Below, piece after piece: positions 1-64,000 of a DNA stretch of 64,000 nucleotides. Source of the stretch: Anaerobium acetethylicum (lineage in GTDB: Bacteria > Bacillota > Clostridia > Lachnospirales > Lachnospiraceae). A program made the translations under genes and the position numbers. The notes below the pieces were generated by a model, which saw only the letters and a list, made by a program, of their open reading frames with translations, was not told the origin of the DNA and did not search any database. The stretch is from contig NZ_FMKA01000001.1 of assembly GCF_900096945.1 (NCBI RefSeq), positions 62,001-126,000 on the forward strand, written 5' to 3'. The first letter of the stretch is position 1. Each line of letters starts with the position of its first letter.

Positions 1-231
1 ATCCGCTGGATGGAAAGAGGCGAAGGCTTCATGGGTGATGAGAACAAGACCAACAATAAGCAGTATGAGTACCCTTATCTGATGCAGTCAGCTGACGGAG
101 CATTGCATCTTGCGTACGCATCACACACACGCTTCGGAGTGAAATATGTCCGTTTTACCGAACAGGACGTACTGGGAGAAAAAAGAGAACGTGTAGGGCT
201 CTATAATCCCACAGCTGCGCAGTTGCGCTAA
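1..231 (+). CDS. Sialidase-like BNR/beta-propeller protein, C-terminal end (5' partial)
   Basis: The reading frame is open from the first base of the window and ends with TAA at 229-231, so only about 76 C-terminal residues are visible. The tail contains YPYLMQSADG, HLAYA and GVKYVRFTE, a pattern I associate with the last blades of predicted neuraminidases of the BNR-repeat (COG4692-like) type. The catalytic part lies outside the window, so activity on sialic acid cannot be judged. It sits 76 bp upstream of a DapA/NanA-family aldolase and is probably in the same catabolic operon, because no terminator is visible between them. Assignment to the sialidase superfamily is moderately safe; substrate is unknown. 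Confidence 0.6.
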   Translation: MRWMERGEGFMGDENKTNNKQYEYPYLMQSADGALHLAYASHTRFGVKYVRFTEQDVLGEKRERVGLYNPTAAQLR

Positions 232-307
232 GCCAGGAAATTGAAATGTGGTTTTTGGCGATTTACAAGCGCCTGATATTATACAAATAGAAGAGGAGAG
301 CATTATT

Positions 308-1216
308 ATGAAAACTGTTGAATTAAAAGGAATTATCCCCCCTATATTAACCCCTATGAACGCTGATGAATCTATTAATCTGAATGAGCTGCGTAACCAG
401 ATCGAACGTATGCTGGAGGGCGGCGTCCATGGCCTGTTCCCGTTCGGAACCAACGGTGAAGGTTACATCCTGAGCGAAAATGAAAAAATAGAGGTCCTTG
501 AGGCTACAATCGATCAGGTAAAGGGTCGTGTTCCGGTATACGCAGGCACTGGCTGTATTTCCACAGCTGATACAATCCGTGTTAGCAAGAAAGCACAGGA
601 GCTTGGCGCAGACGTGCTGTCCATTATCACCCCTAGCTTTGCACTTGCTTCACAAAAAGAGCTTTATGACCATTACGTAGAAATCGCGAAGCATGTAGAT
701 ATCCCGATTGTTCTGTACAACATCCCTGCACGTACAGGCAACAAACTGCTTCCTGAAACCGTTGCTAAGCTGGCAAAAGATGTAGACATCATCATGGGCG
801 CAAAAGACTCAAGTGGTGACTGGGACAACCTGCTTGCCTACATCAATCTTACAAAAGACCTTGAAAAAGACTTCCGTGTTTTATCCGGAAACGATTCATT
901 GATTCTTCAGTGTCTGGAAGCAGGCGGAGCAGGCGGTATTGCAGGATGCGCGAATGTATATCCACATGTTCTGGCATCGATCTACGAACTGTTCAAGGCT
1001 GGTAAGCTCGAAGAAGCTAAAGTTGCTCAGGACTCCATCGCTTCCTTCCGTGCCGTATTCAAATATGGCAACCCGAATACTGTTGTGAAAAAGGCTGTTT
1101 CTCTCCTTGGATATCCTGTAGGCGATTGCCGCCGCCCATTCAACTACCTGTGCGACGAAGGTGTTGAAGCGCTCAAACTGGTTTTAAAGGAAAATGCGGA
1201 TAAAGGAATGCGTTAA
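308..1216 (+). CDS. DapA/NanA-family class I aldolase (dihydrodipicolinate synthase family)
   Basis: A 302-residue TIM-barrel lyase. The N-terminal GTNGEG motif, the YNIPARTG motif, the Schiff-base lysine in IMGAKDSSGD and the GND motif are all present, as in dihydrodipicolinate synthase, N-acetylneuraminate lyase and 2-keto-3-deoxygluconate aldolases. The ATG at 308 follows GAGGAGAG at about 7 bases; an upstream in-frame start at 248 lacks a ribosome-binding site. The context (sialidase-like protein, SLC13 permease, VOC protein, SDR) argues for a catabolic sugar-acid or sialic-acid type aldolase rather than the lysine-biosynthesis DapA. Family membership is sure; the substrate is inferred only. 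Confidence 0.88.
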   Translation: MKTVELKGIIPPILTPMNADESINLNELRNQIERMLEGGVHGLFPFGTNGEGYILSENEKIEVLEATIDQVKGRVPVYAGTGCISTADTIRVSKKAQELGADVLSIITPSFALASQKELYDHYVEIAKHVDIPIVLYNIPARTGNKLLPETVAKLAKDVDIIMGAKDSSGDWDNLLAYINLTKDLEKDFRVLSGNDSLILQCLEAGGAGGIAGCANVYPHVLASIYELFKAGKLEEAKVAQDSIASFRAVFKYGNPNTVVKKAVSLLGYPVGDCRRPFNYLCDEGVEALKLVLKENADKGMR

Positions 1217-1229
1217 TAGCTTATAAAAT

Positions 1230-1272
1230 GTAACTATTCAGGACTATGTCCTTCATGGTTCTGAACAGTTAC
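1230..1272. repeat. Dispersed palindromic repeat family A, copy A1 (short form)
   Basis: A 12-base end GTAACTATTCAG at 1230-1241 is matched in inverted orientation at 1261-1272 with one difference. The first half, including the following GACTATGTCCTTCATGG, closely matches copies at 3997, 22373, 24181 and 38417. It lies between the aldolase and the SLC13 permease and could form a hairpin in their mRNA. It looks like a short, internally reduced member of a palindromic element family. Confidence 0.75.
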
Positions 1273-1331
1273 GATATACGATCCTAAACTACTAAAAAAT
1301 AATACTGAATTAAAGAGAGGAGTTAAAACAA

Positions 1332-2612
1332 ATGACAACACCAATGATTATTGCCCTTGCTATTACTGTATTTATGATTATCTTAATCATGACAGATAAA
1401 CTTCCATTCGGTGCACCTCCACTTATTGCATGTCTTCTATTGGTTCTTTTTGGCATAACTGATATCAAGACAGCTTTCGGAGGGTTTTCGAACGCTACCA
1501 TTGTTATGCTTGCTTCTTTTATGGCAATCATGGCCGCTTTACAAAAGACCAGCTTTATAGGTTCTTTTAGAAAAGCAATGTTCAACATGGCCAGCAAAGG
1601 TGGCTTCAGGGCTTATGTGCTTTTGATCCTCGTAGTTATGCTTGGTTGCAGCTTATTCGGCACTGGCTCAACTGCATACTATGTTCTTACACTTGGTATA
1701 TTATCTACTATACCTTACAATGCAAAATTACCAGGTTCCAAAATTATTATGTCTTCCGGCTTCGCAGCAAACCACCCTCTGATCCCAATAAACGTGGCAC
1801 TGCAGTATGGTATCGTTATTGCTGTTCTTGAAGCTGCTGGAGCAGCTGTCGGTAAGGTTAATTTAGTGAGATTCTCGATCGTGAACTTAGTACTTTCGTT
1901 AGCTTACCTGGCATGGTGTTTAATCGCTTACAAAAATCTGCCTGACCATTCTACCACAACGGCAGCCGAAACTGACAAGCTTCAGGAAGAAACCGTTTCT
2001 ACATTACCAAAATGGAAAGAATACGCTACTTATGCAGCTTTTGCAGCATCTGTTATCGGTATGCTTCTTCAGAGCAAAGTGGGTGATGTTGGTTATGTAA
2101 TTCCAGGTCTTGCAGTAGCTGTGATACTCTCTATCAAAGTTTTGGATTTCAATGAAATCCGTAACAGTATCGGTGCTCCGATCATTTTGATGTCTGCTGG
2201 TGTTATCGGAATTGCTGATGCTCTTGGCAGCACAGGTTTAACAGCTCTGGTTGGCGAAACTGTAGCCAAAATGCTTGGAAACAGCATCAATCCATTCCTT
2301 CTGGTCTTTGGCTTCTGTGTGCTGACAAGTGTGCTTGCAACCATGACTGGTTCTACCATTGGTACTGTATACGTATTTGCACCTCTGGCTATTTCTACCT
2401 GCCTCAGCCTTGGCCTGAATCCAACTGCTGTTGCAGCTGCAATCGTAATTTCAGGATGGAATGGACATTTCCTTCCAATAGATGGTATGCCAGCTATGAT
2501 CATGGGTCTTGGAAGATACAAGCTGACTGAGTTCTGGAAATTTACAGTACCTATGTATTTCATCCGCCTTCTTGCTTTGACTGCCGGAGCATTGCTGATG
2601 TTTCCGATGTAA
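1332..2612 (+). CDS. SLC13-family (DASS) anion/dicarboxylate permease
   Basis: A 426-residue, strongly hydrophobic protein with roughly ten to eleven membrane segments and almost no soluble domain. It begins with a membrane helix, carries a short charged loop near residues 200-235 and ends at the membrane. The pattern, with a duplicated half containing GTGSTAYYVLTLG and later TMTGSTIGTVYVFAP, fits SLC13/CitM/ArsB-like ion transporters that import carboxylates with sodium or protons. The ATG at 1332 follows AGAGAGGAG. It probably imports the acid sugar or organic acid used by the flanking aldolase and SDR. Substrate is not deducible from sequence. Confidence 0.8.
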   Translation: MTTPMIIALAITVFMIILIMTDKLPFGAPPLIACLLLVLFGITDIKTAFGGFSNATIVMLASFMAIMAALQKTSFIGSFRKAMFNMASKGGFRAYVLLILVVMLGCSLFGTGSTAYYVLTLGILSTIPYNAKLPGSKIIMSSGFAANHPLIPINVALQYGIVIAVLEAAGAAVGKVNLVRFSIVNLVLSLAYLAWCLIAYKNLPDHSTTTAAETDKLQEETVSTLPKWKEYATYAAFAASVIGMLLQSKVGDVGYVIPGLAVAVILSIKVLDFNEIRNSIGAPIILMSAGVIGIADALGSTGLTALVGETVAKMLGNSINPFLLVFGFCVLTSVLATMTGSTIGTVYVFAPLAISTCLSLGLNPTAVAAAIVISGWNGHFLPIDGMPAMIMGLGRYKLTEFWKFTVPMYFIRLLALTAGALLMFPM

Positions 2613-2675
2613 GTTTTAGAATATTGAATACATAAAACGGATAAACTTCCGACATTTTAAGAAAGAGGTATGATC

Positions 2676-3023
2676 ATGAATAATAAATTTGAACTGGAAC
2701 ACATCGGCATCAACACCCCAAATGCCGAGGAAGCGGAAAAACTGGCTCAGCTTCTGAGCATGATGTTTAACCTGGAACCTCGTCACGGACAAAAGTCCGA
2801 ATTCGGCGGTCCTTACTTTGAGTGTATGAAGACTCCATTCCTGGGCGCAAACGGTCATATCGCCATGCGTACGCCTGATTTGACCGCTGCAGTAGAAGAG
2901 CTGAAAGAGAAAGGTTTCTCATTCAACATGGATACTGCCGCATATGCTGAGGATGGCAAACTGAAGAATGTCTATTTAGACGGAGAGTTTGGCGGATTTG
3001 CAATCCATATTATGCAAAAGTAA
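2676..3023 (+). CDS. VOC (glyoxalase/bleomycin-resistance fold) family protein
   Basis: A 115-residue protein with the paired beta-alpha-beta-beta-beta modules of the vicinal-oxygen-chelate fold. It starts HIGINTPN, has a central HIAMRTPDL strand and ends in GGFAIHIM, with candidate metal ligands His at the first and last strands and Glu in between. Similar small VOC proteins occur next to, or fused to, KDPG-aldolase-like enzymes in Clostridia, which would fit this neighbourhood; that link is from memory and unverified. The ATG at 2676 is chosen over the one at 2670 because AAGAGG is then 7 bases upstream. Biochemical role unknown. Confidence 0.75.
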   Translation: MNNKFELEHIGINTPNAEEAEKLAQLLSMMFNLEPRHGQKSEFGGPYFECMKTPFLGANGHIAMRTPDLTAAVEELKEKGFSFNMDTAAYAEDGKLKNVYLDGEFGGFAIHIMQK

Positions 3024-3044
3024 CAGCTGAAACAGCTGACTGAA

Positions 3045-3079
3045 TAAAGGCCAGTGGCAAATCATGCCACTGGCCTTTA
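3045..3079. terminator. Perfect hairpin after the VOC gene
   Basis: A 15-bp perfect stem (3045-3059 with 3065-3079) with a 5-base loop lies 22 bases after the VOC stop codon. The stem ends in AAAGG/CCTTT but has only a short T run, so it may be a weak terminator or an mRNA 3'-protecting/processing hairpin before the SDR gene. Confidence 0.55.
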
Positions 3080-3118
3080 TAAGTAAAAGAATTAACAGGA
3101 TCATAGGAGGAGAGAGTT

Positions 3119-3865
3119 TTGATATTGAAAGGCAAAGCGGCAATCATAACAGGCTCCAGCAGGGGAATCGGCAGGCAGATAGCCCTGGAACTGTCAAAAC
3201 AGGGAGCAGATGTGATTATCAACGGAAACAAGATGGAATTGCTGGAGGAACTGAAGAGCGAGATCGAAGCGAAGGGAACAAGGTGTGGGATCGTACAGGG
3301 GGACATCTCAGTGTATGAGACATCAGAAAAACTTGCCAGAACCTGTATGGACATGTTTGGGAAGATCGATATACTGGTGAATAATGCGGGAATCAACAGC
3401 CGCACCCCTTTTCTGGAATTGTCTGCAGAGGAATGGGATAAAATGCTCGGTATCAACCTGACCGGCACATTTTATGCCTGCAAATGTGTGATGCCCTATA
3501 TGGTCGCCCAGAACAGCGGCAATATCATCAACATTTCTTCAACAGCAAGCAAGACCGCCCATCCTACAGCTTCCATCTGCTATGGAGCATCAAAGGCGGC
3601 TGTGAATTCCCTGACACAAAAGCTGGCTTATGATATGGCAGTATACAACATAAGGGTCAACGGCGTGTGTCCCGGCCCTATTCTGACGGATATGTCGGAA
3701 CAGTGGACAAAAGAGTACCGAAAAAAAGTAGAGGATAAGATTCCACTGGGGCATGTTGGTGAGGCGAAAAACGTGGCAGATACAGTGGTTTTTCTTGCAT
3801 CAGATATGTCGGCTTTTATAACAGGAGAAACCATTAATGTTAATGGAGGCAGCTATATGAATTAG
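3119..3865 (+). CDS. Short-chain dehydrogenase/reductase (FabG / gluconate 5-dehydrogenase-like)
   Basis: A 248-residue classical SDR. The NAD(P)-binding motif TGSSRGIGR is near the N-terminus, NNAG follows around residue 88, and the catalytic Ser plus YGASKAA (Tyr-x-x-x-Lys) are intact. The C-terminus ends in the usual GETINVNGG pattern. The start is TTG at 3119, 8 bases after AGGAGG; TTG at 3125 is the alternative. Next to an aldolase and an acid permease it more likely oxidises or reduces a sugar acid than acts in fatty-acid synthesis, but the sequence alone does not decide. Confidence 0.88.
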   Translation: MILKGKAAIITGSSRGIGRQIALELSKQGADVIINGNKMELLEELKSEIEAKGTRCGIVQGDISVYETSEKLARTCMDMFGKIDILVNNAGINSRTPFLELSAEEWDKMLGINLTGTFYACKCVMPYMVAQNSGNIINISSTASKTAHPTASICYGASKAAVNSLTQKLAYDMAVYNIRVNGVCPGPILTDMSEQWTKEYRKKVEDKIPLGHVGEAKNVADTVVFLASDMSAFITGETINVNGGSYMN

Positions 3866-3883
3866 TGCCCCGGACTACAATGG

Positions 3884-3922
3884 AACCGCCTTTAGGGTTA
3901 CCGCTCTAGAGGCGGTTTTTTT
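3884..3922 (+). terminator. Rho-independent terminator of the sugar-acid operon
   Basis: AACCGCCTTTAG (3884-3895) pairs with CTAGAGGCGGTT (3906-3917) with one G-U pair, followed by a run of eight T. It closes the operon that ends with the SDR. Confidence 0.88.
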
Positions 3923-3996
3923 TCTGTCGCATACGGTAATTCTTATTGTTAAAATATTGAGAAATAAATCGAATGCGAGTATTATAATTATATGGA

Positions 3997-4035
3997 TAAC
4001 TATTCAGTTCTGTGTCTTATATAGCCACAAATGAT
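3997..4035 (+). repeat. Dispersed repeat family A, half copy A2
   Basis: TAACTATTCAG at 3997-4007 is followed by 28 bases that align to the left end of the full copy at 22373 (18 of 28 identical by eye). The half copy runs up to the ribosome-binding site of the glycerophosphodiesterase gene, so its outer edge forms part of that gene's leader. Confidence 0.55.
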
Positions 4036-4050
4036 TCCGGGGGTGAAACA

Positions 4051-5865
4051 ATGGGCAGACTATTCAGAGAAACCATACTGTCATTTAAGCGTGCATCCAG
4101 GTCGATGCTGCTTTTTGAGGTTGTGTTCAAGGTCATAACAGGTCTGTGTATGATTCCGGGTCTGGTACTGCTGTTCAATGTCCTGCTGAAAGTGACGGGC
4201 TATTCCTATATCACAAAAAACAATGTCCTGAAAATCATCCGGAATCCTGCCCTTATCCTGTTTTTTGCGGCAGCGCTTCTGGTAGCCGCCTTCATATCCC
4301 TTTTAGAAATATCGATCCTTACCCTGTTTTTTGGCCACAATTATGATCCGGAAAAATCGCGCCTGAGAGGTCTTGTATTCCTGGGCTTCACGGAAATGCG
4401 GAGGCTCCTTGCACCAAAGAATGTCATCATGGTCCTCTACGTGATCTGTATCATCCCTATTATCAATTTCAGTCCGATTGTAAGATATATTTTCGGCAAC
4501 AGGGAAATCCCTAATTTCGTTTTCTATCATGTTATCAGGATAAATGGCTTTATGCCTGTTGTAGCTGTTTTTGCGGCTATACTTGGTGTTCTTGGAATAC
4601 AGATGATCTTCGTATTCTGCTATTTCTTTCTTGAGCATAAGAGCATACGGGAATCATTCAGATGCAGCAGGAAGCTTGTCAGGGGACGCGTGCTCAGGAC
4701 TGTAGGAAGCATTCTGGCATGTAATCTGTTTTTCATGGTTGTCTATCTGGCATTCTATCTGGTCGTTATTTTTTTAGTTGACACAGGAACAAATTATTTT
4801 TACGAAAAGAGAGTCGCCTATGCCGTTTTCCTGACAGCTTTCAATATGACAAACAAAGTTTTGATTGTCATATTGGGTATATTTGAAAGCATGGCTGTAA
4901 CGGGTGTTGTAGTGCAGCTCTATCTGCACTACAGTGGCAAGGGCAGGAAACCATGCCCTGATATCTGCCTGAAAAAGGAATTTGGCCGTGATGTGCTGAC
5001 CAGATCCGGCCGGGTTACGGTTGCAGTCCTTGCATTGGTGTTCCTGCTGACAGGTACGGGTATATTTTTCATCATAAACCAGGATTATTCCCTGCTTGAG
5101 AGCAAAAAAACAAGCATCACTGCCCACAGGGGATATTCGTCAAAGGCACCGGAAAATACAATGGCGGCGATTGAGAAAGCTGTTGATGCGTTGGCAGACT
5201 ATGCTGAAATTGATGTGAGGCAGACAAAAGATGGAATCCTTGTGGTTTTCCATGATGCCAGCCTCAAGCGCATAACGGGATTGAAAAAAAACGTATCGGA
5301 TCTGGATTATGCAAAGATTCTTCTTCTTGACATTGGCAGCTGGTTTTCAGGTGATTTTTCTGGTGAGCGCATACCGACACTAGAGGAAGTGATCCGGTAC
5401 AGCAAAGGGAAAATAAAGCTAAATATTGAACTGAAGAATTCTGCCGGAGACAAGAATCTGGAGGAGGCTGTTGTGAAGCTGATTGAAAAGCATCATTTTG
5501 AAGACGACTGTGTTGTATCTTCTTTCAGCTACAAGTCTCTGAAGAAAATCAAGGAACTGAATCCGGAAATTAAGACAGGATATATCCTGTCGGATGTATA
5601 TGGGAACTTTTATGATCTGAAAAAAGTGGATTTCTTCAGCATGAAGTATGTTTATGTTACTGAGAGGATCGTTACGGAGTTACACAAGCGTGGAAAGAAG
5701 ATCCACGTGTGGACTGTGAATGGAAGCACGATGATTGAGCGCCTGGCAATGATCGGAGTAGACAATATCATAACGGATTATCCGGTAAGAGCGAGAAACA
5801 TCATCTATGAATCCGATTTTCCGGAGTATACCACGAACTTTTTGAAGATGGTATTCAGCTACTGA
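4051..5865 (+). CDS. Membrane-anchored glycerophosphodiester phosphodiesterase
   Basis: A 604-residue protein. Residues 1 to about 350 hold some eight membrane segments, matching the GDPD N-terminal membrane domain of Gram-positive bacteria. From about residue 355 a GDPD TIM barrel begins with TAHRGYSSKAPENT (catalytic His-Arg, metal Glu), then EIDVRQTKDG and VVFHDASL with the second catalytic His, and ends with TVNGS and ITDYPVRA. It would hydrolyse glycerophosphodiesters or lipoteichoic-acid-derived polymers at the outer membrane face, releasing glycerol 3-phosphate. The ATG at 4051 follows GGGGGTG; an upstream GTG at 4012 lies inside a repeat. It is a single-gene unit ended by a hairpin. 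Confidence 0.9.
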   Translation: MGRLFRETILSFKRASRSMLLFEVVFKVITGLCMIPGLVLLFNVLLKVTGYSYITKNNVLKIIRNPALILFFAAALLVAAFISLLEISILTLFFGHNYDPEKSRLRGLVFLGFTEMRRLLAPKNVIMVLYVICIIPIINFSPIVRYIFGNREIPNFVFYHVIRINGFMPVVAVFAAILGVLGIQMIFVFCYFFLEHKSIRESFRCSRKLVRGRVLRTVGSILACNLFFMVVYLAFYLVVIFLVDTGTNYFYEKRVAYAVFLTAFNMTNKVLIVILGIFESMAVTGVVVQLYLHYSGKGRKPCPDICLKKEFGRDVLTRSGRVTVAVLALVFLLTGTGIFFIINQDYSLLESKKTSITAHRGYSSKAPENTMAAIEKAVDALADYAEIDVRQTKDGILVVFHDASLKRITGLKKNVSDLDYAKILLLDIGSWFSGDFSGERIPTLEEVIRYSKGKIKLNIELKNSAGDKNLEEAVVKLIEKHHFEDDCVVSSFSYKSLKKIKELNPEIKTGYILSDVYGNFYDLKKVDFFSMKYVYVTERIVTELHKRGKKIHVWTVNGSTMIERLAMIGVDNIITDYPVRARNIIYESDFPEYTTNFLKMVFSY

Positions 5866-5917
5866 TAGTAATCACTGGCATCAGAGAGTGTTGATCATAC
5901 CACCCAATCAGATACTA

Positions 5918-5951
5918 TAAGCCCAGGTTTTCATAAATAAACCTGGGCTTA
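5918..5951. terminator. Bidirectional hairpin between convergent genes
   Basis: A perfect 13-bp stem, TAAGCCCAGGTTT (5918-5930) with its complement at 5939-5951, lies between the stop of the glycerophosphodiesterase (+) and the stop of the GGDEF gene (-). Symmetry and position indicate a shared terminator, although the T run is short on both strands. Confidence 0.75.
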
Positions 5952-5986
5952 AGCATATCAATGGGAGTGTGGATCTGGTATTTTAT

Positions 5987-6604
5987 CTATTCACTATATT
6001 TTTTGAATAAATCATCAAGAGCCTCTCTTAGAAGAAAAGCTTCAGTTCTGTCATTTTCCTTGGAAAGACGCGAAAGCCTGTCGAGCTGGGTTTTAGTAAA
6101 GTAATTGGATTTCAAGACCATGCTTTCGATTTCCGAAAGGCAAATTCTATTTTTACCGGATTTTTTAGCCCGAAAAAGAGCGCTGTCTGCGACTCTGAAA
6201 AGTTCAATAACATTTTTGGCATCTTTGGGATAGCTTGCAACGCCAAAACTCATTGTAAAATAGACACTTTCTGAAATTGGATCGCCGATTTCAAAAGTAT
6301 TGTCCGAAAGATAGCGCCTGATCTCTTCCAGTTCCATAAAGCTTCTTTCTGTACCTTTTTTTACGAGAAGCAAAGTGAATTCATCACCAGATCTGCTAAA
6401 CATATCGGTAGGCGACAAATTGTTGTTGAAGATTGAAACCAGTTTTTTAATAACTTCATCCCCAGTAGAAATGCCATGTGTTTTCGTTAACCCCTTCAAA
6501 TCATCAACATCTGCTATTACAAGACTGAAAGGTCCATCATTATTCAAAATCAATTCATTTATTTTAGAAATCAATTCATCTTTTGAAACAAGTAAATCGT
6601 TCAT
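5987..6604 (-). CDS. GGDEF-domain protein with C-terminal ribbon-helix-helix-like segment
   Basis: A 205-residue soluble protein. Residues about 25-160 form a GGDEF domain with ADVDDLKGL in place of the usual metal/nucleotide strand and RSGDEF at residues 71-76, so the first Gly of the signature is Ser. No RxxD inhibitory site precedes it. After it, residues about 165-205 read FTKTQLDRLSRLSKE...FLLREALDDLF, resembling a ribbon-helix-helix DNA-binding unit rather than a sensor. There is no membrane segment or PAS/GAF domain. The ATG at 6604 is preferred because GGAGG lies 5 bases before it; the upstream ATG at 6616 overlaps that site. Diguanylate cyclase activity is plausible but unproven. Confidence 0.85.
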   Translation of the reverse strand: MNDLLVSKDELISKINELILNNDGPFSLVIADVDDLKGLTKTHGISTGDEVIKKLVSIFNNNLSPTDMFSRSGDEFTLLLVKKGTERSFMELEEIRRYLSDNTFEIGDPISESVYFTMSFGVASYPKDAKNVIELFRVADSALFRAKKSGKNRICLSEIESMVLKSNYFTKTQLDRLSRLSKENDRTEAFLLREALDDLFKKYSE

Positions 6605-6699
6605 TATAACCTCCATATATAGGGCTGAATATTATCATATGATGTTTGGAAACAATGTTATCCAGGATAATTTTACATCTTTATCAGCAAGCCCATTTT

Positions 6700-6728
6700 A
6701 TAGTAGCATCATTAAATATAGTCGTCAA
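6700..6728 (-). promoter_or_regulatory. Probable sigma-A promoter of the GGDEF gene
   Basis: On the minus strand TTGACG (6728-6723) is followed after 17 bases by TACTAT (6705-6700), about 95 bases before the start codon. The -35 matches 5 of 6 and the -10 matches 4 of 6 consensus bases. Confidence 0.45.
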
Positions 6729-6821
6729 TATATAAGGAATGGCAAAAAAAATAATTGTTAATAATTGTTCGAAATCCTCCTGAAAATGAAGTGTAATACA
6801 GGATGGCAGATTGATATGCGC

Positions 6822-6847
6822 ACATATATATGTTGACATATATATGT
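6822..6847. promoter_or_regulatory. Tandem 12-bp palindromes overlapping a TTGACA box
   Basis: ACATATATATGT occurs twice (6822-6833 and 6836-6847), each copy being a palindrome, separated by TG. The junction contains TTGACA (6833-6838), a candidate -35 element upstream of the riboswitch leader; the -10 candidate 17 bases on (TAAGGT) is weak. The arrangement suits an operator for a dimeric repressor, but AT-rich chance palindromes are possible. Confidence 0.35.
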
Positions 6848-6890
6848 CAAAATGTTAAGGTTAATGTAAATCATGGTAAAAAATAACATA

Positions 6891-7019
6891 TTAATGCTGA
6901 ATCATTTTGAACGGGAGAATCAATTTTTTGGGGTGAATCTTGTAAGAATTATAAGTAGGGTTAATTTCTCGTACCCGAATCCGTCAGTTAATCTCGTAAG
7001 CATCTAAGAGAAGTTTTTA
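6891..7019 (+). promoter_or_regulatory. c-di-AMP riboswitch (ydaO-yuaA motif)
   Basis: The leader of the abl operon carries the hallmarks of the ydaO/yuaA aptamer: GGGGTGAATC around 6930-6939, then GGGTT (6958-6962), CCCGAATCCGTCAG at 6974-6987 and CTCGTAAGC at 6993-7001. TTAATGCT at 6891-6898 can pair with AGCAT at 6999-7003 as the closing P1 helix. AGAGAAGT at 7007-7014 is exactly complementary to ACTTCTCT at 7075-7082 in the loop of the following terminator, giving a plausible antiterminator. Known members of this class switch genes off when c-di-AMP is high and control osmolyte and potassium genes, which fits the downstream genes. Confidence 0.88.
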
Positions 7020-7055
7020 CATATGGCTCCATCAATATTTAAATATGTGAACAAT

Positions 7056-7104
7056 AAGGCATAATAAGCTGCGGACTTCTCTGGGGCTTATTATGCCTTT
7101 TTTT
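7056..7104 (+). terminator. Expression-platform terminator of the c-di-AMP riboswitch
   Basis: AAGGCATAATAAGC (7056-7069) pairs perfectly with GCTTATTATGCCTT (7086-7099) and runs into seven T. It lies between the aptamer and ablA, 124 bases before the start codon. Its 16-base loop contains the octamer complementary to the sequence just after the aptamer, as expected for ligand-controlled termination. Confidence 0.88.
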
Positions 7105-7227
7105 GTTATTTTGCAGGCTTGGTTTTGGTAAAACATGTTTTGTTTTGGGAATCATCAGATTGATTGGGAGTTAGGAGGAATATTGGGAATACAGGAAACT
7201 ATAAATATTATTTAGGAGGAAATTGCG

Positions 7228-8499
7228 ATGAAGAGATCTTACAAGGAAATATCTTTATGGAAAGATATAGCAGAGGAACAGTGGAACAGCTGGGAGTGGC
7301 AGATTACAAACAGTGTTACCACAGTAGAGGAACTGGAAAAGGTAGTCAACCTTACAGATGAAGAAAAGTACGGGGCAGCAGCCAGCCTAAAAAAACTGAA
7401 GATGGCAATCACTCCATATTACACGACCCTGATTGATCCTGAAAATCACAATTGTCCAATCAGAATGCAGGCAATTCCAACGATACATGAAACAGCAGTT
7501 TCAGAATATGACAGCAGCGATCCGTTACATGAAACTTTAGATTCACCGCTTCCGGGATTGACACATCGATATCCCGACAGAGTGCTTCTCCTTATTACAG
7601 AGCAGTGTTCCATGTACTGCCGGCATTGTACAAGAAGAAGATTTGCGGGACAGGAAGATGGCTACATGTCAAGAAAAATGATCCTTAAGGCTATCAAGTA
7701 TATAAAGGAACATAACGAAGTAAGGGATGTGCTGATATCGGGTGGTGATGCATTGTGCGTGTCGGATGAAAAGCTCGAATTTATACTGAAGAATCTCAGG
7801 GCAATCAAGCATGTTGAAGTGATCAGGATTGGAACAAGGGTACCGGTTGTTATGCCGCAAAGAATAACTGAGAATCTGTGCAGTATGCTCAAAAAATACC
7901 ATCCGGTATGGATAAATACGCATTTTAATCATCCGTATGAAATTACAGAAGAGTCCACGAAGGCATGCAGTATGCTGGCCGATGCCGGAATACCCTTGGG
8001 GAATCAATCTGTGCTGCTTAAAAACATAAACGACTGCCCTGGAATCATGAAAGCACTCGTCCAGAAACTTGTCATGAACAGGGTACGCCCTTATTATATT
8101 TATCAGTGTGATCTGTCGGAAGGAATTGAACATTTCAGGACTCCTGTGTCGGCGGGAATCGAAATCATTGAACTTTTACGCGGACATACATCGGGATTTG
8201 CAGTACCGACCTTTGTAATAGATGCTCCTGGCGGTGGAGGGAAAATCCCGGTTAATCCACAATATGTGATTTCCCAGTCGCCTGAGAAGGTGATACTAAG
8301 GAATTATGAAGGTGTTATATGTACATATACGGAAGCACCGGATAAAACCCATGAATGTAAAAACTGCGGAATTTGCGGTAAATATGAGACCGATGATTCT
8401 AAAGGCCTGGAACAGCTTTTGAAAAATGAACGAAATTGCCTGATACCTAGAAGTAATGTAAGGATGAAAAGGAGGAGAATGATTAATGGAAGCGCATAA
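7228..8499 (+). CDS. ablA: Lysine 2,3-aminomutase
   Basis: A 423-residue radical SAM enzyme of the KamA family that converts L-alpha-lysine to L-beta-lysine. The [4Fe-4S]/SAM cysteines are C127, C131 and C134 in EQCSMYCRHC. The PLP-site region DAPGGGGKIPV holds the Lys that binds pyridoxal phosphate and the Asp that contacts the substrate amine; YQCDLSEG supplies the second carboxylate. A C-terminal HECKNCGICG cluster matches the zinc site. Length is typical. The ATG at 7228 follows AGGAGG. It overlaps ablB by 14 bases, and the pair makes the osmolyte N-epsilon-acetyl-beta-lysine. The c-di-AMP riboswitch upstream links it to osmotic control. Confidence 0.94.
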   Translation: MKRSYKEISLWKDIAEEQWNSWEWQITNSVTTVEELEKVVNLTDEEKYGAAASLKKLKMAITPYYTTLIDPENHNCPIRMQAIPTIHETAVSEYDSSDPLHETLDSPLPGLTHRYPDRVLLLITEQCSMYCRHCTRRRFAGQEDGYMSRKMILKAIKYIKEHNEVRDVLISGGDALCVSDEKLEFILKNLRAIKHVEVIRIGTRVPVVMPQRITENLCSMLKKYHPVWINTHFNHPYEITEESTKACSMLADAGIPLGNQSVLLKNINDCPGIMKALVQKLVMNRVRPYYIYQCDLSEGIEHFRTPVSAGIEIIELLRGHTSGFAVPTFVIDAPGGGGKIPVNPQYVISQSPEKVILRNYEGVICTYTEAPDKTHECKNCGICGKYETDDSKGLEQLLKNERNCLIPRSNVRMKRRRMINGSA

Positions 8500-9343
8500 T
8501 GTCGAGCTGAACGAAGGATGTTGTAAAGTGAAGGGGGTGAAATTCTATCTGGATGAAACCAACAAGAGGGTTAAGATAGGCAGTCGTAAATCTGTTACGG
8601 TTAAAGATCTTGAGGCAATCATTAAATTTGCTTCAGAACATGGCGCCGGAAAAGTTTTGTGTAACTGCTTAAAGGATGAATTAGGAGTGTTTTATGATGC
8701 AGGGTTTATTTTGGAAGGTAAGATTGAAGGTTTTTTCAGGGGAGATAGTGCATACTGCATGTCGTGCTTCATATGTGATCAAAGAAAGCAGAATCATAAC
8801 CATGAGGATGAAAATGCGATTATAGGGAAATGTCTTGCGGTGAAGGGGACATACGAATATAATGAAAAGGATTTCAAGTATATGATCAGAGATGCTGGCG
8901 AACAGGATATCGATGATATAGTTGCGTTGTTTTCCGAAGTATTTTCAACCTATCCAACACCGGTTTATGATGAAGAATATATAAGGGATACTATGAATGG
9001 AAAAATACTATATAAAGTGGCAGTTTGTGATGGGAAGATCATCGGAATGGCTTCTGCTGATTTGGACTGTAAAAATTTGAATGCGGAGATAACAGACTGT
9101 GCAACGCATCCTGAATTCAGAGGGAAAGGGATATTATCAAATATTATATATTTCCTGGAACAGGATTTGCGCAGAAAAGGATATATTACTTTGTACAGTC
9201 TTGCGAGAGCAGTGAATCCTGGGGTGAATATTGCATTAAGCAAGCATGATTATAAGTTTAAGGGCAGAATGGTAAATAACTGTAATATTTGTGGTTCGTT
9301 TGAAGATATGAATATCTGGGTAAAGGGGTTGAAAACGGTCTGA
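8486..9343 (+). CDS. ablB: Putative beta-lysine N-acetyltransferase
   Basis: A 285-residue protein: an N-terminal half of about 125 residues typical of AblB (YLDETNKRVKIG, then GAGKVLCNC and GFFRGDSAYCMSCF), followed by a GNAT domain with the acetyl-CoA loop around HPEFRGKGILSNII. It is expected to acetylate the epsilon amino group of beta-lysine made by AblA. The ATG at 8486 follows GGAGGAGA and lies inside the end of ablA, so translation is probably coupled. The stop TGA at 9341-9343 overlaps an ATG (TGATG) that would couple a third gene. Confidence 0.9.
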   Translation: MEAHNVELNEGCCKVKGVKFYLDETNKRVKIGSRKSVTVKDLEAIIKFASEHGAGKVLCNCLKDELGVFYDAGFILEGKIEGFFRGDSAYCMSCFICDQRKQNHNHEDENAIIGKCLAVKGTYEYNEKDFKYMIRDAGEQDIDDIVALFSEVFSTYPTPVYDEEYIRDTMNGKILYKVAVCDGKIIGMASADLDCKNLNAEITDCATHPEFRGKGILSNIIYFLEQDLRRKGYITLYSLARAVNPGVNIALSKHDYKFKGRMVNNCNICGSFEDMNIWVKGLKTV

Positions 9344-9402
9344 TGAAATACAACTATGTTACAGACTATAAAGAAAATGAAACATTGCGTAAATCCTTAT
9401 AG
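9343..9402 (+). other. Displaced 5' end of the downstream GNAT gene (19 codons before an in-frame stop)
   Basis: ATG at 9343 overlaps the ablB stop codon (TGATG) and encodes MKYNYVTDYKENETLRKSL before TAG at 9400-9402. Related GNAT proteins continue from this type of N-terminus straight into a LA.NTFG..FE.WYQNGFW segment, which here is found one frame over, starting SALANNTFG at 9401. Removing one base (the T at 9400) would join the two. This indicates a frameshift mutation, a sequencing error or a slippage event. Confidence 0.7.
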
Positions 9403-10213
9403 CGCACTTGCAAATAACACCTTCGGAATAAGCTTTGAAGAATGGTATCAGAATGGATTTTGGCCCGCATGCCATATACCCTGCTCACTGGCTGACGGAG
9501 ACAGGATTGTTGCGAATGTATCTGTTAACCGGATGGAATTTGATCGGGATGGATGCAGAAAGCATTACATTCAGCTTGGAACGGTAATGACCGATAAAGA
9601 ATACCGTGGCCAGGGTCTCAGCCGTTATCTGATTGAGAGGGTAATCAGCGAATGGAAGGATCAATCGGATGGCATCTATCTATTTGCCAATGACAGGGTG
9701 CTTGATTTTTATCCGAGGTTTGGTTTTGGCAGAAGCAGCGAGTACTGTTATAGCAAGGCTGTCTGTACAGAAAACAAAAAAAAGACAGTAGAACAGGTCG
9801 ATATGTCTGAAGAGAAGAACAGGGAAAAACTGTTCGAGGCAATCAAGACGAAAACAAGCAATGGCAGATTTGTCATGAATAATCCCGGGCTGCTTATGTT
9901 TTATCTGACAGGATTCATGAAGGAATCCGTTTATCGCCTGCCGGAAGACGGGGGTTATGCAGTCGCACAGATTAAAGATGGGAGACTGGTTGTCCATGAG
10001 ATAATAGGACAGGAAATAATTGATATCGACAGTGTGGCAAGTGCGTTCGGCAGCGGAATCAACCAGGTTGAACTGCGGTTCACCCCGTTTCATCAAGGCA
10101 GATATACAATGCAGAAATGGCATGAAGAGGATACAACGCTCTTTATTCAGGGAAAGGATTTAGAGGTCGTTGGAAGAGATGAAATGATGTTCCCGACTTT
10201 GTCGCATGCATAA
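9356..10213 (+). CDS. GNAT-family N-acetyltransferase (frameshifted at its 5' end)
   Basis: An open frame of 285 codons covers almost a full GNAT protein with a C-terminal extension. The acetyl-CoA loop lies in TDKEYRGQGLSRYLIERV around residues 82-99, preceded by RIVANVSVNRMEF; the C-terminal region resembles the sterol-carrier-like half of Eis/YitI-type acetyltransferases. The ATG at 9356 has no ribosome-binding site, and its first 15 codons do not resemble the family. The native start is probably ATG 9343, coupled to ablB, with a one-base insertion near 9400. If the frameshift is real, the gene is likely inactive or poorly expressed. The substrate may be related to the abl pathway, but this is a guess from position. 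Confidence 0.75.
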   Translation: MLQTIKKMKHCVNPYSALANNTFGISFEEWYQNGFWPACHIPCSLADGDRIVANVSVNRMEFDRDGCRKHYIQLGTVMTDKEYRGQGLSRYLIERVISEWKDQSDGIYLFANDRVLDFYPRFGFGRSSEYCYSKAVCTENKKKTVEQVDMSEEKNREKLFEAIKTKTSNGRFVMNNPGLLMFYLTGFMKESVYRLPEDGGYAVAQIKDGRLVVHEIIGQEIIDIDSVASAFGSGINQVELRFTPFHQGRYTMQKWHEEDTTLFIQGKDLEVVGRDEMMFPTLSHA

Positions 10214-10357
10214 TTTTGAAGACCAGACAGGGCAAGTGCGTACATAACTTATACATATTTAGTTCACAGATTATTAACAATATGAGCTTGCATACGGGTT
10301 TATAATAGAATTCGAGCAGAAGGCATTCTTATGCCTCATGAAAAGGAGAAATAGCGT

Positions 10358-11560
10358 ATGAGTAATACACTTGTTGTATTGAAAAAAGGAGAAGGCAGAA
10401 CCCTGAAAGCCGGAGGAATGTGGGTTTTTGACAATGAGATAGCTTCGGTGACCGGTGAATTCGAAAACGGCGATATCGTGATTGTCCATGATTTTGACGG
10501 ATATCCTATGGGAAAGGGGTTCATGAACCTCAATTCGAAAATCCGCATCAGGATGATGACCAGGGATAAGGATACGGAAATCAATGATGACTTCATCCGC
10601 ATGCGCGTGAAAAATGCATGGGAATACCGCAAAAAAGTTGTTGATACAAGCAGCTGCCGCGTTATTTTTGGAGAAGCGGATTTCCTTCCGGGCCTGGTAA
10701 TTGATAAATTTTCGGACGTGCTGGTCGTACAGTCGCTTGCTCTTGGAATCGACCGTTTTAAAGATCAGATCATAGAATTCCTCAAGGAGTTTATGGCAAA
10801 TGACGGAATCATTATAAAAGGTGTTTATGAGAGAAGCGACGTGAAAGTCCGCGATCTTGAAGGTATGGAGCGTAAAAAAGGCTTTATAGGAGAAGAGTTC
10901 GATACCGATGTAGAAATCGTTGAAAATGGTGTACGTTACATGGTAGACGTGAAGGAAGGTCAGAAGACGGGCTTCTTTTTGGACCAGAAGTACAACAGAG
11001 AGGCTATCCACAAGCTCTGCAGAGGCGCGAAGGTCCTGGACTGCTTCACACATACAGGTTCGTTTGCATTGAATGCCGGAATTGCGGGAGCTGAGAGCGT
11101 TCTTGGAGTGGATGCATCTGAACTTGGGATACACCAGGCTGAAAAAAATGCCGAACTGAACGGTTTAGAAGGCAGTGTTAAATTTCTGTGCGCAGACGTA
11201 TTCGATCTTCTTCCGGAACTGGAGCAGAAGGGTGAGAAATTTGACGTAATCATTCTGGATCCTCCTGCTTTCACGAAATCAAGAAATTCCATAAAAAATG
11301 CGGTCAAAGGCTACCGTGAAATAAATCTGCGCGCAATGAAGCTGATTAACGATGGCGGCTTCCTGGCAACCTGCTCCTGTTCTCATTTTATGTCATATGA
11401 ACTTTTTACTGAGACCATTAATCAGGCGGCAAAAAATGTACGTAAACGTTTGAGACAGGTGGAATACAGGACCCAGGCTCCTGATCACCCGATACTCTGG
11501 GCGGCTGATGAATCCTACTATCTGAAATTCTATATATTCCAGGTATGTGATGAGCATTGA
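10358..11560 (+). CDS. rlmI: Class I SAM-dependent rRNA methyltransferase, RlmI/RlmK-like
   Basis: A 400-residue protein. An N-terminal PUA-like RNA-binding domain (residues about 1-75) precedes a Rossmann methyltransferase core with VLDCFTHTGSFALNA for SAM binding, then VDASELGI, and the catalytic motif DPPAFTKS around residue 305. A late CSCSHFM motif supplies the second cysteine of m5C enzymes. This matches the family that makes 5-methylcytosine in 23S rRNA (position 1962 in E. coli). The ATG at 10358 follows AAAAGGAG. It appears monocistronic, closed by the strong hairpin at 11602. The exact modified base is inferred from family. Confidence 0.9.
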   Translation: MSNTLVVLKKGEGRTLKAGGMWVFDNEIASVTGEFENGDIVIVHDFDGYPMGKGFMNLNSKIRIRMMTRDKDTEINDDFIRMRVKNAWEYRKKVVDTSSCRVIFGEADFLPGLVIDKFSDVLVVQSLALGIDRFKDQIIEFLKEFMANDGIIIKGVYERSDVKVRDLEGMERKKGFIGEEFDTDVEIVENGVRYMVDVKEGQKTGFFLDQKYNREAIHKLCRGAKVLDCFTHTGSFALNAGIAGAESVLGVDASELGIHQAEKNAELNGLEGSVKFLCADVFDLLPELEQKGEKFDVIILDPPAFTKSRNSIKNAVKGYREINLRAMKLINDGGFLATCSCSHFMSYELFTETINQAAKNVRKRLRQVEYRTQAPDHPILWAADESYYLKFYIFQVCDEH

Positions 11561-11601
11561 TTTTCAGCAATGCATTAGATTAAGTGTATAAAAATAATAG
11601 T

Positions 11602-11650
11602 AAAGGAACCCTGTCTTTCATTGATAATGAAAGACAGGGTTCCTTTTTTT
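11602..11650. terminator. Strong bidirectional terminator
   Basis: A perfect 20-bp stem, 11602-11621 with 11627-11646, with a 5-base loop, followed by a T run to 11650. It ends the rlmI transcript and can also end the convergent small gene at 11693-11929, because A residues flank the other side. Confidence 0.92.
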
Positions 11651-11692
11651 TGGAAATTGAAGTGAACAGTCAAAGGGGATTAGACCTAAAGC

Positions 11693-11929
11693 CTATTTCG
11701 CGCTCTGAACAGCCTCCTGCATCTCGCGGATTAGTTCTATATCAGAAGCAGACAGCTTCAAATTGGAAGTGTAGTTTTTTCCGTCTGCAGAAAGAACGTT
11801 AAATTCGATTATTGCGCCTTCGGTAATGCAGTTCTGAGATACAGCTTTCAGAAACATTGGAAATTTCGGATGGTTTCCCATGAAATTATCAACCAATCCT
11901 TTCATCTTCATTAACTTAATCGGGTTCAA
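11693..11929 (-). CDS. Small conserved-looking protein of unknown function
   Basis: A 78-residue soluble protein with a basic N-terminus rich in Met and Lys (MNPIKLMKMKG), a central EGAIIEFNV strand and an acidic C-terminal helix (DIELIREMQEAV). I recall similar short proteins in Lachnospiraceae but know no function. The start is TTG at 11929, 8 bases after a clear AAAGGAGG site, which supports real translation. It converges on rlmI and sits alone. No motif, membrane segment or signal peptide is visible. Confidence 0.72.
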   Translation of the reverse strand: MNPIKLMKMKGLVDNFMGNHPKFPMFLKAVSQNCITEGAIIEFNVLSADGKNYTSNLKLSASDIELIREMQEAVQSAK

Positions 11930-12079
11930 TTTATGAGCCTCCTTTCTAAAATATATGTTAAGAGTATAGCATCATAATTCCGTTTTTGGAATCTCTTATG
12001 TCTATGAAATATTACAATAGCCAGGCGAAAAGGGAATGAGTGCAATTATCTGAAAAATATTGGAATGACGGCTAATTGA
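11930..12079. other. Gene-free stretch before the fba promoter
   Basis: No open frame with a ribosome-binding site and no clear hairpin is seen here. The stretch holds the ribosome-binding site and presumed promoter of the minus-strand small gene. With the following fba promoter and leader it forms about 305 bases without a gene. Confidence 0.5.
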
Positions 12080-12108
12080 TTGTAAATAATGCGTAAATAT
12101 AGTATAAT
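12080..12108 (+). promoter_or_regulatory. Probable sigma-A promoter of fba
   Basis: TTGTAA (12080-12085), 17 bases, then TATAAT (12103-12108). The leader of about 125 bases that follows contains AGTCCTGAATAGC at 12138-12150, resembling the end of the family A repeat, though too short to call. Confidence 0.7.
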
Positions 12109-12234
12109 GTAATTTATCGGGGGCCCGGAAAGGGAATAGTCCTGAATAGCAGCCTTATTGAAAGCAAAAACAATCAATGGCTATGGAAAGACGGATCATA
12201 ACAACCAGGACGAAAATGATTGGAGGACGAAATT

Positions 12235-13170
12235 ATGGCATTGGTAACAACAACTGAAATGTTCAGAAAAGCTTATAGCGGCGGTTATGCGATAGGCGCA
12301 TTTAATGTAAATAACATGGAAATCGTTCAAGGCATTACGGAGGCGGCAGGTGAACTGAAGTCACCTCTGATTTTACAGGTTTCTGCGGGGGCCAGGAAAT
12401 ATGCGAATCATACATATCTGATGAAACTGGTCGAGGCAGCCCTGATTGAAAACGACATACCGATTGCCCTGCATCTGGATCACGGTGGTGATTTTGAGAT
12501 TTGCAAATCATGTATCGACGGCGGTTTTTCCTCTGTCATGATTGATGGCTCCAGCCATTCATTTGAAGACAACATCGCCCTTTCCAAAAAGGTTGTTGAA
12601 TATGCGCACGCAAAGGGAGTTGTAGTGGAGGGCGAGCTTGGACAGCTGGCCGGTGTTGAAGATGACGTGAAGATATCGGCGGAAGACGCTAAATATACCC
12701 ATCCTGACCAGGTCGAGGAGTTTGTAAGCCGGACTGGCGTTGACTCCCTGGCAATTGCAATAGGAACGAGCCATGGTGCTTTCAAGTTCAAGCCGGGCCA
12801 TAATCCAATGCTGCGATTCGATATATTAGATGAGATTGCAAAACGTCTTCCCAATTACCCCATTGTCCTTCACGGCTCATCCAGTGTTTCGCCTGAATAT
12901 GTGAAGATTATCCAGGAAAACGGAGGCAGGCTGGCTGACGCGATAGGCATTCCGGAGGATATGCTGAGACAGGCAGCAAAGTCGGCAGTCTGCAAGATCA
13001 ACATCGATACTGACCTGCGCCTGGCAATGACGGCCGGGGTAAGAGAAGTCCTGTATCAGAAACCGGAAGTGTTTGATCCGAGAGAATACCTGAAAATCGG
13101 ACGTGCGAATATTAAAACGCTTGTGGCACACAAGATTGTGAATGTTCTCGGAAGTGATGGAAAAGCATAA
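12235..13170 (+). CDS. fba: Class II fructose-1,6-bisphosphate aldolase
   Basis: A 311-residue zinc-dependent aldolase that cleaves fructose 1,6-bisphosphate to DHAP and glyceraldehyde 3-phosphate. ALHLDHGGD carries Asp82 and zinc ligand His83; VEGELGQLAGVED holds the conserved Glu-rich loop; IAIGTSHGAFK and VLHGSSSV provide further zinc and phosphate ligands; KINIDTDLR closes the phosphate site. Length is typical. ATG at 12235 follows GGAGG by 9 bases; an upstream TTG (12220) overlaps that site. It has its own promoter and a hairpin downstream, so it is probably monocistronic. Confidence 0.93.
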   Translation: MALVTTTEMFRKAYSGGYAIGAFNVNNMEIVQGITEAAGELKSPLILQVSAGARKYANHTYLMKLVEAALIENDIPIALHLDHGGDFEICKSCIDGGFSSVMIDGSSHSFEDNIALSKKVVEYAHAKGVVVEGELGQLAGVEDDVKISAEDAKYTHPDQVEEFVSRTGVDSLAIAIGTSHGAFKFKPGHNPMLRFDILDEIAKRLPNYPIVLHGSSSVSPEYVKIIQENGGRLADAIGIPEDMLRQAAKSAVCKINIDTDLRLAMTAGVREVLYQKPEVFDPREYLKIGRANIKTLVAHKIVNVLGSDGKA

Positions 13171-13203
13171 GGTTCACTGAAACGAACAGGAATAGAATGA
13201 AGA

Positions 13204-13240
13204 CCCCGGGATGTCTGAAATTGCTTCTGACATTCCGGGG
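13204..13240 (+). terminator. Hairpin after fba
   Basis: CCCCGGGATGTC (13204-13215) pairs with GACATTCCGGGG (13229-13240), with one G-U pair, 33 bases after the fba stop. The trailing sequence ATTCTTAT is only moderately T-rich, so termination may be incomplete. A second perfect 9-bp hairpin lies at 13310-13336 without a T run. Confidence 0.6.
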
Positions 13241-13534
13241 ATTCTTATATTCTATGGGCAAAGCCTCAGGTACTTCAAAATAAACCGGTTCTGCTTAAGA
13301 AAAGGAAGAGCCGGCAGGTGTTGGAGTCCTGCCGGCAATTATGAAAAAAGATTATATGAAATGAACGAATCATGATATTGGTAACTTCTATTATTCTATT
13401 TTACGAATGAAATGTGTGCAATTCATGAATAGAATATAAAAAAATAGTGAACGTAAAGATAATAATAAGTGAACACAGAAAAAACAAGTCATAAGTAAGC
13501 ATCAGACAGGGAATGGGAGCTTTCAAATATATTG
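13241..13534. other. Gene-free stretch between fba and pit
   Basis: Apart from the GCCGGCAGG hairpin at 13310-13336, this AT-rich stretch shows no credible coding frame or named element. Confidence 0.5.
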
Positions 13535-13563
13535 TTGCAATAATCGGAAAATGCATTTAAAAT
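13535..13563 (+). promoter_or_regulatory. Probable promoter of the phosphate transporter operon
   Basis: TTGCAA (13535-13540), 17 bases, then TAAAAT (13558-13563), about 130 bases upstream of pit. I see no clear Pho-type TTAACA direct repeat in front of it. Confidence 0.5.
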
Positions 13564-13692
13564 GAAAGATAATAGTAAATATATGACGATAAATATCTGG
13601 CATTATCCTTGTATTGGTTTCACTTGGACTATACCGGTTGTTTCAAAAATTCAGATCTGCATAATACAAAAGGCTTCGAAAGGGGGCTGGCT

Positions 13693-14748
13693 ATGATGAT
13701 TACTTTTAGTGATTTTCTGCATGCGGCTGTGTCAAACCCCTATATGCTCATTTCTCTAGTCCTCACAGTCGGCGTTGTTATCGCAAATGGATGGGCCAAT
13801 GCCCCGAATGCAGTTGCCAGCAGCGTAGCTACTCGTTCTGTTTCACCGGCAAAAGCAATTCTGGTTGCGGGAATATTCAATGCGATGGGGCTTATCGCTA
13901 TGACCTTTATCAATTCCTCGGTCGCCCTTACTATATACAGGATGGTAGATTTTAGGGGAAATCAGAGACATTCCCTTGTGGCGCTTTATGCGGCAATGGC
14001 TGCTATTTTGATATGGACATTTGCGGCATGGAAAATAGGGATTCCAACGAGTCAGGGCCATGCGCTGATCGCGGCGGTTTCTGGAGCTGCGGTTGCACTG
14101 CAGGGAGGCCTTTCCGGAATTTACTGGTCGGAATGGGTGAAGGTCCTGTATGGGTTGGTCCTGTCAGTTGTCCTGAGTGTCGTACTGGGCTTTTCATTAT
14201 CCCTTTTCACGGAAATGCTTTTTACAAATGCGGTAAGGCGAAAGACGACGCCGTTCTTTAAGAAAGCCCAGATTGGCGGTGCGGCGGCCTTGTCCTTTAT
14301 GAACGGGGCCCAGGATGGGCAGAAATTGATGGGACTTTTCCTGCTTGGGCTTTTTCTTGCAAAGGGGAATTATGGTACGGACAATGTTCGTATTCCATTA
14401 TGGATCATGGTAACCTGCGCATTCTTTACCACGGCAGGTACTTTTATCGGAGGTGCCCGGATCATCAGGACAGTCGGCCTTAAAATGGTGAAAATCGAGC
14501 CTTATCAGGGGGTTGCCGCAGATCTTGCCGCTTCGGCAAGCCTTATGATAGCATCGCTTCTTGGACTTCCAGCAAGCTTAAACCAGACAAAGACCATGGC
14601 GGTCATCGGCGGGGGCGCATCAAGAAAACTTTCGGCGGTAAACTGGGGACTTGTGAAGGGAATTGTACTGACCTGGATATTTACCTTTCCAGGTTGCGGA
14701 CTGTTGGGATATATGCTGGCCTGGCTTCTTATTAAATTATTTGGGTAG
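13693..14748 (+). CDS. pit: Inorganic phosphate transporter, PiT family
   Basis: A 351-residue membrane protein with about ten helices in two repeated halves. Each half carries a degenerate PiT signature: NGWANAPNAVA near residue 34 and FMNGAQDGQKL near residue 205. GIPTSQGHAL and LPASLNQTKTM are the matching half-repeat loops. It is expected to import phosphate, or metal phosphate, with protons or sodium. The ATG at 13693 follows AGGGGGC by about 6 bases; the upstream extension has no ribosome-binding site. It is followed after 11 bases by its usual partner, a DUF47/PhoU-like protein, and then by polyphosphate-related genes. Confidence 0.92.
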   Translation: MMITFSDFLHAAVSNPYMLISLVLTVGVVIANGWANAPNAVASSVATRSVSPAKAILVAGIFNAMGLIAMTFINSSVALTIYRMVDFRGNQRHSLVALYAAMAAILIWTFAAWKIGIPTSQGHALIAAVSGAAVALQGGLSGIYWSEWVKVLYGLVLSVVLSVVLGFSLSLFTEMLFTNAVRRKTTPFFKKAQIGGAAALSFMNGAQDGQKLMGLFLLGLFLAKGNYGTDNVRIPLWIMVTCAFFTTAGTFIGGARIIRTVGLKMVKIEPYQGVAADLAASASLMIASLLGLPASLNQTKTMAVIGGGASRKLSAVNWGLVKGIVLTWIFTFPGCGLLGYMLAWLLIKLFG

Positions 14749-14759
14749 GGGTGCTGCTT

Positions 14760-15395
14760 ATGCTCTTTGATTTTAGAAAAAATAAAAAATATGATTATAT
14801 TGCAGAATTCGAAAAATTGGGCCATTATTCGACCCTCGCAGCTGAGTTCCTTCATGCGGTCCTGAAGGAGTACGAGCCTGCGGACATGTCTTTAAAATTA
14901 GCTAAGATGCATGAAATCGAGCATGCTGCCGATGTTGAGAAGAAAGAAATGTATGGCATGCTGATCGATGAATTTCTGGCTCCGATAGAAAAGGATGATA
15001 TTATAAGGCTCTCCCATGAAATAGATACGGTAACGGATTCTATTGAGGACGTGCTGATTTCTATCAATATATTCGGCATAGAAAACATACACAGTGAAAT
15101 GACAGCATTTTCGGAACTGCTTGTAGACTGCTGCGGGCATATGAACCGCGCCTTGGCTGAATTACAGAATTATCAGAATTCCAATACGCTGTTTGATCAT
15201 ATTGATTCGGTGAGGCGCCACAAGTCAAGAGGCAAAGAACTTTATATAAAATCACTGCGGAATATCTTTGAAATCGCGTCAGGGCCTGTTGATATCATGG
15301 CCTACACGGAAATTTATACAAGATTCGTGGAATGCTTTGAAAACTGCAAGAAGGTAACAAATACTGTCGAACGAATTGTAATTAAAAATCTGTAG
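14760..15395 (+). CDS. DUF47 / PhoU-like phosphate transport accessory protein
   Basis: A 211-residue all-helical protein. The LAKMHEIEHAADVEKKEMY and EKDDIIRLSHEIDTVTDSIED helices contain the conserved Glu/Asp residues that bind metal in PhoU-like proteins, and the length matches DUF47 (YkaA). In many bacteria this gene follows pit and is thought to regulate phosphate uptake. The ATG at 14760 follows AGGGGTG; GTG at 14751 is too close to that site. It is 18 bases upstream of the SixA-CHAD gene, supporting one operon. Confidence 0.9.
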   Translation: MLFDFRKNKKYDYIAEFEKLGHYSTLAAEFLHAVLKEYEPADMSLKLAKMHEIEHAADVEKKEMYGMLIDEFLAPIEKDDIIRLSHEIDTVTDSIEDVLISINIFGIENIHSEMTAFSELLVDCCGHMNRALAELQNYQNSNTLFDHIDSVRRHKSRGKELYIKSLRNIFEIASGPVDIMAYTEIYTRFVECFENCKKVTNTVERIVIKNL

Positions 15396-15413
15396 CCAAA
15401 GGATGTGTCATAT

Positions 15414-16850
15414 ATGGATATTATATTTGTCAGACATGGAGAAGCGGAAAAAGCAGACACCGGAATGGATGATTCCGAAAGACGGTTGACACCAAAAGGG
15501 GAACATGACATAAAAAAAACAGCAGTCATGATAAAGAAGCACGTGAAAACCGGTAATGAAATTTATATCTGGTCCAGCCCGGCAGTACGTGCCATTCAGA
15601 CAGCCCGGATTCTGGCGGACGAGCTGGAAATTACCACAATATCGTCCTTTGATTTCATCTGGAACGGTGATTTTTCTGGATTTTCAATGGAAACCGGGAA
15701 TTATGGTGGGAATACAACCCTGATTGTTACCGGACACGAACCACATTTAAGCAGCTGGAGCGAGATGCTGCAGGGAGCAAGGATTGAATTTGATAAGGGT
15801 ACTGCGGCAGGATTCGGAATACAGAATATGTCGCCTCTGGAGGGAACGTTTTTATGGGTTGTGCAGCCGGATACAGACACGGAAGAAAATAAGGACGATG
15901 GCGATACCTTGCTCCAAAATGGCAAGAGGCAGGCAGAAGGGAAAAAGAAGTCCTCCGGACTGAAGAAAAAAAGCAAATCAGAAAGAGAAAAAAAAAGACG
16001 GATTACCAGGAATGAGTACAGCAACATACTGGAGTCAAATATGCAGGACATCGCAGCAAGGAAGGAATCCTTTTTGAAGGATCCTGATGACATCGAGCAG
16101 GTCCACCAGCTTCGGGTAAAGATTCGTCACCTGCGTTCTCTGGTGTCCTTTATTAAGCCAATGCTGGATGAACAGCTATATGCCGGCATTCAGGAGAAAC
16201 TGAAAAGCTCAGCCCAGAGATTTTCCTACATCAGGGAAATTGATGTGCTGGCAAAAGGATGGGCAGCACTGAGGTGGGAGAATCCAGATCTGTTCATGGA
16301 CAGCGATTTATTGACAGGCGTTTTAAAAGGGGAACGGGAAAAAGAGAAAAATACGCTTTTTGTTTTTCTGTCTGAAGGCGGTTTTGACGCTGAGCTGCAG
16401 GAGGCTTTTAATGGTATCAGGGCTTCGGCGGTTTATGGAGAAGCTGCTGCAGGTCGGATCGGTGATTCGATGAGGGATCCTGTGTTTGAGGAATTCACAG
16501 AGGCAAGGTTCGCACAGTGGCGTAAGAAAGTTGAGAAAGAGATGAAAATCCTCGATTTCAGCAGCCAGATAGAACTCCATGCGCTTAGAATTTCATTTAA
16601 GAAACTAAGATATGTGAATGACAGCCTGATGCCATATAAGAGAGGTGGGAAATGGGGCCTTTCTGAATTTGAGGTTATGCAGGATAACCTTGGAGATATA
16701 TGTGATATCTACAGGAATGTTGCGGTTCTGCAGAAGTTGAAATCAATAGCGGATATTCCGAATCTGCAATATGAAGCCGGAATATATATCGGGTATCAGA
16801 TACTGCATAGAGAGAGACTGCTGAAAAAATTGAAGAAGACATTAAAATGA
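15414..16850 (+). CDS. SixA-type histidine phosphatase fused to a CHAD domain
   Basis: A 478-residue fusion. Residues 1-150 are a SixA-like histidine phosphatase: FVRHGEAE with phospho-acceptor His8, SSPAVRAIQTA, and VTGHEPHL with second catalytic His108. Residues about 160-200 are a very Lys/Glu-rich linker. Residues about 200-478 are a CHAD domain, with histidine and basic residues in EQVHQLRVKIRHLRSL and HALRISFKKLRY, as in proteins that bind polyphosphate. The ATG at 15414 follows AAAGGA by 10 bases. Its place between the phosphate transporter pair and a Ppx homologue suggests a role at polyphosphate. Phosphatase substrate unknown. Confidence 0.9.
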   Translation: MDIIFVRHGEAEKADTGMDDSERRLTPKGEHDIKKTAVMIKKHVKTGNEIYIWSSPAVRAIQTARILADELEITTISSFDFIWNGDFSGFSMETGNYGGNTTLIVTGHEPHLSSWSEMLQGARIEFDKGTAAGFGIQNMSPLEGTFLWVVQPDTDTEENKDDGDTLLQNGKRQAEGKKKSSGLKKKSKSEREKKRRITRNEYSNILESNMQDIAARKESFLKDPDDIEQVHQLRVKIRHLRSLVSFIKPMLDEQLYAGIQEKLKSSAQRFSYIREIDVLAKGWAALRWENPDLFMDSDLLTGVLKGEREKEKNTLFVFLSEGGFDAELQEAFNGIRASAVYGEAAAGRIGDSMRDPVFEEFTEARFAQWRKKVEKEMKILDFSSQIELHALRISFKKLRYVNDSLMPYKRGGKWGLSEFEVMQDNLGDICDIYRNVAVLQKLKSIADIPNLQYEAGIYIGYQILHRERLLKKLKKTLK

Positions 16851-16912
16851 GCATCTGGTTTTCAGACCCGGGCACAGAATAGGAAGCCCCAATTTAAAGG
16901 AGGAATTACATT

Positions 16913-17815
16913 ATGATTACAGCGATTGTAGATTTAGGATCCAATACGATCAGGCTTTGCGTATACGACTGCAACGAGGGCGTTGCAAAAATGATATTCG
17001 AACGAAAGACCATGGCAGGTCTTGTGAATTTTATCGAGGATAAGAAACTGAGCAATAAAGGTATTCACAGAGCCTGTGACATCCTGATCGAATACAAGGA
17101 TGTTCTTAATAATTTCCAGTCAGATAATATAGATGTGCATGTCTTCGCAACAGCATCCCTGAGAAATATCAAAAATACAGAAGAGGTGCTGGAAAGCATA
17201 AAAGACCTGACCGGGTTCGAGGTGGATCTCATTTCGGGAAAAGATGAGGCCCTGCTTGATTTTATGGGCGCCACCAGGCTGTTCCGTTATGAAAACGGCG
17301 TTCTGGTAGACATCGGAGGCGGCAGCACGGAAATCGTTGTTTTTAAAAACAGGGAAGTGGTCAGTGCAAACAGTTTCCCAGTGGGTTCCCTGAATATGTA
17401 TGTCAAACATGTCAATAAAATCATTCCGAAGGAAAAGGAACGTGAGGCAATCAGAAAAGACGTGTCGGATAATCTGAAAGCCTTAGATCTGAAACAGGAA
17501 ACCATACGCACCATTTGTGGGGTAGGCGGTACAATCAGGGCTGCTGGCAAGCTTAACAATGGCGTCTATAACCTTCCTTCCACAAATATTGATGTCGATC
17601 TGAAGCATGTAAGAGAGATATTGGATTCTGTTCAGAACAGTAAGAAGAGCACGCTGAAGCCTCTTCTTCAGAACGTGCCGGACCGTATTCATACGATAAT
17701 ACCGGGATTGATCATCCTGGACACGATTGCAGAATATTTTGGCAGCCAGAATATTGTCATCAGCAGATATGGTGTCAGGGAAGGATATCTGTATGAGAGG
17801 GTAATGAAAAAGTAA
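16913..17815 (+). CDS. ppx: Ppx/GppA-family exopolyphosphatase (short form)
   Basis: A 300-residue member of the ASKHA-fold Ppx/GppA family without the C-terminal HD domain of longer enzymes. The first phosphate loop is IVDLGSNTIRL, followed by VFATASLRN, and the second loop is VDIGGGSTEIV; GVGGTIRA lies near residue 205. It would release phosphate from polyphosphate ends or hydrolyse pppGpp. The ATG at 16913 follows AAAGGAGG. It comes 62 bases after the SixA-CHAD gene. No polyphosphate kinase gene lies in the window. I favour exopolyphosphatase because of the phosphate neighbours. Confidence 0.88.
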   Translation: MITAIVDLGSNTIRLCVYDCNEGVAKMIFERKTMAGLVNFIEDKKLSNKGIHRACDILIEYKDVLNNFQSDNIDVHVFATASLRNIKNTEEVLESIKDLTGFEVDLISGKDEALLDFMGATRLFRYENGVLVDIGGGSTEIVVFKNREVVSANSFPVGSLNMYVKHVNKIIPKEKEREAIRKDVSDNLKALDLKQETIRTICGVGGTIRAAGKLNNGVYNLPSTNIDVDLKHVREILDSVQNSKKSTLKPLLQNVPDRIHTIIPGLIILDTIAEYFGSQNIVISRYGVREGYLYERVMKK

Positions 17816-17895
17816 TACAATTATTTGGAAACCAGTCTTCTATAGGTAACATAACAGCTGCTTATTACCGTTCGGTGAAAGGGATGAACAAGCTT

Positions 17896-18804
17896 ATGGA
17901 TGATGAAATCCGTTCATTCGTAAAGGATGTTATTTCATGTAGTACCATTATGCGGTGCGCAGATCAACTGGTCAAATTTGCAGACCGGATTCTGTACACG
18001 GGAAATTGTGCCGAGATTCTGGATTACTTCTATGAAGAGCTATACATGCAGTTTCTGAAATATGAGCGGCCCCTTGAATTTGTGGTGAAGGGAGAAAGAA
18101 ATCCGCGGTACAGAGTGGTGGGAGAAGATGCCATGGGATGGATTCTTGCGAAAAGCATACCGCATTTTTCCACCCCTGAAGATACCCTGAAAGCCATAAA
18201 ATTGTCAGGGCAGAAGATGCTTGCAGAATTCAGCGAAGAGGATGGTGAAATCATAAAACCGGCAGATATCAGATACATTATGGATATCCTCGACAGGGAA
18301 CACGATTTCTCAAAGCAGGTTTTCTGTGACAGCCCTGCAACAATATGCATCATTAATGCGAAGCATAAAAATTCATACGGATTTCAGACAGTCCATAGGT
18401 ACTATCAGGGAAGAATCAATATATGCATCTGGCTGTACCAGATATACGGGGGCGGCCAGGACTATGAGGTCAATTGCGAATCTGTTTTTCTGCATGAACT
18501 GGGGCATGCCCTGCTGACCCGCTTCTGCGAAAATGCCCCTGCCCATATTCCGGAGGAGCTGATTCCAGTCCTTGCCTCATCATACCCCGGATTCGCTACT
18601 ATTTCCGAGCATGACAAAATTGAAGGATTTGTAGAGATGCTGGTAGTCGGAATGATGAGCGGAACAGAACTGGAAAAATACAATCCATTTGAAAAAATAA
18701 AGCCAGACATACAGAAGCGCTGCTGTGATATGTTTCAGCATGTCATTCAGGAGATAAAGGAACAGAATATGCAGAAATTGATCAAAGGAAGGAACAGAAA
18801 TTGA
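17896..18804 (+). CDS. HELGH-motif putative zinc metalloprotein of unknown function
   Basis: About 302 residues, with no signal peptide or membrane segment. FLHELGHALLTRF around residue 200 is a zincin motif (HExxH, His200 and His204), and EGFVEMLVVGMMSG some 50 residues later could supply the third ligand Glu. The first half is helical and not recognised. The start is uncertain: ATG 17896 is 11 bases from AAAGGGA, ATG 17884 is too close to it, and GTG 17875 has no site. It follows ppx by 80 bases in the same direction and may belong to the phosphate block. I do not recognise the family by name. Confidence 0.65.
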   Translation: MDDEIRSFVKDVISCSTIMRCADQLVKFADRILYTGNCAEILDYFYEELYMQFLKYERPLEFVVKGERNPRYRVVGEDAMGWILAKSIPHFSTPEDTLKAIKLSGQKMLAEFSEEDGEIIKPADIRYIMDILDREHDFSKQVFCDSPATICIINAKHKNSYGFQTVHRYYQGRINICIWLYQIYGGGQDYEVNCESVFLHELGHALLTRFCENAPAHIPEELIPVLASSYPGFATISEHDKIEGFVEMLVVGMMSGTELEKYNPFEKIKPDIQKRCCDMFQHVIQEIKEQNMQKLIKGRNRN

Positions 18805-18907
18805 AGGGCTATTGATGTGAAGGGGGCTGTTTTCTTTGAATGGAACGCCTCCTTTTGTTTTAAAGCATATTGAGATTATAGACATTCACCGAAAGGAACA
18901 TAAACGC

Positions 18908-20143
18908 ATGAATTCAAACAGGTTCGAATCAGCTGCAGCAAATGCAGATAACCCGGTATGGGAACGGCTCATACAAAGAGAAAATCAGCTTTACCACCGC
19001 AACGATGACGTGCGAAGCGAATTCGGACGTGACTTTACGAGAATTCTGCATTCCCTTGCATACAGGAGGCTGAAACATAAGACGCAGGTCTTTTTCAATG
19101 TAGGAAATGACCATATCTGTACGCGTATGGAGCACGTTTCCCACGTAGAATCCGTAAGCAGCACGATTGCAAATTATCTGGGCCTCAATTCAGAACTGAC
19201 CAAAGCAATCGCAATCGGCCATGATCTGGGCCATGCGCCTTTCGGACATGAGGGCGAAATCATTATCAGAGAAATATCGAAGCAGTACCTGAAGGAGGAT
19301 TTCTGGCACGAGAGAAACGGCCTTAGATTTGTCGACAAAGTCGAGCTGCTGGAAGATGACTATAAGAATTCCAGAAATCTGAACCTGACATATGCGGTGA
19401 GGGATGGCATCATATCCCATTGCGGGGAAGTCGATGAAAATGGAATAAAACCCAGAAAAGAGCTGCTGGATCTGGAAGAATTTACGAAAGCAGGGCAGTA
19501 TCAGCCAGCTACCTGGGAAGGCTGTGTGGTAAAGATTTCGGATAAGATAGCCTATATAGGCAGGGACATTGAAGATGCCATAAGGCTGAATTTCCTGACT
19601 GCCGAAAACAAACTGCAGCTTCAGGAAATGGCAAGAGCCATCGATGAAAAGGCAATCAATACGACAGTCATCATGCATAACATGATTATTGACATCTGCA
19701 ACAGCAGCTCCATCGAATCCGGTATATGCCTGAGCGACAAGTTTTTGAATCAGCTGGATACCATCAAGGAATTCAATTATCGTTATATCTATGGCAATAA
19801 AAAGCTTGAACCCTTCAGAAAATATTCAAAGCTGGTCATAAACGAAATATTCAGAGCGCTTCTGGAGGTCTATGACGGCGGAAACACAATTAATGAGCTG
19901 CGCAGGGAAGAAAAAGAATATCCTGAATTGATGGGAGCTTTTGCAAAATGGCTTGCAAGATACTGCGACATTGATCTTTCTGCTTCCAAAGGGGCACATG
20001 CAATTTCAGAATCCAGCCGGAATGCGAAGATATATGGAAGACTGGATGATCAAGCACTGTACATACAGGCTATACTGGATTATATATCGGGAATGACCGA
20101 TAATTATGCAATCAAGGTCTTTAATGAACTGCTGACATATTAG
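18908..20143 (+). CDS. dgt: Deoxyguanosinetriphosphate triphosphohydrolase-like protein
   Basis: A 411-residue HD-domain protein that should hydrolyse dNTPs to nucleoside and triphosphate. YRRLKHKTQVF is the dGTPase signature near the N-terminus; TRMEHVSHVESVS gives the first histidines; GHDLGHAPFGHEGE carries the HD pair (His105, Asp106) and the third metal histidine; YIGRDIEDA gives the final metal Asp. The ATG at 18908 follows AAAGGA by 10 bases. The lipoprotein gene begins 20 bases downstream. Confidence 0.92.
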   Translation: MNSNRFESAAANADNPVWERLIQRENQLYHRNDDVRSEFGRDFTRILHSLAYRRLKHKTQVFFNVGNDHICTRMEHVSHVESVSSTIANYLGLNSELTKAIAIGHDLGHAPFGHEGEIIIREISKQYLKEDFWHERNGLRFVDKVELLEDDYKNSRNLNLTYAVRDGIISHCGEVDENGIKPRKELLDLEEFTKAGQYQPATWEGCVVKISDKIAYIGRDIEDAIRLNFLTAENKLQLQEMARAIDEKAINTTVIMHNMIIDICNSSSIESGICLSDKFLNQLDTIKEFNYRYIYGNKKLEPFRKYSKLVINEIFRALLEVYDGGNTINELRREEKEYPELMGAFAKWLARYCDIDLSASKGAHAISESSRNAKIYGRLDDQALYIQAILDYISGMTDNYAIKVFNELLTY

Positions 20144-20163
20144 TGTGCTGCGAGGTGGTAATC

Positions 20164-20604
20164 ATGAAACTCAGAATACCGGTATCAATTGTCCTGTTAC
20201 TTTTTACAGCCCTGATGACTGGATGTGACGATAAAAAGCCAGAGGTGCAAATAAAGCCGGAAATCGAACAATACAGCACGTTTATGTCTTCGGTGCCGGG
20301 CCTGCCTCTGACGGCGGAATTTACATCCAATAGCACAAATGGGAATTTGACGTATCATTGGATTGCCGAAGAAGGATATTTTCTGACGTGGAATCAGGAA
20401 ACTGGGAGAATTAAAGTCCTGGGGAATGATACAAGGATGAATGAGCCGAAGATATACTGGTCTGTAAATCCGGAAGAAGAAACTGATGTATCTTCTTTCA
20501 GCATATATTTGACGGTTGAAGATCATAATTCTGCAGAGGAAATGTCGGAAACCAGCATCAGAATAGAGCGTAATGAAGAAGGAATGTACAAAATAAAGAA
20601 GTAA
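20164..20604 (+). CDS. Small predicted lipoprotein of unknown function
   Basis: A 146-residue protein with a lipoprotein signal peptide: basic KLR start, hydrophobic core and lipobox MTGC (cleavage before the Cys around residue 21). The mature part is about 125 residues, with aromatic and beta-strand character (LTYHWIAEEGYFLTW, then KIYWSV and IYLTVED), resembling an immunoglobulin-like or PKD-like single domain. The ATG at 20164 follows GAGGTGG. It follows dgt closely and is likely co-transcribed. Function not recognised. Confidence 0.75.
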   Translation: MKLRIPVSIVLLLFTALMTGCDDKKPEVQIKPEIEQYSTFMSSVPGLPLTAEFTSNSTNGNLTYHWIAEEGYFLTWNQETGRIKVLGNDTRMNEPKIYWSVNPEEETDVSSFSIYLTVEDHNSAEEMSETSIRIERNEEGMYKIKK

Positions 20605-20699
20605 CAGCAGGCTCCCCAAAAAAGTGATTGGAGAAAATCAGCTGTTCATGTTATATTTAGTTGGAATAACAAGAGTAAGTATTATGGAGGATAAGTAAC

Positions 20700-21353
20700 A
20701 TGGTAAGAGGAATTCTATTTGACATGGATGGATTGATGTTTGCTACAGAGCAGCTATCGACGGAGGGATGGATGAAAGCGGCTACGCAGCTGCATTATCC
20801 GATTACGCTGGATTTCATCAAAAAGTTCCGAGGAACAAACATTGCATACAGCAGGGCATTGTTCCAGCGGGAATTTGGAGAACAGGTAGACTACGATCTG
20901 GCAAGACAGATCCGGACAGATTCCATGAATGAGCATATTGAAAAAAATGGGGTTCCTGTTAAAGAGGGATTATTAGAATTGCTGGATTACCTTAAGGATA
21001 ACGGTTTGAAAAGTGCGGTTGCAACTTCTACGCATCAGGCGATTGCGGAAGTCTATTTGAAAAAGGCAGGCGTGTTTGATTATTTTGATGTTCATGTATA
21101 TGGAGATGGAATATCAAAAGGAAAACCAGACCCGGAAATATTCCAGGTAGCGGCAGGCATGCTGGCGCTCCCTACGGCGGAATGCGTGGTTCTCGAAGAC
21201 AGCCCTAACGGCATTATTGCTGGGGATGCTGCAGGATGTCAGGTCATAGCAGTACCGGATATCACGGAAATAGAAGAGAACGGCATGAATAAGACAACGG
21301 CATGCTGCCGCGATCTTAGGGAAGTGATCGATTGGATAAAGGACAATCGCTGA
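20700..21353 (+). CDS. HAD-family hydrolase, beta-phosphoglucomutase-like
   Basis: A 217-residue HAD phosphatase with a helical cap. Motif I is LFDMDGLMF (nucleophile Asp), motif II is VATST around residue 105, motif III is GKPDPEIF, and motif IV is VLEDSPNGI. This is the pattern of the YcjU/PGMB subgroup acting on sugar phosphates. The ATG at 20700 follows GGAGG. It stands alone before a strong bidirectional terminator. Phosphatase versus mutase activity and substrate cannot be told. Confidence 0.9.
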   Translation: MVRGILFDMDGLMFATEQLSTEGWMKAATQLHYPITLDFIKKFRGTNIAYSRALFQREFGEQVDYDLARQIRTDSMNEHIEKNGVPVKEGLLELLDYLKDNGLKSAVATSTHQAIAEVYLKKAGVFDYFDVHVYGDGISKGKPDPEIFQVAAGMLALPTAECVVLEDSPNGIIAGDAAGCQVIAVPDITEIEENGMNKTTACCRDLREVIDWIKDNR

Positions 21354-21409
21354 TTCCTATAAACTTAACAGACAGCATCAGATTTTATGATGTTCCTATT
21401 GTTAATACA

Positions 21410-21450
21410 GGGAAAAAGGGTAGCCGCACTATGCGGCTACCCTTTTTCCC
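21410..21450. terminator. Bidirectional terminator between convergent HAD and AraC genes
   Basis: A 19-bp perfect stem (21410-21428 with 21432-21450) with a 3-base loop; runs of A and T on both sides of the GC core would serve either strand. Confidence 0.92.
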
Positions 21451-21465
21451 ATTTGGCTTGGTATT

Positions 21466-22323
21466 TTACTTTATTGAACTTTGATTCAACTGATATTGTT
21501 TGGGAGTCATTCCATATTCCTGTTTGAAAAGTCTGATGAAATGAGAAATGTTATCATATCCCAGTTCATATGCAGTATCTGTTACGGACAGATTCTTCAA
21601 AAATTGCTTTGCTTTCATCAAACGCAGCCTGGTCATGTATTCCTTTGGAGTCTGGTCGGTTATCAGCTTAAACTGCTGACTGAAGTTGGAGGGAGACATA
21701 TTGACCTCCTCAGCTATATCAGAAATCGTAATGGATTCGATGTTAGTTGAATTCATAATGTGAATTGCTTTGCTTATCGGATGCTACTGATGATGATAAA
21801 TGATATCGTAGCTCCCTTTGATTTTCAAAAGCTCATAAACCATTTCCTGGCAGGTCAAATCGATCAAAAAGCTCATGTTTACATCGTTTTCAAGAACAAT
21901 CTCCTGTATGCGGCGATTAAGAGCATCAATTCTCTGAGTCAGGGTATCCTGCATAAAGGTTTCGTGCGAGTCATTTTTTGAAATGTCGATATTCAGTTTG
22001 TCGGAAACCCTCTGGCGCACATTATCAATCAGCTGGTCGCCAAATTCATAAACCAATGCTTTCGTATGCTCTGGCAAATACATATGGACAGTGGAATTGG
22101 GAGGGAGGAGAACAAATTTATCTTTTTTATATACGAAATGTTCCGACTGGTTAACGCTGATCTCCTTTGCACCATTGATGATTGTGCAAAGTCGCGGTGA
22201 ATCATACGATCGATATTCATCACTGTAGTGCTGCGGCAAATCATAAAGCAGCAGATTGGTATTGCCGGCTGAATATGCGGCCTGAGTTTCAGACAATCTA
22301 CTGAAATCATTGATTTTATACAA
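21466..22323 (-). pseudogene. AraC-family regulator interrupted by an in-frame TAG
   Basis: Reading from TTG 22323 (GGAGG 7 bases upstream), 179 codons encode a cupin-type sensor domain ending in DIIYHHQ. A TAG stop follows at 21786-21784, and the same frame continues HPISKAIHIMNSTN into a complete AraC HTH (ITISDIAEEVNMSPSNFSQQF, then AYELGYDNISHFIRLFKQ) to 21466. Without the stop the protein would be 285 residues, normal for the family. A CAG- or similar-to-TAG mutation is the simplest reading. A separate start for the HTH half (ATG 21756) lacks a clear ribosome-binding site. The product is probably an inactive sensor fragment. Confidence 0.85.
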
Positions 22324-22372
22324 CTAAATTCCTCCGTTCCTACAAATCATAAACTGTAACTATAAAAAACCA

Positions 22373-22521
22373 TTTGTAACTATTCAGAACTACGTTCTTC
22401 ATAGTCACAGATGATGCACACAAATTGCAAAATCGGCAATTTGGCGTACGCAGAACTCGGGTTTTTATGCAAAACCAGCATAAAAACACCTCGCGTCACC
22501 GGACTGCTGAATAGTTACAAA
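22373..22521. repeat. Dispersed palindromic element family A, full copy A3 (149 bp)
   Basis: Perfect 15-base terminal inverted repeats TTTGTAACTATTCAG (22373-22387) and its complement (22507-22521) enclose a region with a perfect internal 10-bp hairpin (22461-22470 with 22478-22487). Bases 22476-22495 are identical, in reverse complement, to 59717-59736 in copy A6. No coding capacity. It is MITE-like or REP-like and sits upstream of the broken AraC gene. Confidence 0.85.
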
Positions 22522-22723
22522 CATTTTTTCAATTATATCGCATATCAACAAAAATGAACAGATTAATTCTTTATCTGGCACTGGCAAATTGAAAAACAAT
22601 CGAACTGTCCCCGGGCCCCTTTATTGCCAATGTTTTAACAATTGAAAAATGAGCTATTTTTTTAAAAGTTGAATTAGTTATTTTTCTGATATCATGGTAT
22701 TCTTTGCAAATAAGAAACATATT

Positions 22724-22770
22724 AATCCGTAGGTATCAGGGGATAAAATACCTTTTTACCCCGACATCAT
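22724..22770 (+). repeat. Dispersed repeat family B, partial copy B1
   Basis: A 47-base segment matches 42206-42252 with four differences; it includes GTAGGTATCAGGGG and ACCCCGACATCAT. It is followed directly by CATAATG/CATTATG (22768-22787) and a T run, a possible terminator. It lies in the leader region of the HPr-like gene. The left half present in copy B2 is missing. Confidence 0.75.
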
Positions 22771-22819
22771 AATGTTTTTGCATTATGTTTTTTAGAAAAT
22801 ATATGAAATGAGGGATATT

Positions 22820-23047
22820 ATGCATAAGATACCAGTATTTTTGTCTGACAAGGAAGCTGTGAGCAAGTTTGTCGATATAATCAAAAAATTCGAATACCAT
22901 TGTGATCTGTGCTGCGGAAACTATGCGGTAGATGCGAAATCATTAGTGGGTGTGGCTCCGCTCAGGGGAGCGCCGAATCTGGAGCTGATTATACATTCAG
23001 AGAAACCGGATAAGCTGATTCAGAGCATTGAGCAGTATTGCTGCTAA
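22820..23047 (+). CDS. HPr-like protein lacking the catalytic histidine
   Basis: A 75-residue protein with the HPr fold pattern: a strand, helix (KEAVSKFVDIIKKF), strand, then NYAVDAKSLVGV, which corresponds to the regulatory Ser46 region of HPr, and ELIIHSE. The N-terminal region has no equivalent of the phospho-accepting His15 loop, so it cannot act as an ordinary PTS carrier. Four or five Cys residues (CDLCCG and a C-terminal CC) are unusual. ATG 22820 follows GAGGGA by 5-6 bases; ATG 22808 overlaps that site. Role unknown, perhaps regulatory. Confidence 0.68.
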   Translation: MHKIPVFLSDKEAVSKFVDIIKKFEYHCDLCCGNYAVDAKSLVGVAPLRGAPNLELIIHSEKPDKLIQSIEQYCC

Positions 23048-23091
23048 TAAATAGCAGGTGAATATCAGAAGAGAATAGGAATAGAATATCG

Positions 23092-23136
23092 CTGTTGTAC
23101 AACTGACAAATTCGTTGATTGTACAACAGTTTTTTT
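23092..23136 (+). terminator. Terminator of the HPr-like gene
   Basis: CTGTTGTACAA (23092-23102) pairs perfectly with TTGTACAACAG (23119-23129), followed by seven T. Confidence 0.9.
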
Positions 23137-23252
23137 GTGCTATTCGGATGCGATGAAATCATTGCAAGGACGGGAAAATTCTGCGGCGGTGGAGCAACTT
23201 ACTGCATCATGCATGCCTCATGAGGTTATGGAACTCGGATGCCTTCTCAACT

Positions 23253-23759
23253 ATGACGGAGACGCTTACTACGAAGCATCCCTGGGACGAGCAGGCAGCT
23301 GAATAAAACGGTTATGAGCATTTCATGCTGAAAGAAATCTATGAACAGCCTAAGGCAGTAGAGAACACGATATCACCCCGAATCAAAGACGGACAGATTG
23401 TGTTGGATGAACTTGGATTGTCGGAGGATGAAATCCGAACTATCAGAAAAATCTATATTATAGCCTGTGGATCAGCTTATCACGTGGGGGTATCTGCGAA
23501 ATGCGTTTTAGAAAAGATGACGAGGATTCCTGTAGAGGTAAAATCAAGAGGTGCCTATATAATGGCTGTAACAAATGAGGGGAACCATCAGATGGAAAAT
23601 CTGGCGGCTTTTACGTTATATATACCAGAGGCATCACATTACTTTGCAACATCATTGGCGATCATACCGCTACAGCTGCTTGCTTATTATGTATCAGTGG
23701 CAAAAGGGCTTGATGTCGATAAACCAAGGAACCTGGCGAAATCGGTGACGGTTGAGTAA
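23253..23759 (+). pseudogene. Deleted remnant of glutamine-fructose-6-phosphate aminotransferase (glmS)
   Basis: The frame reads WDEQAAE, a stop (TAA at 23304), then NGYEHFMLKEIYEQPKAV, the junction before the first SIS domain of GlmS. It continues through IYIIACGSAYHVG to RIPVEV and then jumps to SRGAYIMAVTNEGN, a segment normally some 200 residues later, before finishing with the true GlmS end KPRNLAKSVTVE. The N-terminal glutaminase domain is absent, and most of both SIS domains is deleted, the join falling at an EVK-like repeat. The 435-base open part has no ribosome-binding site. It is a decayed extra copy; a functional glmS must be elsewhere. Confidence 0.85.
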
Positions 23760-23797
23760 GGAGATTCTGTATAAATAGCATAATGTAGTACAGTACA

Positions 23798-23837
23798 GGC
23801 GCATGGACTTTGGGAAAGCAAAGTTCATGCGCCTTTT
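23798..23837 (+). terminator. Hairpin after the glmS remnant
   Basis: GGCGCATGGACTTTG (23798-23812) pairs with CAAAGTTCATGCGCC (23819-23833), one G-U pair, then TTTT. It probably survives from the original glmS-like transcription unit. Confidence 0.8.
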
Positions 23838-23941
23838 CATGTCACAAGAAAATATCCTATGATAAATAACATTCCACATGGAAACAAAGGGTGTTATTTG
23901 GACTTTTGTCTGTTATAATTTAATAAGAATCTGCAAAAGAC

Positions 23942-24157
23942 TGTTTATTGTGCACTTCGGCAGCGAATGAACAAGCAGGAGAAGGATATTCATCCATGTA
24001 TCAGGACCGGCAGCACAAGCGGCTGACCGAAATAGACAGAATTAACGGAGCTGTTGTCGAACAAGCTAAATCATATGGTGTTGCAACACCCTATAACTCT
24101 TTGATAGTGGATCTGATTCATGCCATTGAAGGAACCTATGATGAAGAAAATTGCTGA
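23942..24157 (+). pseudogene. C-terminal fragment of a 2-dehydropantoate 2-reductase (panE-like)
   Basis: About 65 codons ending at 24157 encode SSMYQDRQHKRLTEID, then INGAVVEQAKSYGVATPYN and LIHAIEGTY, the conserved C-terminal helical end of ketopantoate reductases, where the Lys-Thr-Glu-x-Asp helix and INGA.V motif are diagnostic. The NADP-binding domain and catalytic Lys are absent and no start site is seen. An extended -10-like TGTTATAAT at 23911-23919 lies just upstream, but the fragment is most likely a gene relic. Confidence 0.75.
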
Positions 24158-24180
24158 TTCTGCAATTTGCGTGCATCTTG

Positions 24181-24217
24181 TATGGCTATGAAAGGCATAA
24201 TCCTGAATAGTCACATT
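24181..24217 (-). repeat. Dispersed repeat family A, half copy A4
   Basis: Read on the minus strand, AATGTGACTATTCAGGATTATG and the following CCTTTCATAGCC align closely to the left half of copy A1 at 1228. It lies between the panE fragment and the P-loop kinase gene. Confidence 0.65.
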
Positions 24218-24245
24218 GCTAATAAATATGAGGAGGAAAATGTAA

Positions 24246-24854
24246 ATGAAGAAATTAATATTAGTAACATCACCACCGGGCTGTGGTAAAACGTATGTAT
24301 CAAAGCAGTTGGCAAAGGCGCTTAAGCATGTTGTTTATCTGGATAAAGACACACTCATCCCTTTATCAAAACAGATATTTGCAGCTGCGGGCGAAGAATA
24401 TAACAGAAGTTCCCCTTTCTTTGAAGAATACATCAGGGACTATGAATATGAAACAATTGTTGATCTGGCCTTAGAAGCACTTGAATATGATGATATTGTG
24501 TTAATCAATGCACCATTCAGAGAAGAAATTCGAGATGAAACGTATATTCAAAACCTGAAAAACAGGTTAAAAGAAAAGAATGCAAGTCTCGTCGTAATTT
24601 GGGTAGAAACAACAATTGAAGTAAGCAAACAGAGGATGATAGCAAGAAACTCTGACCGGGACACCTGGAAGCTTGCTAATTGGGATGAATACATTGCAAG
24701 AGAAAATTTTGATATTCCGGTGACATTGGACGATCCGGCTGTAATTGATGATCTATTGATTTTTAAAAATTCTTCCGATGAAGAATTCAATGAATCATTA
24801 AGACGAATCGTTGATATACTGGAGGAGACGACATATTCTGCTGATCCCAGCTAA
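24246..24854 (+). CDS. P-loop NTP-binding kinase-like protein
   Basis: A 202-residue protein with an N-terminal Walker A motif SPPGCGKTYVS and a compact alpha/beta kinase fold. VVYLDKDTLIPL gives the substrate Asp region, VLINAPF a second strand, and VVIWVETTIEVSKQRMIAR the lid and basic region typical of zeta-toxin, shikimate or adenylyl-sulfate kinase-like AAA kinases. Length fits small nucleotide or sugar kinases. The ATG at 24246 follows AGGAGG. It is a single gene with no partner that points to a substrate. Confidence 0.8.
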   Translation: MKKLILVTSPPGCGKTYVSKQLAKALKHVVYLDKDTLIPLSKQIFAAAGEEYNRSSPFFEEYIRDYEYETIVDLALEALEYDDIVLINAPFREEIRDETYIQNLKNRLKEKNASLVVIWVETTIEVSKQRMIARNSDRDTWKLANWDEYIARENFDIPVTLDDPAVIDDLLIFKNSSDEEFNESLRRIVDILEETTYSADPS

Positions 24855-24962
24855 ATATCATTATCAGTTTAACATCTGTATATTTTTTCGTTATTATCGC
24901 AACCCGTATTTCGGGCAGAGAAGTTACGTAATTAATCAAATATACCAGAAAGGATGGAGCTT

Positions 24963-25829
24963 ATGATTAAAAGAAAATTCGGCAATACAGGCTTTGAAAT
25001 CTCCCCGGTAGCATATGGTGGCATTGTTTCAATGAGAGATAGTCAGGATGCTTCTGACAAATACGTATCATGGGCAATTGATCGAGGCATCAATTATTTT
25101 GATGTTGCCCCATCTTATGAAGATGCACAGGAAAAACTGGGAAATTCTCTTATACCATATCGGAAAAGCATACATCTTGCCTGCAAGACGACCTGCAGAA
25201 TGAAAGCGGATGCTGAGAAAGAATTTGAACAGTCTCTCCGCGCGCTTCACACTGATTATTTTGATGTCTATCAGATGCATGCCTTATGCGAGGATGAAGA
25301 TGTGGAGCAGGCATTCGGTGTCGGCGGCATTATGGAGATGATGGTAAAAGCCAAAGAACAGGGGCTGGTTCGAAAATTAGGCATTACCTGCCATAATGAA
25401 GCAGTTGCATTGAAAGCAATGGCACTTTATGATTTCGATACGGTGCTGTTCCCGCTAAACTGGCACATGAATATAGGACATGATATGGGAACACGATTAT
25501 GCCAAACAGCGAAAGAAAAAGGGATGGGGCTTCTTGGAATGAAGCAGCTTATCGAACGCGCCTGGATCGATTCGAATGAAAGGGATCATTCACCATTTCC
25601 AAAATCCTGGTGTAAGCCAATCAATTTGGATAATAAGGAGCTGCGGCTTGCAGCGATGAAATATACTCTTAATCTTGGAGCTGATTCCCTGGTTCCGCCA
25701 GGAGATTTTGTGAATTTCTCATTTGTCGTTGAAAATATTGAGGAATGCTTGAAGAATCCTTTGACAGAAAAGGATTTGATATTTTTAAAACAATCTTATG
25801 AAAAAGTGAAAGACTATCCTTTCTTTTAA
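24963..25829 (+). CDS. Aldo/keto reductase
   Basis: A 288-residue TIM-barrel oxidoreductase. The start RKFGNTGFEISPVAYGG is typical. The catalytic tetrad is visible: Asp and Tyr in FDVAPSYEDAQEKLG, Lys in LACKTT, and His in QMHALCED. It probably reduces aldehydes or ketones with NAD(P)H. The ATG at 24963 is 9 bases after AAAGGA, while ATG 24954 overlaps that site. It has its own short unit; the next gene has a separate promoter. Substrate unknown. Confidence 0.9.
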   Translation: MIKRKFGNTGFEISPVAYGGIVSMRDSQDASDKYVSWAIDRGINYFDVAPSYEDAQEKLGNSLIPYRKSIHLACKTTCRMKADAEKEFEQSLRALHTDYFDVYQMHALCEDEDVEQAFGVGGIMEMMVKAKEQGLVRKLGITCHNEAVALKAMALYDFDTVLFPLNWHMNIGHDMGTRLCQTAKEKGMGLLGMKQLIERAWIDSNERDHSPFPKSWCKPINLDNKELRLAAMKYTLNLGADSLVPPGDFVNFSFVVENIEECLKNPLTEKDLIFLKQSYEKVKDYPFF

Positions 25830-25886
25830 GAAAAACATGATAATATCTGGTCTCGATTTGTGGAAATAATAAATACAGTCAGAAGT

Positions 25887-25900
25887 TCAACTTTAGTTGA
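25887..25900. promoter_or_regulatory. Palindromic candidate operator
   Basis: TCAAC-TTTA-GTTGA is a perfect palindrome 13 bases upstream of the candidate -35 of the SnoaL-like gene. It could be a repressor or activator site; no cognate regulator is evident. Confidence 0.35.
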
Positions 25901-25913
25901 TATTGTGTTTAAC

Positions 25914-25942
25914 TTGCGTTTACCTGGAACTGCTATCATAAT
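25914..25942 (+). promoter_or_regulatory. Probable promoter of the SnoaL-like gene
   Basis: TTGCGT (25914-25919), 17 bases, CATAAT (25937-25942). Confidence 0.5.
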
Positions 25943-26033
25943 CTTACAGCTTGCAGATACTTTGTAAGCGAGTTCAAAGAAAATATGATGACGAACCCGG
26001 AGTACCGGGACAGCAAAGAAAGGACAACGAAAG

Positions 26034-26435
26034 ATGAACAAAAATTTTCAGGAGGCAATAAGAGACCGCCTTCAAACTGGATTTAAAAACTGGAACAATG
26101 GATACGAATCATGGTTAGACTGGTGTAATACCCTGTATGAGCCAGATGCCCATTACAATGTTTACGGTCAACGTCTGACCCTTCAGCAGTATAAGGATAT
26201 GATGGGCCAGTTTTTCTCGGCATTTGATGTTGAACTGGGCGATTTCTACAATATGCTTGTGGAGGATGATTGGTGCGCAATTCGCTATTCGGTAAACATT
26301 ACGAACAAGAAAACAGGCGAGAAGATTGAGCAGATGACAATGGAATTCGTCAATTTCAAAGACAACCCGGAACCGATAGGAGCGAGGGTCGTTGAAGGAT
26401 GGGCACTTTCTGACAAGCCCCTTTCAGCAGAATAA
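26034..26435 (+). CDS. SnoaL/NTF2-like fold protein
   Basis: A 133-residue protein with the cone-shaped NTF2-like pattern: two N-terminal helices rich in aromatic residues (WNNGYESWLDWCNTLY), EPDAHYNVYG, then LTLQQYKDMMGQFF and long strands ending in GARVVEGWAL. Such proteins include polyketide cyclases, limonene epoxide hydrolases and steroid isomerases, but many are of unknown role. The ATG at 26034 follows AAAGGA. It faces the two-component operon across a shared terminator. Activity not assignable. Confidence 0.75.
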   Translation: MNKNFQEAIRDRLQTGFKNWNNGYESWLDWCNTLYEPDAHYNVYGQRLTLQQYKDMMGQFFSAFDVELGDFYNMLVEDDWCAIRYSVNITNKKTGEKIEQMTMEFVNFKDNPEPIGARVVEGWALSDKPLSAE

Positions 26436-26478
26436 GTAGAATATTAAGAATAATCAGAATAAGAGGAATGGATAGTAA

Positions 26479-26519
26479 AAGAGAAGCAACCGGTTAAGCT
26501 TTAGCCTGTTGCTTCTCTT
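26479..26519. terminator. Bidirectional terminator, SnoaL-like gene versus two-component operon
   Basis: AAGAGAAGCAAC (from about 26479) pairs with GTTGCTTCTCTT (to 26519) around an 11-base loop. On the minus strand it is followed by TTTT, closing the histidine-kinase transcript. Confidence 0.8.
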
Positions 26520-26521
26520 CA

Positions 26522-27556
26522 TTATTCAAATAATTGGACGGTAAAGATACTTCCTTTTCCATTCTCGCTGGCAGCCGTAATCTGATTCCCGGTCAATTCG
26601 ATAATCTTCTTAACTTGGGCGAGACCCAGCCCGTTCCCTTCTTTTTTGTGGGAAGTATCAGCCTGATAGAATTTCTCAAAAACATGACGAAGATTCTGTT
26701 CAGATATGCCAATACCCTGATCAGCAATTTCAAAGACAATTCTGGGGCCTTTCTTATACAGGCTTATCCGGATAATTCCGTTTTGATGGCTGAATTTGAC
26801 CGCATTACTGATCAGATTGGACCAGACATGATAAAGCAGCTGCTCGGCTCCGGTATAAGTGATTTCCTTCATATCCAGATCAAATTCGATACCCTTGGCA
26901 CACCAGACAGCTTCCTGCTGCAGCAGAATCTGCAGGATCTGCTCATCCAGGCGGTATGTTCTGATTTCAGGCTGGATAGTCTGATTGTTCAGCTTGCTGA
27001 GCATCAGGATATTTCCGACTAAAGAGGACAGGCGCTTTGTGTTATACAAAATGCGGTCGATGTATTCCTCTTTTTCACTTTCTGAGATATCAGGATTCTG
27101 CATCAGTGTTGCATAGCCTTCTATGGCAGTGAGCGGCGTCTTGAATTCATGAGACACATTAGAGACAAAATCGGAACGCAAGGTTTCAATGGAGGATAGT
27201 TCTTCAGTCATTGTCTTAAAATTGTGGAATACGGTCTCCAATTCGGTGATTTTACCTTTGTAGTCCAGTGAAACATCAAAATCACCCATGGTCACTTTTT
27301 CGGAGGCACGATTTAATATCTGCAAAGGCTTAACCAGCTGGCGGACAAGTAAAAAAGGGCAAAGCAATTCGATGTTGATCATGAAAAGCAACACAAAACC
27401 GACGTTCGCCTGTATCGCCCCTTTTGAAAACCCATATGTGAAAAGTATATAAGTCGTGGCGCCTATCAGCACAAATGTTCCAAGCGCACAAGGGACAAGA
27501 ATCCTTAAGCAATATGCGAATGCGGAGTTGTCCGGGGGATTTCTTTTATCAGTCAT
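26522..27556 (-). CDS. Two-component sensor histidine kinase
   Basis: A 344-residue membrane kinase. Two helices (residues about 15-42 and 50-72) flank almost no extracellular loop, so it may sense a membrane or intracellular signal. A HAMP linker follows, then HisKA with phospho-acceptor His136 in VSHEFKTPL, and an ATPase domain with NLISNAVKFS, the DQGIGI box and GNGLGLAQVK. The ATG at 27556 overlaps the regulator's stop by 4 bases, so the two are translationally coupled. Confidence 0.92.
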   Translation of the reverse strand: MTDKRNPPDNSAFAYCLRILVPCALGTFVLIGATTYILFTYGFSKGAIQANVGFVLLFMINIELLCPFLLVRQLVKPLQILNRASEKVTMGDFDVSLDYKGKITELETVFHNFKTMTEELSSIETLRSDFVSNVSHEFKTPLTAIEGYATLMQNPDISESEKEEYIDRILYNTKRLSSLVGNILMLSKLNNQTIQPEIRTYRLDEQILQILLQQEAVWCAKGIEFDLDMKEITYTGAEQLLYHVWSNLISNAVKFSHQNGIIRISLYKKGPRIVFEIADQGIGISEQNLRHVFEKFYQADTSHKKEGNGLGLAQVKKIIELTGNQITAASENGKGSIFTVQLFE

Positions 27557-28224
27557 CTTTTCACCGCCTTATATCCCATGCCCCGGATTGTGACAATTTC
27601 AAAATCGGTATTGTTGATAAATCTGTTTCTGAGCCGGTTTATATGGACATCTACAGTATGCGGATCCGCATCGGAATCATAGCCCCAAACCTCATCCATT
27701 AACTGAAGTCTTGTAAAGGCTTTGCCGCAATTAGAGATCAATTGAAAAAGCAGCAGGAACTCTTTTTGGGGCATTGACATTTCCTTGCTGTTATCTGTTA
27801 CGGAGTATGAATCATAATTAAAGACAGTCTGGCCGATTATAAATTTGCGTTCAGATACCATCTGGGCCCGGCGCAAAAGCGCCTGTACACGGAGTACCAT
27901 TTCGTTGATATTGACAGGCTTTACCATATAGTCATCGGCTCCGGACAAAAATCCCTGTTCCAGATCCATGAAAGAATCTTTGGCCGTTATAATCAGTATG
28001 GGAATCTTATATCCGGAATTTCGAAGGCTGGTAATCAGCTCGTAGCCATCTATGCGCGGCATCATAAGGTCGGCAATGATCAGGTCGGGCTGGGTAGTGT
28101 CCAGAATATCCAGGGCATCCTGGCCATCGTTGGCTTCTGTGACATCGTATCCGTTTCTTCTTAATACTTTGGCGTAAAGCTGTCTGATTTCAGTATCATC
28201 TTCAGCTACTATTACACGAAACAT
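27553..28224 (-). CDS. OmpR/PhoB-family response regulator
   Basis: A 223-residue regulator: receiver domain with acidic pair in VAEDD, phospho-acceptor Asp52 in IIADLMMP and Lys in DDYMVKPV, then a winged-helix domain ending VTIRGMGYKAVKR. The ATG at 28224 follows AAAGGAG. The upstream region holds two GTTGAT direct repeats exactly 11 bp apart (28273-28289), a spacing used by this family, which suggests autoregulation. Confidence 0.93.
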   Translation of the reverse strand: MFRVIVAEDDTEIRQLYAKVLRRNGYDVTEANDGQDALDILDTTQPDLIIADLMMPRIDGYELITSLRNSGYKIPILIITAKDSFMDLEQGFLSGADDYMVKPVNINEMVLRVQALLRRAQMVSERKFIIGQTVFNYDSYSVTDNSKEMSMPQKEFLLLFQLISNCGKAFTRLQLMDEVWGYDSDADPHTVDVHINRLRNRFINNTDFEIVTIRGMGYKAVKR

Positions 28225-28272
28225 TGTTTCAATCTCCTTTTAAGGTTTTATTTCATATCATACAACAGAATT

Positions 28273-28289
28273 ATCAACAAAACATCAAC
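28273..28289 (-). promoter_or_regulatory. 11-bp-spaced direct repeats GTTGAT before the response-regulator operon
   Basis: On the minus strand GTTGAT occurs at 28289-28284 and 28278-28273, one helical turn apart, with a weaker third copy (TGTTGT) next in phase. Tandem half-sites 11 bp apart are the known binding mode of OmpR/PhoB regulators. Confidence 0.45.
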
Positions 28290-28436
28290 TATATGTGTGA
28301 AAGCGGTTAGGAATCCAGTTGAAAAAAGTAATATGGCGTTACTCTTGTGATATGCAGAAAAGGAAATAAGGTCGTAGATTTTATTAAAAACAACAAATAA
28401 GTGCACAAAAACAAAAAAATGTATATACCCATGAAT

Positions 28437-28469
28437 TCCTATTGTTTATAGTATGAATAAGCAATAGGA
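28437..28469. repeat. Conserved 33-bp hairpin family C, copy C1
   Basis: The 33-base core, with stem TCCTATTG/CAATAGGA extended to 11 bp by the flanking AAT/ATT, matches 46396-46428 (read on the other strand) at 30 of 33 positions. It stands about 110 bases upstream of the GPH symporter gene in an otherwise gene-free stretch of 356 bases, directly followed by TTTTG. It is either a shared operator, a conserved terminator or a small mobile hairpin. Confidence 0.7.
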
Positions 28470-28580
28470 ATTTTGTTTATTAATAAACATGTAAGTTGGA
28501 TTTCAGGGAATTTGGTTTAGAAGTTTCACACCACGCAGAACTGAATGAAAATGAAAAGTACAAAAATGGAGGATGAAGTA

Positions 28581-29945
28581 ATGGGTAAAAGAGAAAAGAA
28601 TCCGGATCGAATCGGAGCTGGAAAGTTTTTTGCATGGCAGTCGCGTTCCTTGTCATCGGCATGCAATATTGTCATTCAGGGATTTTTAGGAATCTATTTT
28701 ACAGACCAGTTGGGATTATCGCCGGCCTTGGTGGCAACTCTTATGATGTTTGGCAATATCGTTGATGCGGTTACTGACCTGCTGGCCGGATATGTGGTAG
28801 ACAGAACAAACACGAAGCTGGGAAAAGGGCGTCCTTATGAATTGTGCATTATAGGCGTCTGGTTATGCACATGGCTGCTTTACAGCTGCCCGCCGAACTT
28901 TAGCATGACATTGAAATATGCATGGGTATTCATTATGTCCCTGCTTGTACGGGCCATATTCAATACAATTCTGAATTCAGCACAGATGCCATATATGGTC
29001 CGCGCATTTTCGAAAGGGCAATTAGTCAGGATTGCATCTTATGGCGGGCTGCTTACAATGGTCGGTTCAATCATCGTTAGTATTTCATTCCCGATATTGA
29101 TGGGTACATTGGCAACAAGTGCGAAAGGCTGGAGCACTTTGCTCGCAATCTATGCAATTCCTCTTGGCGTGATCGGCATCATGAGATTCTTTTTGGTAAA
29201 GGAAGATATCAAGGTCGAAGAAAGCACAACCGAGAAAGTAGCAATTCATAGCATTTTTAAAGTTCTGGGGAAAAATCCATTTATCTGGATGGTCGCGTTG
29301 GCGCAGATGTTGCAGGGAACCGTCTTATCCATGGGTGTTGGCACTTATTTTTATAAATATGTTGTCGGAAACATAGGAATTATGGGCATGATTATGGCAG
29401 TCAGTGTAGTTGTTCTTCCGGTCATGTTTTTTGTTCCTCCGCTTCTGAAAAGAATGCCGAAGGGAAGGCTGATTGTGTGGGGAACTGCGCTGCAGATTAT
29501 CGGCGCCCTGGTAATGTTTGCAGCCGGGGCAAGTATTCCAATGATTATCGTGGCAGCCATTATCGGCGGAATCGGCGTTATGCCGATTACTTTCCTTGTA
29601 GATCTGCAGATATTGGACTGCTGTTCCTACAGTGAATGGAAAGGACTTCCAAGGCTGGAAGGATCTCTTGGAAGCTTTCGAAATTTCGTAAACAAATGCG
29701 GAAACGGTTTAGGGGGACTTTTGTTCGGTGTCATGCTGGAAGCATCAGGTTATGTTGGAACAGCAGCAACTCAGCCGGATTCGGCAATCATGACGATCCG
29801 CTTAGCCATTGGGGTTGTGCCGGCGATTATGTATTTGATTGTAGGCGTGCTCATGCTGGCATACGGCAGGCTGGATAAGCTGATGCCTCAGATCGAAAGA
29901 GATAATGCGGCTAAGGCTGTCAGTCTGGCGGGAGGCAATGAGTAA
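28581..29945 (+). CDS. GPH-family glycoside/sugar:cation symporter (MFS)
   Basis: A 454-residue transporter with twelve predicted membrane helices. Motifs of the glycoside-pentoside-hexuronide family are visible: FGNIVDAVTDLLAGYVVDRT with the cation-site Asp residues, GKGRPYELC in the first loop, and LVDLQILDCCSYSEW in the second half. It should import a glycoside or sugar with Na+ or H+. The ATG at 28581 is 8 bases after GGAGG. It is two bases upstream of the GH3 gene, so import and hydrolysis are coupled. Confidence 0.9.
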   Translation: MGKREKNPDRIGAGKFFAWQSRSLSSACNIVIQGFLGIYFTDQLGLSPALVATLMMFGNIVDAVTDLLAGYVVDRTNTKLGKGRPYELCIIGVWLCTWLLYSCPPNFSMTLKYAWVFIMSLLVRAIFNTILNSAQMPYMVRAFSKGQLVRIASYGGLLTMVGSIIVSISFPILMGTLATSAKGWSTLLAIYAIPLGVIGIMRFFLVKEDIKVEESTTEKVAIHSIFKVLGKNPFIWMVALAQMLQGTVLSMGVGTYFYKYVVGNIGIMGMIMAVSVVVLPVMFFVPPLLKRMPKGRLIVWGTALQIIGALVMFAAGASIPMIIVAAIIGGIGVMPITFLVDLQILDCCSYSEWKGLPRLEGSLGSFRNFVNKCGNGLGGLLFGVMLEASGYVGTAATQPDSAIMTIRLAIGVVPAIMYLIVGVLMLAYGRLDKLMPQIERDNAAKAVSLAGGNE

Positions 29946-29947
29946 AG

Positions 29948-32320
29948 ATGGAGAATATAAAAGAAATTATTCGTAATATGACAATCGAAGAAAAAGCCGG
30001 CCTCTGTTCCGGTGAAAATGATTGGTTTACAAAAGCTGTGGAGAGGCTGGGTGTGCCTGCAGTCAGAATGAGCGACGGACCTCACGGACTTCGTACACAG
30101 GAGGCTTCAGAGGGAAGCCTGTTGAAGGAACAAAGCATAAAAGCAGTATGTTTTCCGGCTGCATGTGCAACTGGAAACAGTTTTGATCCGGAACTCCTGA
30201 AGGAAATGGGGGAAAGGCTTGGACAAGAGAGCCAGGCATCCGATGTTCAGATTCTTCTGGGTCCGGGTGTAAATATGAAACGGAATCCGCTCTGTGGAAG
30301 GAATTTCGAGTATTTCAGTGAAGACCCATGTGTCGCCGGAAAACTTGGAACCGCATTTGTTAAGGGTGTGCAGAGTCAGGGAGTGGGTACAAGCTTAAAG
30401 CATTTTTTTGCAAATAATCAGGAAACCCGAAGGATGGAAATATCTTCGGAGGTAGACGAGCGTACGAAGCGTGAATACTATCTGCCCGCATTTGAACAGG
30501 TCATAAAGGAAGCAAAGCCTGTGACGGTTATGGCAGCCTATAATAAGATAGATGGGACATTTGCTACAGAGAGCAGAAAATACCTCACGGATGTGCTCAG
30601 GAAAGAATGGGGATACGAGGGCGTCGTTGTCAGTGACTGGGGCGCGGTCCATAACCGGGTGAAGGCGGTGGAGGCGGGAACAGACATTACGATGCCTTCC
30701 GCAACGAAGACGGACAGGAAGCTTGTTGAAGCCGTTGAGAAGGGAGAGCTTGCAGAAAGCGTGCTGGATGAGGCCTGTGAGCGTATCCTTTTCATGGTGA
30801 AAGAGCTGACCGAAAACAAACAGGAGAATGTGACATTTGATTATGAATCTGACCATGCATTTGCGAGAAAAGTGGCAGCGGAAAGCATGGTGCTTCTGAA
30901 GAATGAGGATCAGATTCTGCCGATTTCCGGCAGGCAGAAGGTGGCGTTTATCGGTGCTTATGCAAAGAACCCGCGCTATCAGGGAGGCGGTTCCAGCCAT
31001 GTGAACAGCTATAAAGTGATCGGTGCATATGATGCGGTAATCGCAGAGGGATTTGCAGAGGAAAATAATCTGAGCTATGCAGACGGTTACGCACCCTATA
31101 CGAAAGAACTTGATCAAAGTGCCGTTATAGAGGCTGTTTCCAACAGTGCAAGGCCGGACGATAAATTTGAAAATGACGTGGATGAAGCATTGATTATCGA
31201 GGCAGTCAGCCTGGCAAAGGAAGCGGATGTCGCAGTGATTTTTGCAGGGCTTCCGGAATTGATGGAATCTGAAGGGTTTGACAGAAAAGACATGAAAATG
31301 CCCGAAAGCCATGTGAGGCTGATTGAAGCGGTGACAAAATCCCAGCCGAATACGGCAGTGGTACTATATAATGGTTCTGCAATCGAGCTGCCTTGGGCGA
31401 ATCGTGTGAAGGCAATTCTGGAAGCATATCTTCCTGGCGAAGCAGCCGGTGAAGCTACCGTGGACATCCTGTATGGAAAAGTAAATCCAAGCGGACATCT
31501 CGCAGAAAGCTTCCCGGTCAGGCTGGAAGACAACCCATCCTACCTGATTTTTCCGGGCGATAAGGAAGGTGCCAATTATAATGAGCGAATGTTTGTCGGA
31601 TACCGCTATTATGAAAGCAAGAAGGTCGATGTGAGGTTTCCTTTTGGACACGGCCTTTCCTATACGGAATTTGCATTTTCAAATCTGCATATAGAAAAAG
31701 AGCGGCTGCAGGGCAGAGATAGTGTCGAAGTGCGGGTGGATGTGACCAATATAGGAAGCCGCGGGGGCAGCGAGGTGGTCCAGCTGTATGTGGCTCCGTC
31801 AAAGGGAAGCCTTCCAAGGCCTGTAAGAGAGCTTCGTGATTTCGAAAAAGTGAACCTTGAGGTCGGCGAAACGAAGACTGTAAGTTTTAAACTGGAGTCG
31901 AGGGATTTTGCCTACTGGAGTGTTGCAAAGAATGACTGGGCTCTAGAAAGTGGTGAATGCCGAATCCAGATCGGACGTTCTTCCCATGATATTGTTCTTG
32001 AAGAGAGTATTTCGATAGATGCAGGCGATATGAAGGAAAAAGTGTTCTTTACACTGCAGACACCTATGAAGGAGTTATTTGCGACAGAACGAGGAAAGCA
32101 ATTCTGGGATGCCCGTGTTTGTGATTTTATACGCGGCGTTGCAGCGTATGGAGTGATACCGGCAGAAGCTGCGGAGGCACTTTTGGCGAATCCGGCTGTC
32201 ATTTCACAGATGCCCCAAATGGACCATTTATATATGCAGTCGATTTCCCTGATTGCAGCATTTTGCGGAAATGTAGATGAGGAAGAGCTAGAAGCATTGT
32301 GTGCGGAGTTGAATGCCTGA
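29948..32320 (+). CDS. Glycoside hydrolase family 3 beta-glucosidase
   Basis: A 790-residue cytoplasmic enzyme with the three-part GH3 layout: (beta/alpha)8 barrel with catalytic nucleophile Asp230 in GVVVSDWGAVHNR, an alpha/beta sandwich (residues about 310-550, with the GGGSSHVN loop) and a C-terminal fibronectin-III-like domain (VTNIGSRGGSEVVQLY). RMSDGPHGLR and KHFFANNQE line the sugar pocket. Some 90 further residues follow the FnIII domain and look helical. There is no signal peptide, so it acts on imported glycosides. Beta-glucosidase is most likely; xylosidase is possible. Confidence 0.92.
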   Translation: MENIKEIIRNMTIEEKAGLCSGENDWFTKAVERLGVPAVRMSDGPHGLRTQEASEGSLLKEQSIKAVCFPAACATGNSFDPELLKEMGERLGQESQASDVQILLGPGVNMKRNPLCGRNFEYFSEDPCVAGKLGTAFVKGVQSQGVGTSLKHFFANNQETRRMEISSEVDERTKREYYLPAFEQVIKEAKPVTVMAAYNKIDGTFATESRKYLTDVLRKEWGYEGVVVSDWGAVHNRVKAVEAGTDITMPSATKTDRKLVEAVEKGELAESVLDEACERILFMVKELTENKQENVTFDYESDHAFARKVAAESMVLLKNEDQILPISGRQKVAFIGAYAKNPRYQGGGSSHVNSYKVIGAYDAVIAEGFAEENNLSYADGYAPYTKELDQSAVIEAVSNSARPDDKFENDVDEALIIEAVSLAKEADVAVIFAGLPELMESEGFDRKDMKMPESHVRLIEAVTKSQPNTAVVLYNGSAIELPWANRVKAILEAYLPGEAAGEATVDILYGKVNPSGHLAESFPVRLEDNPSYLIFPGDKEGANYNERMFVGYRYYESKKVDVRFPFGHGLSYTEFAFSNLHIEKERLQGRDSVEVRVDVTNIGSRGGSEVVQLYVAPSKGSLPRPVRELRDFEKVNLEVGETKTVSFKLESRDFAYWSVAKNDWALESGECRIQIGRSSHDIVLEESISIDAGDMKEKVFFTLQTPMKELFATERGKQFWDARVCDFIRGVAAYGVIPAEAAEALLANPAVISQMPQMDHLYMQSISLIAAFCGNVDEEELEALCAELNA

Positions 32321-32667
32321 CCTGTGATGCCTGACCTGCTATTCGTCGAAAGATTTCATAAATTGGCAGTCAGATGTGAAATGAATATTACAATTAACCT
32401 TAGCAAGTCCATAACTCCGCATCTTCAAGCGGGGTATGGACTTGCTAGTTTCAGTATGAGCCAGGTTCATGCTGAAATACAACAAAGTGGTAATCAGGTC
32501 ATAAGCAGGCAGCATAGGCGGAATGCGAATATCTGCTTTGACCTAGCCATCCCATCAATGATTTGGTACAATAGGAATAATGTAGAAGTAGCTTTGCAGT
32601 AGGATTCAATTTCAGCAAAAGTAGCACTTTTTTGAATATATATATTTTAGTGTGTGGAGGTGGCGGC
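32321..32667. other. Gene-free stretch between GH3 and yesN-like genes
   Basis: About 350 bases hold the terminator at 32401-32447 and otherwise nothing I can support. An open frame of 92 codons (32324-32602) overlaps the terminator, lacks a ribosome-binding site and has no recognisable features. Confidence 0.55.
32401..32447 (+). terminator. Hairpin terminator after GH3
   Basis: TAGCAAGTCCATAACTCCGC (32401-32420) pairs with GCGGGGTATGGACTTGCTA (32429-32447) with small imperfections in the middle, then AGTTTC. A long stem and only a modest T run. Confidence 0.7.
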
Positions 32668-34155
32668 ATGATTAATGCAATCGTTGTGGAGGATGAACAG
32701 GTTATCAGAAATGGAATTTTGAATCATGTGCCATGGAAGAAGCTGGGAATAGAAAATGTGATGTCTGCGGAACATGCTGGGGAAGCATTCCTGATATGCG
32801 AAGATACAAAACCGGATTTGATTATTTCGGATATTAATATGCCGGGAATGAATGGTGTTACTTTATGCCAGAAGCTGCGTGAAAAGTTTCCGGAAAGTGA
32901 AATCATATTTGTGACAGGTTTTTCGGACAAGGAATACCTGAAAGCGGCAATCCAGCTGCATGCGGTCAGCTATGTAGAAAAGCCGGTCAATATTCAGGAG
33001 CTTACAGAAGCCGTGGCAGAAGCGGCAGCACGCATTGAGAAAGCCCGCAGTCAAAGGTCTGCGGTTGTCCAGTCTCTTTTTACAAATTCAAACAGTATTA
33101 ATTATGCGCTTACGGAAGATAAGTTTTTTGAAGTGTGTTTAATCCATTTAAAAAATGAAGCAGACAGAATTTCTGCAATGGAAATGCTGAATCAGAAATT
33201 AACAGCCTACTCAAATAACGTGAAGATACATTGCCAGTTAGAACAGGTGGACCGGCTGAATATTGCAGCTCTGTTTTCAGATACGGATGCGATGGGAAAA
33301 AGATTGAAAAGCAGCATCCATACCTTTTACAGTATTATGAAAGAAGCAGGGATTGATTATTTTCTGGCTTTCGGAACGGAAGAGCAGGGGCAGGACAAGA
33401 TCCAGGCATCCTACGAAGCTGCTGCACAGGCTTTAAAATGCCTCAGTTATAAGGACTGGAACCATATCGCAACCCAGGAAGATATCCCGGTAAGAAAGCG
33501 GAAATTTTCAGTGGATAGAGCCATGCTGGACCGGTTTACCCAGGCGCTTGCGCAGAAGGATAAGGAGCAGGCGGTAAAGAATGTCAGGGAAATGACAAAG
33601 ACCCTGGTGGAGGAACGGCTATTTATAAATGCAGATATCCGTTATCTTTACTATTCGTTGGAGGATGTGATGCTGAGGCTCAAGAGAAATGTGTACACCA
33701 GAGAAACAGAGACGCAGCCTCATGCAGAGCACTCCCGTGAAATCGAAAATGCGGAAACGCTGTATGAGCTGGAGCAGTATATCTGCGATTTGATAAAGAA
33801 GAATGAGTTTATTGAAGATGACAGCAATAATTCCTATATTATTCAGAAAGTTATGGATTATGTGCTGCAGCATTATACGGAGTCTGATCTTTCCATAAAG
33901 ACCCTTGCAGAACATGTATATCTAACACCTACATATTTAAGCAATTTATTTAAGAAGAATACAGGGATAACCATAGGGCAGTATCTGGTGAATGTAAGAG
34001 TAGATCAGGCCAAACTGCTGCTTCAGAATCCGAAATGGAAACTGTATCAGATCGCACCGATGGTGGGCTATGAGGATTCGAACTATTTTGCGAAGATTTT
34101 CAAAAAGAAACTGGGTGTTACTCCATCCGAATATCGGGAAAAAATGGTGGTTTAA
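32668..34155 (+). CDS. Response regulator with AraC-type output (YesN-like)
   Basis: A 495-residue regulator. The receiver domain has VVEDEQ and phospho-acceptor Asp55 in IISDINMP, with Lys in YVEKPV. A long helical middle region (about 130-390) is typical of the YesN group. The C-terminal AraC HTH (residues about 395-495) shows SIKTLAEHVYLTPTYLSNLF and PMVGYEDSNYFAKIFKK. The ATG at 32668 follows GGAGGTGG. It is directly followed by its YesM-like kinase. The two probably sense extracellular sugars and switch on the neighbouring GH78 and ABC genes, where a repeated TTTATCATAT site is found. Confidence 0.93.
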   Translation: MINAIVVEDEQVIRNGILNHVPWKKLGIENVMSAEHAGEAFLICEDTKPDLIISDINMPGMNGVTLCQKLREKFPESEIIFVTGFSDKEYLKAAIQLHAVSYVEKPVNIQELTEAVAEAAARIEKARSQRSAVVQSLFTNSNSINYALTEDKFFEVCLIHLKNEADRISAMEMLNQKLTAYSNNVKIHCQLEQVDRLNIAALFSDTDAMGKRLKSSIHTFYSIMKEAGIDYFLAFGTEEQGQDKIQASYEAAAQALKCLSYKDWNHIATQEDIPVRKRKFSVDRAMLDRFTQALAQKDKEQAVKNVREMTKTLVEERLFINADIRYLYYSLEDVMLRLKRNVYTRETETQPHAEHSREIENAETLYELEQYICDLIKKNEFIEDDSNNSYIIQKVMDYVLQHYTESDLSIKTLAEHVYLTPTYLSNLFKKNTGITIGQYLVNVRVDQAKLLLQNPKWKLYQIAPMVGYEDSNYFAKIFKKKLGVTPSEYREKMVV

Positions 34156-35982
34156 ATGAAAAAAATTATAAGACCCTTCATAAGAAATATGTCAATGCAG
34201 AAGAAAATGATGATTTCTTTTGCAATTCCAATTGCTGTTATTTATATTCTTCTGAATACCGTCTGCTATCACTATATAACAGTAAAATATGAAGAAAAGA
34301 TAAAATATTCTATGGAACAGTCATCAGATCAGGCAGTGTCATTTTTGAATAATTATGTGCAGAATATGCAGTACCTGGCAGTTCTGGTCGAAAACAGCGG
34401 CGTGGTGCAGGAGATACTAGGTTCAGAGCAGTATACCCGGGACAGGACATATGGGGAACAGTACAGGGAATTTTTAAGGCTCAGCCAGAGCTTTTCTTCC
34501 TATGAACTGTCAAATCCTATCTATCGTCTGGGCCTGTATGTACCGGATGAATTGATGTATTCCTCGAATCATTATTATTTTTATGAAGAGTCAATGCTGA
34601 AAGAACGGGAAGATTTTGAGAAAATGGATACAGCATTGAATCAGGGAAGCTTCTATTATGCCATTACCCAGGAAAAAAAGTTATTGAATTCAGAGGATGC
34701 GGTACCTGCACTCACCTTGTTCAAGAGGATATTTTCAAAAGACAGTCTGCCGCGGCCATTGCAGATCTGCAGTATCAGCATTGAGTTGGAAAAATTCATA
34801 GATCTGATGAAAAATGCGAATATCACGCAGGATGGCTTGATTTATCTCTTAGACCAGAATAATGAGATTCTGGTTTCTTCGGATTCGGGAAAGCTGCTGA
34901 ACCTGCAGGAAAATGATGGATTTCCGGCAAGGGGATCTGATAAATCATGGGAAAAGATCCGGATCGGCGGCGAGCGCTATTTTATGATCCGAAAACAGGT
35001 AGATACTGCAGACTGGCAGATGATATCCCTGATCCCTTATGAGGAATATCAGCACCAGCAGACATTTATCCAGGTGTTTCAGTATGTGACGATTGCTTTG
35101 ATTGTCATTCTGGCTTCCGCCGTTTCTTATCTGCTGTCTAGGTTTTATGTAAAGCGGCTTTCGAATCTGCGGCTTAAGATGACAAGCATTCAGAAAGGCG
35201 ATATGAATGCCCAGCTTCCGATGGATACGGGAGAGCAGGGAGATGAAATCGATGAAATATACCGGAACTTCAATTTCATGGTAGATGAAGTGCGAAGACT
35301 GCTGCAGGAACATTTCCGTCTCGGACGCGATATGAAGGTATCCGAGATCAAAGCGCTTCAGGCACAGATCAATCCCCATTTCCTGTATAACACGCTGGAT
35401 CTGATCAACTGGATGGCGGTGGACTATGGAGCTTCGGATATAGAGCAGATGGTGCATAACCTGTCCAGATTCTACCGGCTGAGCCTTAACCGGGGGAAAA
35501 GCATCCTGACGATCCGTGAGGAGCTGGAGCATGTGCAGGCATATGTGAATATTGAAAATGTTCATTTTGATCATGCAATTGCCTATGAACAGAACGTACC
35601 GGAAGAGATTCTTGACAAAGCATGCCTGAATATCATTCTACAGCCTTTTGTGGAAAATGCAATTATTCATGGAATTGCAGAAAATCCGGAAATGAAGACC
35701 CTGCAGATAAAGGTCACGGCGGAAATTCAGGATTCGGATGTTATTTTCCACGTCAGGGATGATGGAAAGGGGATGTCCAGGGAACTGATTCATCAGCTTG
35801 AAACGGAATATATGAATCCCGGGACAAAAGGATACGGAATCCGCAATATAAATTTCCGGATCAAGCTGTGTTTTGGAGAGAAATATGGAGTCACTTATGA
35901 TAGCCCTCCCGGGGAAGGGACGGTTGCCCATATCAGAATTCCGCTGATTGAATGCGAAGAAGCAGAACGGATGATCCAGTAA
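34156..35982 (+). CDS. Sensor histidine kinase (YesM-like)
   Basis: A 608-residue membrane kinase. A first helix (about residues 18-40) and a second (about 310-332) enclose a 270-residue extracellular domain of dCache-like size, the probable ligand sensor. A HAMP segment follows, then the His_kinase domain with phospho-acceptor His408 in LQAQINPHFLYNTLD, and an ATPase domain with PFVENAIIHG, DDGKGM and GYGIRNI. The start codon is directly after the regulator's stop codon. It ends before a strong terminator. Confidence 0.92.
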   Translation: MKKIIRPFIRNMSMQKKMMISFAIPIAVIYILLNTVCYHYITVKYEEKIKYSMEQSSDQAVSFLNNYVQNMQYLAVLVENSGVVQEILGSEQYTRDRTYGEQYREFLRLSQSFSSYELSNPIYRLGLYVPDELMYSSNHYYFYEESMLKEREDFEKMDTALNQGSFYYAITQEKKLLNSEDAVPALTLFKRIFSKDSLPRPLQICSISIELEKFIDLMKNANITQDGLIYLLDQNNEILVSSDSGKLLNLQENDGFPARGSDKSWEKIRIGGERYFMIRKQVDTADWQMISLIPYEEYQHQQTFIQVFQYVTIALIVILASAVSYLLSRFYVKRLSNLRLKMTSIQKGDMNAQLPMDTGEQGDEIDEIYRNFNFMVDEVRRLLQEHFRLGRDMKVSEIKALQAQINPHFLYNTLDLINWMAVDYGASDIEQMVHNLSRFYRLSLNRGKSILTIREELEHVQAYVNIENVHFDHAIAYEQNVPEEILDKACLNIILQPFVENAIIHGIAENPEMKTLQIKVTAEIQDSDVIFHVRDDGKGMSRELIHQLETEYMNPGTKGYGIRNINFRIKLCFGEKYGVTYDSPPGEGTVAHIRIPLIECEEAERMIQ

Positions 35983-36026
35983 AAAAGCTCTGCATGCAGA
36001 ATGAATTTCTGCGTGCAGAGTTTTTT
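35983..36026 (+). terminator. Terminator of the YesN/YesM operon
   Basis: GCTCTGCATGCAGAA (35987-36001) pairs with TTCTGCGTGCAGAG (36007-36020), one G-U pair, followed by six T and preceded by a run of A. Confidence 0.92.
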
Positions 36027-36039
36027 GCGTAATAATTTA

Positions 36040-36063
36040 CTGTTTATCATATTTTTATCATAT
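36040..36063 (+). promoter_or_regulatory. TTTATCATAT direct repeat upstream of the GH78 gene
   Basis: TTTATCATAT occurs at 36043-36052 and again at 36054-36063, exactly 11 bp apart. CTGTTTATCATA (36040-36051) recurs upstream of the ABC importer at 38501-38512, followed there too by TTTT after one base. It is a good candidate site for the adjacent YesN-like regulator, whose AraC-type output domain usually binds direct repeats. Confidence 0.55.
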
Positions 36064-36152
36064 GGGAAAGCAGTCGTGATTTTCTTATACTTGATAACAG
36101 AAAGAGAAGAGGTATCTGTTCAGATATCCCGAGAAAAGGAGTTGTTACGCAT

Positions 36153-38444
36153 ATGAATCAAAATGACGATTGTACATGGTACTGGCTTCCGGAATGGAAT
36201 GCGGAAAAAGAGACGTCTCCGGTCTTTGTATATTTCAGGAAAGAAATAGAACTGGAAGAAAAGCCTGAGCATTTTACTATATGTATGTCTGCAGATTCCA
36301 GGTACAAATTATACGTCAATCAGAAGCTGGCAGAAGCAGGGCCATCAAAAGGAAATGACCAGATCTGGTATTATGACGAGCTGGATATTGCACCATTATT
36401 AAAAAACGGAAGAAATATTCTGGCAGTCGCTGTCCTGCATTACCCGGTGGAACATTATAAGGGGAATTTCAGCACTTTCCGTACAAAAACCCCTGGCTTA
36501 TATACCAATATAAAAGGAGACTGGATATGCAGGAGAGCGGAACACATCCAGATCGTTTCGGAAAATCCCTGGTTTGCACCAATGCAGATTTATGAACGTG
36601 CAGCCGGCAATCAGACTTCGCTTCTGTGGATGCATGAAAACTATGATGCTGCAGACTGGAAACCAGCCAGGGAATATGGAACAGACGAAACGGAAATTAA
36701 GAACCTGTCTCTGCGTACAATCCCGTTTCTCAGGAAGATCAAGGGAAAGTTCAGGGAAATTTCAAAGCAGCATCGTTCTGATTACTCACCGGATGAATGG
36801 AAGGATTTTTTACAGGAGAAACGGACGCTTCTTGTTCCTTCGAATACAGTAGAAAGCGTGGATATCGATGCAGGGGAACTGATGACCGGTTATCTGCAGT
36901 TGCGGATGGCACAAGGCGCAGGTGCGGAAATAACTTTGCTGCAGGCAGAGTGTTACGCCGGAGAGCGGTGCGAACACGAAGATCCGTTCAAACGCCTGCC
37001 CCGAAAAGGAGACCGGACAGATGCAGTCCATGGAGACCTCTATGGAAATGAGGATTTCTACCTGGCTTTTGGCGGGGGAACGGAAGGGATTCCGGAGGTC
37101 TATGAGCCATTCTGGTTCCGCACGTTCCGGTATATCCGGTTGAGGATTGAAACAAAAGAAGAACCGCTGCAGCTGCTCGGCTTTGATTATACCGAAACGG
37201 GCTACCCGCTGGAAATCCAGTCATGGGGAAAGGCCTCAGATTCTTCCCTGGATGGAGTCTGGGATATTTCTGCCAGAACACTAAGACGATGCATGTTCGA
37301 GACCTATGTGGATTGTCCGTTTTATGAGCAGCTTCAGTATGCCATGGATTCCAGAAGCCAGATGCTGTTCACTTATGCAACGGCAGCCGATGACCGCCTT
37401 GCAAGAAAATGCATGGAGGATTTCAGACAATCGGCGCTGGAAGACGGGATGATTCAGTGCTCCTATCCGAATTATGAGAACAATGTGATTCCCGGATTTT
37501 CCATTTATTATATCGGCATGCTGTACGACCATATGATGTATTTTGGTGACCGGGAACTGATAGAAAAACATATGCCGGTGGTAGAAGGAATTTTAAATTA
37601 CTTTAACAGCCGTTTGGATGAAAGTGGAATCGTCGGGAAAATCGGCGGTTTAAACAAGCCGGACAATTACTGGTCCTTTATCGACTGGACAAAAGAATGG
37701 GATAAGACAGATGGTGTTCCGCCGGTCACACTTGATGGCCCCATTACCATGGAGAGCCTGCTGTATGTCCTTGGACTGCAGTATGCAGCAGAACTGGCAG
37801 ATTATCTGGGACAAAACGCTGCAGCAGAATGTTATCGGAAAGCTGCCGTAAATGCACAACAGGCCGTGAACCGATGCTGCAAAGGTATAAACGGCATGTA
37901 TCAAGATGGCCCGGGAATGGAAGCGTACAGCCAGCATACCCAGGTTTTTGCCATACTGACAGACACCGTCAGCATAGAAGCCGGGAGAGCCTTGCTGGAG
38001 GAAACGCTGATAAACAGTGAACGCTATGCACAGTGTTCGGTTGCAATGATGTTTTATCTCTTCAGAGCCCTTGAAAAGTGCGGTTTATATCATTACACGA
38101 ATGGGTTGTGGGATATCTGGAGAACAATGGTTGATAATAATCTGACTACCTGCGCAGAGGATCCGATTAGCAGCAGAAGTGATTGTCATGCATGGGGATC
38201 CTTACTGTTATACGAGATGCCGGCTTCCATTTTAGGAGTGAGACCTGTAAAACCCGGGTGCGGACAAATCATGATCCAGCCTCATACAGAATGGCTGAGC
38301 TGGGCAAAAGGAGAAGTGATGACCCCAAAAGGGAAGATAGAAGTGGCATGGGAAAAACAGGAAAATGAGGAAGTGAAACTGACGATCCATTGTCCGGATG
38401 GTATGGAAATCTGTTATGACCATGAAGGACGAAGTCCTGAATAG
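36153..38444 (+). CDS. Glycoside hydrolase family 78-like alpha-L-rhamnosidase
   Basis: A 763-residue cytoplasmic enzyme. The N-terminal 200 residues are a carbohydrate-binding beta sandwich (SADSRYKLYVNQKLAEAGP), then a second sandwich with the RYIRL strand, and an (alpha/alpha)6 barrel from about residue 350. The catalytic region DCPFYEQLQYAMDSR (about 386-400) holds the conserved Glu/Asp residues of the rhamnosidase family, and GGLNKPDNYWSFIDWT and SRSDCHAWGS fit the second acidic cluster. It has no signal peptide and so acts on imported rhamnosides. The ATG at 36153 follows AAAGGAG. Its last codons and stop (DHEGRSPE) lie inside a family A repeat half copy. Confidence 0.86.
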   Translation: MNQNDDCTWYWLPEWNAEKETSPVFVYFRKEIELEEKPEHFTICMSADSRYKLYVNQKLAEAGPSKGNDQIWYYDELDIAPLLKNGRNILAVAVLHYPVEHYKGNFSTFRTKTPGLYTNIKGDWICRRAEHIQIVSENPWFAPMQIYERAAGNQTSLLWMHENYDAADWKPAREYGTDETEIKNLSLRTIPFLRKIKGKFREISKQHRSDYSPDEWKDFLQEKRTLLVPSNTVESVDIDAGELMTGYLQLRMAQGAGAEITLLQAECYAGERCEHEDPFKRLPRKGDRTDAVHGDLYGNEDFYLAFGGGTEGIPEVYEPFWFRTFRYIRLRIETKEEPLQLLGFDYTETGYPLEIQSWGKASDSSLDGVWDISARTLRRCMFETYVDCPFYEQLQYAMDSRSQMLFTYATAADDRLARKCMEDFRQSALEDGMIQCSYPNYENNVIPGFSIYYIGMLYDHMMYFGDRELIEKHMPVVEGILNYFNSRLDESGIVGKIGGLNKPDNYWSFIDWTKEWDKTDGVPPVTLDGPITMESLLYVLGLQYAAELADYLGQNAAAECYRKAAVNAQQAVNRCCKGINGMYQDGPGMEAYSQHTQVFAILTDTVSIEAGRALLEETLINSERYAQCSVAMMFYLFRALEKCGLYHYTNGLWDIWRTMVDNNLTTCAEDPISSRSDCHAWGSLLLYEMPASILGVRPVKPGCGQIMIQPHTEWLSWAKGEVMTPKGKIEVAWEKQENEEVKLTIHCPDGMEICYDHEGRSPE

Positions 38445-38450
38445 CTGCCA
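38417..38450 (-). repeat. Dispersed repeat family A, half copy A5, overlapping the GH78 stop codon
   Basis: On the minus strand CAGCTATTCAGGACTTCGTC and the following CTTCATGGTCA match copy A1 (1231-1261) at nearly every position. The sense strand provides the final eight or so codons and the TAG of the GH78 gene, so the repeat end appears to have replaced or extended the native C-terminus. Confidence 0.65.
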
Positions 38451-38500
38451 ATCTGTTATGGAAATCCATCATGATACAGAAACGGAAACGTATAATCTTC

Positions 38501-38524
38501 CTGTTTATCATAGTTTTGATATAT
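38501..38524 (+). promoter_or_regulatory. CTGTTTATCATA site upstream of the ABC importer operon
   Basis: CTGTTTATCATA (38501-38512) is identical to 36040-36051 before the GH78 gene and is followed by GTTTTGATATAT, close to the second half-site there. It lies about 90 bases upstream of the first permease gene. Confidence 0.5.
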
Positions 38525-38600
38525 ATATAAAGGTCATCATACGTTTTATAATACTAATATAAGAAAAAGAATCTAATCAATATTTTGGAGGGAGGCAAAC

Positions 38601-39527
38601 ATGGGAACACATGTAAAAAACATTACACAGGAAGTAAAGAAAAATAAGGCGTTGTTTGTAATGCTGGCCCCAGCCGTGGTGATTGTACTGATATTTATGT
38701 ATTTACCAATGAGCGGACTGGTTGTTGCATTTAAAAATTACAGATATGACCTTGGCGTATTCGGCAGCGAATGGAACGGACTGGCAAACTTTGCTTATAT
38801 GTTCAATTCCGGAACCGGATGGCTGATTACACGGAATACGATTCTGTATAATGTACTCAATTTAATTACTTCACAGCTTATTTCAATCGTGATAGCAATC
38901 TTTATTACGGAGATCAACAAAAAACACTTTCAGAAGGTGACCCAGTCAATCATCTTTTTACCCTATTTTATATCATGGGTAATTGTAGGCGTATTTGTAT
39001 ATAATATCTTCAATTATGAAACAGGTATGCTGAATACGCTTCTTACTTCACTTGGCCTGGAGAAGATCAATGCATACTCGAAACCGGGCTTATGGCCATT
39101 CATCATCTGTGCATTCAATTCATGGAAATGGTGCGGATACAATTCGGTTATCTATATTGCAGCGATCACAGGCGTGGACGCGGAGATTTATGAAGCAGCC
39201 AGTATTGATGGAGCTAACATTTTCCAGCGTATTCGTTATATCACGGTTCCATGTATTAAGCCGACAATTATTACGATGCTGCTATTGCAGGTAGGGCGAA
39301 TTCTTCGAGGCGATTTTGAGATGTTTTATCAGATAGTAGGCAATAATGGACAGCTGTTTAATGCTACCGATGTAATTGATACCTATGTATTCCGGTCCCT
39401 GTTACAGAATTCAAACATTGGAATGACTGCCGCAGCATCCTTGTATCAATCGGTATTGTGCCTGATTATCATTTTGATCGTGAATCGTGTCGTGAAAAAG
39501 ATTGATGAAGATTATGCGCTGTTTTAG
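38601..39527 (+). CDS. ABC sugar/oligosaccharide transporter permease (LplB-like, CUT1)
   Basis: A 308-residue membrane protein with about six helices; a basic N-terminus precedes FVMLAPAVVIVLIFMYLP. The EAA loop EIYEAASIDGANIFQRIRYITVP, about residues 194-216, is the contact site for the ATPase. It pairs with the next gene and the lipoprotein to import an oligosaccharide. No ATPase gene is nearby, so a shared MsmX-type ATPase encoded elsewhere is inferred. The ATG at 38601 follows GGAGGGAGG. Confidence 0.92.
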   Translation: MGTHVKNITQEVKKNKALFVMLAPAVVIVLIFMYLPMSGLVVAFKNYRYDLGVFGSEWNGLANFAYMFNSGTGWLITRNTILYNVLNLITSQLISIVIAIFITEINKKHFQKVTQSIIFLPYFISWVIVGVFVYNIFNYETGMLNTLLTSLGLEKINAYSKPGLWPFIICAFNSWKWCGYNSVIYIAAITGVDAEIYEAASIDGANIFQRIRYITVPCIKPTIITMLLLQVGRILRGDFEMFYQIVGNNGQLFNATDVIDTYVFRSLLQNSNIGMTAAASLYQSVLCLIIILIVNRVVKKIDEDYALF

Positions 39528-39545
39528 AAAGGAGCTGCAGATAAA

Positions 39546-40448
39546 ATGAAAGAAAGCAAGACAAAGATCAAGGGCAGCAAGTCGACAAAAGCATTTAATG
39601 TGATCTGCTATACGGTTGTATCCATAGCAGCAATGGTTTGTCTGCTGCCGTTCATCATCCTGGTATCCGGATCATTTTCTTCAGAACAGGCAATTCGTTT
39701 TGAAGGCTATGGACTGCTTCCAAAGGAATTTACAACAGCAGCATATGAATTGATTTTTAAAGTTCCACAGACAGTCATCAAGGCATACGGAATCTCGATT
39801 TTCATTACGGCAGTGGGTACGATTTTCGGACTGATCCTGATTGCCATGACAGCTTATGTCATCAGCAGAAAAGACTTCAAGTATAGAAATGTATTTTCCT
39901 TTTTCTTCTATTTTACAACACTGTTTAATGGAGGTATGGTATGTACATACATTTTCTATATCCAGTATCTGCATTTGAAAGACAGCTTGTGGGCGCTGAT
40001 ACTGCCGGGGATGTTTAATGTCTTCTATTTATTGATCATGAGGACATTCGTATCGGCGATACCGACAGCATTGATTGAATCTGCCAAGATTGACGGAGCA
40101 GGCGAGTTCCGTACCTTCTTCAGCGTCATACTCCCGTTACTGAAATCCGGGATGGCTACCATAGGTATGTTTTTAGCTTTAGGCTACTGGAATGACTGGT
40201 ACAATGCAATGCTCTATATCAACTCGGAGGATAAGTATCCTCTACAGTATATGTTATATAGTCTGCTTCAAAAGGCACAAGCCCTTGCAAATATTGCAGG
40301 ACAGGCTAGTATCCCGGTTGCAGATCTTCCAAGCAACTCGCTGAAAATGGCAATGGCAGTAGTGGCAACAGGACCTATTATATTGGTATATCCATTTGTT
40401 CAGAAATACTTTGTAAAAGGTATTACAATCGGATCGGTAAAAGGTTGA
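39546..40448 (+). CDS. ABC sugar/oligosaccharide transporter permease (YtcP-like, CUT1)
   Basis: A 300-residue partner permease with six helices. The EAA loop reads ALIESAKIDGAGEFRTFF around residues 178-195. The C-terminus VQKYFVKGITIGSVKG is the usual CUT1 ending. It begins 18 bases after the first permease with AAAGGAG before ATG 39546, and is followed by the lipoprotein gene after 35 bases. Confidence 0.93.
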   Translation: MKESKTKIKGSKSTKAFNVICYTVVSIAAMVCLLPFIILVSGSFSSEQAIRFEGYGLLPKEFTTAAYELIFKVPQTVIKAYGISIFITAVGTIFGLILIAMTAYVISRKDFKYRNVFSFFFYFTTLFNGGMVCTYIFYIQYLHLKDSLWALILPGMFNVFYLLIMRTFVSAIPTALIESAKIDGAGEFRTFFSVILPLLKSGMATIGMFLALGYWNDWYNAMLYINSEDKYPLQYMLYSLLQKAQALANIAGQASIPVADLPSNSLKMAMAVVATGPIILVYPFVQKYFVKGITIGSVKG

Positions 40449-40483
40449 TCGGGCCGATTGCAAATAAAGAAGGAGGATTTAAA

Positions 40484-42013
40484 ATGAAAAAGAATTTCTT
40501 AAAGAAAGTGCTTGGCGTGGCACTGTCAATGACCCTGGTTGCAGGAACACTTACCGGATGCGGATCCGGCCAGGAAACAAAGGAAACCCAGGAGAAAACG
40601 GAAACCGAGGGTGGAGCAGGGGCTCTGGATACTTCGGAAGAAGTAGAACTGGTGATGTATGTTGTCAGCGACCGTCCGGCAGGTCAGGATGCAGTAGATG
40701 AAAATCTGAACAAGCTGTTAAAAGAAAAACTGAACTGTACGTTGAAAATCAACTGGATCGGATGGGCTGAATATAGCAATAAATATCCATTGCTGTATTC
40801 TTCTGGTGAAGCCTTCGATATGGCCTATAGCGCAACATGGCTGAATTTTGCTTCCCTGGCAAATAAAGGTGCATTCAAGAGCCTTGACGAATTATGGCCG
40901 GCCTATGCTCCGAAAAACTTTGAAAAAGCAACTGATGCAGCAAAAATGCAGGCTACCATTGATGGACATTATTATTGCGTACCAACACTTCTTTCCACAT
41001 ATAACAATTATGGCCTGATTTACAGAACGGATATTATGGAAGGTACTGACTGGGATGGCAAGATGGAAACCTTCGAAGACGTCGAGAAATATTGTGACAT
41101 TGTAAAAGCGACGCATCCAGAAATGGAACCGCTTGATATTTCAGCTTCCGGTCCGGAATGGCAGAATGTGTTCATGTTTGATCAGGGAATGTCCTATGTT
41201 ACAAAAGGATTAAACAGCCTGCTTTATGATCCGGCAGAAGAGAAGCCTCAGGTAAAAGCTGTTTATGATGTAGAGGGACTCAAAGGCTTCCTGGAGATGA
41301 TGACAAGATGGAATGAGAAAGGATATTTCTCAAAATCCGCATTATCCGATACGGACAGTGGAAAAACGGCGAATGGAAAAGCGGCAATCAAGATTCACAA
41401 TATAGATTCATACCGCGATATTTCCGCACAGCATCCGGAATACAAATTTGCATTTTCTAATTTTGTAAAGGATATTGCACACCTTCCGTATACACAGGAT
41501 TGTATGGTAATTTCCAATACATCTAAGAATCCGGAAAGAGCACTTGCATTCTGGGATCTGGTAACAAGTGATCAGGAAGTATACAATGCATTCTTCTACG
41601 GAATAGAAGGAACCAGTTATGAACTCAATGATAAAGGACAGTTCTCTATTACAGATCCAGATCTGTATACAACTTCTGCGATGTGGGCAGCAAGAACAGA
41701 TGGTCTGAATCTTGAACAGGTTGGAACACCGGATGATTATCAGACTTCAATAGATCAGTATGAAAGCCAGATAGTGGACGGAAAAGGAAATGAAAAGTAT
41801 ACTGGATTTGTATTCGATACAACGGCAGTTGAAACAGAAGTTGCTACCTGCAATAACATATACCAGCAATATTTCTATCCATTAGTACTGGGCTATACAG
41901 ACATCGATTCCGGTCTGGAAGAGTTTGAAAAACAGATGAAGGTTGCCGGTATTGAAAAAATCCAGGAAGAAGCACAGAGACAGCTTGATGAATATATAGC
42001 AGGACTTGAGTAA
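40484..42013 (+). CDS. Extracellular solute-binding lipoprotein of the ABC importer
   Basis: A 509-residue binding protein. The signal peptide has a Lys-rich start, a hydrophobic core and lipobox LTGC (mature Cys near residue 26), followed by a Glu/Thr-rich linker of about 30 residues. The mature part is a two-lobed family 1-type sugar-binding fold with WIGWAEYSNKYPL, YSATWLNFASL and TDIMEGTDWDG; it belongs with LplA-like proteins. The ATG at 40484 follows AAGGAGG, while the longer frame starting at 40445 overlaps the permease stop. Ligand is inferred to be a rhamnose- or glucose-containing oligosaccharide from the flanking hydrolases. Confidence 0.92.
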   Translation: MKKNFLKKVLGVALSMTLVAGTLTGCGSGQETKETQEKTETEGGAGALDTSEEVELVMYVVSDRPAGQDAVDENLNKLLKEKLNCTLKINWIGWAEYSNKYPLLYSSGEAFDMAYSATWLNFASLANKGAFKSLDELWPAYAPKNFEKATDAAKMQATIDGHYYCVPTLLSTYNNYGLIYRTDIMEGTDWDGKMETFEDVEKYCDIVKATHPEMEPLDISASGPEWQNVFMFDQGMSYVTKGLNSLLYDPAEEKPQVKAVYDVEGLKGFLEMMTRWNEKGYFSKSALSDTDSGKTANGKAAIKIHNIDSYRDISAQHPEYKFAFSNFVKDIAHLPYTQDCMVISNTSKNPERALAFWDLVTSDQEVYNAFFYGIEGTSYELNDKGQFSITDPDLYTTSAMWAARTDGLNLEQVGTPDDYQTSIDQYESQIVDGKGNEKYTGFVFDTTAVETEVATCNNIYQQYFYPLVLGYTDIDSGLEEFEKQMKVAGIEKIQEEAQRQLDEYIAGLE

Positions 42014-42066
42014 TTATCAGACTGAATACTTTTAATAAAATCGGTATCGGACTATAATAGAATATA

Positions 42067-42252
42067 ATGATACCAGGGTCAAAAGGTCATGTGCTTCATG
42101 CTTGCATGAAAAAACATGACTTTGGGACCCGCAAAAAATGAGAAAGTAGCCCGAATAGAGCGGATTTCGAATGTTTTAGGATTGTGGGAGCACAAAGTGC
42201 GGAACAATCCGTAGGTATCAGGGGGGAAAATACTTTTTGACCCCGACATCAT
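42067..42252. repeat. Dispersed palindromic element family B, full copy B2 (186 bp)
   Basis: The left end ATGATACCAGGGTCAAAAGG (42067-42086) matches the complement of the right end (…TTTTTGACCCCGACATCAT, ending 42252) at about 18 of 24 positions. Inside, GGTCATG/CATGACTTT forms a hairpin at 42083-42124 and GCACAAAGTGC another. Bases 42206-42252 recur at 22724-22770 with four differences. No coding frame. It fills most of the 355-base gap between the ABC operon and the GH30 gene. Confidence 0.75.
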
Positions 42253-42255
42253 ATG

Positions 42256-42296
42256 ACAAAAGGTATCGTTGCATATAACGGTACCTTTTGTTATAT
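42256..42296 (+). terminator. Terminator following element B2
   Basis: ACAAAAGGTATCGTT (42256-42270) pairs with AACGGTACCTTTTGT (42277-42291), one G-U pair, then TATATT. It would end the ABC operon transcript before the GH30 gene. Confidence 0.75.
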
Positions 42297-42368
42297 TAAG
42301 TGAAAAAAGAGTGATAAGTGAAAATATGAGATATAAACAATAATAAGAGATTATAGCAGGAGGTAATC

Positions 42369-43715
42369 ATGAAAACTGAAATTTTTACAACAGCCGGTGA
42401 TGGAACACAGCAGGAATGCGGCCATCAGACTATACTATTTACAGAAGACATGCAGGGCATGGAAAATAATGTGATAAACTTATACCCGGAAGCACGATTT
42501 GAGGTGTTTGAAGGGTTTGGAGGCGCAATTACGGATTCGGCAGCGTATGTATACTCGCTGATGAATGAGGAACAGAAAAAAACGTTGATAGAAACCTATT
42601 TTTCAGAAGAACAGATGAAATATGGCATTGTCAGGATTCACATGGACAGCTGCGATTTTTCGACGGAAATGTATGAAGCCATGTCTGATAAGGAAGACCT
42701 GGAGCTGAAAAGCTTTTCCTTTGAAAGGACAGAAAAATATATTCTTCCAATGCTGGAGGATGCACAGAAGGCGGCTGGAAAACCGCTGGAAATCATGCTG
42801 TCTCCATGGTCTCCGCCTGCATTTATGAAAACAAATGATTCAAGGAAATATGGAGGCTCACTGAAACAGGAGTATTATGGAATGTGGGCTGACTATCTTT
42901 GCAGATATATTGAGGAATTTCAGAAAAGGGGTTATAAGGTCCGGAGGATTTCCCTGCAGAATGAGCCGAAAGCCGCCCAGACCTGGGATTCCTGCATTTA
43001 TACGGCCGCCCAGGAAAAAGAATTTCTGGAAGCGCATATGTATCCTGCATTGAAGTCCCGTGGGATGGGAGACATAGAAATATTTATCTGGGACCATAAT
43101 AAAGAGCGGGTCTACGAACGCGTAAAAGAAATTGTGGATGACATGACGAAAGACATGGTTGCAGGAGTGGCATTCCATTGGTATAGCGGCGACCATTTCG
43201 AAGCGCTGGATCTGATACGAAGAGAATACCCGGATTTGAAAATGATCATATCAGAAAGCTGTATTGAATACAGTAAATTTGGTGTAACTGATGAGAGGAA
43301 AAACGCAGCCCGCCTTTCCCATGAGATTATCGGGGACCTGAATAACGGAATGACTGCATTTTACGACTGGAATCTTCTGCTGGATGAAACAGGCGGTCCT
43401 AACCATGTGGGGAATTTCTGCCACGCACCGTTTCTTTATGACAGGGAGAAGAAAATCCTGACGCCACAGTTAATCTTTCACCATTTTAACCATTTTTCTC
43501 ATTATATTAAGAAAGGTGCAAGAAGGATCGGTTTCAGCAGGTATACTGATCTTCTGGATGTGACAGCTTTTGAAAATCCGGATGGAGAGCTGGTATTTGT
43601 CATCCTGAACCGGACGAAGCAGGCAATCCCTGTTGTGTTAAGGGTAGATGGAAAAATAGCGGAGCTGGAAGTGCAGCCGGAAGCAGTCTGTACGGGATGC
43701 ATCAGCAACGATTAG
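42369..43715 (+). CDS. Glycoside hydrolase family 30 glucosidase-like enzyme
   Basis: A 448-residue cytoplasmic GH30 enzyme. FEGFGGAITDSAA is the hallmark at the barrel start; acid/base Glu199 lies in RISLQNEPKA and nucleophile Glu296 in MIISESCIEY. MLSPWSPPAFMKTN is the conserved third strand. The C-terminal 60 residues are the small beta sandwich of the family. Relatives act as glucosylceramidases, beta-1,6-glucanases or beta-glucosidases; lack of a signal peptide favours action on imported oligosaccharides. The ATG at 42369 follows GGAGG. The GH1 gene follows after 34 bases. Confidence 0.92.
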   Translation: MKTEIFTTAGDGTQQECGHQTILFTEDMQGMENNVINLYPEARFEVFEGFGGAITDSAAYVYSLMNEEQKKTLIETYFSEEQMKYGIVRIHMDSCDFSTEMYEAMSDKEDLELKSFSFERTEKYILPMLEDAQKAAGKPLEIMLSPWSPPAFMKTNDSRKYGGSLKQEYYGMWADYLCRYIEEFQKRGYKVRRISLQNEPKAAQTWDSCIYTAAQEKEFLEAHMYPALKSRGMGDIEIFIWDHNKERVYERVKEIVDDMTKDMVAGVAFHWYSGDHFEALDLIRREYPDLKMIISESCIEYSKFGVTDERKNAARLSHEIIGDLNNGMTAFYDWNLLLDETGGPNHVGNFCHAPFLYDREKKILTPQLIFHHFNHFSHYIKKGARRIGFSRYTDLLDVTAFENPDGELVFVILNRTKQAIPVVLRVDGKIAELEVQPEAVCTGCISND

Positions 43716-43749
43716 GACCTGAATTTCGAGAAAGGAATGTGATTTTTTT

Positions 43750-45108
43750 ATGTTTGATAAAGATTTTTTATGGGGGGCAGCGTCGGCTGCACATCAGATA
43801 GAAGGCGGGTTCCGGGATGATGGAAAAGGACTTGGAATCTGGGATTACTTTGAGCAGCAGAAGGGGCATATAAAGCATGGGGAAACCGCAGATGTCTCCT
43901 GCGACCATTACCACCGGTTCAGGGAAGATGTTGCGCTGATGAAGCAGATCGGACTAAAAAGCTATCGCTTCTCAATCAGCTGGCCCCGTGTCATGCCTCA
44001 TGGAACGGGAAAAGTAAATGAAAAGGGACTGCAGTTTTATTCGGATCTGGTGGATGAATTGTTGGCGGCGGGCATTAAGCCCATGGTAACCCTGTACCAT
44101 TGGAACCTTCCTTATGAACTCCATGAGAAGGGGGGCTGGAGAAACCCGGAAATTCCGTCGTGGTTTGAAGCATATACGAAGGCTGTAGTGGAACGGCTGT
44201 CTGATCGTGTAGAATACTGGATGACTTTCAATGAGCCCCAGCTTTTTGTGGGTGGCGGCTATCTGGGAGGATTTCATGCGCCATTTGAACTGAATGATAC
44301 CAAAACGATGCTGGAGATCAGCAAGCATGTATTCCTGGCACATGGAAAAGCCGTATCTGTTATCCGCCAGATGGCAAAACGTCCATCTTTAGTGGGGCTG
44401 GCGCCAACTGGCCCTGTCTATCTGCCGAAGAACGATTCTGCCGAAGACATCGAGGATGCAAGACAGAAATCTTTTGCAGTTCATCCGGCTGCATTTGCAT
44501 TCGGCAATGCATGGTGGGCAGATTCGATTTTCCTGGGCAGATTTCCAGAAGGGTCAGAAGAAATATTCGGAGATAAGATGATTCGTTTTACGCAGGAGGA
44601 ATGGGCCGAGGTCTCACAGAAGCTGGATTTCTATGGCTTTAACGTATATCAGGCAGAAACGGCCTATCCGATACCAAAGGACGCCTATGATGAGTATGCT
44701 TATCAAGGCAGTCCGCATACCATGATGGATTGGAATGTTACCCCTGAAGTGATGTACTGGTCCTCGCGATTTCTGTACGACAGGTATCAGAAGCCGCTGA
44801 TGATTACGGAAAACGGCATGGCAGGAATGGACTGGGAAGCGATAGACGGAAAAGTACATGATCCACAGAGAATCGATTTCCTGAACAGGTATCTTCTTCA
44901 ACTTGAAAAGGCAGTTGATGAAGGGATTCCGATATTGGGTTATCAGTACTGGTCAATCATGGATAACTTTGAGTGGACCGAAGGTTTTGATAAGAGATTC
45001 GGCCTCATACACGTGGACTATCAGACATGTAAAAGAACACTGAAGGATTCGGCATATTGGTATAAAAAGGTGATTGAAAGTAACGGAGCCTCGTTGCATT
45101 CTATTTAA
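43750..45108 (+). CDS. Glycoside hydrolase family 1 beta-glucosidase
   Basis: A 452-residue single-domain GH1 enzyme of normal length. The start FLWGAASAAHQIEGG is typical; acid/base Glu162 is in MTFNEPQ and nucleophile Glu354 in MITENGMA. The C-terminal NFEWTEGFDKRFGLIHVDY motif lines the aglycone site. No residues for 6-phospho substrates (Ser-x-Ser-Lys region) are obvious, so plain beta-glucosides are likely. It follows GH30 and precedes an AraC regulator by 15 bases, so the three form one operon. Confidence 0.94.
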   Translation: MFDKDFLWGAASAAHQIEGGFRDDGKGLGIWDYFEQQKGHIKHGETADVSCDHYHRFREDVALMKQIGLKSYRFSISWPRVMPHGTGKVNEKGLQFYSDLVDELLAAGIKPMVTLYHWNLPYELHEKGGWRNPEIPSWFEAYTKAVVERLSDRVEYWMTFNEPQLFVGGGYLGGFHAPFELNDTKTMLEISKHVFLAHGKAVSVIRQMAKRPSLVGLAPTGPVYLPKNDSAEDIEDARQKSFAVHPAAFAFGNAWWADSIFLGRFPEGSEEIFGDKMIRFTQEEWAEVSQKLDFYGFNVYQAETAYPIPKDAYDEYAYQGSPHTMMDWNVTPEVMYWSSRFLYDRYQKPLMITENGMAGMDWEAIDGKVHDPQRIDFLNRYLLQLEKAVDEGIPILGYQYWSIMDNFEWTEGFDKRFGLIHVDYQTCKRTLKDSAYWYKKVIESNGASLHSI

Positions 45109-45123
45109 ATAGGCAGGTGGAAA

Positions 45124-46380
45124 ATGGAAAAGAACATAAGATTTGAAGAGCTTAAATACTTATTAGAAAACCTTTATGCATGCAACCAGATTCCTTTTCA
45201 TATGTGTAATGCGAAGGATGAGATCATCATGCAGGCAGGTGAAAAGAATCACGATAAGGATCCTTTTTATACGGACACAGAACTTGTAAAAAAACTGCGG
45301 GAACAGAGCCGGGAATCTGCTTATCCGGTTTTGGAGATAGAAGATGCCATATTTATATATGGCGTATTTTGTGACGCACTGGAGAACTGTTATATATACG
45401 GGCCCATATCGTTGGAAAATCCATCCCTCTCAAAACTATTTGAATACCGGAAACGCCATGGAATTACGGGCAAGGATTTCAGCATTTTGCATGAATCATT
45501 CATGCAATTGGTAAATATATTGGCTGTTGCATTGTTTATGGTTACAGGCAGGATGATTGATAAGAAAATGATTATCGCGCAGAATGAAGGCAGCCTGAGT
45601 GACAGCCTGATAGGCGAAAGGGAAGTAAATCAATACAAGTTTGAGAAAGCGGAATTCGATATGGAACATCTGAGTTATCAATACGAGCAGCAGTACCTGA
45701 CAGCTGTTGAAAACGGAGATGTTGAATTTTTCAAGAACACACTGCTGGATGAGCCAAAGGCACTTGAAAAGGTGGGGCTGCTTGCAAAAGACAGCAAAAA
45801 ACAGATTGAGTACATGTGCGTTTCCTCTACCGTTCTTGTATCGCGCGCATCCATACGAGGCGGATTGAATCCTTCCATCGCATATGCATTGAGCGAGCTG
45901 TATCTGCAAAAGCTGGAGAACTGCAAAAATACCCGGGAGATTTTAAATCTGCACCGTACCATGCAGCTTGATTTCGTAACGAAAATTCGGGAACTGAAAG
46001 AACAAAAGCGTAAGGAAGACTATATCGAAGCCTGTAAAGACTATATTTATCAGCGGGTGCATTATCCGGTCCGGATTAAGGAAATTGCGGATATGCTTGG
46101 TATGAACCACAGTTATTTGTCGAAAAAGTTCAAAGAAAAAGAAGGGATGACGATCGTACAGTACAGCATTGATGCGAAGCTTCAGGCAGCGGCCAACATG
46201 CTGAAGTATTCGGATGCCAGTATTGCAGAAATAACAGATTACTTCTGCTTTGTTTCACAGAGCCGGTTTGGAAGCCAGTTCAAACAGAAATACGGTGTTA
46301 CCCCTATGGTATATAGAAAAGAAAATAGAGTCATTGATTTTACTGAAAACAATAAAAATGTACATAAAAGCAAAAAATAG
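45124..46380 (+). CDS. AraC-family transcriptional regulator
   Basis: A 418-residue regulator. Its N-terminal 150 residues (IPFHMCNAKDEI, then FCDALENCYIYGPI) resemble the PocR/YSIRK-type sensor domain of AraC proteins; the middle is helical; the C-terminal 100 residues are the double HTH (VRIKEIADMLGMNHSYLSKKF and ITDYFCFVSQSRFGSQFK). It is the last gene of the GH30-GH1 unit, so it may control it and the following GH2 gene. The ATG at 45124 follows AGGTGG. Ligand unknown. Confidence 0.9.
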   Translation: MEKNIRFEELKYLLENLYACNQIPFHMCNAKDEIIMQAGEKNHDKDPFYTDTELVKKLREQSRESAYPVLEIEDAIFIYGVFCDALENCYIYGPISLENPSLSKLFEYRKRHGITGKDFSILHESFMQLVNILAVALFMVTGRMIDKKMIIAQNEGSLSDSLIGEREVNQYKFEKAEFDMEHLSYQYEQQYLTAVENGDVEFFKNTLLDEPKALEKVGLLAKDSKKQIEYMCVSSTVLVSRASIRGGLNPSIAYALSELYLQKLENCKNTREILNLHRTMQLDFVTKIRELKEQKRKEDYIEACKDYIYQRVHYPVRIKEIADMLGMNHSYLSKKFKEKEGMTIVQYSIDAKLQAAANMLKYSDASIAEITDYFCFVSQSRFGSQFKQKYGVTPMVYRKENRVIDFTENNKNVHKSKK

Positions 46381-46390
46381 TATATAACAA

Positions 46391-46433
46391 AAAAGTCCTA
46401 TCGCTTATTCTTACTATAAGCAATAGGACTTTT
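46391..46433. terminator. Bidirectional hairpin with the family C core (copy C2)
   Basis: AAAAGTCCTAT (46391-46401) pairs with ATAGGACTTTT (46423-46433), extended inward by GCTTAT/ATAAGC. It has the make-up of a bidirectional terminator, yet its 33-base core (46396-46428) matches 28437-28469 on the opposite strand with only three differences, much closer than two independent terminators would be. Confidence 0.8.
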
Positions 46434-46481
46434 TGCTGTTTGAGAAATTAAGAATAAGAAACGTAGCTGTGAGGTAAGAGT

Positions 46482-48848
46482 ATGAAAAGAGAATCGTTTA
46501 ACCAGGGGTGGACCTATCACAAGGAAAACAAGCAGGAAATACAGACAGTCGATCTTCCCCATGACGCCATGATCCATGAGACGAGAAATCCAGAGAGTCC
46601 AGGGACTCATGCCAACGCCTATTTCCCGGGCGGCGTCTATATCTATGAAAAGACTTTTGAAGCGCCTGAACAGTGGAGAGAAAAAACGGTTTCATTCGAA
46701 TTTGAAGGCGTATATAAAAATTCAACAGTCTTTATCAATGGAAAAGAAGCAGGCGGCAGGCCATATGGCTATGTACCGTTTACCGTGTGTGCTGACGGGC
46801 TGCTGAATTATGGAGGTAAGAATACCATCAGGGTCGTGGCAGACAACTCCAAACTGCCGAATTCCAGATGGTATTCCGGCGGCGGGATATACCGCCCGGT
46901 AAACCTGCTTGTCGGGAATAAGACCCATATCAGATGGCAGGGGATAAAAATCTCCACGCTGTCCTATGCGCCGGCAAAAATACAGGTGGAAGTGGAAGCC
47001 AGCGGTGGTGAAATCACTGTAGAGATTCTGTATGGAAACAAGGTCGTAGCGGAAGGAACGGGCTCATCCCTTGTTCTGGAAATACCGGCTGCGAAATTGT
47101 GGTCTGACGATGCACCCAATCGATACCAGTGCCGTGTGACATTGAAGGAAGATGGCCGGATTGTGGATGAAGGGACGGAAGACTTTGGAATCCGTCTGGT
47201 TGAATGGAGCGGGAAGGGGCTGTTTATCAATGGGAAGGAAACCCTGCTCCGAGGCTGCTGCATTCACCATGACAACGGGATTCTGGGTGCCTGCACTTAC
47301 GCAGAAGCGGAGGAGCGCCGTGTCCGGATACTGAAGGAATCCGGCTATAACGCAATCCGCATGTCCCATCATCCTGCATCCAGGTCCCTTCTGGAGGCCT
47401 GTGACCGTTATGGGATGTATGTAATGGATGAGACGTTTGATATGTGGTACAATCATAAAAATAAATACGACTACGCTTCGGATTTTGACGAATGGTATCG
47501 GAAAGACATGAAGGCCATGGTGGATCAAGACTTCAACCATCCGAGCGTAATCATGTACTCGATCGGCAACGAGGTATCGGAGCCCTATCAGGAGCGAGGA
47601 GTGAAGCTGACAAAGGAGATGACTGAATACCTCCATTCCCTTGACAGGAACCGTGCGGTTACCGCCGGCATCAATCTGATGATCATCTCTCTGGCAAGCA
47701 AGGGGAAAGGAATCTATAAAGAAGAGGGTGGCCTCAGGGAAGAGAAAAAGGATTCGGGAAAGAAGAAGCAGGTTTCCGGCAGTCTCTTTTTTAATATCAT
47801 GACATCCATGATCGGAACCGGTATGAACCGCATGGCGAACAGCAGGAAGGCAGATAAGGTGACGAGCCCCTGTCTGGATGCGCTGGATATAGCAGGATAC
47901 AATTATGCCTCCGGCCGCTATCCGTTGGAAGGGAAGCAGCATCCGGACAGAATCGTGGTCGGCTCGGAAACGTTTCCACAGGATATCGCAAAGAACTGGA
48001 AGATGGTTAAGAAATATCCTTACCTGATCGGGGATTTCATGTGGACCGGGTGGGACTACATCGGCGAGGCTGCGATAGGATCCTGGAACTATCAGGGAGT
48101 CAGCATGCGGAATGTCCCTTATCCATGGCTGCTGGCAGACGTAGGTGCCATTGATATTATCGGAACCGTGGGCGCCCAGGCAAAATATGCTTCCACGGTA
48201 TGGGGACTTGAAGAAAAGCCTTATATCGGCGTGCGCCCCGTGAACCATCCCGGCGTAAGGGTATCCAAAGCGGTGTGGCGCGGAACCAACGCCATGAACA
48301 GCTGGGCATGGAAGAACTGCGACGGCAACAAGGCAGAGGTAGAGGTCTATGCGGATGCTGCTAAGGTAGAGCTTTTTGTCAACGGTAGGTCTGTGGGCAG
48401 GAAAAAAATCAAAGAATACAAAGCTATGTTCAAAATCAGATACAAATCAGGCACCATTACCGCCGTTTCCTATGATGGTGCAGGCAGAGAAACCGGCAGA
48501 AGCGAGCTGAAGTCGGCATCTGGAAAGACCAGGATTGCAGCTGTTCCGGAAGAGAAGACGATTAAGGCTGGAGACATTGCATTTATTGATATCTCTATAG
48601 TAGGAGAAAACGGCATCGTAGAATGCAACGAAGACCACAAATTAAACGTGACAGTGAAGAATGGAGAATTGTTGGGATTTGGAAGTGCAAATCCTTGCAC
48701 AGAAGAGCAGTTCGACAGCGGTGAATACACCACGTATTACGGCAGGGCGCTAGCAGCGGTAAGAAGCAAGGCAGCCGGTGAACTAGCCGTAGTGGTTTCT
48801 GGAGATCATCTTCCGGCAGTGGAAGTAAAGGTTGTGGTAACAAAATAA
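46482..48848 (+). CDS. Glycoside hydrolase family 2 enzyme (beta-galactosidase/glucuronidase type)
   Basis: A 788-residue cytoplasmic GH2 enzyme. The N-terminal jelly roll (LPHDAMIHETR, FEGVYKNSTVFINGK), immunoglobulin-like domain and barrel (LRGCCIHHDNGILGA) are in order. Acid/base Glu364 is in YSIGNEVSEP and nucleophile Glu496 in VVGSETFPQ. A Lys-rich insertion of about 45 residues (GIYKEEGGLREEKKDSG) sits between them. C-terminal DUF4982-like and Ig-like domains follow. Residues specific to glucuronidase (NxK) are not evident, so galactosidase-like or another exo-activity is favoured. The ATG at 46482 follows GAGGTAAG. Confidence 0.9.
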   Translation: MKRESFNQGWTYHKENKQEIQTVDLPHDAMIHETRNPESPGTHANAYFPGGVYIYEKTFEAPEQWREKTVSFEFEGVYKNSTVFINGKEAGGRPYGYVPFTVCADGLLNYGGKNTIRVVADNSKLPNSRWYSGGGIYRPVNLLVGNKTHIRWQGIKISTLSYAPAKIQVEVEASGGEITVEILYGNKVVAEGTGSSLVLEIPAAKLWSDDAPNRYQCRVTLKEDGRIVDEGTEDFGIRLVEWSGKGLFINGKETLLRGCCIHHDNGILGACTYAEAEERRVRILKESGYNAIRMSHHPASRSLLEACDRYGMYVMDETFDMWYNHKNKYDYASDFDEWYRKDMKAMVDQDFNHPSVIMYSIGNEVSEPYQERGVKLTKEMTEYLHSLDRNRAVTAGINLMIISLASKGKGIYKEEGGLREEKKDSGKKKQVSGSLFFNIMTSMIGTGMNRMANSRKADKVTSPCLDALDIAGYNYASGRYPLEGKQHPDRIVVGSETFPQDIAKNWKMVKKYPYLIGDFMWTGWDYIGEAAIGSWNYQGVSMRNVPYPWLLADVGAIDIIGTVGAQAKYASTVWGLEEKPYIGVRPVNHPGVRVSKAVWRGTNAMNSWAWKNCDGNKAEVEVYADAAKVELFVNGRSVGRKKIKEYKAMFKIRYKSGTITAVSYDGAGRETGRSELKSASGKTRIAAVPEEKTIKAGDIAFIDISIVGENGIVECNEDHKLNVTVKNGELLGFGSANPCTEEQFDSGEYTTYYGRALAAVRSKAAGELAVVVSGDHLPAVEVKVVVTK

Positions 48849-48891
48849 AGGATAGTCCCGGCCTGAAAGATTCGTGTGGAGGAAATAAGAA

Positions 48892-51498
48892 ATGAATGAA
48901 AAGATAGATAAATTACTTAAGGGAGAAATGGAAAACCATATCATGCCTTTCCTATGGATACATGGGGAATCGGAAGAAACCTACCGCAGGATGGTGAAAG
49001 CCATCTATGAGGCAAACATCAGGGCATTCTGCGTGGAAGCCCGTCCGCACAAGGAATTCTGCAAGGAACAATGGTGGAAGGACATGGACATCATCCTGGA
49101 TGAGGCGGAAAAGCGCAGCATGAAGGTATGGATTCTGGATGACAAGCATTTCCCTACGGGCTATGCGAACGGAGGCGTGGAAAAGGCGCCTATCGAGCAG
49201 AGGCGCCAGAACATCTTCCACAGGCAGATCAGGGTGACCGGCGGAAAAAAAATCCGCCTGAAGCTGAACAGATACATTCATCCGAAGAACAACTATGATC
49301 TAATGTCCTATATCATGCTGCTGTACGGCAACGAAATGCGTCTTCCGAAAAAATACGGCAAGGACGTGCTGCTGTCCTGTACGGCATATGGGAAACACGG
49401 TTACGTGGATCTGTCGGAGCATATCCAGAAAGGGATGCTGGAATGGGAAGCGGCGGAAGGAGAATGGACCATTGAAATCCTGAGCCTTTCCAACAATACA
49501 GGCATGCACCGCAGCTACATAAACATGATGGACCGGAAGTCCTGCCGCATCCAGATTGATGAGGTATATGAACCCCATTATGCCCACTACAAGGATAAAT
49601 TCGGGACCGTTATTGCAGGCTTCTTCTCAGATGAACCGGAACTTGGCAACTACAATTACTGCAAGCATTATAATTATCTGGGAATCGAACAGGACCTTCC
49701 CTTCAGCCGGGAACTGGCAAAGATGCTGAAGGAAAAACTGGGTGCAGACTGGAAAAGCCAGCTGCCCCTCTTGTGGAATAACGATTATGACAGGGAAGTG
49801 GCAGCCCGCGTCCGCTACATCTATATGGACTGCGTCACAAGGCTGGTGGAAAAGGATTTCTCTCTTCAGATTGGCCAGTGGTGCAGGGAACGGGGAGTGG
49901 AATATATCGGCCATGTGATCGAGGATAACAACCAGCATGCACGCACTTCTACCAGCCTCGGACACTTTTTCCGCGGGCTGAAACATCAGACCATGGCGGG
50001 AATCGATGACATCGGCGGGCAGGTCTGTCCGGGAGGAGAAGACAGCCTGACGAAGAATATCATGGGGTATCAGAATGACGGGGAGTTCTATCATTATGCC
50101 CTCGGAAGACTGGGGGCATCCCTGGGAGCGCTGAATCCAAACATGAAGGGCCGCACCATGTGCGAGATTTTCGGCAATTATGGCTGGAGTGAAGGCGTGC
50201 GGCTGGAAAAATACCTGGTTGATCATTTTATGGTGCGGGGAATCAACTACTTTGTTCCTCATGCCTTTTCAAGCAAGGCATATCCGGACAAGGACTGCCC
50301 GCCCCATTTCTATGCCCACGGGAACAATCCCCAGTACCGTCATTTCGGGGAACTGATGAACTATACAAACCGCATCTGCAACCTGATCTCGGGGGGCCAG
50401 GAAGTTGTGCAGGCGGCCATCCTGTATCACGGCGAAGCGGAATGGACCGGGAAATGCATGCTCATGCAGAAGCCGGCAAGAATATTGGCGGACAATCAGA
50501 TAGGCTTCCATTTCGTCCCAAGCGACGTGTTTTCAGAGCAGGAATTTTACAAGACAGAGTTAGGGAAGGTATTGACGGTTAACGGTAGGAAGCATCAGCT
50601 GCTTATCGTCCCGTATGCCCAGTTCATAACAAGCGAAGCTGCAGAAGGAATGATAAAGCTGCAGGAGGCAGGCTGTCCGGTTGTATTCATCGATGGACTT
50701 CCGGAGGGTATCTGTACCGGAGAGGAATTGCCGAAGCAAATTGCGGCATGCAAAGTTGTGTCCCTGGACAATCTGCTGGATTATCTGAAGCAGCAGAAGC
50801 TGGGGAATATCGTCATCCAGCCTGCAGATAACCGGATCCGCTGCATGCATTATCAGGGGGAAGAGGAAATCTTCTATCTGTTCAATGAAGGAAAAGAAAT
50901 CTACAGCGGTACCCTGCAGCTGCCGGTTCACGGTCAGCTGTATGGGTATGATGCATGGAACAACAGTCTGTTCAGACTTGAGCCGGCGGATGGGGATGGA
51001 AAGGTAAAGGTCGAGATCGCGCCTTCCAAGAGCATGCTCATACTGAAAGGTGCGAGAGAAGGCCAGCAGCTGCCAGCGCCTGCTTCCGGGAAAGGAAGGA
51101 GACATGCACTGAAAAAGTTCAGACAGAGCGTATGCAGAAGCATAGATTATCCGAAGTTTACCAGTCATCATGATATTGAAAAGCTAGAAAGCTATCATCT
51201 TACTGATAAGAAATTTTCCGGATTTATCCGTTACGAAACAAGCATCATGCTGGAAAAGTTTCGTAAGGTACAGATTGAGATCACAGATGCTTACGAAGGC
51301 GTCGAGGTCTTTGTGAACGGACAGAGCGCAGGGATACAGGTGGTGCCTTCGTTTTTATTTGATATTACGGGGTTGTGCAGAACGGGCAAAAACGAAATCG
51401 CAATCGAGGTTGCCACGACTCTGGAACGGGAACGCGGGAATACAAAAAAAGGGGCAGCAACGGGAATTACCGGTGAGGTAAATATGATATTGGATTGA
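48892..51498 (+). CDS. Large glycoside hydrolase-like protein, GH106-type alpha-L-rhamnosidase candidate
   Basis: An 868-residue cytoplasmic protein with somewhat higher GC content than the genes around it. The N-terminal half is a TIM-barrel-like domain (FLWIHGESEETYRRMV, WILDDKHFPTG, GFFSDEPELG with acidic residues near 245, then YIGHVIEDNNQHA). The middle contains a GATase-like region, and the last 150 residues form a galactose-binding jelly roll (YEGVEVFVNGQSAG). This layout recalls the GH106 rhamnosidases and related uncharacterised hydrolases of gut bacteria. The ATG at 48892 follows GGAGG; the gene is 43 bases after GH2 in one operon. Family assignment is from memory and uncertain. Confidence 0.65.
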   Translation: MNEKIDKLLKGEMENHIMPFLWIHGESEETYRRMVKAIYEANIRAFCVEARPHKEFCKEQWWKDMDIILDEAEKRSMKVWILDDKHFPTGYANGGVEKAPIEQRRQNIFHRQIRVTGGKKIRLKLNRYIHPKNNYDLMSYIMLLYGNEMRLPKKYGKDVLLSCTAYGKHGYVDLSEHIQKGMLEWEAAEGEWTIEILSLSNNTGMHRSYINMMDRKSCRIQIDEVYEPHYAHYKDKFGTVIAGFFSDEPELGNYNYCKHYNYLGIEQDLPFSRELAKMLKEKLGADWKSQLPLLWNNDYDREVAARVRYIYMDCVTRLVEKDFSLQIGQWCRERGVEYIGHVIEDNNQHARTSTSLGHFFRGLKHQTMAGIDDIGGQVCPGGEDSLTKNIMGYQNDGEFYHYALGRLGASLGALNPNMKGRTMCEIFGNYGWSEGVRLEKYLVDHFMVRGINYFVPHAFSSKAYPDKDCPPHFYAHGNNPQYRHFGELMNYTNRICNLISGGQEVVQAAILYHGEAEWTGKCMLMQKPARILADNQIGFHFVPSDVFSEQEFYKTELGKVLTVNGRKHQLLIVPYAQFITSEAAEGMIKLQEAGCPVVFIDGLPEGICTGEELPKQIAACKVVSLDNLLDYLKQQKLGNIVIQPADNRIRCMHYQGEEEIFYLFNEGKEIYSGTLQLPVHGQLYGYDAWNNSLFRLEPADGDGKVKVEIAPSKSMLILKGAREGQQLPAPASGKGRRHALKKFRQSVCRSIDYPKFTSHHDIEKLESYHLTDKKFSGFIRYETSIMLEKFRKVQIEITDAYEGVEVFVNGQSAGIQVVPSFLFDITGLCRTGKNEIAIEVATTLERERGNTKKGAATGITGEVNMILD

Positions 51499-51533
51499 AA
51501 GCGCACCTGAGAAACTAAATAAGAATATGTCAT

Positions 51534-51577
51534 AAGACCCTTCATTTCAAGCTAATTGAAAATGAAGGGTCTCTTTT
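51534..51577. terminator. Bidirectional terminator between GH106-like gene and AraC gene
   Basis: AGACCCTTCAT (from 51535) pairs with ATGAAGGGTCT (to 51572), with an imperfect inner stem, and is followed by CTTTTT. Confidence 0.85.
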
Positions 51578-51582
51578 TGGTT

Positions 51583-52737
51583 TTAGAAAGGAGCTATTTC
51601 TGTGTTTTGGGATAGAAAATCTCCAGGGGTACAATGATAATATTTGGTAAAAGCACGATAAAAACTGCTAAGTGTCGAATATCCTACACTTGCAGCAATC
51701 AACTCTATGGAGGAATGCCGCTGCTTCAACATTGTAGCGGCTTTTTCCATACGAAGACGCAGTATGAGCTGTGCAAAATTTTGTCCTGTATATTGAAGTA
51801 CAATCCGGCTTATTTGTCGTTCGCTGTAATGGAAATGAGCAGCAACATCTGCTAGCGTTGTGGTGGCATAATGAGTCTGTATAAAAGCGAAAATAGCCGA
51901 GAATTCCTGCTTCCAGTGAAATTGTCCACTCTTTGGAAGCTTGGCAGTATTCTCATAGCCTCGAAGTAAAAGAATAAAGAATTCACTCATCAGAGCATTC
52001 ATCATCTGAGAGCGGTAAGCTGTTTCAGCCAAATATTCATTGTATATACGACTAAGCAGTATTTTGATAGCAGTATCGCTATAGGTCTCAAACTGCAGAT
52101 ATGCGGTACGCTGTCCATCAAGAAGCGCCTTTTGGAAAAAGTTAGACATAAGATTTTCGGTATTTAATTGATTCCAGAAGACGTGATCAAATGTGCTGGA
52201 GCGGATTAAAAAAAACATAAGTATACAATCGTCGCGGTAGCAGGGGGAAGCGTGTATGACACCTGGTGCCACAATTAGAACTGTCCCCGGATTCATGTGC
52301 ACGATTTCATCTGCAAAGTGGACAGTGCAATTGGGGGAGAGTGCATAATAGATTTCAAAGTAAGAATTCGAATGCCAGTGCGAAGGCATATATCGGAACA
52401 TACGCTCAATGGAAATGTCGTGATCTGCTAAAATGTTGATTTCCTCATTCTGCTGCCGAAAATTGGAAAAAATGGAGTTTATTGCTTTCTCATCTCCTGG
52501 ATCTGCGAGCGCACGGATTCCTATTTCTGTCAGTTTAATATCAGGATAGGGCAGGTCTGTATTTGAATTAAGGTTCTTAGTCTGTGTGAAATATGTCTTT
52601 GCCATCCAGCGAATGTACTGTGCCAACTCTTCAGGTGTAAGAATTTTCCCGTGAATATCCTTACGCATAGTATAATACTTTTTTAGCTGGAATTCAAAGC
52701 GGTCCAATGGAAGCTGTTCTAACTCTGTTATGTCCAT
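51583..52737 (-). CDS. AraC-family regulator with cupin sensor domain
   Basis: A 384-residue regulator. An N-terminal region of about 110 residues precedes an AraC-binding cupin domain (HWHSNSYFEIYYAL, then MNPGTVLIVAPGVIH), typical of sugar-sensing members. The C-terminal 100 residues hold the double HTH (TLADVAAHFHYSERQISRIV and IAASVGYSTLSSFYRAFTKYY). The ATG at 52737 follows AAAGGA. It is transcribed away from the GH43-like gene, so it may regulate that gene or the GH2 operon. Confidence 0.92.
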   Translation of the reverse strand: MDITELEQLPLDRFEFQLKKYYTMRKDIHGKILTPEELAQYIRWMAKTYFTQTKNLNSNTDLPYPDIKLTEIGIRALADPGDEKAINSIFSNFRQQNEEINILADHDISIERMFRYMPSHWHSNSYFEIYYALSPNCTVHFADEIVHMNPGTVLIVAPGVIHASPCYRDDCILMFFLIRSSTFDHVFWNQLNTENLMSNFFQKALLDGQRTAYLQFETYSDTAIKILLSRIYNEYLAETAYRSQMMNALMSEFFILLLRGYENTAKLPKSGQFHWKQEFSAIFAFIQTHYATTTLADVAAHFHYSERQISRIVLQYTGQNFAQLILRLRMEKAATMLKQRHSSIELIAASVGYSTLSSFYRAFTKYYHCTPGDFLSQNTEIAPF

Positions 52738-52928
52738 AAAAATATCCTTTCTTTATATAAATTAATCTGAGTAATGTCTGAAAATGCGAATTCTATGACT
52801 TCTATTGTAAATGTTTTTTTTGCTTGTTGCAACTATAATAATAGTATCTTGAAAAGGCATCTTGCGATTGATTAAAGATCAAGAGTAAGAATAAAGGTAA
52901 GGAATACAAATAGAAGGAGATTAGAAAG

Positions 52929-53039
52929 ATGAATGAATTTATGAAAAAGATATTTGATCGAAAAATCTTTGATTCAAAGATTAATTTGGTAAATACGCAG
53001 AAATCAGAGCAGGCCAGAAAAAGTCGCAAGAAAAATTAG
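52929..53039 (+). CDS. Small basic 36-residue ORF
   Basis: ATG at 52929 follows AAGGAGATTAGAAAG, an excellent ribosome-binding site, and encodes 36 residues with 11 Lys or Arg (MNEFMKKIFDRKIFD at the start, QARKSRKKN at the end). Its stop at 53037-53039 is 12 bases before the GH43-like start, whose own AGGAGG overlaps it. It has an amphipathic helix-like N-terminal half and no signal peptide. It could be a small protein or a leader peptide coupling translation of the hydrolase. I do not recognise it. Confidence 0.5.
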   Translation: MNEFMKKIFDRKIFDSKINLVNTQKSEQARKSRKKN

Positions 53040-53051
53040 GAGGAATTACAG

Positions 53052-54131
53052 ATGACATACAACAGCATCAGGCCTGGCAAGACCTGGCTCGACACCAACG
53101 GAAAACCAATCCAGGCACACGGTTTCTCTGTCTTTTACAACGAGGAGGAGAAGCTTTACTACTGGTATGGCGAGAATAAAGAGAAATCAAAAGGAGGTCC
53201 ATTCAATAAGGTTTGGCATTGGGGCGTACGCTGCTATGTATCCAGGGACTTTTATAACTGGGAGGACAAAGGGCTGATCATTCCGCCACAGCCGGATGAT
53301 TTGCACTCACCGCTTCATCCGACCTACTGTATGGACCGCCCCCACATCATTTACTGTGAGAAGACGAAGAAGTATGTAGCATGGCTTAAAATTATGGCTG
53401 GGGAAGTAAGCCAGTTCATGACAATTATGCAGGCAGACTCTTTTATGGGACCATACGAATTTGTACATAAGATTTATAAACCACTAAAAATGGATGCTGG
53501 AGATTTTGCCCTTCATGTGGATAAGGAAACGAAGAAAGCCTATATCTTTTTCGAGCGGCCGCACTTTGAACTGATTACGGCGACCTTAAGTGATGATTAT
53601 ACAGAAGTGAACGGCGAGTTTTCGGAGCATTATGAGAATCTGCTTCCGCCGTACACAAGAGAAGCTCCGACTTTTTTTGAACATAATGGGAGAAAATACT
53701 TATTCACTTCCGGGACCAGTGGATATTTCCCAAATCCAAGCCAGGTGGCAGTGTTCGACGAATATCACGTAGAATACACAGATCTTGGGAATCCTCATGT
53801 TGGAGATGACACGAATACCTCATTCAATTCACAGATCACTTCTGTCATCAGGATTCCGGGAAAGGAGCTATATGTAGCTTGTGCAGACCGTTGGAAACCG
53901 GGGAAAATGGTAACCAAAATGGCACCACAAATTATCAACGGAATGAAGAAGCACTTCGCAGATTACAAGCCGAACCGGGAGCCGCTGGAAGCACAGCCAC
54001 TTCCAGGAACGCTGCAGAAACATTCCGAGAATACAAAGAAATCGACTTATGTATGGCTCCCGATAGAGTGGGAGGGAGACAAACCTGTCATTCGCTGGAG
54101 GGATGAATGGCGAATGGAAGAGTTTGATTAA
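53052..54131 (+). CDS. GH43-like five-bladed beta-propeller protein
   Basis: A 359-residue protein. The opening RPGKTWLDTNGKPIQAHG, with a likely catalytic-base Asp, and LYYWYGENK are typical of a GH43/GH117-type propeller found in gut Firmicutes. CMDRPHIIYC and KKAYIFFERPHFEL give further blades, and YTREAPTFFEHNG carries the probable acid Glu. Such enzymes include exo-galactanases and arabinofuranosidases; the precise activity is open. No signal peptide. The ATG at 53052 follows AGGAGG. It is probably in the divergent unit controlled by the AraC gene at 51583. Confidence 0.78.
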   Translation: MTYNSIRPGKTWLDTNGKPIQAHGFSVFYNEEEKLYYWYGENKEKSKGGPFNKVWHWGVRCYVSRDFYNWEDKGLIIPPQPDDLHSPLHPTYCMDRPHIIYCEKTKKYVAWLKIMAGEVSQFMTIMQADSFMGPYEFVHKIYKPLKMDAGDFALHVDKETKKAYIFFERPHFELITATLSDDYTEVNGEFSEHYENLLPPYTREAPTFFEHNGRKYLFTSGTSGYFPNPSQVAVFDEYHVEYTDLGNPHVGDDTNTSFNSQITSVIRIPGKELYVACADRWKPGKMVTKMAPQIINGMKKHFADYKPNREPLEAQPLPGTLQKHSENTKKSTYVWLPIEWEGDKPVIRWRDEWRMEEFD

Positions 54132-54258
54132 TTGTGTTTGCATGTATTTCATTTAGAATAAAAACTTTGAAAAAATATATTTTTGTTCCAAAGGAAAAAG
54201 AATTAGTCTGACAGAAAATCAGAAAAAGGAAGTTAAATAATAAGTTTTCTTGGAATAA

Positions 54259-54298
54259 AAAACCTCCATTTGGCATATTTTTGCCGTCTGGAGGTTTT
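54259..54298. terminator. Bidirectional terminator between GH43-like and FMN oxidoreductase genes
   Basis: AAAACCTCCA (54259-54268) pairs perfectly with TGGAGGTTTT (54289-54298) with an inner GGCA/TGCC. Both convergent genes can use it. Confidence 0.88.
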
Positions 54299-54329
54299 GT
54301 TTCAACTTTTTCAGAAGCGGAAGTCTAGT

Positions 54330-55310
54330 TTAATAAGCAACATCTCTCATTAATTCTTCAATAATCTCTTTGCAAGAGTTTATATCTTTAATAAGTTCTA
54401 TTGCATTGGAAACACTGTTTATGCCGTTGTCAAGGTTGCCTTCCAACATTCCAGCTCTAATTCCTCCTATTGACCCCATTCTTTTATTTATTTCTTCACT
54501 TGAAGCTCCGTTTTGGTCCATGTTATACAGTTCTAATGAAAGTTTATGTGGTGTGGATCTCCATGCTGGCATCGCCTTAAATTCAACAAGATCTGTGGTT
54601 TTAGCATTTAGAATATCCTGCTTACTAATATCACTAGCTGGACATTCTTTTGAGGCAACAAAACGTGTCCCAATATAAACACCTTCTGCTCCTAAAATCA
54701 TTGAAGCTTTTACACCTCTATTATCAACAATTCCACCTGCAGCGAGTACAGGTATATCGATTGCATCAGCAATCAATGGGACAATTGTCATGGTTCCAAT
54801 CGCATGGACAGGCAATCCACCGCCCTCATCATAGCCGGTTGCAATGATAATATCTGCGCCAGCAGCTTCAATATTCATTGCTGATTCCACAGTAGGATTT
54901 AGATCTCGATAAATAATCGTAAATCCTTCATTCTTCAAATTTCTTACTTCTTCAGCTTCATTTCCTAAACTCATACCTAGTACAAGCAAATTCTTAATAC
55001 CTTCTTCTCGTATAACTTGGAGAACTCTAGATGAAAAACCCTGAGTATCGCCCGGAAATGGTATAAAATACTGTACTGCAAAAGGCTTATCAGTAAGTTC
55101 TTTCGTCTTTCTGATTTCATGTCTCATGCGTTCAGCAGTTTCAACTGAATCTATTGTTAGGGTGGTCTGTCCTGCATTTGGACCTAATATTCCCATTCCA
55201 CCTGCATTGGATACAGCCGCTGCTAATTCAGCAGAGGTAATCCAACTCATCGAAGCCTGAATGACAGGATATTTAATGTTTAGAATTTCTGTTACTCTGT
55301 TTTGATTCAT
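54330..55310 (-). CDS. FMN-dependent nitronate monooxygenase / FabK-like oxidoreductase (copy 1)
   Basis: A 326-residue TIM-barrel flavoprotein. YPVIQASMSWIT starts the barrel, AGGMGILG binds the phosphate end of FMN, TGYDEGGG and VLAAGGIVDNRG line the flavin site, and AEGVYIGTRFVASKE completes it. It is closely related to the gene at 56236-57186 (similar motifs throughout) but more AT-rich, and it carries a longer C-terminus. Nitronate oxidation or enoyl reduction are both possible. The ATG at 55310 follows AGGAG. It is the last gene of the three-gene minus-strand operon. Confidence 0.85.
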   Translation of the reverse strand: MNQNRVTEILNIKYPVIQASMSWITSAELAAAVSNAGGMGILGPNAGQTTLTIDSVETAERMRHEIRKTKELTDKPFAVQYFIPFPGDTQGFSSRVLQVIREEGIKNLLVLGMSLGNEAEEVRNLKNEGFTIIYRDLNPTVESAMNIEAAGADIIIATGYDEGGGLPVHAIGTMTIVPLIADAIDIPVLAAGGIVDNRGVKASMILGAEGVYIGTRFVASKECPASDISKQDILNAKTTDLVEFKAMPAWRSTPHKLSLELYNMDQNGASSEEINKRMGSIGGIRAGMLEGNLDNGINSVSNAIELIKDINSCKEIIEELMRDVAY

Positions 55311-55342
55311 TTTAATTCTCCTAATGTATATTTTTGTTAGCC

Positions 55343-56218
55343 TTAAAGGGTTCTCTTATTGTTGCGGATACTTGCAAGTTTCTTTTCATCCAGATTATCA
55401 ATACCATTCTGAAGTGATTTCAATATCTTCTCCTTGTTTTCAAGAAAATTTCCACTTAAGTTCATCGCTATTGTGTGATGGGTAATCAGTCGGGCATCAC
55501 ATTCAAGATTCTCGAGGAAGACCTTTAGTTCCTCCATCATTTCTTTTTCTGAAAGCGGGTCGAATTCCCCACGTTTTGCTTCTTCTCCCAGTTCAGTACC
55601 AGGGAAAAGGGTAAGACCACCCGTACCCACAACTGTAGGATGGAGCTGATTAAAGATTTTGGCTGAATTTAATGCATGTTCATGGCTATGGGATCTGCCT
55701 GCCACACCATTTAAGAAGGTGAGCCAATAATCAATACCGGCTTCATCCAGTTTTTTTACCTGTTCTACGATGTCATTCGCATGATATCCTTTCTGAATGC
55801 GATCAAGAGTCCAGTCATCACCGCTCTCTACACCGATATTCACCTCTGTAATACCCATTTTCTTCAGTTCTTTCAGCTGTTCTACCGTTTTGTTTTTTAT
55901 GTTTGTAACGCGGGCAGCCATCGTCATCACTTGCACGTTAGGAAGGTATTTGTGAATCACATCGCAAATTGCTTTGAGATGTTCAAAGCTAAGAACGAAC
56001 GGATCAGCACCGACTAACTGAAGTCTTGTTGTATGCAAATCGTGCTGTGCAATCTCTTGAACATCTTCCTCAATCCATTCCATTGGTGACATACGAAATG
56101 GAACATCTACATACATCGTGCAGAACTTGCACTTGTTATGCGTGCAGCCTTGCGTAATTTCAAGAAGCGGAGAGGGGGGTTCATATGGGTTTCTATATAA
56201 TGTTCCTGTATAATGCAT
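55343..56218 (-). CDS. Radical SAM protein of unknown specificity
   Basis: A 291-residue radical SAM protein. The cluster motif is CTHNKCKFC near residues 25-33, a C-x4-C-x2-C spacing found in the Elp3/HemN-like group. MTMAARVTNIKNK, then GITEVNIGVESGDD and LTLFPGTELG follow the usual barrel strands. No auxiliary cluster Cys motif or SPASM domain is visible. It starts 18 bases after the upstream FMN oxidoreductase stop and is sandwiched between two such oxidoreductases. The biochemical role is unknown. Confidence 0.82.
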   Translation of the reverse strand: MHYTGTLYRNPYEPPSPLLEITQGCTHNKCKFCTMYVDVPFRMSPMEWIEEDVQEIAQHDLHTTRLQLVGADPFVLSFEHLKAICDVIHKYLPNVQVMTMAARVTNIKNKTVEQLKELKKMGITEVNIGVESGDDWTLDRIQKGYHANDIVEQVKKLDEAGIDYWLTFLNGVAGRSHSHEHALNSAKIFNQLHPTVVGTGGLTLFPGTELGEEAKRGEFDPLSEKEMMEELKVFLENLECDARLITHHTIAMNLSGNFLENKEKILKSLQNGIDNLDEKKLASIRNNKRTL

Positions 56219-56235
56219 AATTTTTTCTTCCTTTC

Positions 56236-57186
56236 TTACACGATAAACGCAGCAGCCAGTTCCTGAACAATTTCCTCACAGGAATCAATGCTCTTAATCA
56301 GACTGGATACATTGCTGACTGTATTGACGCTTGCATCCAGATCACCCTTGAACATTCCGTAGTAGAAGCTTCCTGGTGATGGATTCAGGTCTCCGTTCTT
56401 ATTGGCAGCCAGTCCGTCTTTTCCAATTTTATGTGGTGTCGTCCTCCATTTTGAATATCCATTTGACTGAGTAAAAACGATATAGTCGTCTGGATGTGTG
56501 CTCAGGATATCTTGTTTCACCACATCTGCAGCACGGCATTCCTGGGATAGAATGAATCTGGTACCGACTAAAACACCTTCTGCACCGACTACCTGTGCTG
56601 CCCTTGCCATCTTTTCATTGACGATGCCGCCGGCTGCAAGCACCGGGATACGAACCGCATCAGACAAGAGTGCAGTCGCTGCAGTTGTGCCGGTTGATAA
56701 ATATGGCATGCTGCCCCCCTCATCACATCCGGTTGCAACCAGAATATCAACGCCGGCTTTTTCTGCCTCAATTGCACCGCGTACAGTCGGATTTGCTTCC
56801 CTGAAGATAATGGTAAATCCTTCACTTTTCCATTTCCGTAATTCCTCTGTATCAACTACGCCGGCCACGACCATGATCATTACATTTTCTTCTTTCATCA
56901 TTTCTATGACCGAAGCGCTGAATCCATATGGATCTACAACTTGTGGAAATACATTCACGCCAAACGGCTTGTCGGTAAGTTCTCTGGTTTTGCGGATCGC
57001 ACTTCTCATTGCTTCTGTTGTTTCCTCAATTCCCTGTACAATCTCATCAGAACCGGCACTTGTACCAAGTACCCCAAGACCTCCGGCGTTTGAAACTGAT
57101 GCTACCAGTTCGGGTGAAGTGATCCAAGCCATTGGTCCTTGAATGACTGGATCTTTAATGTTTAGTATTTCACATACTCTATTCAT
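56236..57186 (-). CDS. FMN-dependent nitronate monooxygenase / FabK-like oxidoreductase (copy 2)
   Basis: A 316-residue paralogue of the gene at 54330. DPVIQGPMAWIT, AGGLGVLG, TGCDEGGSMP, PVLAAGGIVNEK and GVLVGTRFILSQE mark the FMN-binding barrel. It is the promoter-proximal gene, with AAAGGAAGG before ATG 57186. The divergent HxlR regulator 168 bases away probably controls the operon, as such regulators often control flavin or quinone oxidoreductases. Confidence 0.87.
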   Translation of the reverse strand: MNRVCEILNIKDPVIQGPMAWITSPELVASVSNAGGLGVLGTSAGSDEIVQGIEETTEAMRSAIRKTRELTDKPFGVNVFPQVVDPYGFSASVIEMMKEENVMIMVVAGVVDTEELRKWKSEGFTIIFREANPTVRGAIEAEKAGVDILVATGCDEGGSMPYLSTGTTAATALLSDAVRIPVLAAGGIVNEKMARAAQVVGAEGVLVGTRFILSQECRAADVVKQDILSTHPDDYIVFTQSNGYSKWRTTPHKIGKDGLAANKNGDLNPSPGSFYYGMFKGDLDASVNTVSNVSSLIKSIDSCEEIVQELAAAFIV

Positions 57187-57354
57187 TTTATTACCTTCCT
57201 TTCAGCTAATTACTGGGGATTAATAACTCCATAATTGCCTTTGTTCAATTTATTTGATATACTGATTCTAACACGAACATTAAATTGTACAAGTACTGTA
57301 ATATTTAATAGATACTATATAAAAGTATACTATTGTGTAAAGGATGGGCTTTCG
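57187..57354. promoter_or_regulatory. Divergent promoter/operator region of hxlR-like and FMN oxidoreductase genes
   Basis: The AT-rich intergenic region contains TTGTACAA (57285-57292, palindromic), GTAC repeated at 57287 and 57293, and ATACTAT at 57312-57318 and 57327-57333. These are candidate HxlR half-sites; the exact operator and promoters cannot be fixed by eye. Confidence 0.4.
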
Positions 57355-57690
57355 ATGAAAAATGAAACGATAATTGATAGTGAAGTTACATGTAGTTCCT
57401 CTTGTGGAATTAGTAAGATTCAGAAGATCTTTGCAGGGAAATGGAAAATCATGATTTTATGGACTCTTCATGAAAGAACCATGAGATTCGGAGAATTAAA
57501 CAGAGCATTGGGCGATATTACCCAGTCGGCTCTTACAAAGCAGTTGCGAGAACTCGAGGCAGATGGCCTCGTAAAACGATATGTATATCGAGAGGTTCCA
57601 CCAAGGGTAGAATACTCTCTTACAGAAACAGGTAATAATTTCGTTCCGCTTCTGGAGCAGATTAATACGTGGAGTCTGGAAAATCTATGA
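57355..57690 (+). CDS. HxlR-family winged-helix regulator
   Basis: A 111-residue regulator with the HxlR core GKWKIMILWTLHERTMRFGEL, then ALTKQLRELEADGLVKR and VEYSLTETG. The N-terminus carries TCSSSCG, with two cysteines near the position used for thiol or electrophile sensing in several HxlR proteins. ATG 57355 follows AAGGA by 11 bases. Divergent from the FMN oxidoreductase operon, it is likely its regulator and may respond to reactive electrophiles or quinones; this is inference. Confidence 0.9.
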   Translation: MKNETIIDSEVTCSSSCGISKIQKIFAGKWKIMILWTLHERTMRFGELNRALGDITQSALTKQLRELEADGLVKRYVYREVPPRVEYSLTETGNNFVPLLEQINTWSLENL

Positions 57691-57866
57691 TAATCGTACG
57701 GATTCAAATAGATCATGGCGACCATATGATTTTTGTGCAGAATCTGGCGGCGAAAATTGCGAAAGCGGAATATGGTCATTGTAGGACTTGTGTTTTCTGT
57801 TTTATGATGGCGTGGTTTGCGGACATGTTGGGCCATCTGGAAGCCAGAAAATAAAAAAACTCCATT

Positions 57867-57894
57867 TTAACAAAAGTTTAACACAATATTAACA
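57867..57894 (+). promoter_or_regulatory. Triple TTAACA direct repeat (PhoP/OmpR-type box)
   Basis: TTAACA occurs at 57867, 57878 and 57889, each exactly 11 bases apart. This spacing and sequence match the PhoP box of Bacillus (TT(A/T/C)ACA repeats with 5-base gaps) and the general binding mode of OmpR/PhoB regulators. A possible -10 TAAGAT lies at 57914-57919. It precedes the two SDR genes and, further on, an OmpR-family regulator gene at 59792. Confidence 0.65.
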
Positions 57895-58008
57895 CTAAGG
57901 AACATTGGCAGCGTAAGATACGGTTATGAAAACAACAACAGCAACAAGAAAAGAAGCGAAAAAGCTTCTAATCAGCCAACTTAGTCGAAATATTGGAGGA
58001 GATAATAA

Positions 58009-58806
58009 ATGAAGGCACAGGGAAAAAATATTGTAGTAACAGGTGGAGGAAATGGCGTTGGCAGGGAGCTGGCGCTGCTGCTTCTGTCAAAAGGGGCGAA
58101 CGTATTTGCGGTAGACATCAGTGAGGAGGCACTGGAGGAGACTACTGAGATAGCAGGAAACAGCAGGCGGCTGTTTACCTATGTGGTCGATATTTCAAGC
58201 AAAGAAGAAGTATTCTCATTTGCTGAAAAAGTGCAAGCGGAGCATAAAAAAATTGATGGGATCATCAACAATGCAGGAATCATCCAGCCGTTTATTCCCC
58301 TGAATGAACTGAATATGGACCGTATAGACAGGGTCATGAATATCAATTTTTACGGAACCCTCTATATGATGAAAGCATTTCTGCCGCATCTGCTGAAGCG
58401 TCCGGAAGCCCATATCGTAAATGTCTCAAGCATGGGAGGATTCCTGCCGGTACCGGGACAGAGCGTATACGGAGCCTCCAAAGCCGCGGTAAAGCTGCTC
58501 TCAGAGGGCCTGTCGTCAGAGCTGGCAGATACGAATGTAGACGTATCCGTCGTAATTCCAGGGGGTATCGCTACGGCTATCAAAAAGAATTCGAATATCG
58601 CACATAATGTATCCGACGAAAGCAGCAGATCTCAAATGATTCTGACACCTGAGAAGGCTGCTGTGCTGATCATCAATGCAATGGAGAAAAAACGGCTTCG
58701 CACCTATATTGGAAAAGACTGCAATATTATGAACGCAATATACAAACTGAATCCCTTCTTTGCAATGCGCATGATCAATAAAGTCATGGCTGTCGGCGAG
58801 CATTAA
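58009..58806 (+). CDS. Short-chain dehydrogenase/reductase
   Basis: A 265-residue classical SDR: VTGGGNGVGR for NAD(P), NNAGIIQPF near residue 88, catalytic Ser in VSSMGG and YGASKAA. The C-terminal 60 residues (IINAMEKKRLRTYIGKD and KLNPFFAMRMINK) are longer and more hydrophobic than in FabG, as in SDRs acting on bulky lipophilic or steroid-like substrates. The ATG at 58009 follows GGAGGAG. It is the first gene of an operon behind the TTAACA box. Confidence 0.88.
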   Translation: MKAQGKNIVVTGGGNGVGRELALLLLSKGANVFAVDISEEALEETTEIAGNSRRLFTYVVDISSKEEVFSFAEKVQAEHKKIDGIINNAGIIQPFIPLNELNMDRIDRVMNINFYGTLYMMKAFLPHLLKRPEAHIVNVSSMGGFLPVPGQSVYGASKAAVKLLSEGLSSELADTNVDVSVVIPGGIATAIKKNSNIAHNVSDESSRSQMILTPEKAAVLIINAMEKKRLRTYIGKDCNIMNAIYKLNPFFAMRMINKVMAVGEH

Positions 58807-58830
58807 TCGGAAAGGGACGGTGGACTCAAT

Positions 58831-59658
58831 ATGAAAAAAATCTGTGTGATTACAGGCGGAGGCAGCGGTATGGGGCTTGCAACCGCCAGACTGATGGGAA
58901 AAGATCATTACATTATTATCTGCGGGAGAAGCGTAAAAAAGCTGGAAAATGCAGTACGCGAACTGCAGGAGGAAGGTATTGAAGCGGAAGCCTTTCCCTG
59001 CGATGTGTCAGATCATATAAGCGTGGAACGATTAGCAGATTATGCAAAGGGAAAAGGAAATGTGGCTGCTGTCGTTCATGCGGCAGGGATGTCGCCCCAC
59101 ATGGGAAATGCAGAGCAGATCATGGAGGTAAATGCATTAGGAACAATCCATGTCAACAATGCATTCTACCGGGTGATGGAAGAAGGCTCCTGCATGATCG
59201 ATGTCTCCTCCATGTCGGCATATCTGACACCAAAACTCATTATGCCAAAAAGTTTATACAAATACAGTGTATCGGATCCGGAACTCTTTATGAAAAAGAT
59301 TATGAAGCGGGTGGGGCTGTTCCCCAAAAAAGTCAGGGCAGGTGTTTCCTATGGAATTTCCAAACATTTTGTGATCTGGTTTGCGAAGCAGGATGCAGCA
59401 AGGTTCGGGGAAAAAGGGGTCAGGATCATTTCAGTATCACCGGGCAATTTCGAAACACCCATGGGCGAGCTGGAAAAGGAAGAGGCGGACGCATATACGA
59501 AATATTGCGCAATCAAGCGATTCGGCCACGTGGATGAAATAGCCGGCCTGTTCGCCTACTGCGCCGGTCCGGGTGCCGGCTATCTGACCGGCATTGACAT
59601 CCTCTGTGACGGGGGGCTTGTGGCATCCGGAATAAATCCGCTGAAAAAACAGAGATAA
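58831..59658 (+). CDS. Short-chain dehydrogenase/reductase
   Basis: A 275-residue SDR. TGGGSGMGLATAR binds the cofactor, HAAGMSP replaces the usual NNAG, and SYGISKHFV gives the catalytic Tyr-x-x-x-Lys. An insertion of about 30 residues (SLYKYSVSDPELFMKKIMKR) between Ser and Tyr is a substrate lid. The ending GYLTGIDILCDGG is standard. It follows the first SDR by 24 bases. Hydroxysteroid dehydrogenases share such features, but I cannot assign a substrate. Confidence 0.87.
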   Translation: MKKICVITGGGSGMGLATARLMGKDHYIIICGRSVKKLENAVRELQEEGIEAEAFPCDVSDHISVERLADYAKGKGNVAAVVHAAGMSPHMGNAEQIMEVNALGTIHVNNAFYRVMEEGSCMIDVSSMSAYLTPKLIMPKSLYKYSVSDPELFMKKIMKRVGLFPKKVRAGVSYGISKHFVIWFAKQDAARFGEKGVRIISVSPGNFETPMGELEKEEADAYTKYCAIKRFGHVDEIAGLFAYCAGPGAGYLTGIDILCDGGLVASGINPLKKQR

Positions 59659-59690
59659 CGATATACCCATGTAGGTGAAAGGTATGTTAA

Positions 59691-59766
59691 AATGTAACTG
59701 TTCAGAAGCCCTGTTTCGCGAGGTGTTTTTATGCTGAGAAGGACGCAGAACTGAATAGCTGCAATT
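59691..59766. repeat. Dispersed palindromic repeat family A, internally shortened copy A6
   Basis: ATGTAACTGTTCAG at the left and CTGAATAGCTGCAAT at the right are inverted copies of the family ends, and 59717-59736 is identical in reverse complement to 22476-22495 of copy A3. It lies between the SDR stop and the response-regulator ribosome-binding site. Confidence 0.8.
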
Positions 59767-59791
59767 AGAAATATTCCTGGAGGCGAAGAAA

Positions 59792-60466
59792 ATGATTACA
59801 ATACTGGTAGTTGAAGACGATGAGAAGCTGAATTATATCGTATGCTCCTTTTTAAATGACAACGGATACCGTGCAATAAGCTGCAGAAATGCCATGGTGG
59901 CTTTTGACCGGATGCTTGAGGAGCCGGTCCAGATGATTATCTCCGATATTATGATGCCGGAAATGGACGGTTTCGCATTTGCCTCCGATATCAGGAAAAG
60001 TGATAAAAATATACCGATTCTATTCATGACGGCAAGGGACGATCTGTCCGCAAAGCAGAAGGGATACAGTATCGGAATCGATGATTATATGGTAAAACCA
60101 ATCGAAATGGATGAACTGATTCTTCGGGTATCAGCGCTGCTGAGAAGGGCGAATATTGCGAATGAAAGAAAACTTACAGTGGGTTCCCTGGAATTGAACA
60201 AAGAGGAGACGACTGCTTATATTGATGGAGAGGAAGTTCCGCTTACAGTCAGGGAATTCAATGTTTTGTTTAAAATGCTGTCTTATCCGAAGAGAACATT
60301 TACCAGAATGCAGCTGATGAACGAGTTCTGGGGGTACGAAAGCGAAAGCAATCCACGCACGGTTGATGTTTCTATCACCAAGTTGAGAGATAAGATATCA
60401 GAATGCCCTTATGTGGAGATTGTGACAGTCCGCGGGCTTGGATATAAGGCGGTGATCAGGCAATGA
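59792..60466 (+). CDS. OmpR/PhoB-family response regulator
   Basis: A 224-residue regulator with VVEDD, phospho-acceptor Asp52 in IISDIMMP, DDYMVKPIE, and a C-terminal winged helix (LTVREFNVLF, RTVDVSITKLRDK, VRGLGYKAVIRQ). ATG 59792 follows GGAGGCG. It overlaps its kinase by 4 bases. It is a paralogue of the regulator at 27553. The 11-bp TTAACA repeats before the SDR genes are a candidate target. Confidence 0.93.
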   Translation: MITILVVEDDEKLNYIVCSFLNDNGYRAISCRNAMVAFDRMLEEPVQMIISDIMMPEMDGFAFASDIRKSDKNIPILFMTARDDLSAKQKGYSIGIDDYMVKPIEMDELILRVSALLRRANIANERKLTVGSLELNKEETTAYIDGEEVPLTVREFNVLFKMLSYPKRTFTRMQLMNEFWGYESESNPRTVDVSITKLRDKISECPYVEIVTVRGLGYKAVIRQ

Positions 60467-61539
60467 GAATCCTGCATCGGGAACCTGAAGATCAAAGGAT
60501 AACCCGGAAAAAATCTTTTTTGAAAGAATATCTGATTGTCCTGAGCGTCATGCTGGTGTCCTGCACAGGCGCTGTTCTGATGTTTAATGAATTTATGATT
60601 CGGAATGCGAGCCCATGGGTCATGGCTTTATGCATCAGCAGCTACGTATTGTTTATGGGGTTCATCGTCAGCCTCGCGACAAGATATATCATGCATACAG
60701 GATTTATAAAACCTGTGTCGGAAATCGGACGCGCGGCAAGAAAGGTGGCTGGGGGTGATTTTACAGTCAGAATCCGAAGCAAGCGCAGAGACGGGAAAAA
60801 AGATGAAATGGAAGTACTGATCGATGACTTCAACAAAATGGTAGAAGAAATTGCTACCATAGAAACACTGAAGGGAGATTTCATAGCGAATGTCTCCCAT
60901 GAGATTAAGACTCCGCTGGCCATCATCCAGAGTTATGCGTCTGCCCTCAGGAAGGATGAACTTTCCAGACAGGAGAAAGATGAATACATTCAGACTATTA
61001 TAGATGCTTCCAAAAGACTCTCAGGGCTCGTCAGTAACGTGCTACGGCTGAACAAGCTGGACAGCCAGGAAATTATAGAGATTGAACGTTTTTCATTGGA
61101 TGAGCAGCTTCGGTGCTGCATTCTTGCCCTGGAAGAAAAGTTTGATGAGAAAATGATCGAGCTGGATGCGGAACTGGATGAAGTAGAGATTGCATCTGAT
61201 TACAGCTTATTGGAAATCGTATGGAACAACCTGTTGACCAATGCAATCAAGTTTACGGAGCCTGGGGGAATGATAACGGTAGGATTGAAGCAGGAAGGAA
61301 ATCTGGCTATTATAAAGATCAAAGACACAGGTTGCGGAATGGATGAAAATACTGCCAGGAGAGTATTCGACCGCTTTTACCAGGGTGACACTTCTCATTC
61401 CACAGAGGGGAACGGCTTAGGGCTTTCCCTTGTAAAAAGAGTGCTGGATCTTGTTGGGGGGAAGATTTCGGTTGTGAGTGAGGTTGGGGCAGGGACTACG
61501 TTTACAATAAGAATGGGCATATTTCAAAAAATGAAATGA
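60463..61539 (+). CDS. Two-component sensor histidine kinase
   Basis: A 358-residue kinase with two membrane helices (residues about 23-43 and 52-75) and almost no outside loop, HAMP segment, HisKA domain with His146 in ANVSHEIKTPL, and ATPase domain with NNLLTNAIKF, DTGCGMDE and GNGLGLSLVK. It resembles the kinase at 26522 in length and layout, so both may sense intramembrane or cell-envelope signals. Start overlaps the regulator stop. Confidence 0.92.
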   Translation: MRILHREPEDQRITRKKSFLKEYLIVLSVMLVSCTGAVLMFNEFMIRNASPWVMALCISSYVLFMGFIVSLATRYIMHTGFIKPVSEIGRAARKVAGGDFTVRIRSKRRDGKKDEMEVLIDDFNKMVEEIATIETLKGDFIANVSHEIKTPLAIIQSYASALRKDELSRQEKDEYIQTIIDASKRLSGLVSNVLRLNKLDSQEIIEIERFSLDEQLRCCILALEEKFDEKMIELDAELDEVEIASDYSLLEIVWNNLLTNAIKFTEPGGMITVGLKQEGNLAIIKIKDTGCGMDENTARRVFDRFYQGDTSHSTEGNGLGLSLVKRVLDLVGGKISVVSEVGAGTTFTIRMGIFQKMK

Positions 61540-61766
61540 TTATGAATATCAAAAGCGAATTCATTTGGTTCAAAGGTATTAAGAAATGATATTGATAGTA
61601 AAGTTGTGCGTGAGTTTTTTGGACACGAAACATAAATATAACTTATAACAAGTATATATATATCATTAGGGAACAGAAGATTCAGGCGGTTGAGATGCTA
61701 TTATACGATAAAAGATGATGTTATCTGGTATAATCAACAAAAAAACAGCGGCAAAAAAGACAAAGA
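61540..61766. other. Gene-free stretch before the tRNA-Glu terminator
   Basis: AT-rich, with stops in all frames and no motif I can name. A 14-codon stretch at about 61590-61632 reads IDSKVVREFFGHET, reminiscent of a tyrosine-recombinase C-terminus, but it is too short to call. Confidence 0.4.
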
Positions 61767-61809
61767 AAAAACGTCTGAAAGCCAGTGATTATAAGGCTTT
61801 CAGACGTTT
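61767..61809. terminator. Terminator downstream of tRNA-Glu and the kinase operon
   Basis: AAAACGTCTGAAAGCC (61767-61782) pairs perfectly with GGCTTTCAGACGTTTT (61794-61809), with A/T runs on both sides; it lies just downstream of the tRNA on the minus strand. Confidence 0.9.
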
Positions 61810-61839
61810 TATAAAATCTTATTAAAAACAATAATTTAA

Positions 61840-61911
61840 ACAGCTCGTAGGGGAGTCGAACCCCTGTCTCAGCACTGAGAATGCCACATCTTGACCACTT
61901 GACCAACGAGC
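61840..61911 (-). tRNA. tRNA-Glu (CTC anticodon)
   Basis: The minus strand folds as a cloverleaf: acceptor GGCTCGT/ACGAGCT with a G-U first pair, D-arm GTCAAGTGGTCAAGAT, anticodon loop TTCTCAG with anticodon CTC (reads GAG), and T-arm GGGGTTCGACTCCCC. It is close to bacterial tRNA-Glu in sequence. The terminal CCA is not encoded. The anticodon stem contains two G-U pairs. Confidence 0.93.
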
Positions 61912-61952
61912 CATATTATAATAATTTGCTGTGCCGTTTTGAGCACTTGTTT

Positions 61953-61981
61953 ATAATATTACTTTTCGTGAAAAATTGCAA
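61953..61981 (-). promoter_or_regulatory. Promoter of tRNA-Glu
   Basis: On the minus strand TTGCAA (61981-61976), 17 bases, TATTAT (61958-61953), about 40 bases before the tRNA 5' end. Confidence 0.65.
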
Positions 61982-62050
61982 GTGTTTTTTTGAAAAAATT
62001 TAAAAATAATTTTATATATGTAAAATTTGTGTTATAAATGGGTATTTGCA

Positions 62051-62079
62051 TTGCCTTTTCGCCTTTCAGAAGCTATAAT
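62051..62079 (+). promoter_or_regulatory. Promoter of mgsA
   Basis: TTGCCT (62051-62056), 17 bases, TATAAT (62074-62079), about 110 bases upstream of the mgsA start. The leader contains a small GGCAC/GTGCC hairpin. Confidence 0.65.
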
Positions 62080-62191
62080 AATATTTGTGTACGGCACTAC
62101 AGAAGCGTTTGCCGGTGTGCCAGCAGCCAACATCCGAAGGGTAAAGGCAGAATGACCGGTGGATAATCATGCAGAGAGAAAGGGAAATTTT

Positions 62192-62668
62192 ATGATACAG
62201 GACGATTTCGTAACTTTAACCATTGGAAAACAGAAAAACATAGCATTGATTGCACATGACAGCAAAAAGCCGGAATTGATTGCATGGTGTGATGAAAATA
62301 AAGAGATTTTGAAACAGCATTTCTTATGTGGCACAGGCACTACAGCAAGAATGATTACCGATAAGACAGACCTTCCGGTAAAAGGATACAACAGCGGCCC
62401 TCTCGGCGGAGACCAGCAGATTGGTGCTAAAATCGTTGAGGGCAAAGTTGACTTTGTTATCTTCTTCTCGGATCCCCTTGCTGCGCAGCCGCATGATCCA
62501 GACGTCAAGGCGCTCCTTAGAATCGCACAGGTATATGATATCCCGATGGCGAACAACAAGGCGACTGCCGATTTCATGATTACTTCGAAGTATATGACAG
62601 AAGAGTATGATCATGAGATTATCAATTTCAACAAGAATATAGCAAACCGCGCAAAGGAAATGGCATAA
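62192..62668 (+). CDS. mgsA: Methylglyoxal synthase
   Basis: A 158-residue enzyme of the MGS-like fold that converts dihydroxyacetone phosphate to methylglyoxal and phosphate, relieving sugar-phosphate stress. NIALIAHDSKKPELI is the N-terminal strand-loop with catalytic Asp; CGTGTTARMI is the phosphate-binding loop; NSGPLGGDQQIGA and FFSDPLAAQPHDPD carry the second Asp and His. The ATG at 62192 follows AAAGGGA by 7 bases; the longer frame from 62159 has no site. Single gene with its own promoter and hairpin. Confidence 0.94.
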   Translation: MIQDDFVTLTIGKQKNIALIAHDSKKPELIAWCDENKEILKQHFLCGTGTTARMITDKTDLPVKGYNSGPLGGDQQIGAKIVEGKVDFVIFFSDPLAAQPHDPDVKALLRIAQVYDIPMANNKATADFMITSKYMTEEYDHEIINFNKNIANRAKEMA

Positions 62669-62698
62669 TACGATCTGAATTAAATACTGTAAAACCAG

Positions 62699-62733
62699 GC
62701 TGTCCCGGTCCGAAGACCAGGGGCAGCTTTCAT
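62699..62733 (+). terminator. Terminator of mgsA
   Basis: GGCTGTCCCGGTC pairs imperfectly with GACCAGGGGCAGC around a CGAA loop, followed by TTTCATTT. Confidence 0.7.
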
Positions 62734-62770
62734 TTGCCTAAGTGTCAATGTGTCAGCACACTAGCACTTG

Positions 62771-62800
62771 TTGACAAAAGGGCATTAACAAGTTTATATT
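62771..62800 (+). promoter_or_regulatory. Promoter of the copper-responsive operon
   Basis: TTGACA (62771-62776) with TATATT (62795-62800) at 18 bases. The CsoR operator begins 14 bases downstream of the -10, a repressing position. Confidence 0.7.
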
Positions 62801-62814
62801 AAAGTAAATATCTC

Positions 62815-62832
62815 ACCCTACGGGGGTAGGGT
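62815..62832. promoter_or_regulatory. CsoR-type copper operator
   Basis: ACCCTACGGGGGTAGGGT is a GC-rich pseudo-palindrome matching the known CsoR operator pattern (CCCTACGGGGGTA) of Bacillus and other Gram-positives. It lies between the promoter and the copZ-like gene, and the operon encodes a CsoR protein, so autorepression relieved by Cu(I) is expected. Confidence 0.85.
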
Positions 62833-62921
62833 TGTGAATTTTGAATACCGCTGTTCAGGGGCTGGAGATATGACCGGCTCAGTAACTGAAAATGAATATT
62901 TAAAACCAGGAGGGAATTTAT

Positions 62922-63164
62922 ATGGATAAGATTATGAACATAAACGGAATGACTTGCGGCCACTGCCAGGCCAGAGTAGAGAACGCTTTGAATGCAATCG
63001 ACGGGGTAGAGGCAAAGGTGGATCTGAAAAAGAAGATTGCGAAGGTCAAAATGGACAGGGAGATTCCTGACGAAGTTCTGAAAGCAGCAGTTGAGGAAGC
63101 CGGTTACGAAGTTGTATCGATTTCAGAAAAGAAGGGACTTTTTTCCCGGAGAGGTAACGATTAG
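62922..63164 (+). CDS. copZ: Heavy-metal-associated domain copper chaperone (CopZ-like)
   Basis: An 80-residue single HMA domain with the Cu(I) motif MTCGHC (Cys12 and Cys15), followed by the ferredoxin-like beta-alpha-beta pattern (GVEAKVDLKKKIAKV, EEAGYEVV) and a short Lys-rich tail. It would carry Cu(I) to an ATPase that is not in this window. ATG 62922 follows AGGAGGG. Two bases separate it from csoR, so the pair is co-transcribed from the CsoR-controlled promoter. Confidence 0.9.
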   Translation: MDKIMNINGMTCGHCQARVENALNAIDGVEAKVDLKKKIAKVKMDREIPDEVLKAAVEEAGYEVVSISEKKGLFSRRGND

Positions 63165-63166
63165 TC

Positions 63167-63430
63167 ATGCAGGCAGATAATGCAAAGATAAGCCGTCTCC
63201 TGAAAACGGCACGGGGACAGATGGACGGCATTCTTAAGATGGTGGAAGAGGACAGGTACTGCGTTGATATTTCTAATCAGATCATGGCTACCGAAGCCAT
63301 CCTTAAGAAGGTCAATAAGGAAGTGCTTAAATCCCATGTGAACTGCTGCCTGAGGGAAGCTGCCGTTAATGGAGACATAGACGGGAAACTGGCTGAAATT
63401 GAGAAGATCATGGACAGTCTGGGAAGATGA
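63167..63430 (+). CDS. csoR: Copper-sensing repressor CsoR family
   Basis: An 87-residue all-helical metal-sensing repressor (DUF156). The Cu(I) ligands fit the Cys-His-Cys spacing of CsoR: Cys32, His57 and Cys61 in RYCVDISNQ and KSHVNCCLREA. RLLKTARGQMDGILKMV is the first helix that contacts DNA. ATG 63167 has only a modest site (GAGAGG about 12 bases upstream), so coupling to copZ is likely. It should bind the operator at 62815. Confidence 0.9.
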   Translation: MQADNAKISRLLKTARGQMDGILKMVEEDRYCVDISNQIMATEAILKKVNKEVLKSHVNCCLREAAVNGDIDGKLAEIEKIMDSLGR

Positions 63431-63438
63431 CCGAGACG

Positions 63439-63479
63439 AGCAGGTCTGTCACTTTTATCCAAGAGTAGACGGACCTGCT
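63439..63479 (+). terminator. Hairpin after csoR
   Basis: AGCAGGTCTGTC (63439-63450) pairs with GACGGACCTGCT (63468-63479), imperfect and without a T run; a weak terminator or mRNA end. Confidence 0.45.
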
Positions 63480-63536
63480 AAAGTGAAATCATAGAAAAAA
63501 TGTAAAATGAAAGACTAAGACAAAAGAGGAATGAAA

Positions 63537-64000
63537 ATGACTAAAAAAGTTACTTACGATGCGGACAGTATTTCGGTATTGGAAGGATTAGAAGCGGTCC
63601 GTAAGAGACCGGGAATGTACATAGGAAGCGTATCCACCAAGGGCCTTAATCATCTCATTTATGAAATCGTGGACAACTCGGTAGATGAACATCTTGCCGG
63701 CTTCTGCGATACGGTCAGGGTCACGCTGGAAAAGAATGGCTCGGCGACTATAGAAGACAACGGCAGGGGTATCCCGGTCGGTATGCATAAGAAAGGCGTT
63801 TCAGCTGAGAGGGTGGTCTTCACGACCCTTCATGCCGGAGGAAAATTCGACTCTTCGGTCTATAAGACAAGCGGCGGGCTCCATGGAGTAGGCTCCTCTG
63901 TCGTAAATGCCCTTTCTGCATATCTTGACATACAGATCAGCAGGGATGGTGCTATCCATCATGACAGATACGAAAAGGGAAATCCGGTGTTAAAGCTTGA
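63537..64000 (+). CDS. parE: DNA topoisomerase IV subunit B (ParE-type GyrB paralogue), 3' partial
   Basis: The first 154 codons are visible and the frame is open to the window end. It shows the GHKL ATPase start of type II topoisomerases: [33 protein letters not shown] with the catalytic Glu and Asn, [10 protein letters not shown], and [17 protein letters not shown] for nucleotide binding. [18 protein letters not shown]-like spacing with [10 protein letters not shown] fits the ParE paralogue of Clostridia rather than GyrB. ATG 63537 is 7 bases after AGAGGA; ATG 63531 is too close. Confidence 0.88.

Follow-up and report, generated by a model that had tools for sequence, protein, structure and literature searches.

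A predicted c-di-AMP OFF riboswitch before the ablA-ablB operon of Anaerobium acetethylicum and a divergent GGDEF gene beside it

Does c-di-AMP govern the making of a compatible solute in Anaerobium acetethylicum, and by what device? The question is raised by the leader of an ablA-ablB operon in the 64,000-nucleotide stretch of DNA analysed here (the window). The leader very probably works as a c-di-AMP OFF riboswitch that controls, by transcription termination, an operon for the compatible solute N-epsilon-acetyl-beta-lysine.

The aptamer and the genes behind it

A sequence-only reading had placed a ydaO-yuaA riboswitch in the ablA-ablB leader and left it to a covariance-model search to confirm or dismiss this. 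The search returned a significant RF00379 match over the full length of the model (1–134 of 134). It is the sole c-di-AMP riboswitch that Rfam models find in the window, and the genome, 99% complete in 105 contigs, yielded one RF00379 match. The aptamer and the genes that follow it are:

6885–7017, + strand: c-di-AMP riboswitch aptamer (RF00379; 100.6 bits against a gathering score of 38, E 1e-22)
6920, + strand: C-to-U change; the remaining 85 of 86 aptamers have C here, and the Rfam structure leaves the position unpaired
6988, + strand: C-to-U change (CAGCUAA to CAGUUAA); here too the remaining 85 of 86 aptamers have C, and the position is unpaired in the Rfam structure
7214–7219, + strand: ribosome-binding site of ablA, AGGAGG, by direct reading
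7228–8499, + strand: ablA, lysine 2,3-aminomutase (TIGR03820 lys_2_3_AblA, 624.9 bits, cut-off 525.4; PDB 2A5H, E 1e-175)
8486–9343, + strand: ablB, beta-lysine N-acetyltransferase, overlapping the end of ablA (TIGR03827 GNAT_ablB, 263.3 bits, cut-off 205.1)

Both genes exceed their NCBIfam equivalog cut-offs, in agreement with the names first given to them, and the glutamate and arginine aminomutase models fall under their own cut-offs on 7228–8499. The AblA motifs YQCDLS and FVIDAPGGGG align with 2A5H, and we take their aspartates to be lysine-binding. The span originally assigned to the system, 6891–8499, takes in ablA and leaves out both ablB, which runs to 9343, and a promoter-like block at 6833–6860. 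A second GNAT-family gene lies directly after ablB (9356–10213, + strand; Pfam acetyltransferase matches, no NCBIfam match) and could be part of the operon. Elsewhere in the window, 42068–42220 (+ strand) matches the sRNA family Clostridiales-1 RNA (RF01699, 122.5 bits).

Lysine 2,3-aminomutase also opens lysine fermentation, and the operon might on that account serve lysine catabolism and not osmoprotection, the riboswitch merely coupling it to growth state. We regard this as improbable: ablB directly follows ablA, the genome search turned up one AblA, and in related riboswitch-ablAB operons dapB is present, for lysine supply, at times together with a Na+ riboswitch. The Na+ aptamer RF03071 had no match up to E 1 in 5800–7300 of the window, and the leader is not a tandem logic gate.

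The two C-to-U changes at otherwise fixed C positions of the c-di-AMP aptamer are new here. All other columns conserved at 90% or more in the 86-aptamer alignment are intact, and the exact 21-nt pattern containing the 6988 change occurs in one of 371 genomes of the class, namely that of the window. Both positions are unpaired in the Rfam structure and so possibly make tertiary contacts; judged from the alignment, the changes could weaken c-di-AMP binding. A U-G pairing at 6920 was considered and rejected, the Rfam alignment having 6920 unpaired. Our mapping of both positions onto a published contact list goes by way of a crystal RNA sequence and is provisional. So mapped, neither 6920 nor 6988 is in the ligand-contact list of a review table, in the part of the review available (PMC7288161); the list carries the doubtful label 3MUV, also given there as a c-di-GMP-I mutant.

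The changes admit two other readings of the leader. One is a decaying or altered aptamer, with c-di-AMP binding weakened or abolished and the leader left as a mostly constitutive attenuator. Both changes are unique among the 86 aptamers and lie in unpaired columns, which speaks for it; against it stand the otherwise intact conserved columns, a score well above gathering, a pseudoknot and a tail-apex pairing that can still form (below), and the contact list as mapped above. We hold decay to be unlikely, though the likeliest of the alternatives. The other is a shift of specificity to a different dinucleotide, for example the product of the neighbouring GGDEF protein, whose gene begins at a distance of 268 bp from the aptamer. 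Each of the two changes is a transition at a site fixed in the rest of the alignment, but every other GGDEF-adjacent aptamer in the alignment keeps C at both, and the 21-nt variant pattern has no second occurrence among the 371 genomes of the class. Such a variant riboswitch is highly improbable.

Competing pairings at the terminator

Taken as a c-di-AMP riboswitch, the leader has an expression platform joined to the aptamer, a terminator with tail-apex pairing, composed of the following elements:

6963–6970, + strand: pseudoknot 5' strand AAUUUCUC, in a hairpin loop
7007–7015, + strand: switching strand (pseudoknot 3' strand 7008–7015, GAGAAGUU; apex complement 7007–7014)
7056–7104, + strand: intrinsic terminator (stem 7056–7070 with 7085–7099, T tract to 7104)
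7075–7082, + strand: terminator apex ACUUCUCU (also given as ACTTCTCT), complementary to the switching strand

The terminator fold (7052–7106) has a free energy of -27.9 kcal/mol (z -7.7), equalled by 0 of 200 shuffles. The octamer AGAGAAGU (also given as AGAGAAGT) at 7007–7014 is the perfect reverse complement of the apex; shuffling the apex 5000 times gave at least eight Watson-Crick tail-apex pairs twice, and shuffling the tail 5000 times never did. Complementarity of this octamer to the terminator loop had been noted from the sequence and stands. Its placement directly after the aptamer was incomplete, as most of it coincides with the pseudoknot 3' strand of the aptamer itself.

That pseudoknot (6963–6970 with 7008–7015) has 8 bp and -7.7 kcal/mol, and 25 of 85 aptamers, the window's included, have one as weak or weaker. 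Its register is shifted relative to the Clostridium loci. A broken pseudoknot, suggested by mismatches in a register chosen by eye, was rejected, since the shifted register yields eight pairs, within the normal range. The 108-nt ydaO crystal RNA, as printed in the available part of PMC5393176, likewise has loop-to-tail complementarity, judged by eye, and the loop-tail pairing of the window corresponds to the class pseudoknot.

Bases of the octamer thus pair with both the apex and the aptamer loop, so that two pairings compete for one strand. Pairing of tail and apex leaves the basal stem (7056–7070/7085–7099) untouched, and the 8-bp duplex so formed (-9.1 kcal/mol) is much weaker than the full terminator hairpin (-27.4 kcal/mol). 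Exclusion would therefore have to be kinetic or steric and not thermodynamic.

The sequence of events that we infer comprises ligand binding, the OFF direction, kinetic capture and the osmolyte output. At high c-di-AMP, with no osmotic or K+ stress, the ligand would hold the aptamer and the pseudoknot 6963–6970/7008–7015 together; with the switching strand occupied, the terminator at 7056–7104 would form. When c-di-AMP falls, the switching strand would be freed and would capture the apex (7075–7082) as it emerges from the polymerase. The hairpin would then nucleate too late, and ablAB would be transcribed.

Tail-apex pairing was examined across the class in 76 aptamers, 67 from genome searches and nine more (L009–L013, two in L027, L056 and L155). 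The P1 end was anchored by pattern in 75 of these; L006 could not be anchored. A downstream hairpin with a T run was located in 56 of the 75 loci, some of them probably not true terminators, and 19 were without one. Over the 56 loci the duplex of each tail with its own apex averaged -7.92 kcal/mol vs -6.19 (sd 0.26) for permuted partners, a value reached by 0 of 5000 permutations; that of the window was -12.6 kcal/mol in this comparison. With one locus per family label (28 labels, those of L009–L013, L027 and L056 being our own assignment), p was below 0.01 in 200 of 200 random draws. Individually, 23 of the 56 loci reached p 0.05 against shuffled apexes and 33 missed it. Because duplex energies depend on G+C, composition could contribute to the signal. 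The apexes of Clostridium luticellarii and C. weizhouense are identical to that of the window, and their tail, AGGGAAGU, pairs with this apex through one G-U.

On average across the class, then, the tail-apex match is locus-specific; this result was computed, as were family membership, genes, terminator and both competing pairings in the window. It spells out what the switching strand of the class is: the pseudoknot 3' strand, set against the terminator apex. We claim no priority for tail-apex pairing in c-di-AMP riboswitches.

Known systems and related loci

The link from c-di-AMP to ablA is already known. According to the accessible portion of White et al. 2022 (PMC9337991), a Na+-I/c-di-AMP riboswitch tandem precedes ablA in Dehalobacter sp. 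CF, and c-di-AMP terminates its transcription in vitro, with read-through under 5%. This tandem and the B. thuringiensis kdp OFF switch (PMC6488665, available in part) are precedents for the present reading. The Dehalobacter leader shares with the window its aptamer class, gene, proposed osmolyte, intrinsic terminator and a proposed contest between the P1/pseudoknot strand and the terminator. It differs in having a Na+ aptamer, whereas the window has the c-di-AMP half only, and in the pairing partner, described there as the left shoulder of the stem and found here to be the terminator apex. In the window ablB follows ablA; the sections of PMC9337991 available to us do not mention ablB for Dehalobacter. 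Two other OFF switches, B. subtilis ydaO/kimA (PMC9960051, in part) and B. thuringiensis kdpFABC (PMC6488665, in part), share aptamer class and a termination-based design but serve K+ uptake and not osmolyte synthesis. Na+-I/c-di-AMP tandems number 5 in the table and six in the text of a review (PMC9481103, as far as available). Literature searches on c-di-AMP with acetyl-beta-lysine or ablA gave nothing relevant by title and abstract start beyond White et al. The kind of riboswitch to which that of the window belongs has been tested before, in Dehalobacter.

AblA relatives (the best 80 of 587) were scanned with Rfam at gathering scores. RF00379 lies upstream of the ablA operon in five of these 80, ranks 2 to 6: C. 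weizhouense (L009), C. luticellarii (L010), Pseudobacteroides (L011) and two MAGs (L012, L013). The top AblA match of the 80, Lacrimispora amygdalina (L008, 81%), has ablAB with no RF00379 match in 7.3 kb, which counts against the present reading; there ablAB sits behind ABC transporter-like genes (by eye) with a short leader free of riboswitch matches (L008:2900–3001). Riboswitches lie elsewhere in the AblA locus in L027 (two) and L056 (one), also among the best 80. The other 72 of the 80 loci had none at gathering scores, an absence that is not proven for several loci because contig ends cut off the upstream part. The AblA locus of an uncultured Lachnospiraceae bacterium contains a lysine riboswitch (RF00168; L048:153–328, + strand), some 2.7 kb ahead of the AblA match.

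The tie between c-di-AMP and acetyl-beta-lysine genes drawn in the sequence-only reading gains support from the AblA and AblB assignments, from the one gene with a diadenylate cyclase domain (PF02457) found in the genome, and from RF00379 before five of the six top AblA relatives (of the best 80 of 587). In L011 a Na+ aptamer precedes the c-di-AMP aptamer; L009, L010, L012 and L013, like the window, have the single-input form before their ablA operons. This indicates that c-di-AMP control of acetyl-beta-lysine synthesis extends beyond the Na+ tandem.

Within the window's own family RF00379 was found in just 7 of 299 sampled genomes, a rarity that counts towards decay of the aptamer. The other six matches precede other genes: a Na+/H+ exchanger family gene (L004), a Na+/H+ antiporter family gene (L005) and an ABC ATPase with CBS domains (L006), all by Pfam, and, by eye, exchanger-like genes (L002, L007) and a solute-binding protein (L003).

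The GGDEF-RHH neighbour and the shared promoter block

A c-di-AMP riboswitch, dapB-ablA-ablB and a GGDEF gene occur together in Pseudobacteroides cellulosolvens (L011) and G542 (L154). These loci resemble the window in riboswitch class, osmolyte genes and an adjacent orthologue (67% and 76% identity) of its divergent GGDEF gene. They differ in carrying dapB, which the operon of the window lacks, and in L011 the GGDEF gene is co-directional. In G383 (L155:1–12000), a GGDEF-RHH gene, a c-di-AMP riboswitch and dapB are present, with no ablA within the 12 kb read; this riboswitch may control dapB without ablA. In the window the upstream elements are:

5987–6616, - strand: divergent gene for a 209-aa GGDEF protein (PF00990, 75 bits) with a C-terminal ribbon-helix-helix-like segment, candidate second regulator
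6822–6833, no strand: palindrome ACATATATATGT, copy 1, candidate operator
6836–6847, no strand: second copy of the palindrome ACATATATATGT, sharing bases with the -35-like hexamer and the spacer
6833–6860, + strand: promoter-like block (TTGACA, 17-nt spacer, extended -10-like TGTTAAGG(T))

The signature of the GGDEF protein reads SGDEF (vs GG[DE]EF), and its T44 is N in at least 90% of 12 aligned orthologues. Its C-terminus matches PF20605 Antitox_RHH at 23.7 bits, under the 27.2-bit gathering threshold; at E up to 0.001, PF20605 is matched by 10 of the 12 orthologues and RHH_3 by 8. Three of the 12 also have a match to PF24898, the model for the degenerate GGDEF domain that GdpP, a c-di-AMP phosphodiesterase, carries. 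An AlphaFold2 model from a two-sequence alignment had a mean pLDDT of 41.7 and was left unused. Literature searches on GGDEF with ribbon-helix-helix in osmo-regulation or Clostridia gave, by title and abstract start, nothing related.

GGDEF-RHH matches were found at E up to 1e-30 in 6 of 291 genomes of the class and also in Pseudobacteroides. With the limit at E 1e-35, G542's family had matches in 19 of 194 genomes and G383's family in 3 of 14; G542 and G383 fall in two of these counts. The distinct orthologue genomes (about 63% identity or more) number 24: the window's, the 19, the 3 and Pseudobacteroides, with G504 (49%), G381 (33%) and G300 (37%) left out. A c-di-AMP riboswitch lies within 500 bp of the orthologue in 14 of the 24 (the window, G542 (L093/L149), L160–L167, L011, L150, L179 and L180), or in 12 of 22 without the window and Pseudobacteroides, both found through this locus type. 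The gene is divergent from the riboswitch in ten and co-directional in four.

Ten genomes had no c-di-AMP riboswitch nearby (1.5 kb flanks at gathering scores, the upstream flank of L176 being shortened). A Na+ riboswitch precedes an NhaA-type antiporter gene in L172, L174 and L175, and a ClC gene lies just upstream of the GGDEF-RHH gene in L168 and L170–L175 (L175 by Pfam, the rest by eye in both cases). The L175 ClC protein ends in a TrkA_C domain (Pfam), a type listed as c-di-AMP receptor in KtrA (PMC7288161, in the part available). Other genes lie downstream of the GGDEF-RHH gene in L170, L171 and L173, L176 has an amino acid permease gene, and the GGDEF-RHH copy is broken in L177/L178. 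In G1041 (L169:2240–2420), a promoter block, the tail-like sequence GTTGAAGATAAG and a terminator with apex ACTTCTCT stand ahead of ablB in a leader with no RF00379 match at gathering score. This apparent natural loss indicates that aptamer loss does happen, a further point for decay in the window.

The two ACATATATATGT palindromes lie 14 bp apart, and even with one mismatch allowed the 64-kb window has no further copy; this fits an RHH operator. A consensus promoter scan gave 4 sites, where chance alone predicts 4.1, and the conserved block at 6833–6860 was not among them. Within 300 bases upstream of the riboswitch, TTGACATATATATGTTAAAATGATATGG recurs with 0 to 6 mismatches of 28 in the ten divergent-GGDEF loci (3 in the window), and the block is also present in C. 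luticellarii (L010, 3 of 28) and G625 (L096, 7 of 28); for each of these loci 0 of 100 Markov shuffles were as good. C. weizhouense (L009) follows with 9 of 28 mismatches (0 of 100 shuffles as good), and L113 has 8 (1 of 100). At the four co-directional GGDEF loci the block is missing upstream of the riboswitch (11 mismatches or more). At these four (L011, L155, L179 and L180) a weaker form of the block, 18 nt long and with 2 to 4 mismatches, stands before the GGDEF gene instead of the riboswitch.

The shared palindromic block, as a pattern in the DNA, suggests promoter-level control. An operator tied strictly to the GGDEF gene was rejected as not clean: C. luticellarii and G625 have the block without GGDEF-RHH, and the genomes of C. 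luticellarii, G625 and C. weizhouense had no GGDEF-RHH match at E up to 1e-20. The block without the protein in C. luticellarii and G625 keeps the idea of an RHH operator tentative, somewhat short of an even chance. The same guarded weight attaches to a two-layer control in which a nucleotide-responsive GGDEF-RHH factor would act on the tandem ACATATATATGT in the ablAB promoter and the c-di-AMP riboswitch at the terminator.

Riboswitches for Na+ or c-di-AMP, the ablAB pair, and genes for ClC proteins or Na+/H+ antiporters are recurrent neighbours of the GGDEF-RHH gene, whose product might act in the salt response as a second regulator. This link is the more novel part of the locus and the one most worth following. 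If two-layer control is true, the arrangement would be a conserved osmoadaptation module of Clostridia, a class assignment that is ours, and would bring c-di-AMP and a GGDEF-fold regulator together on a single osmolyte operon.
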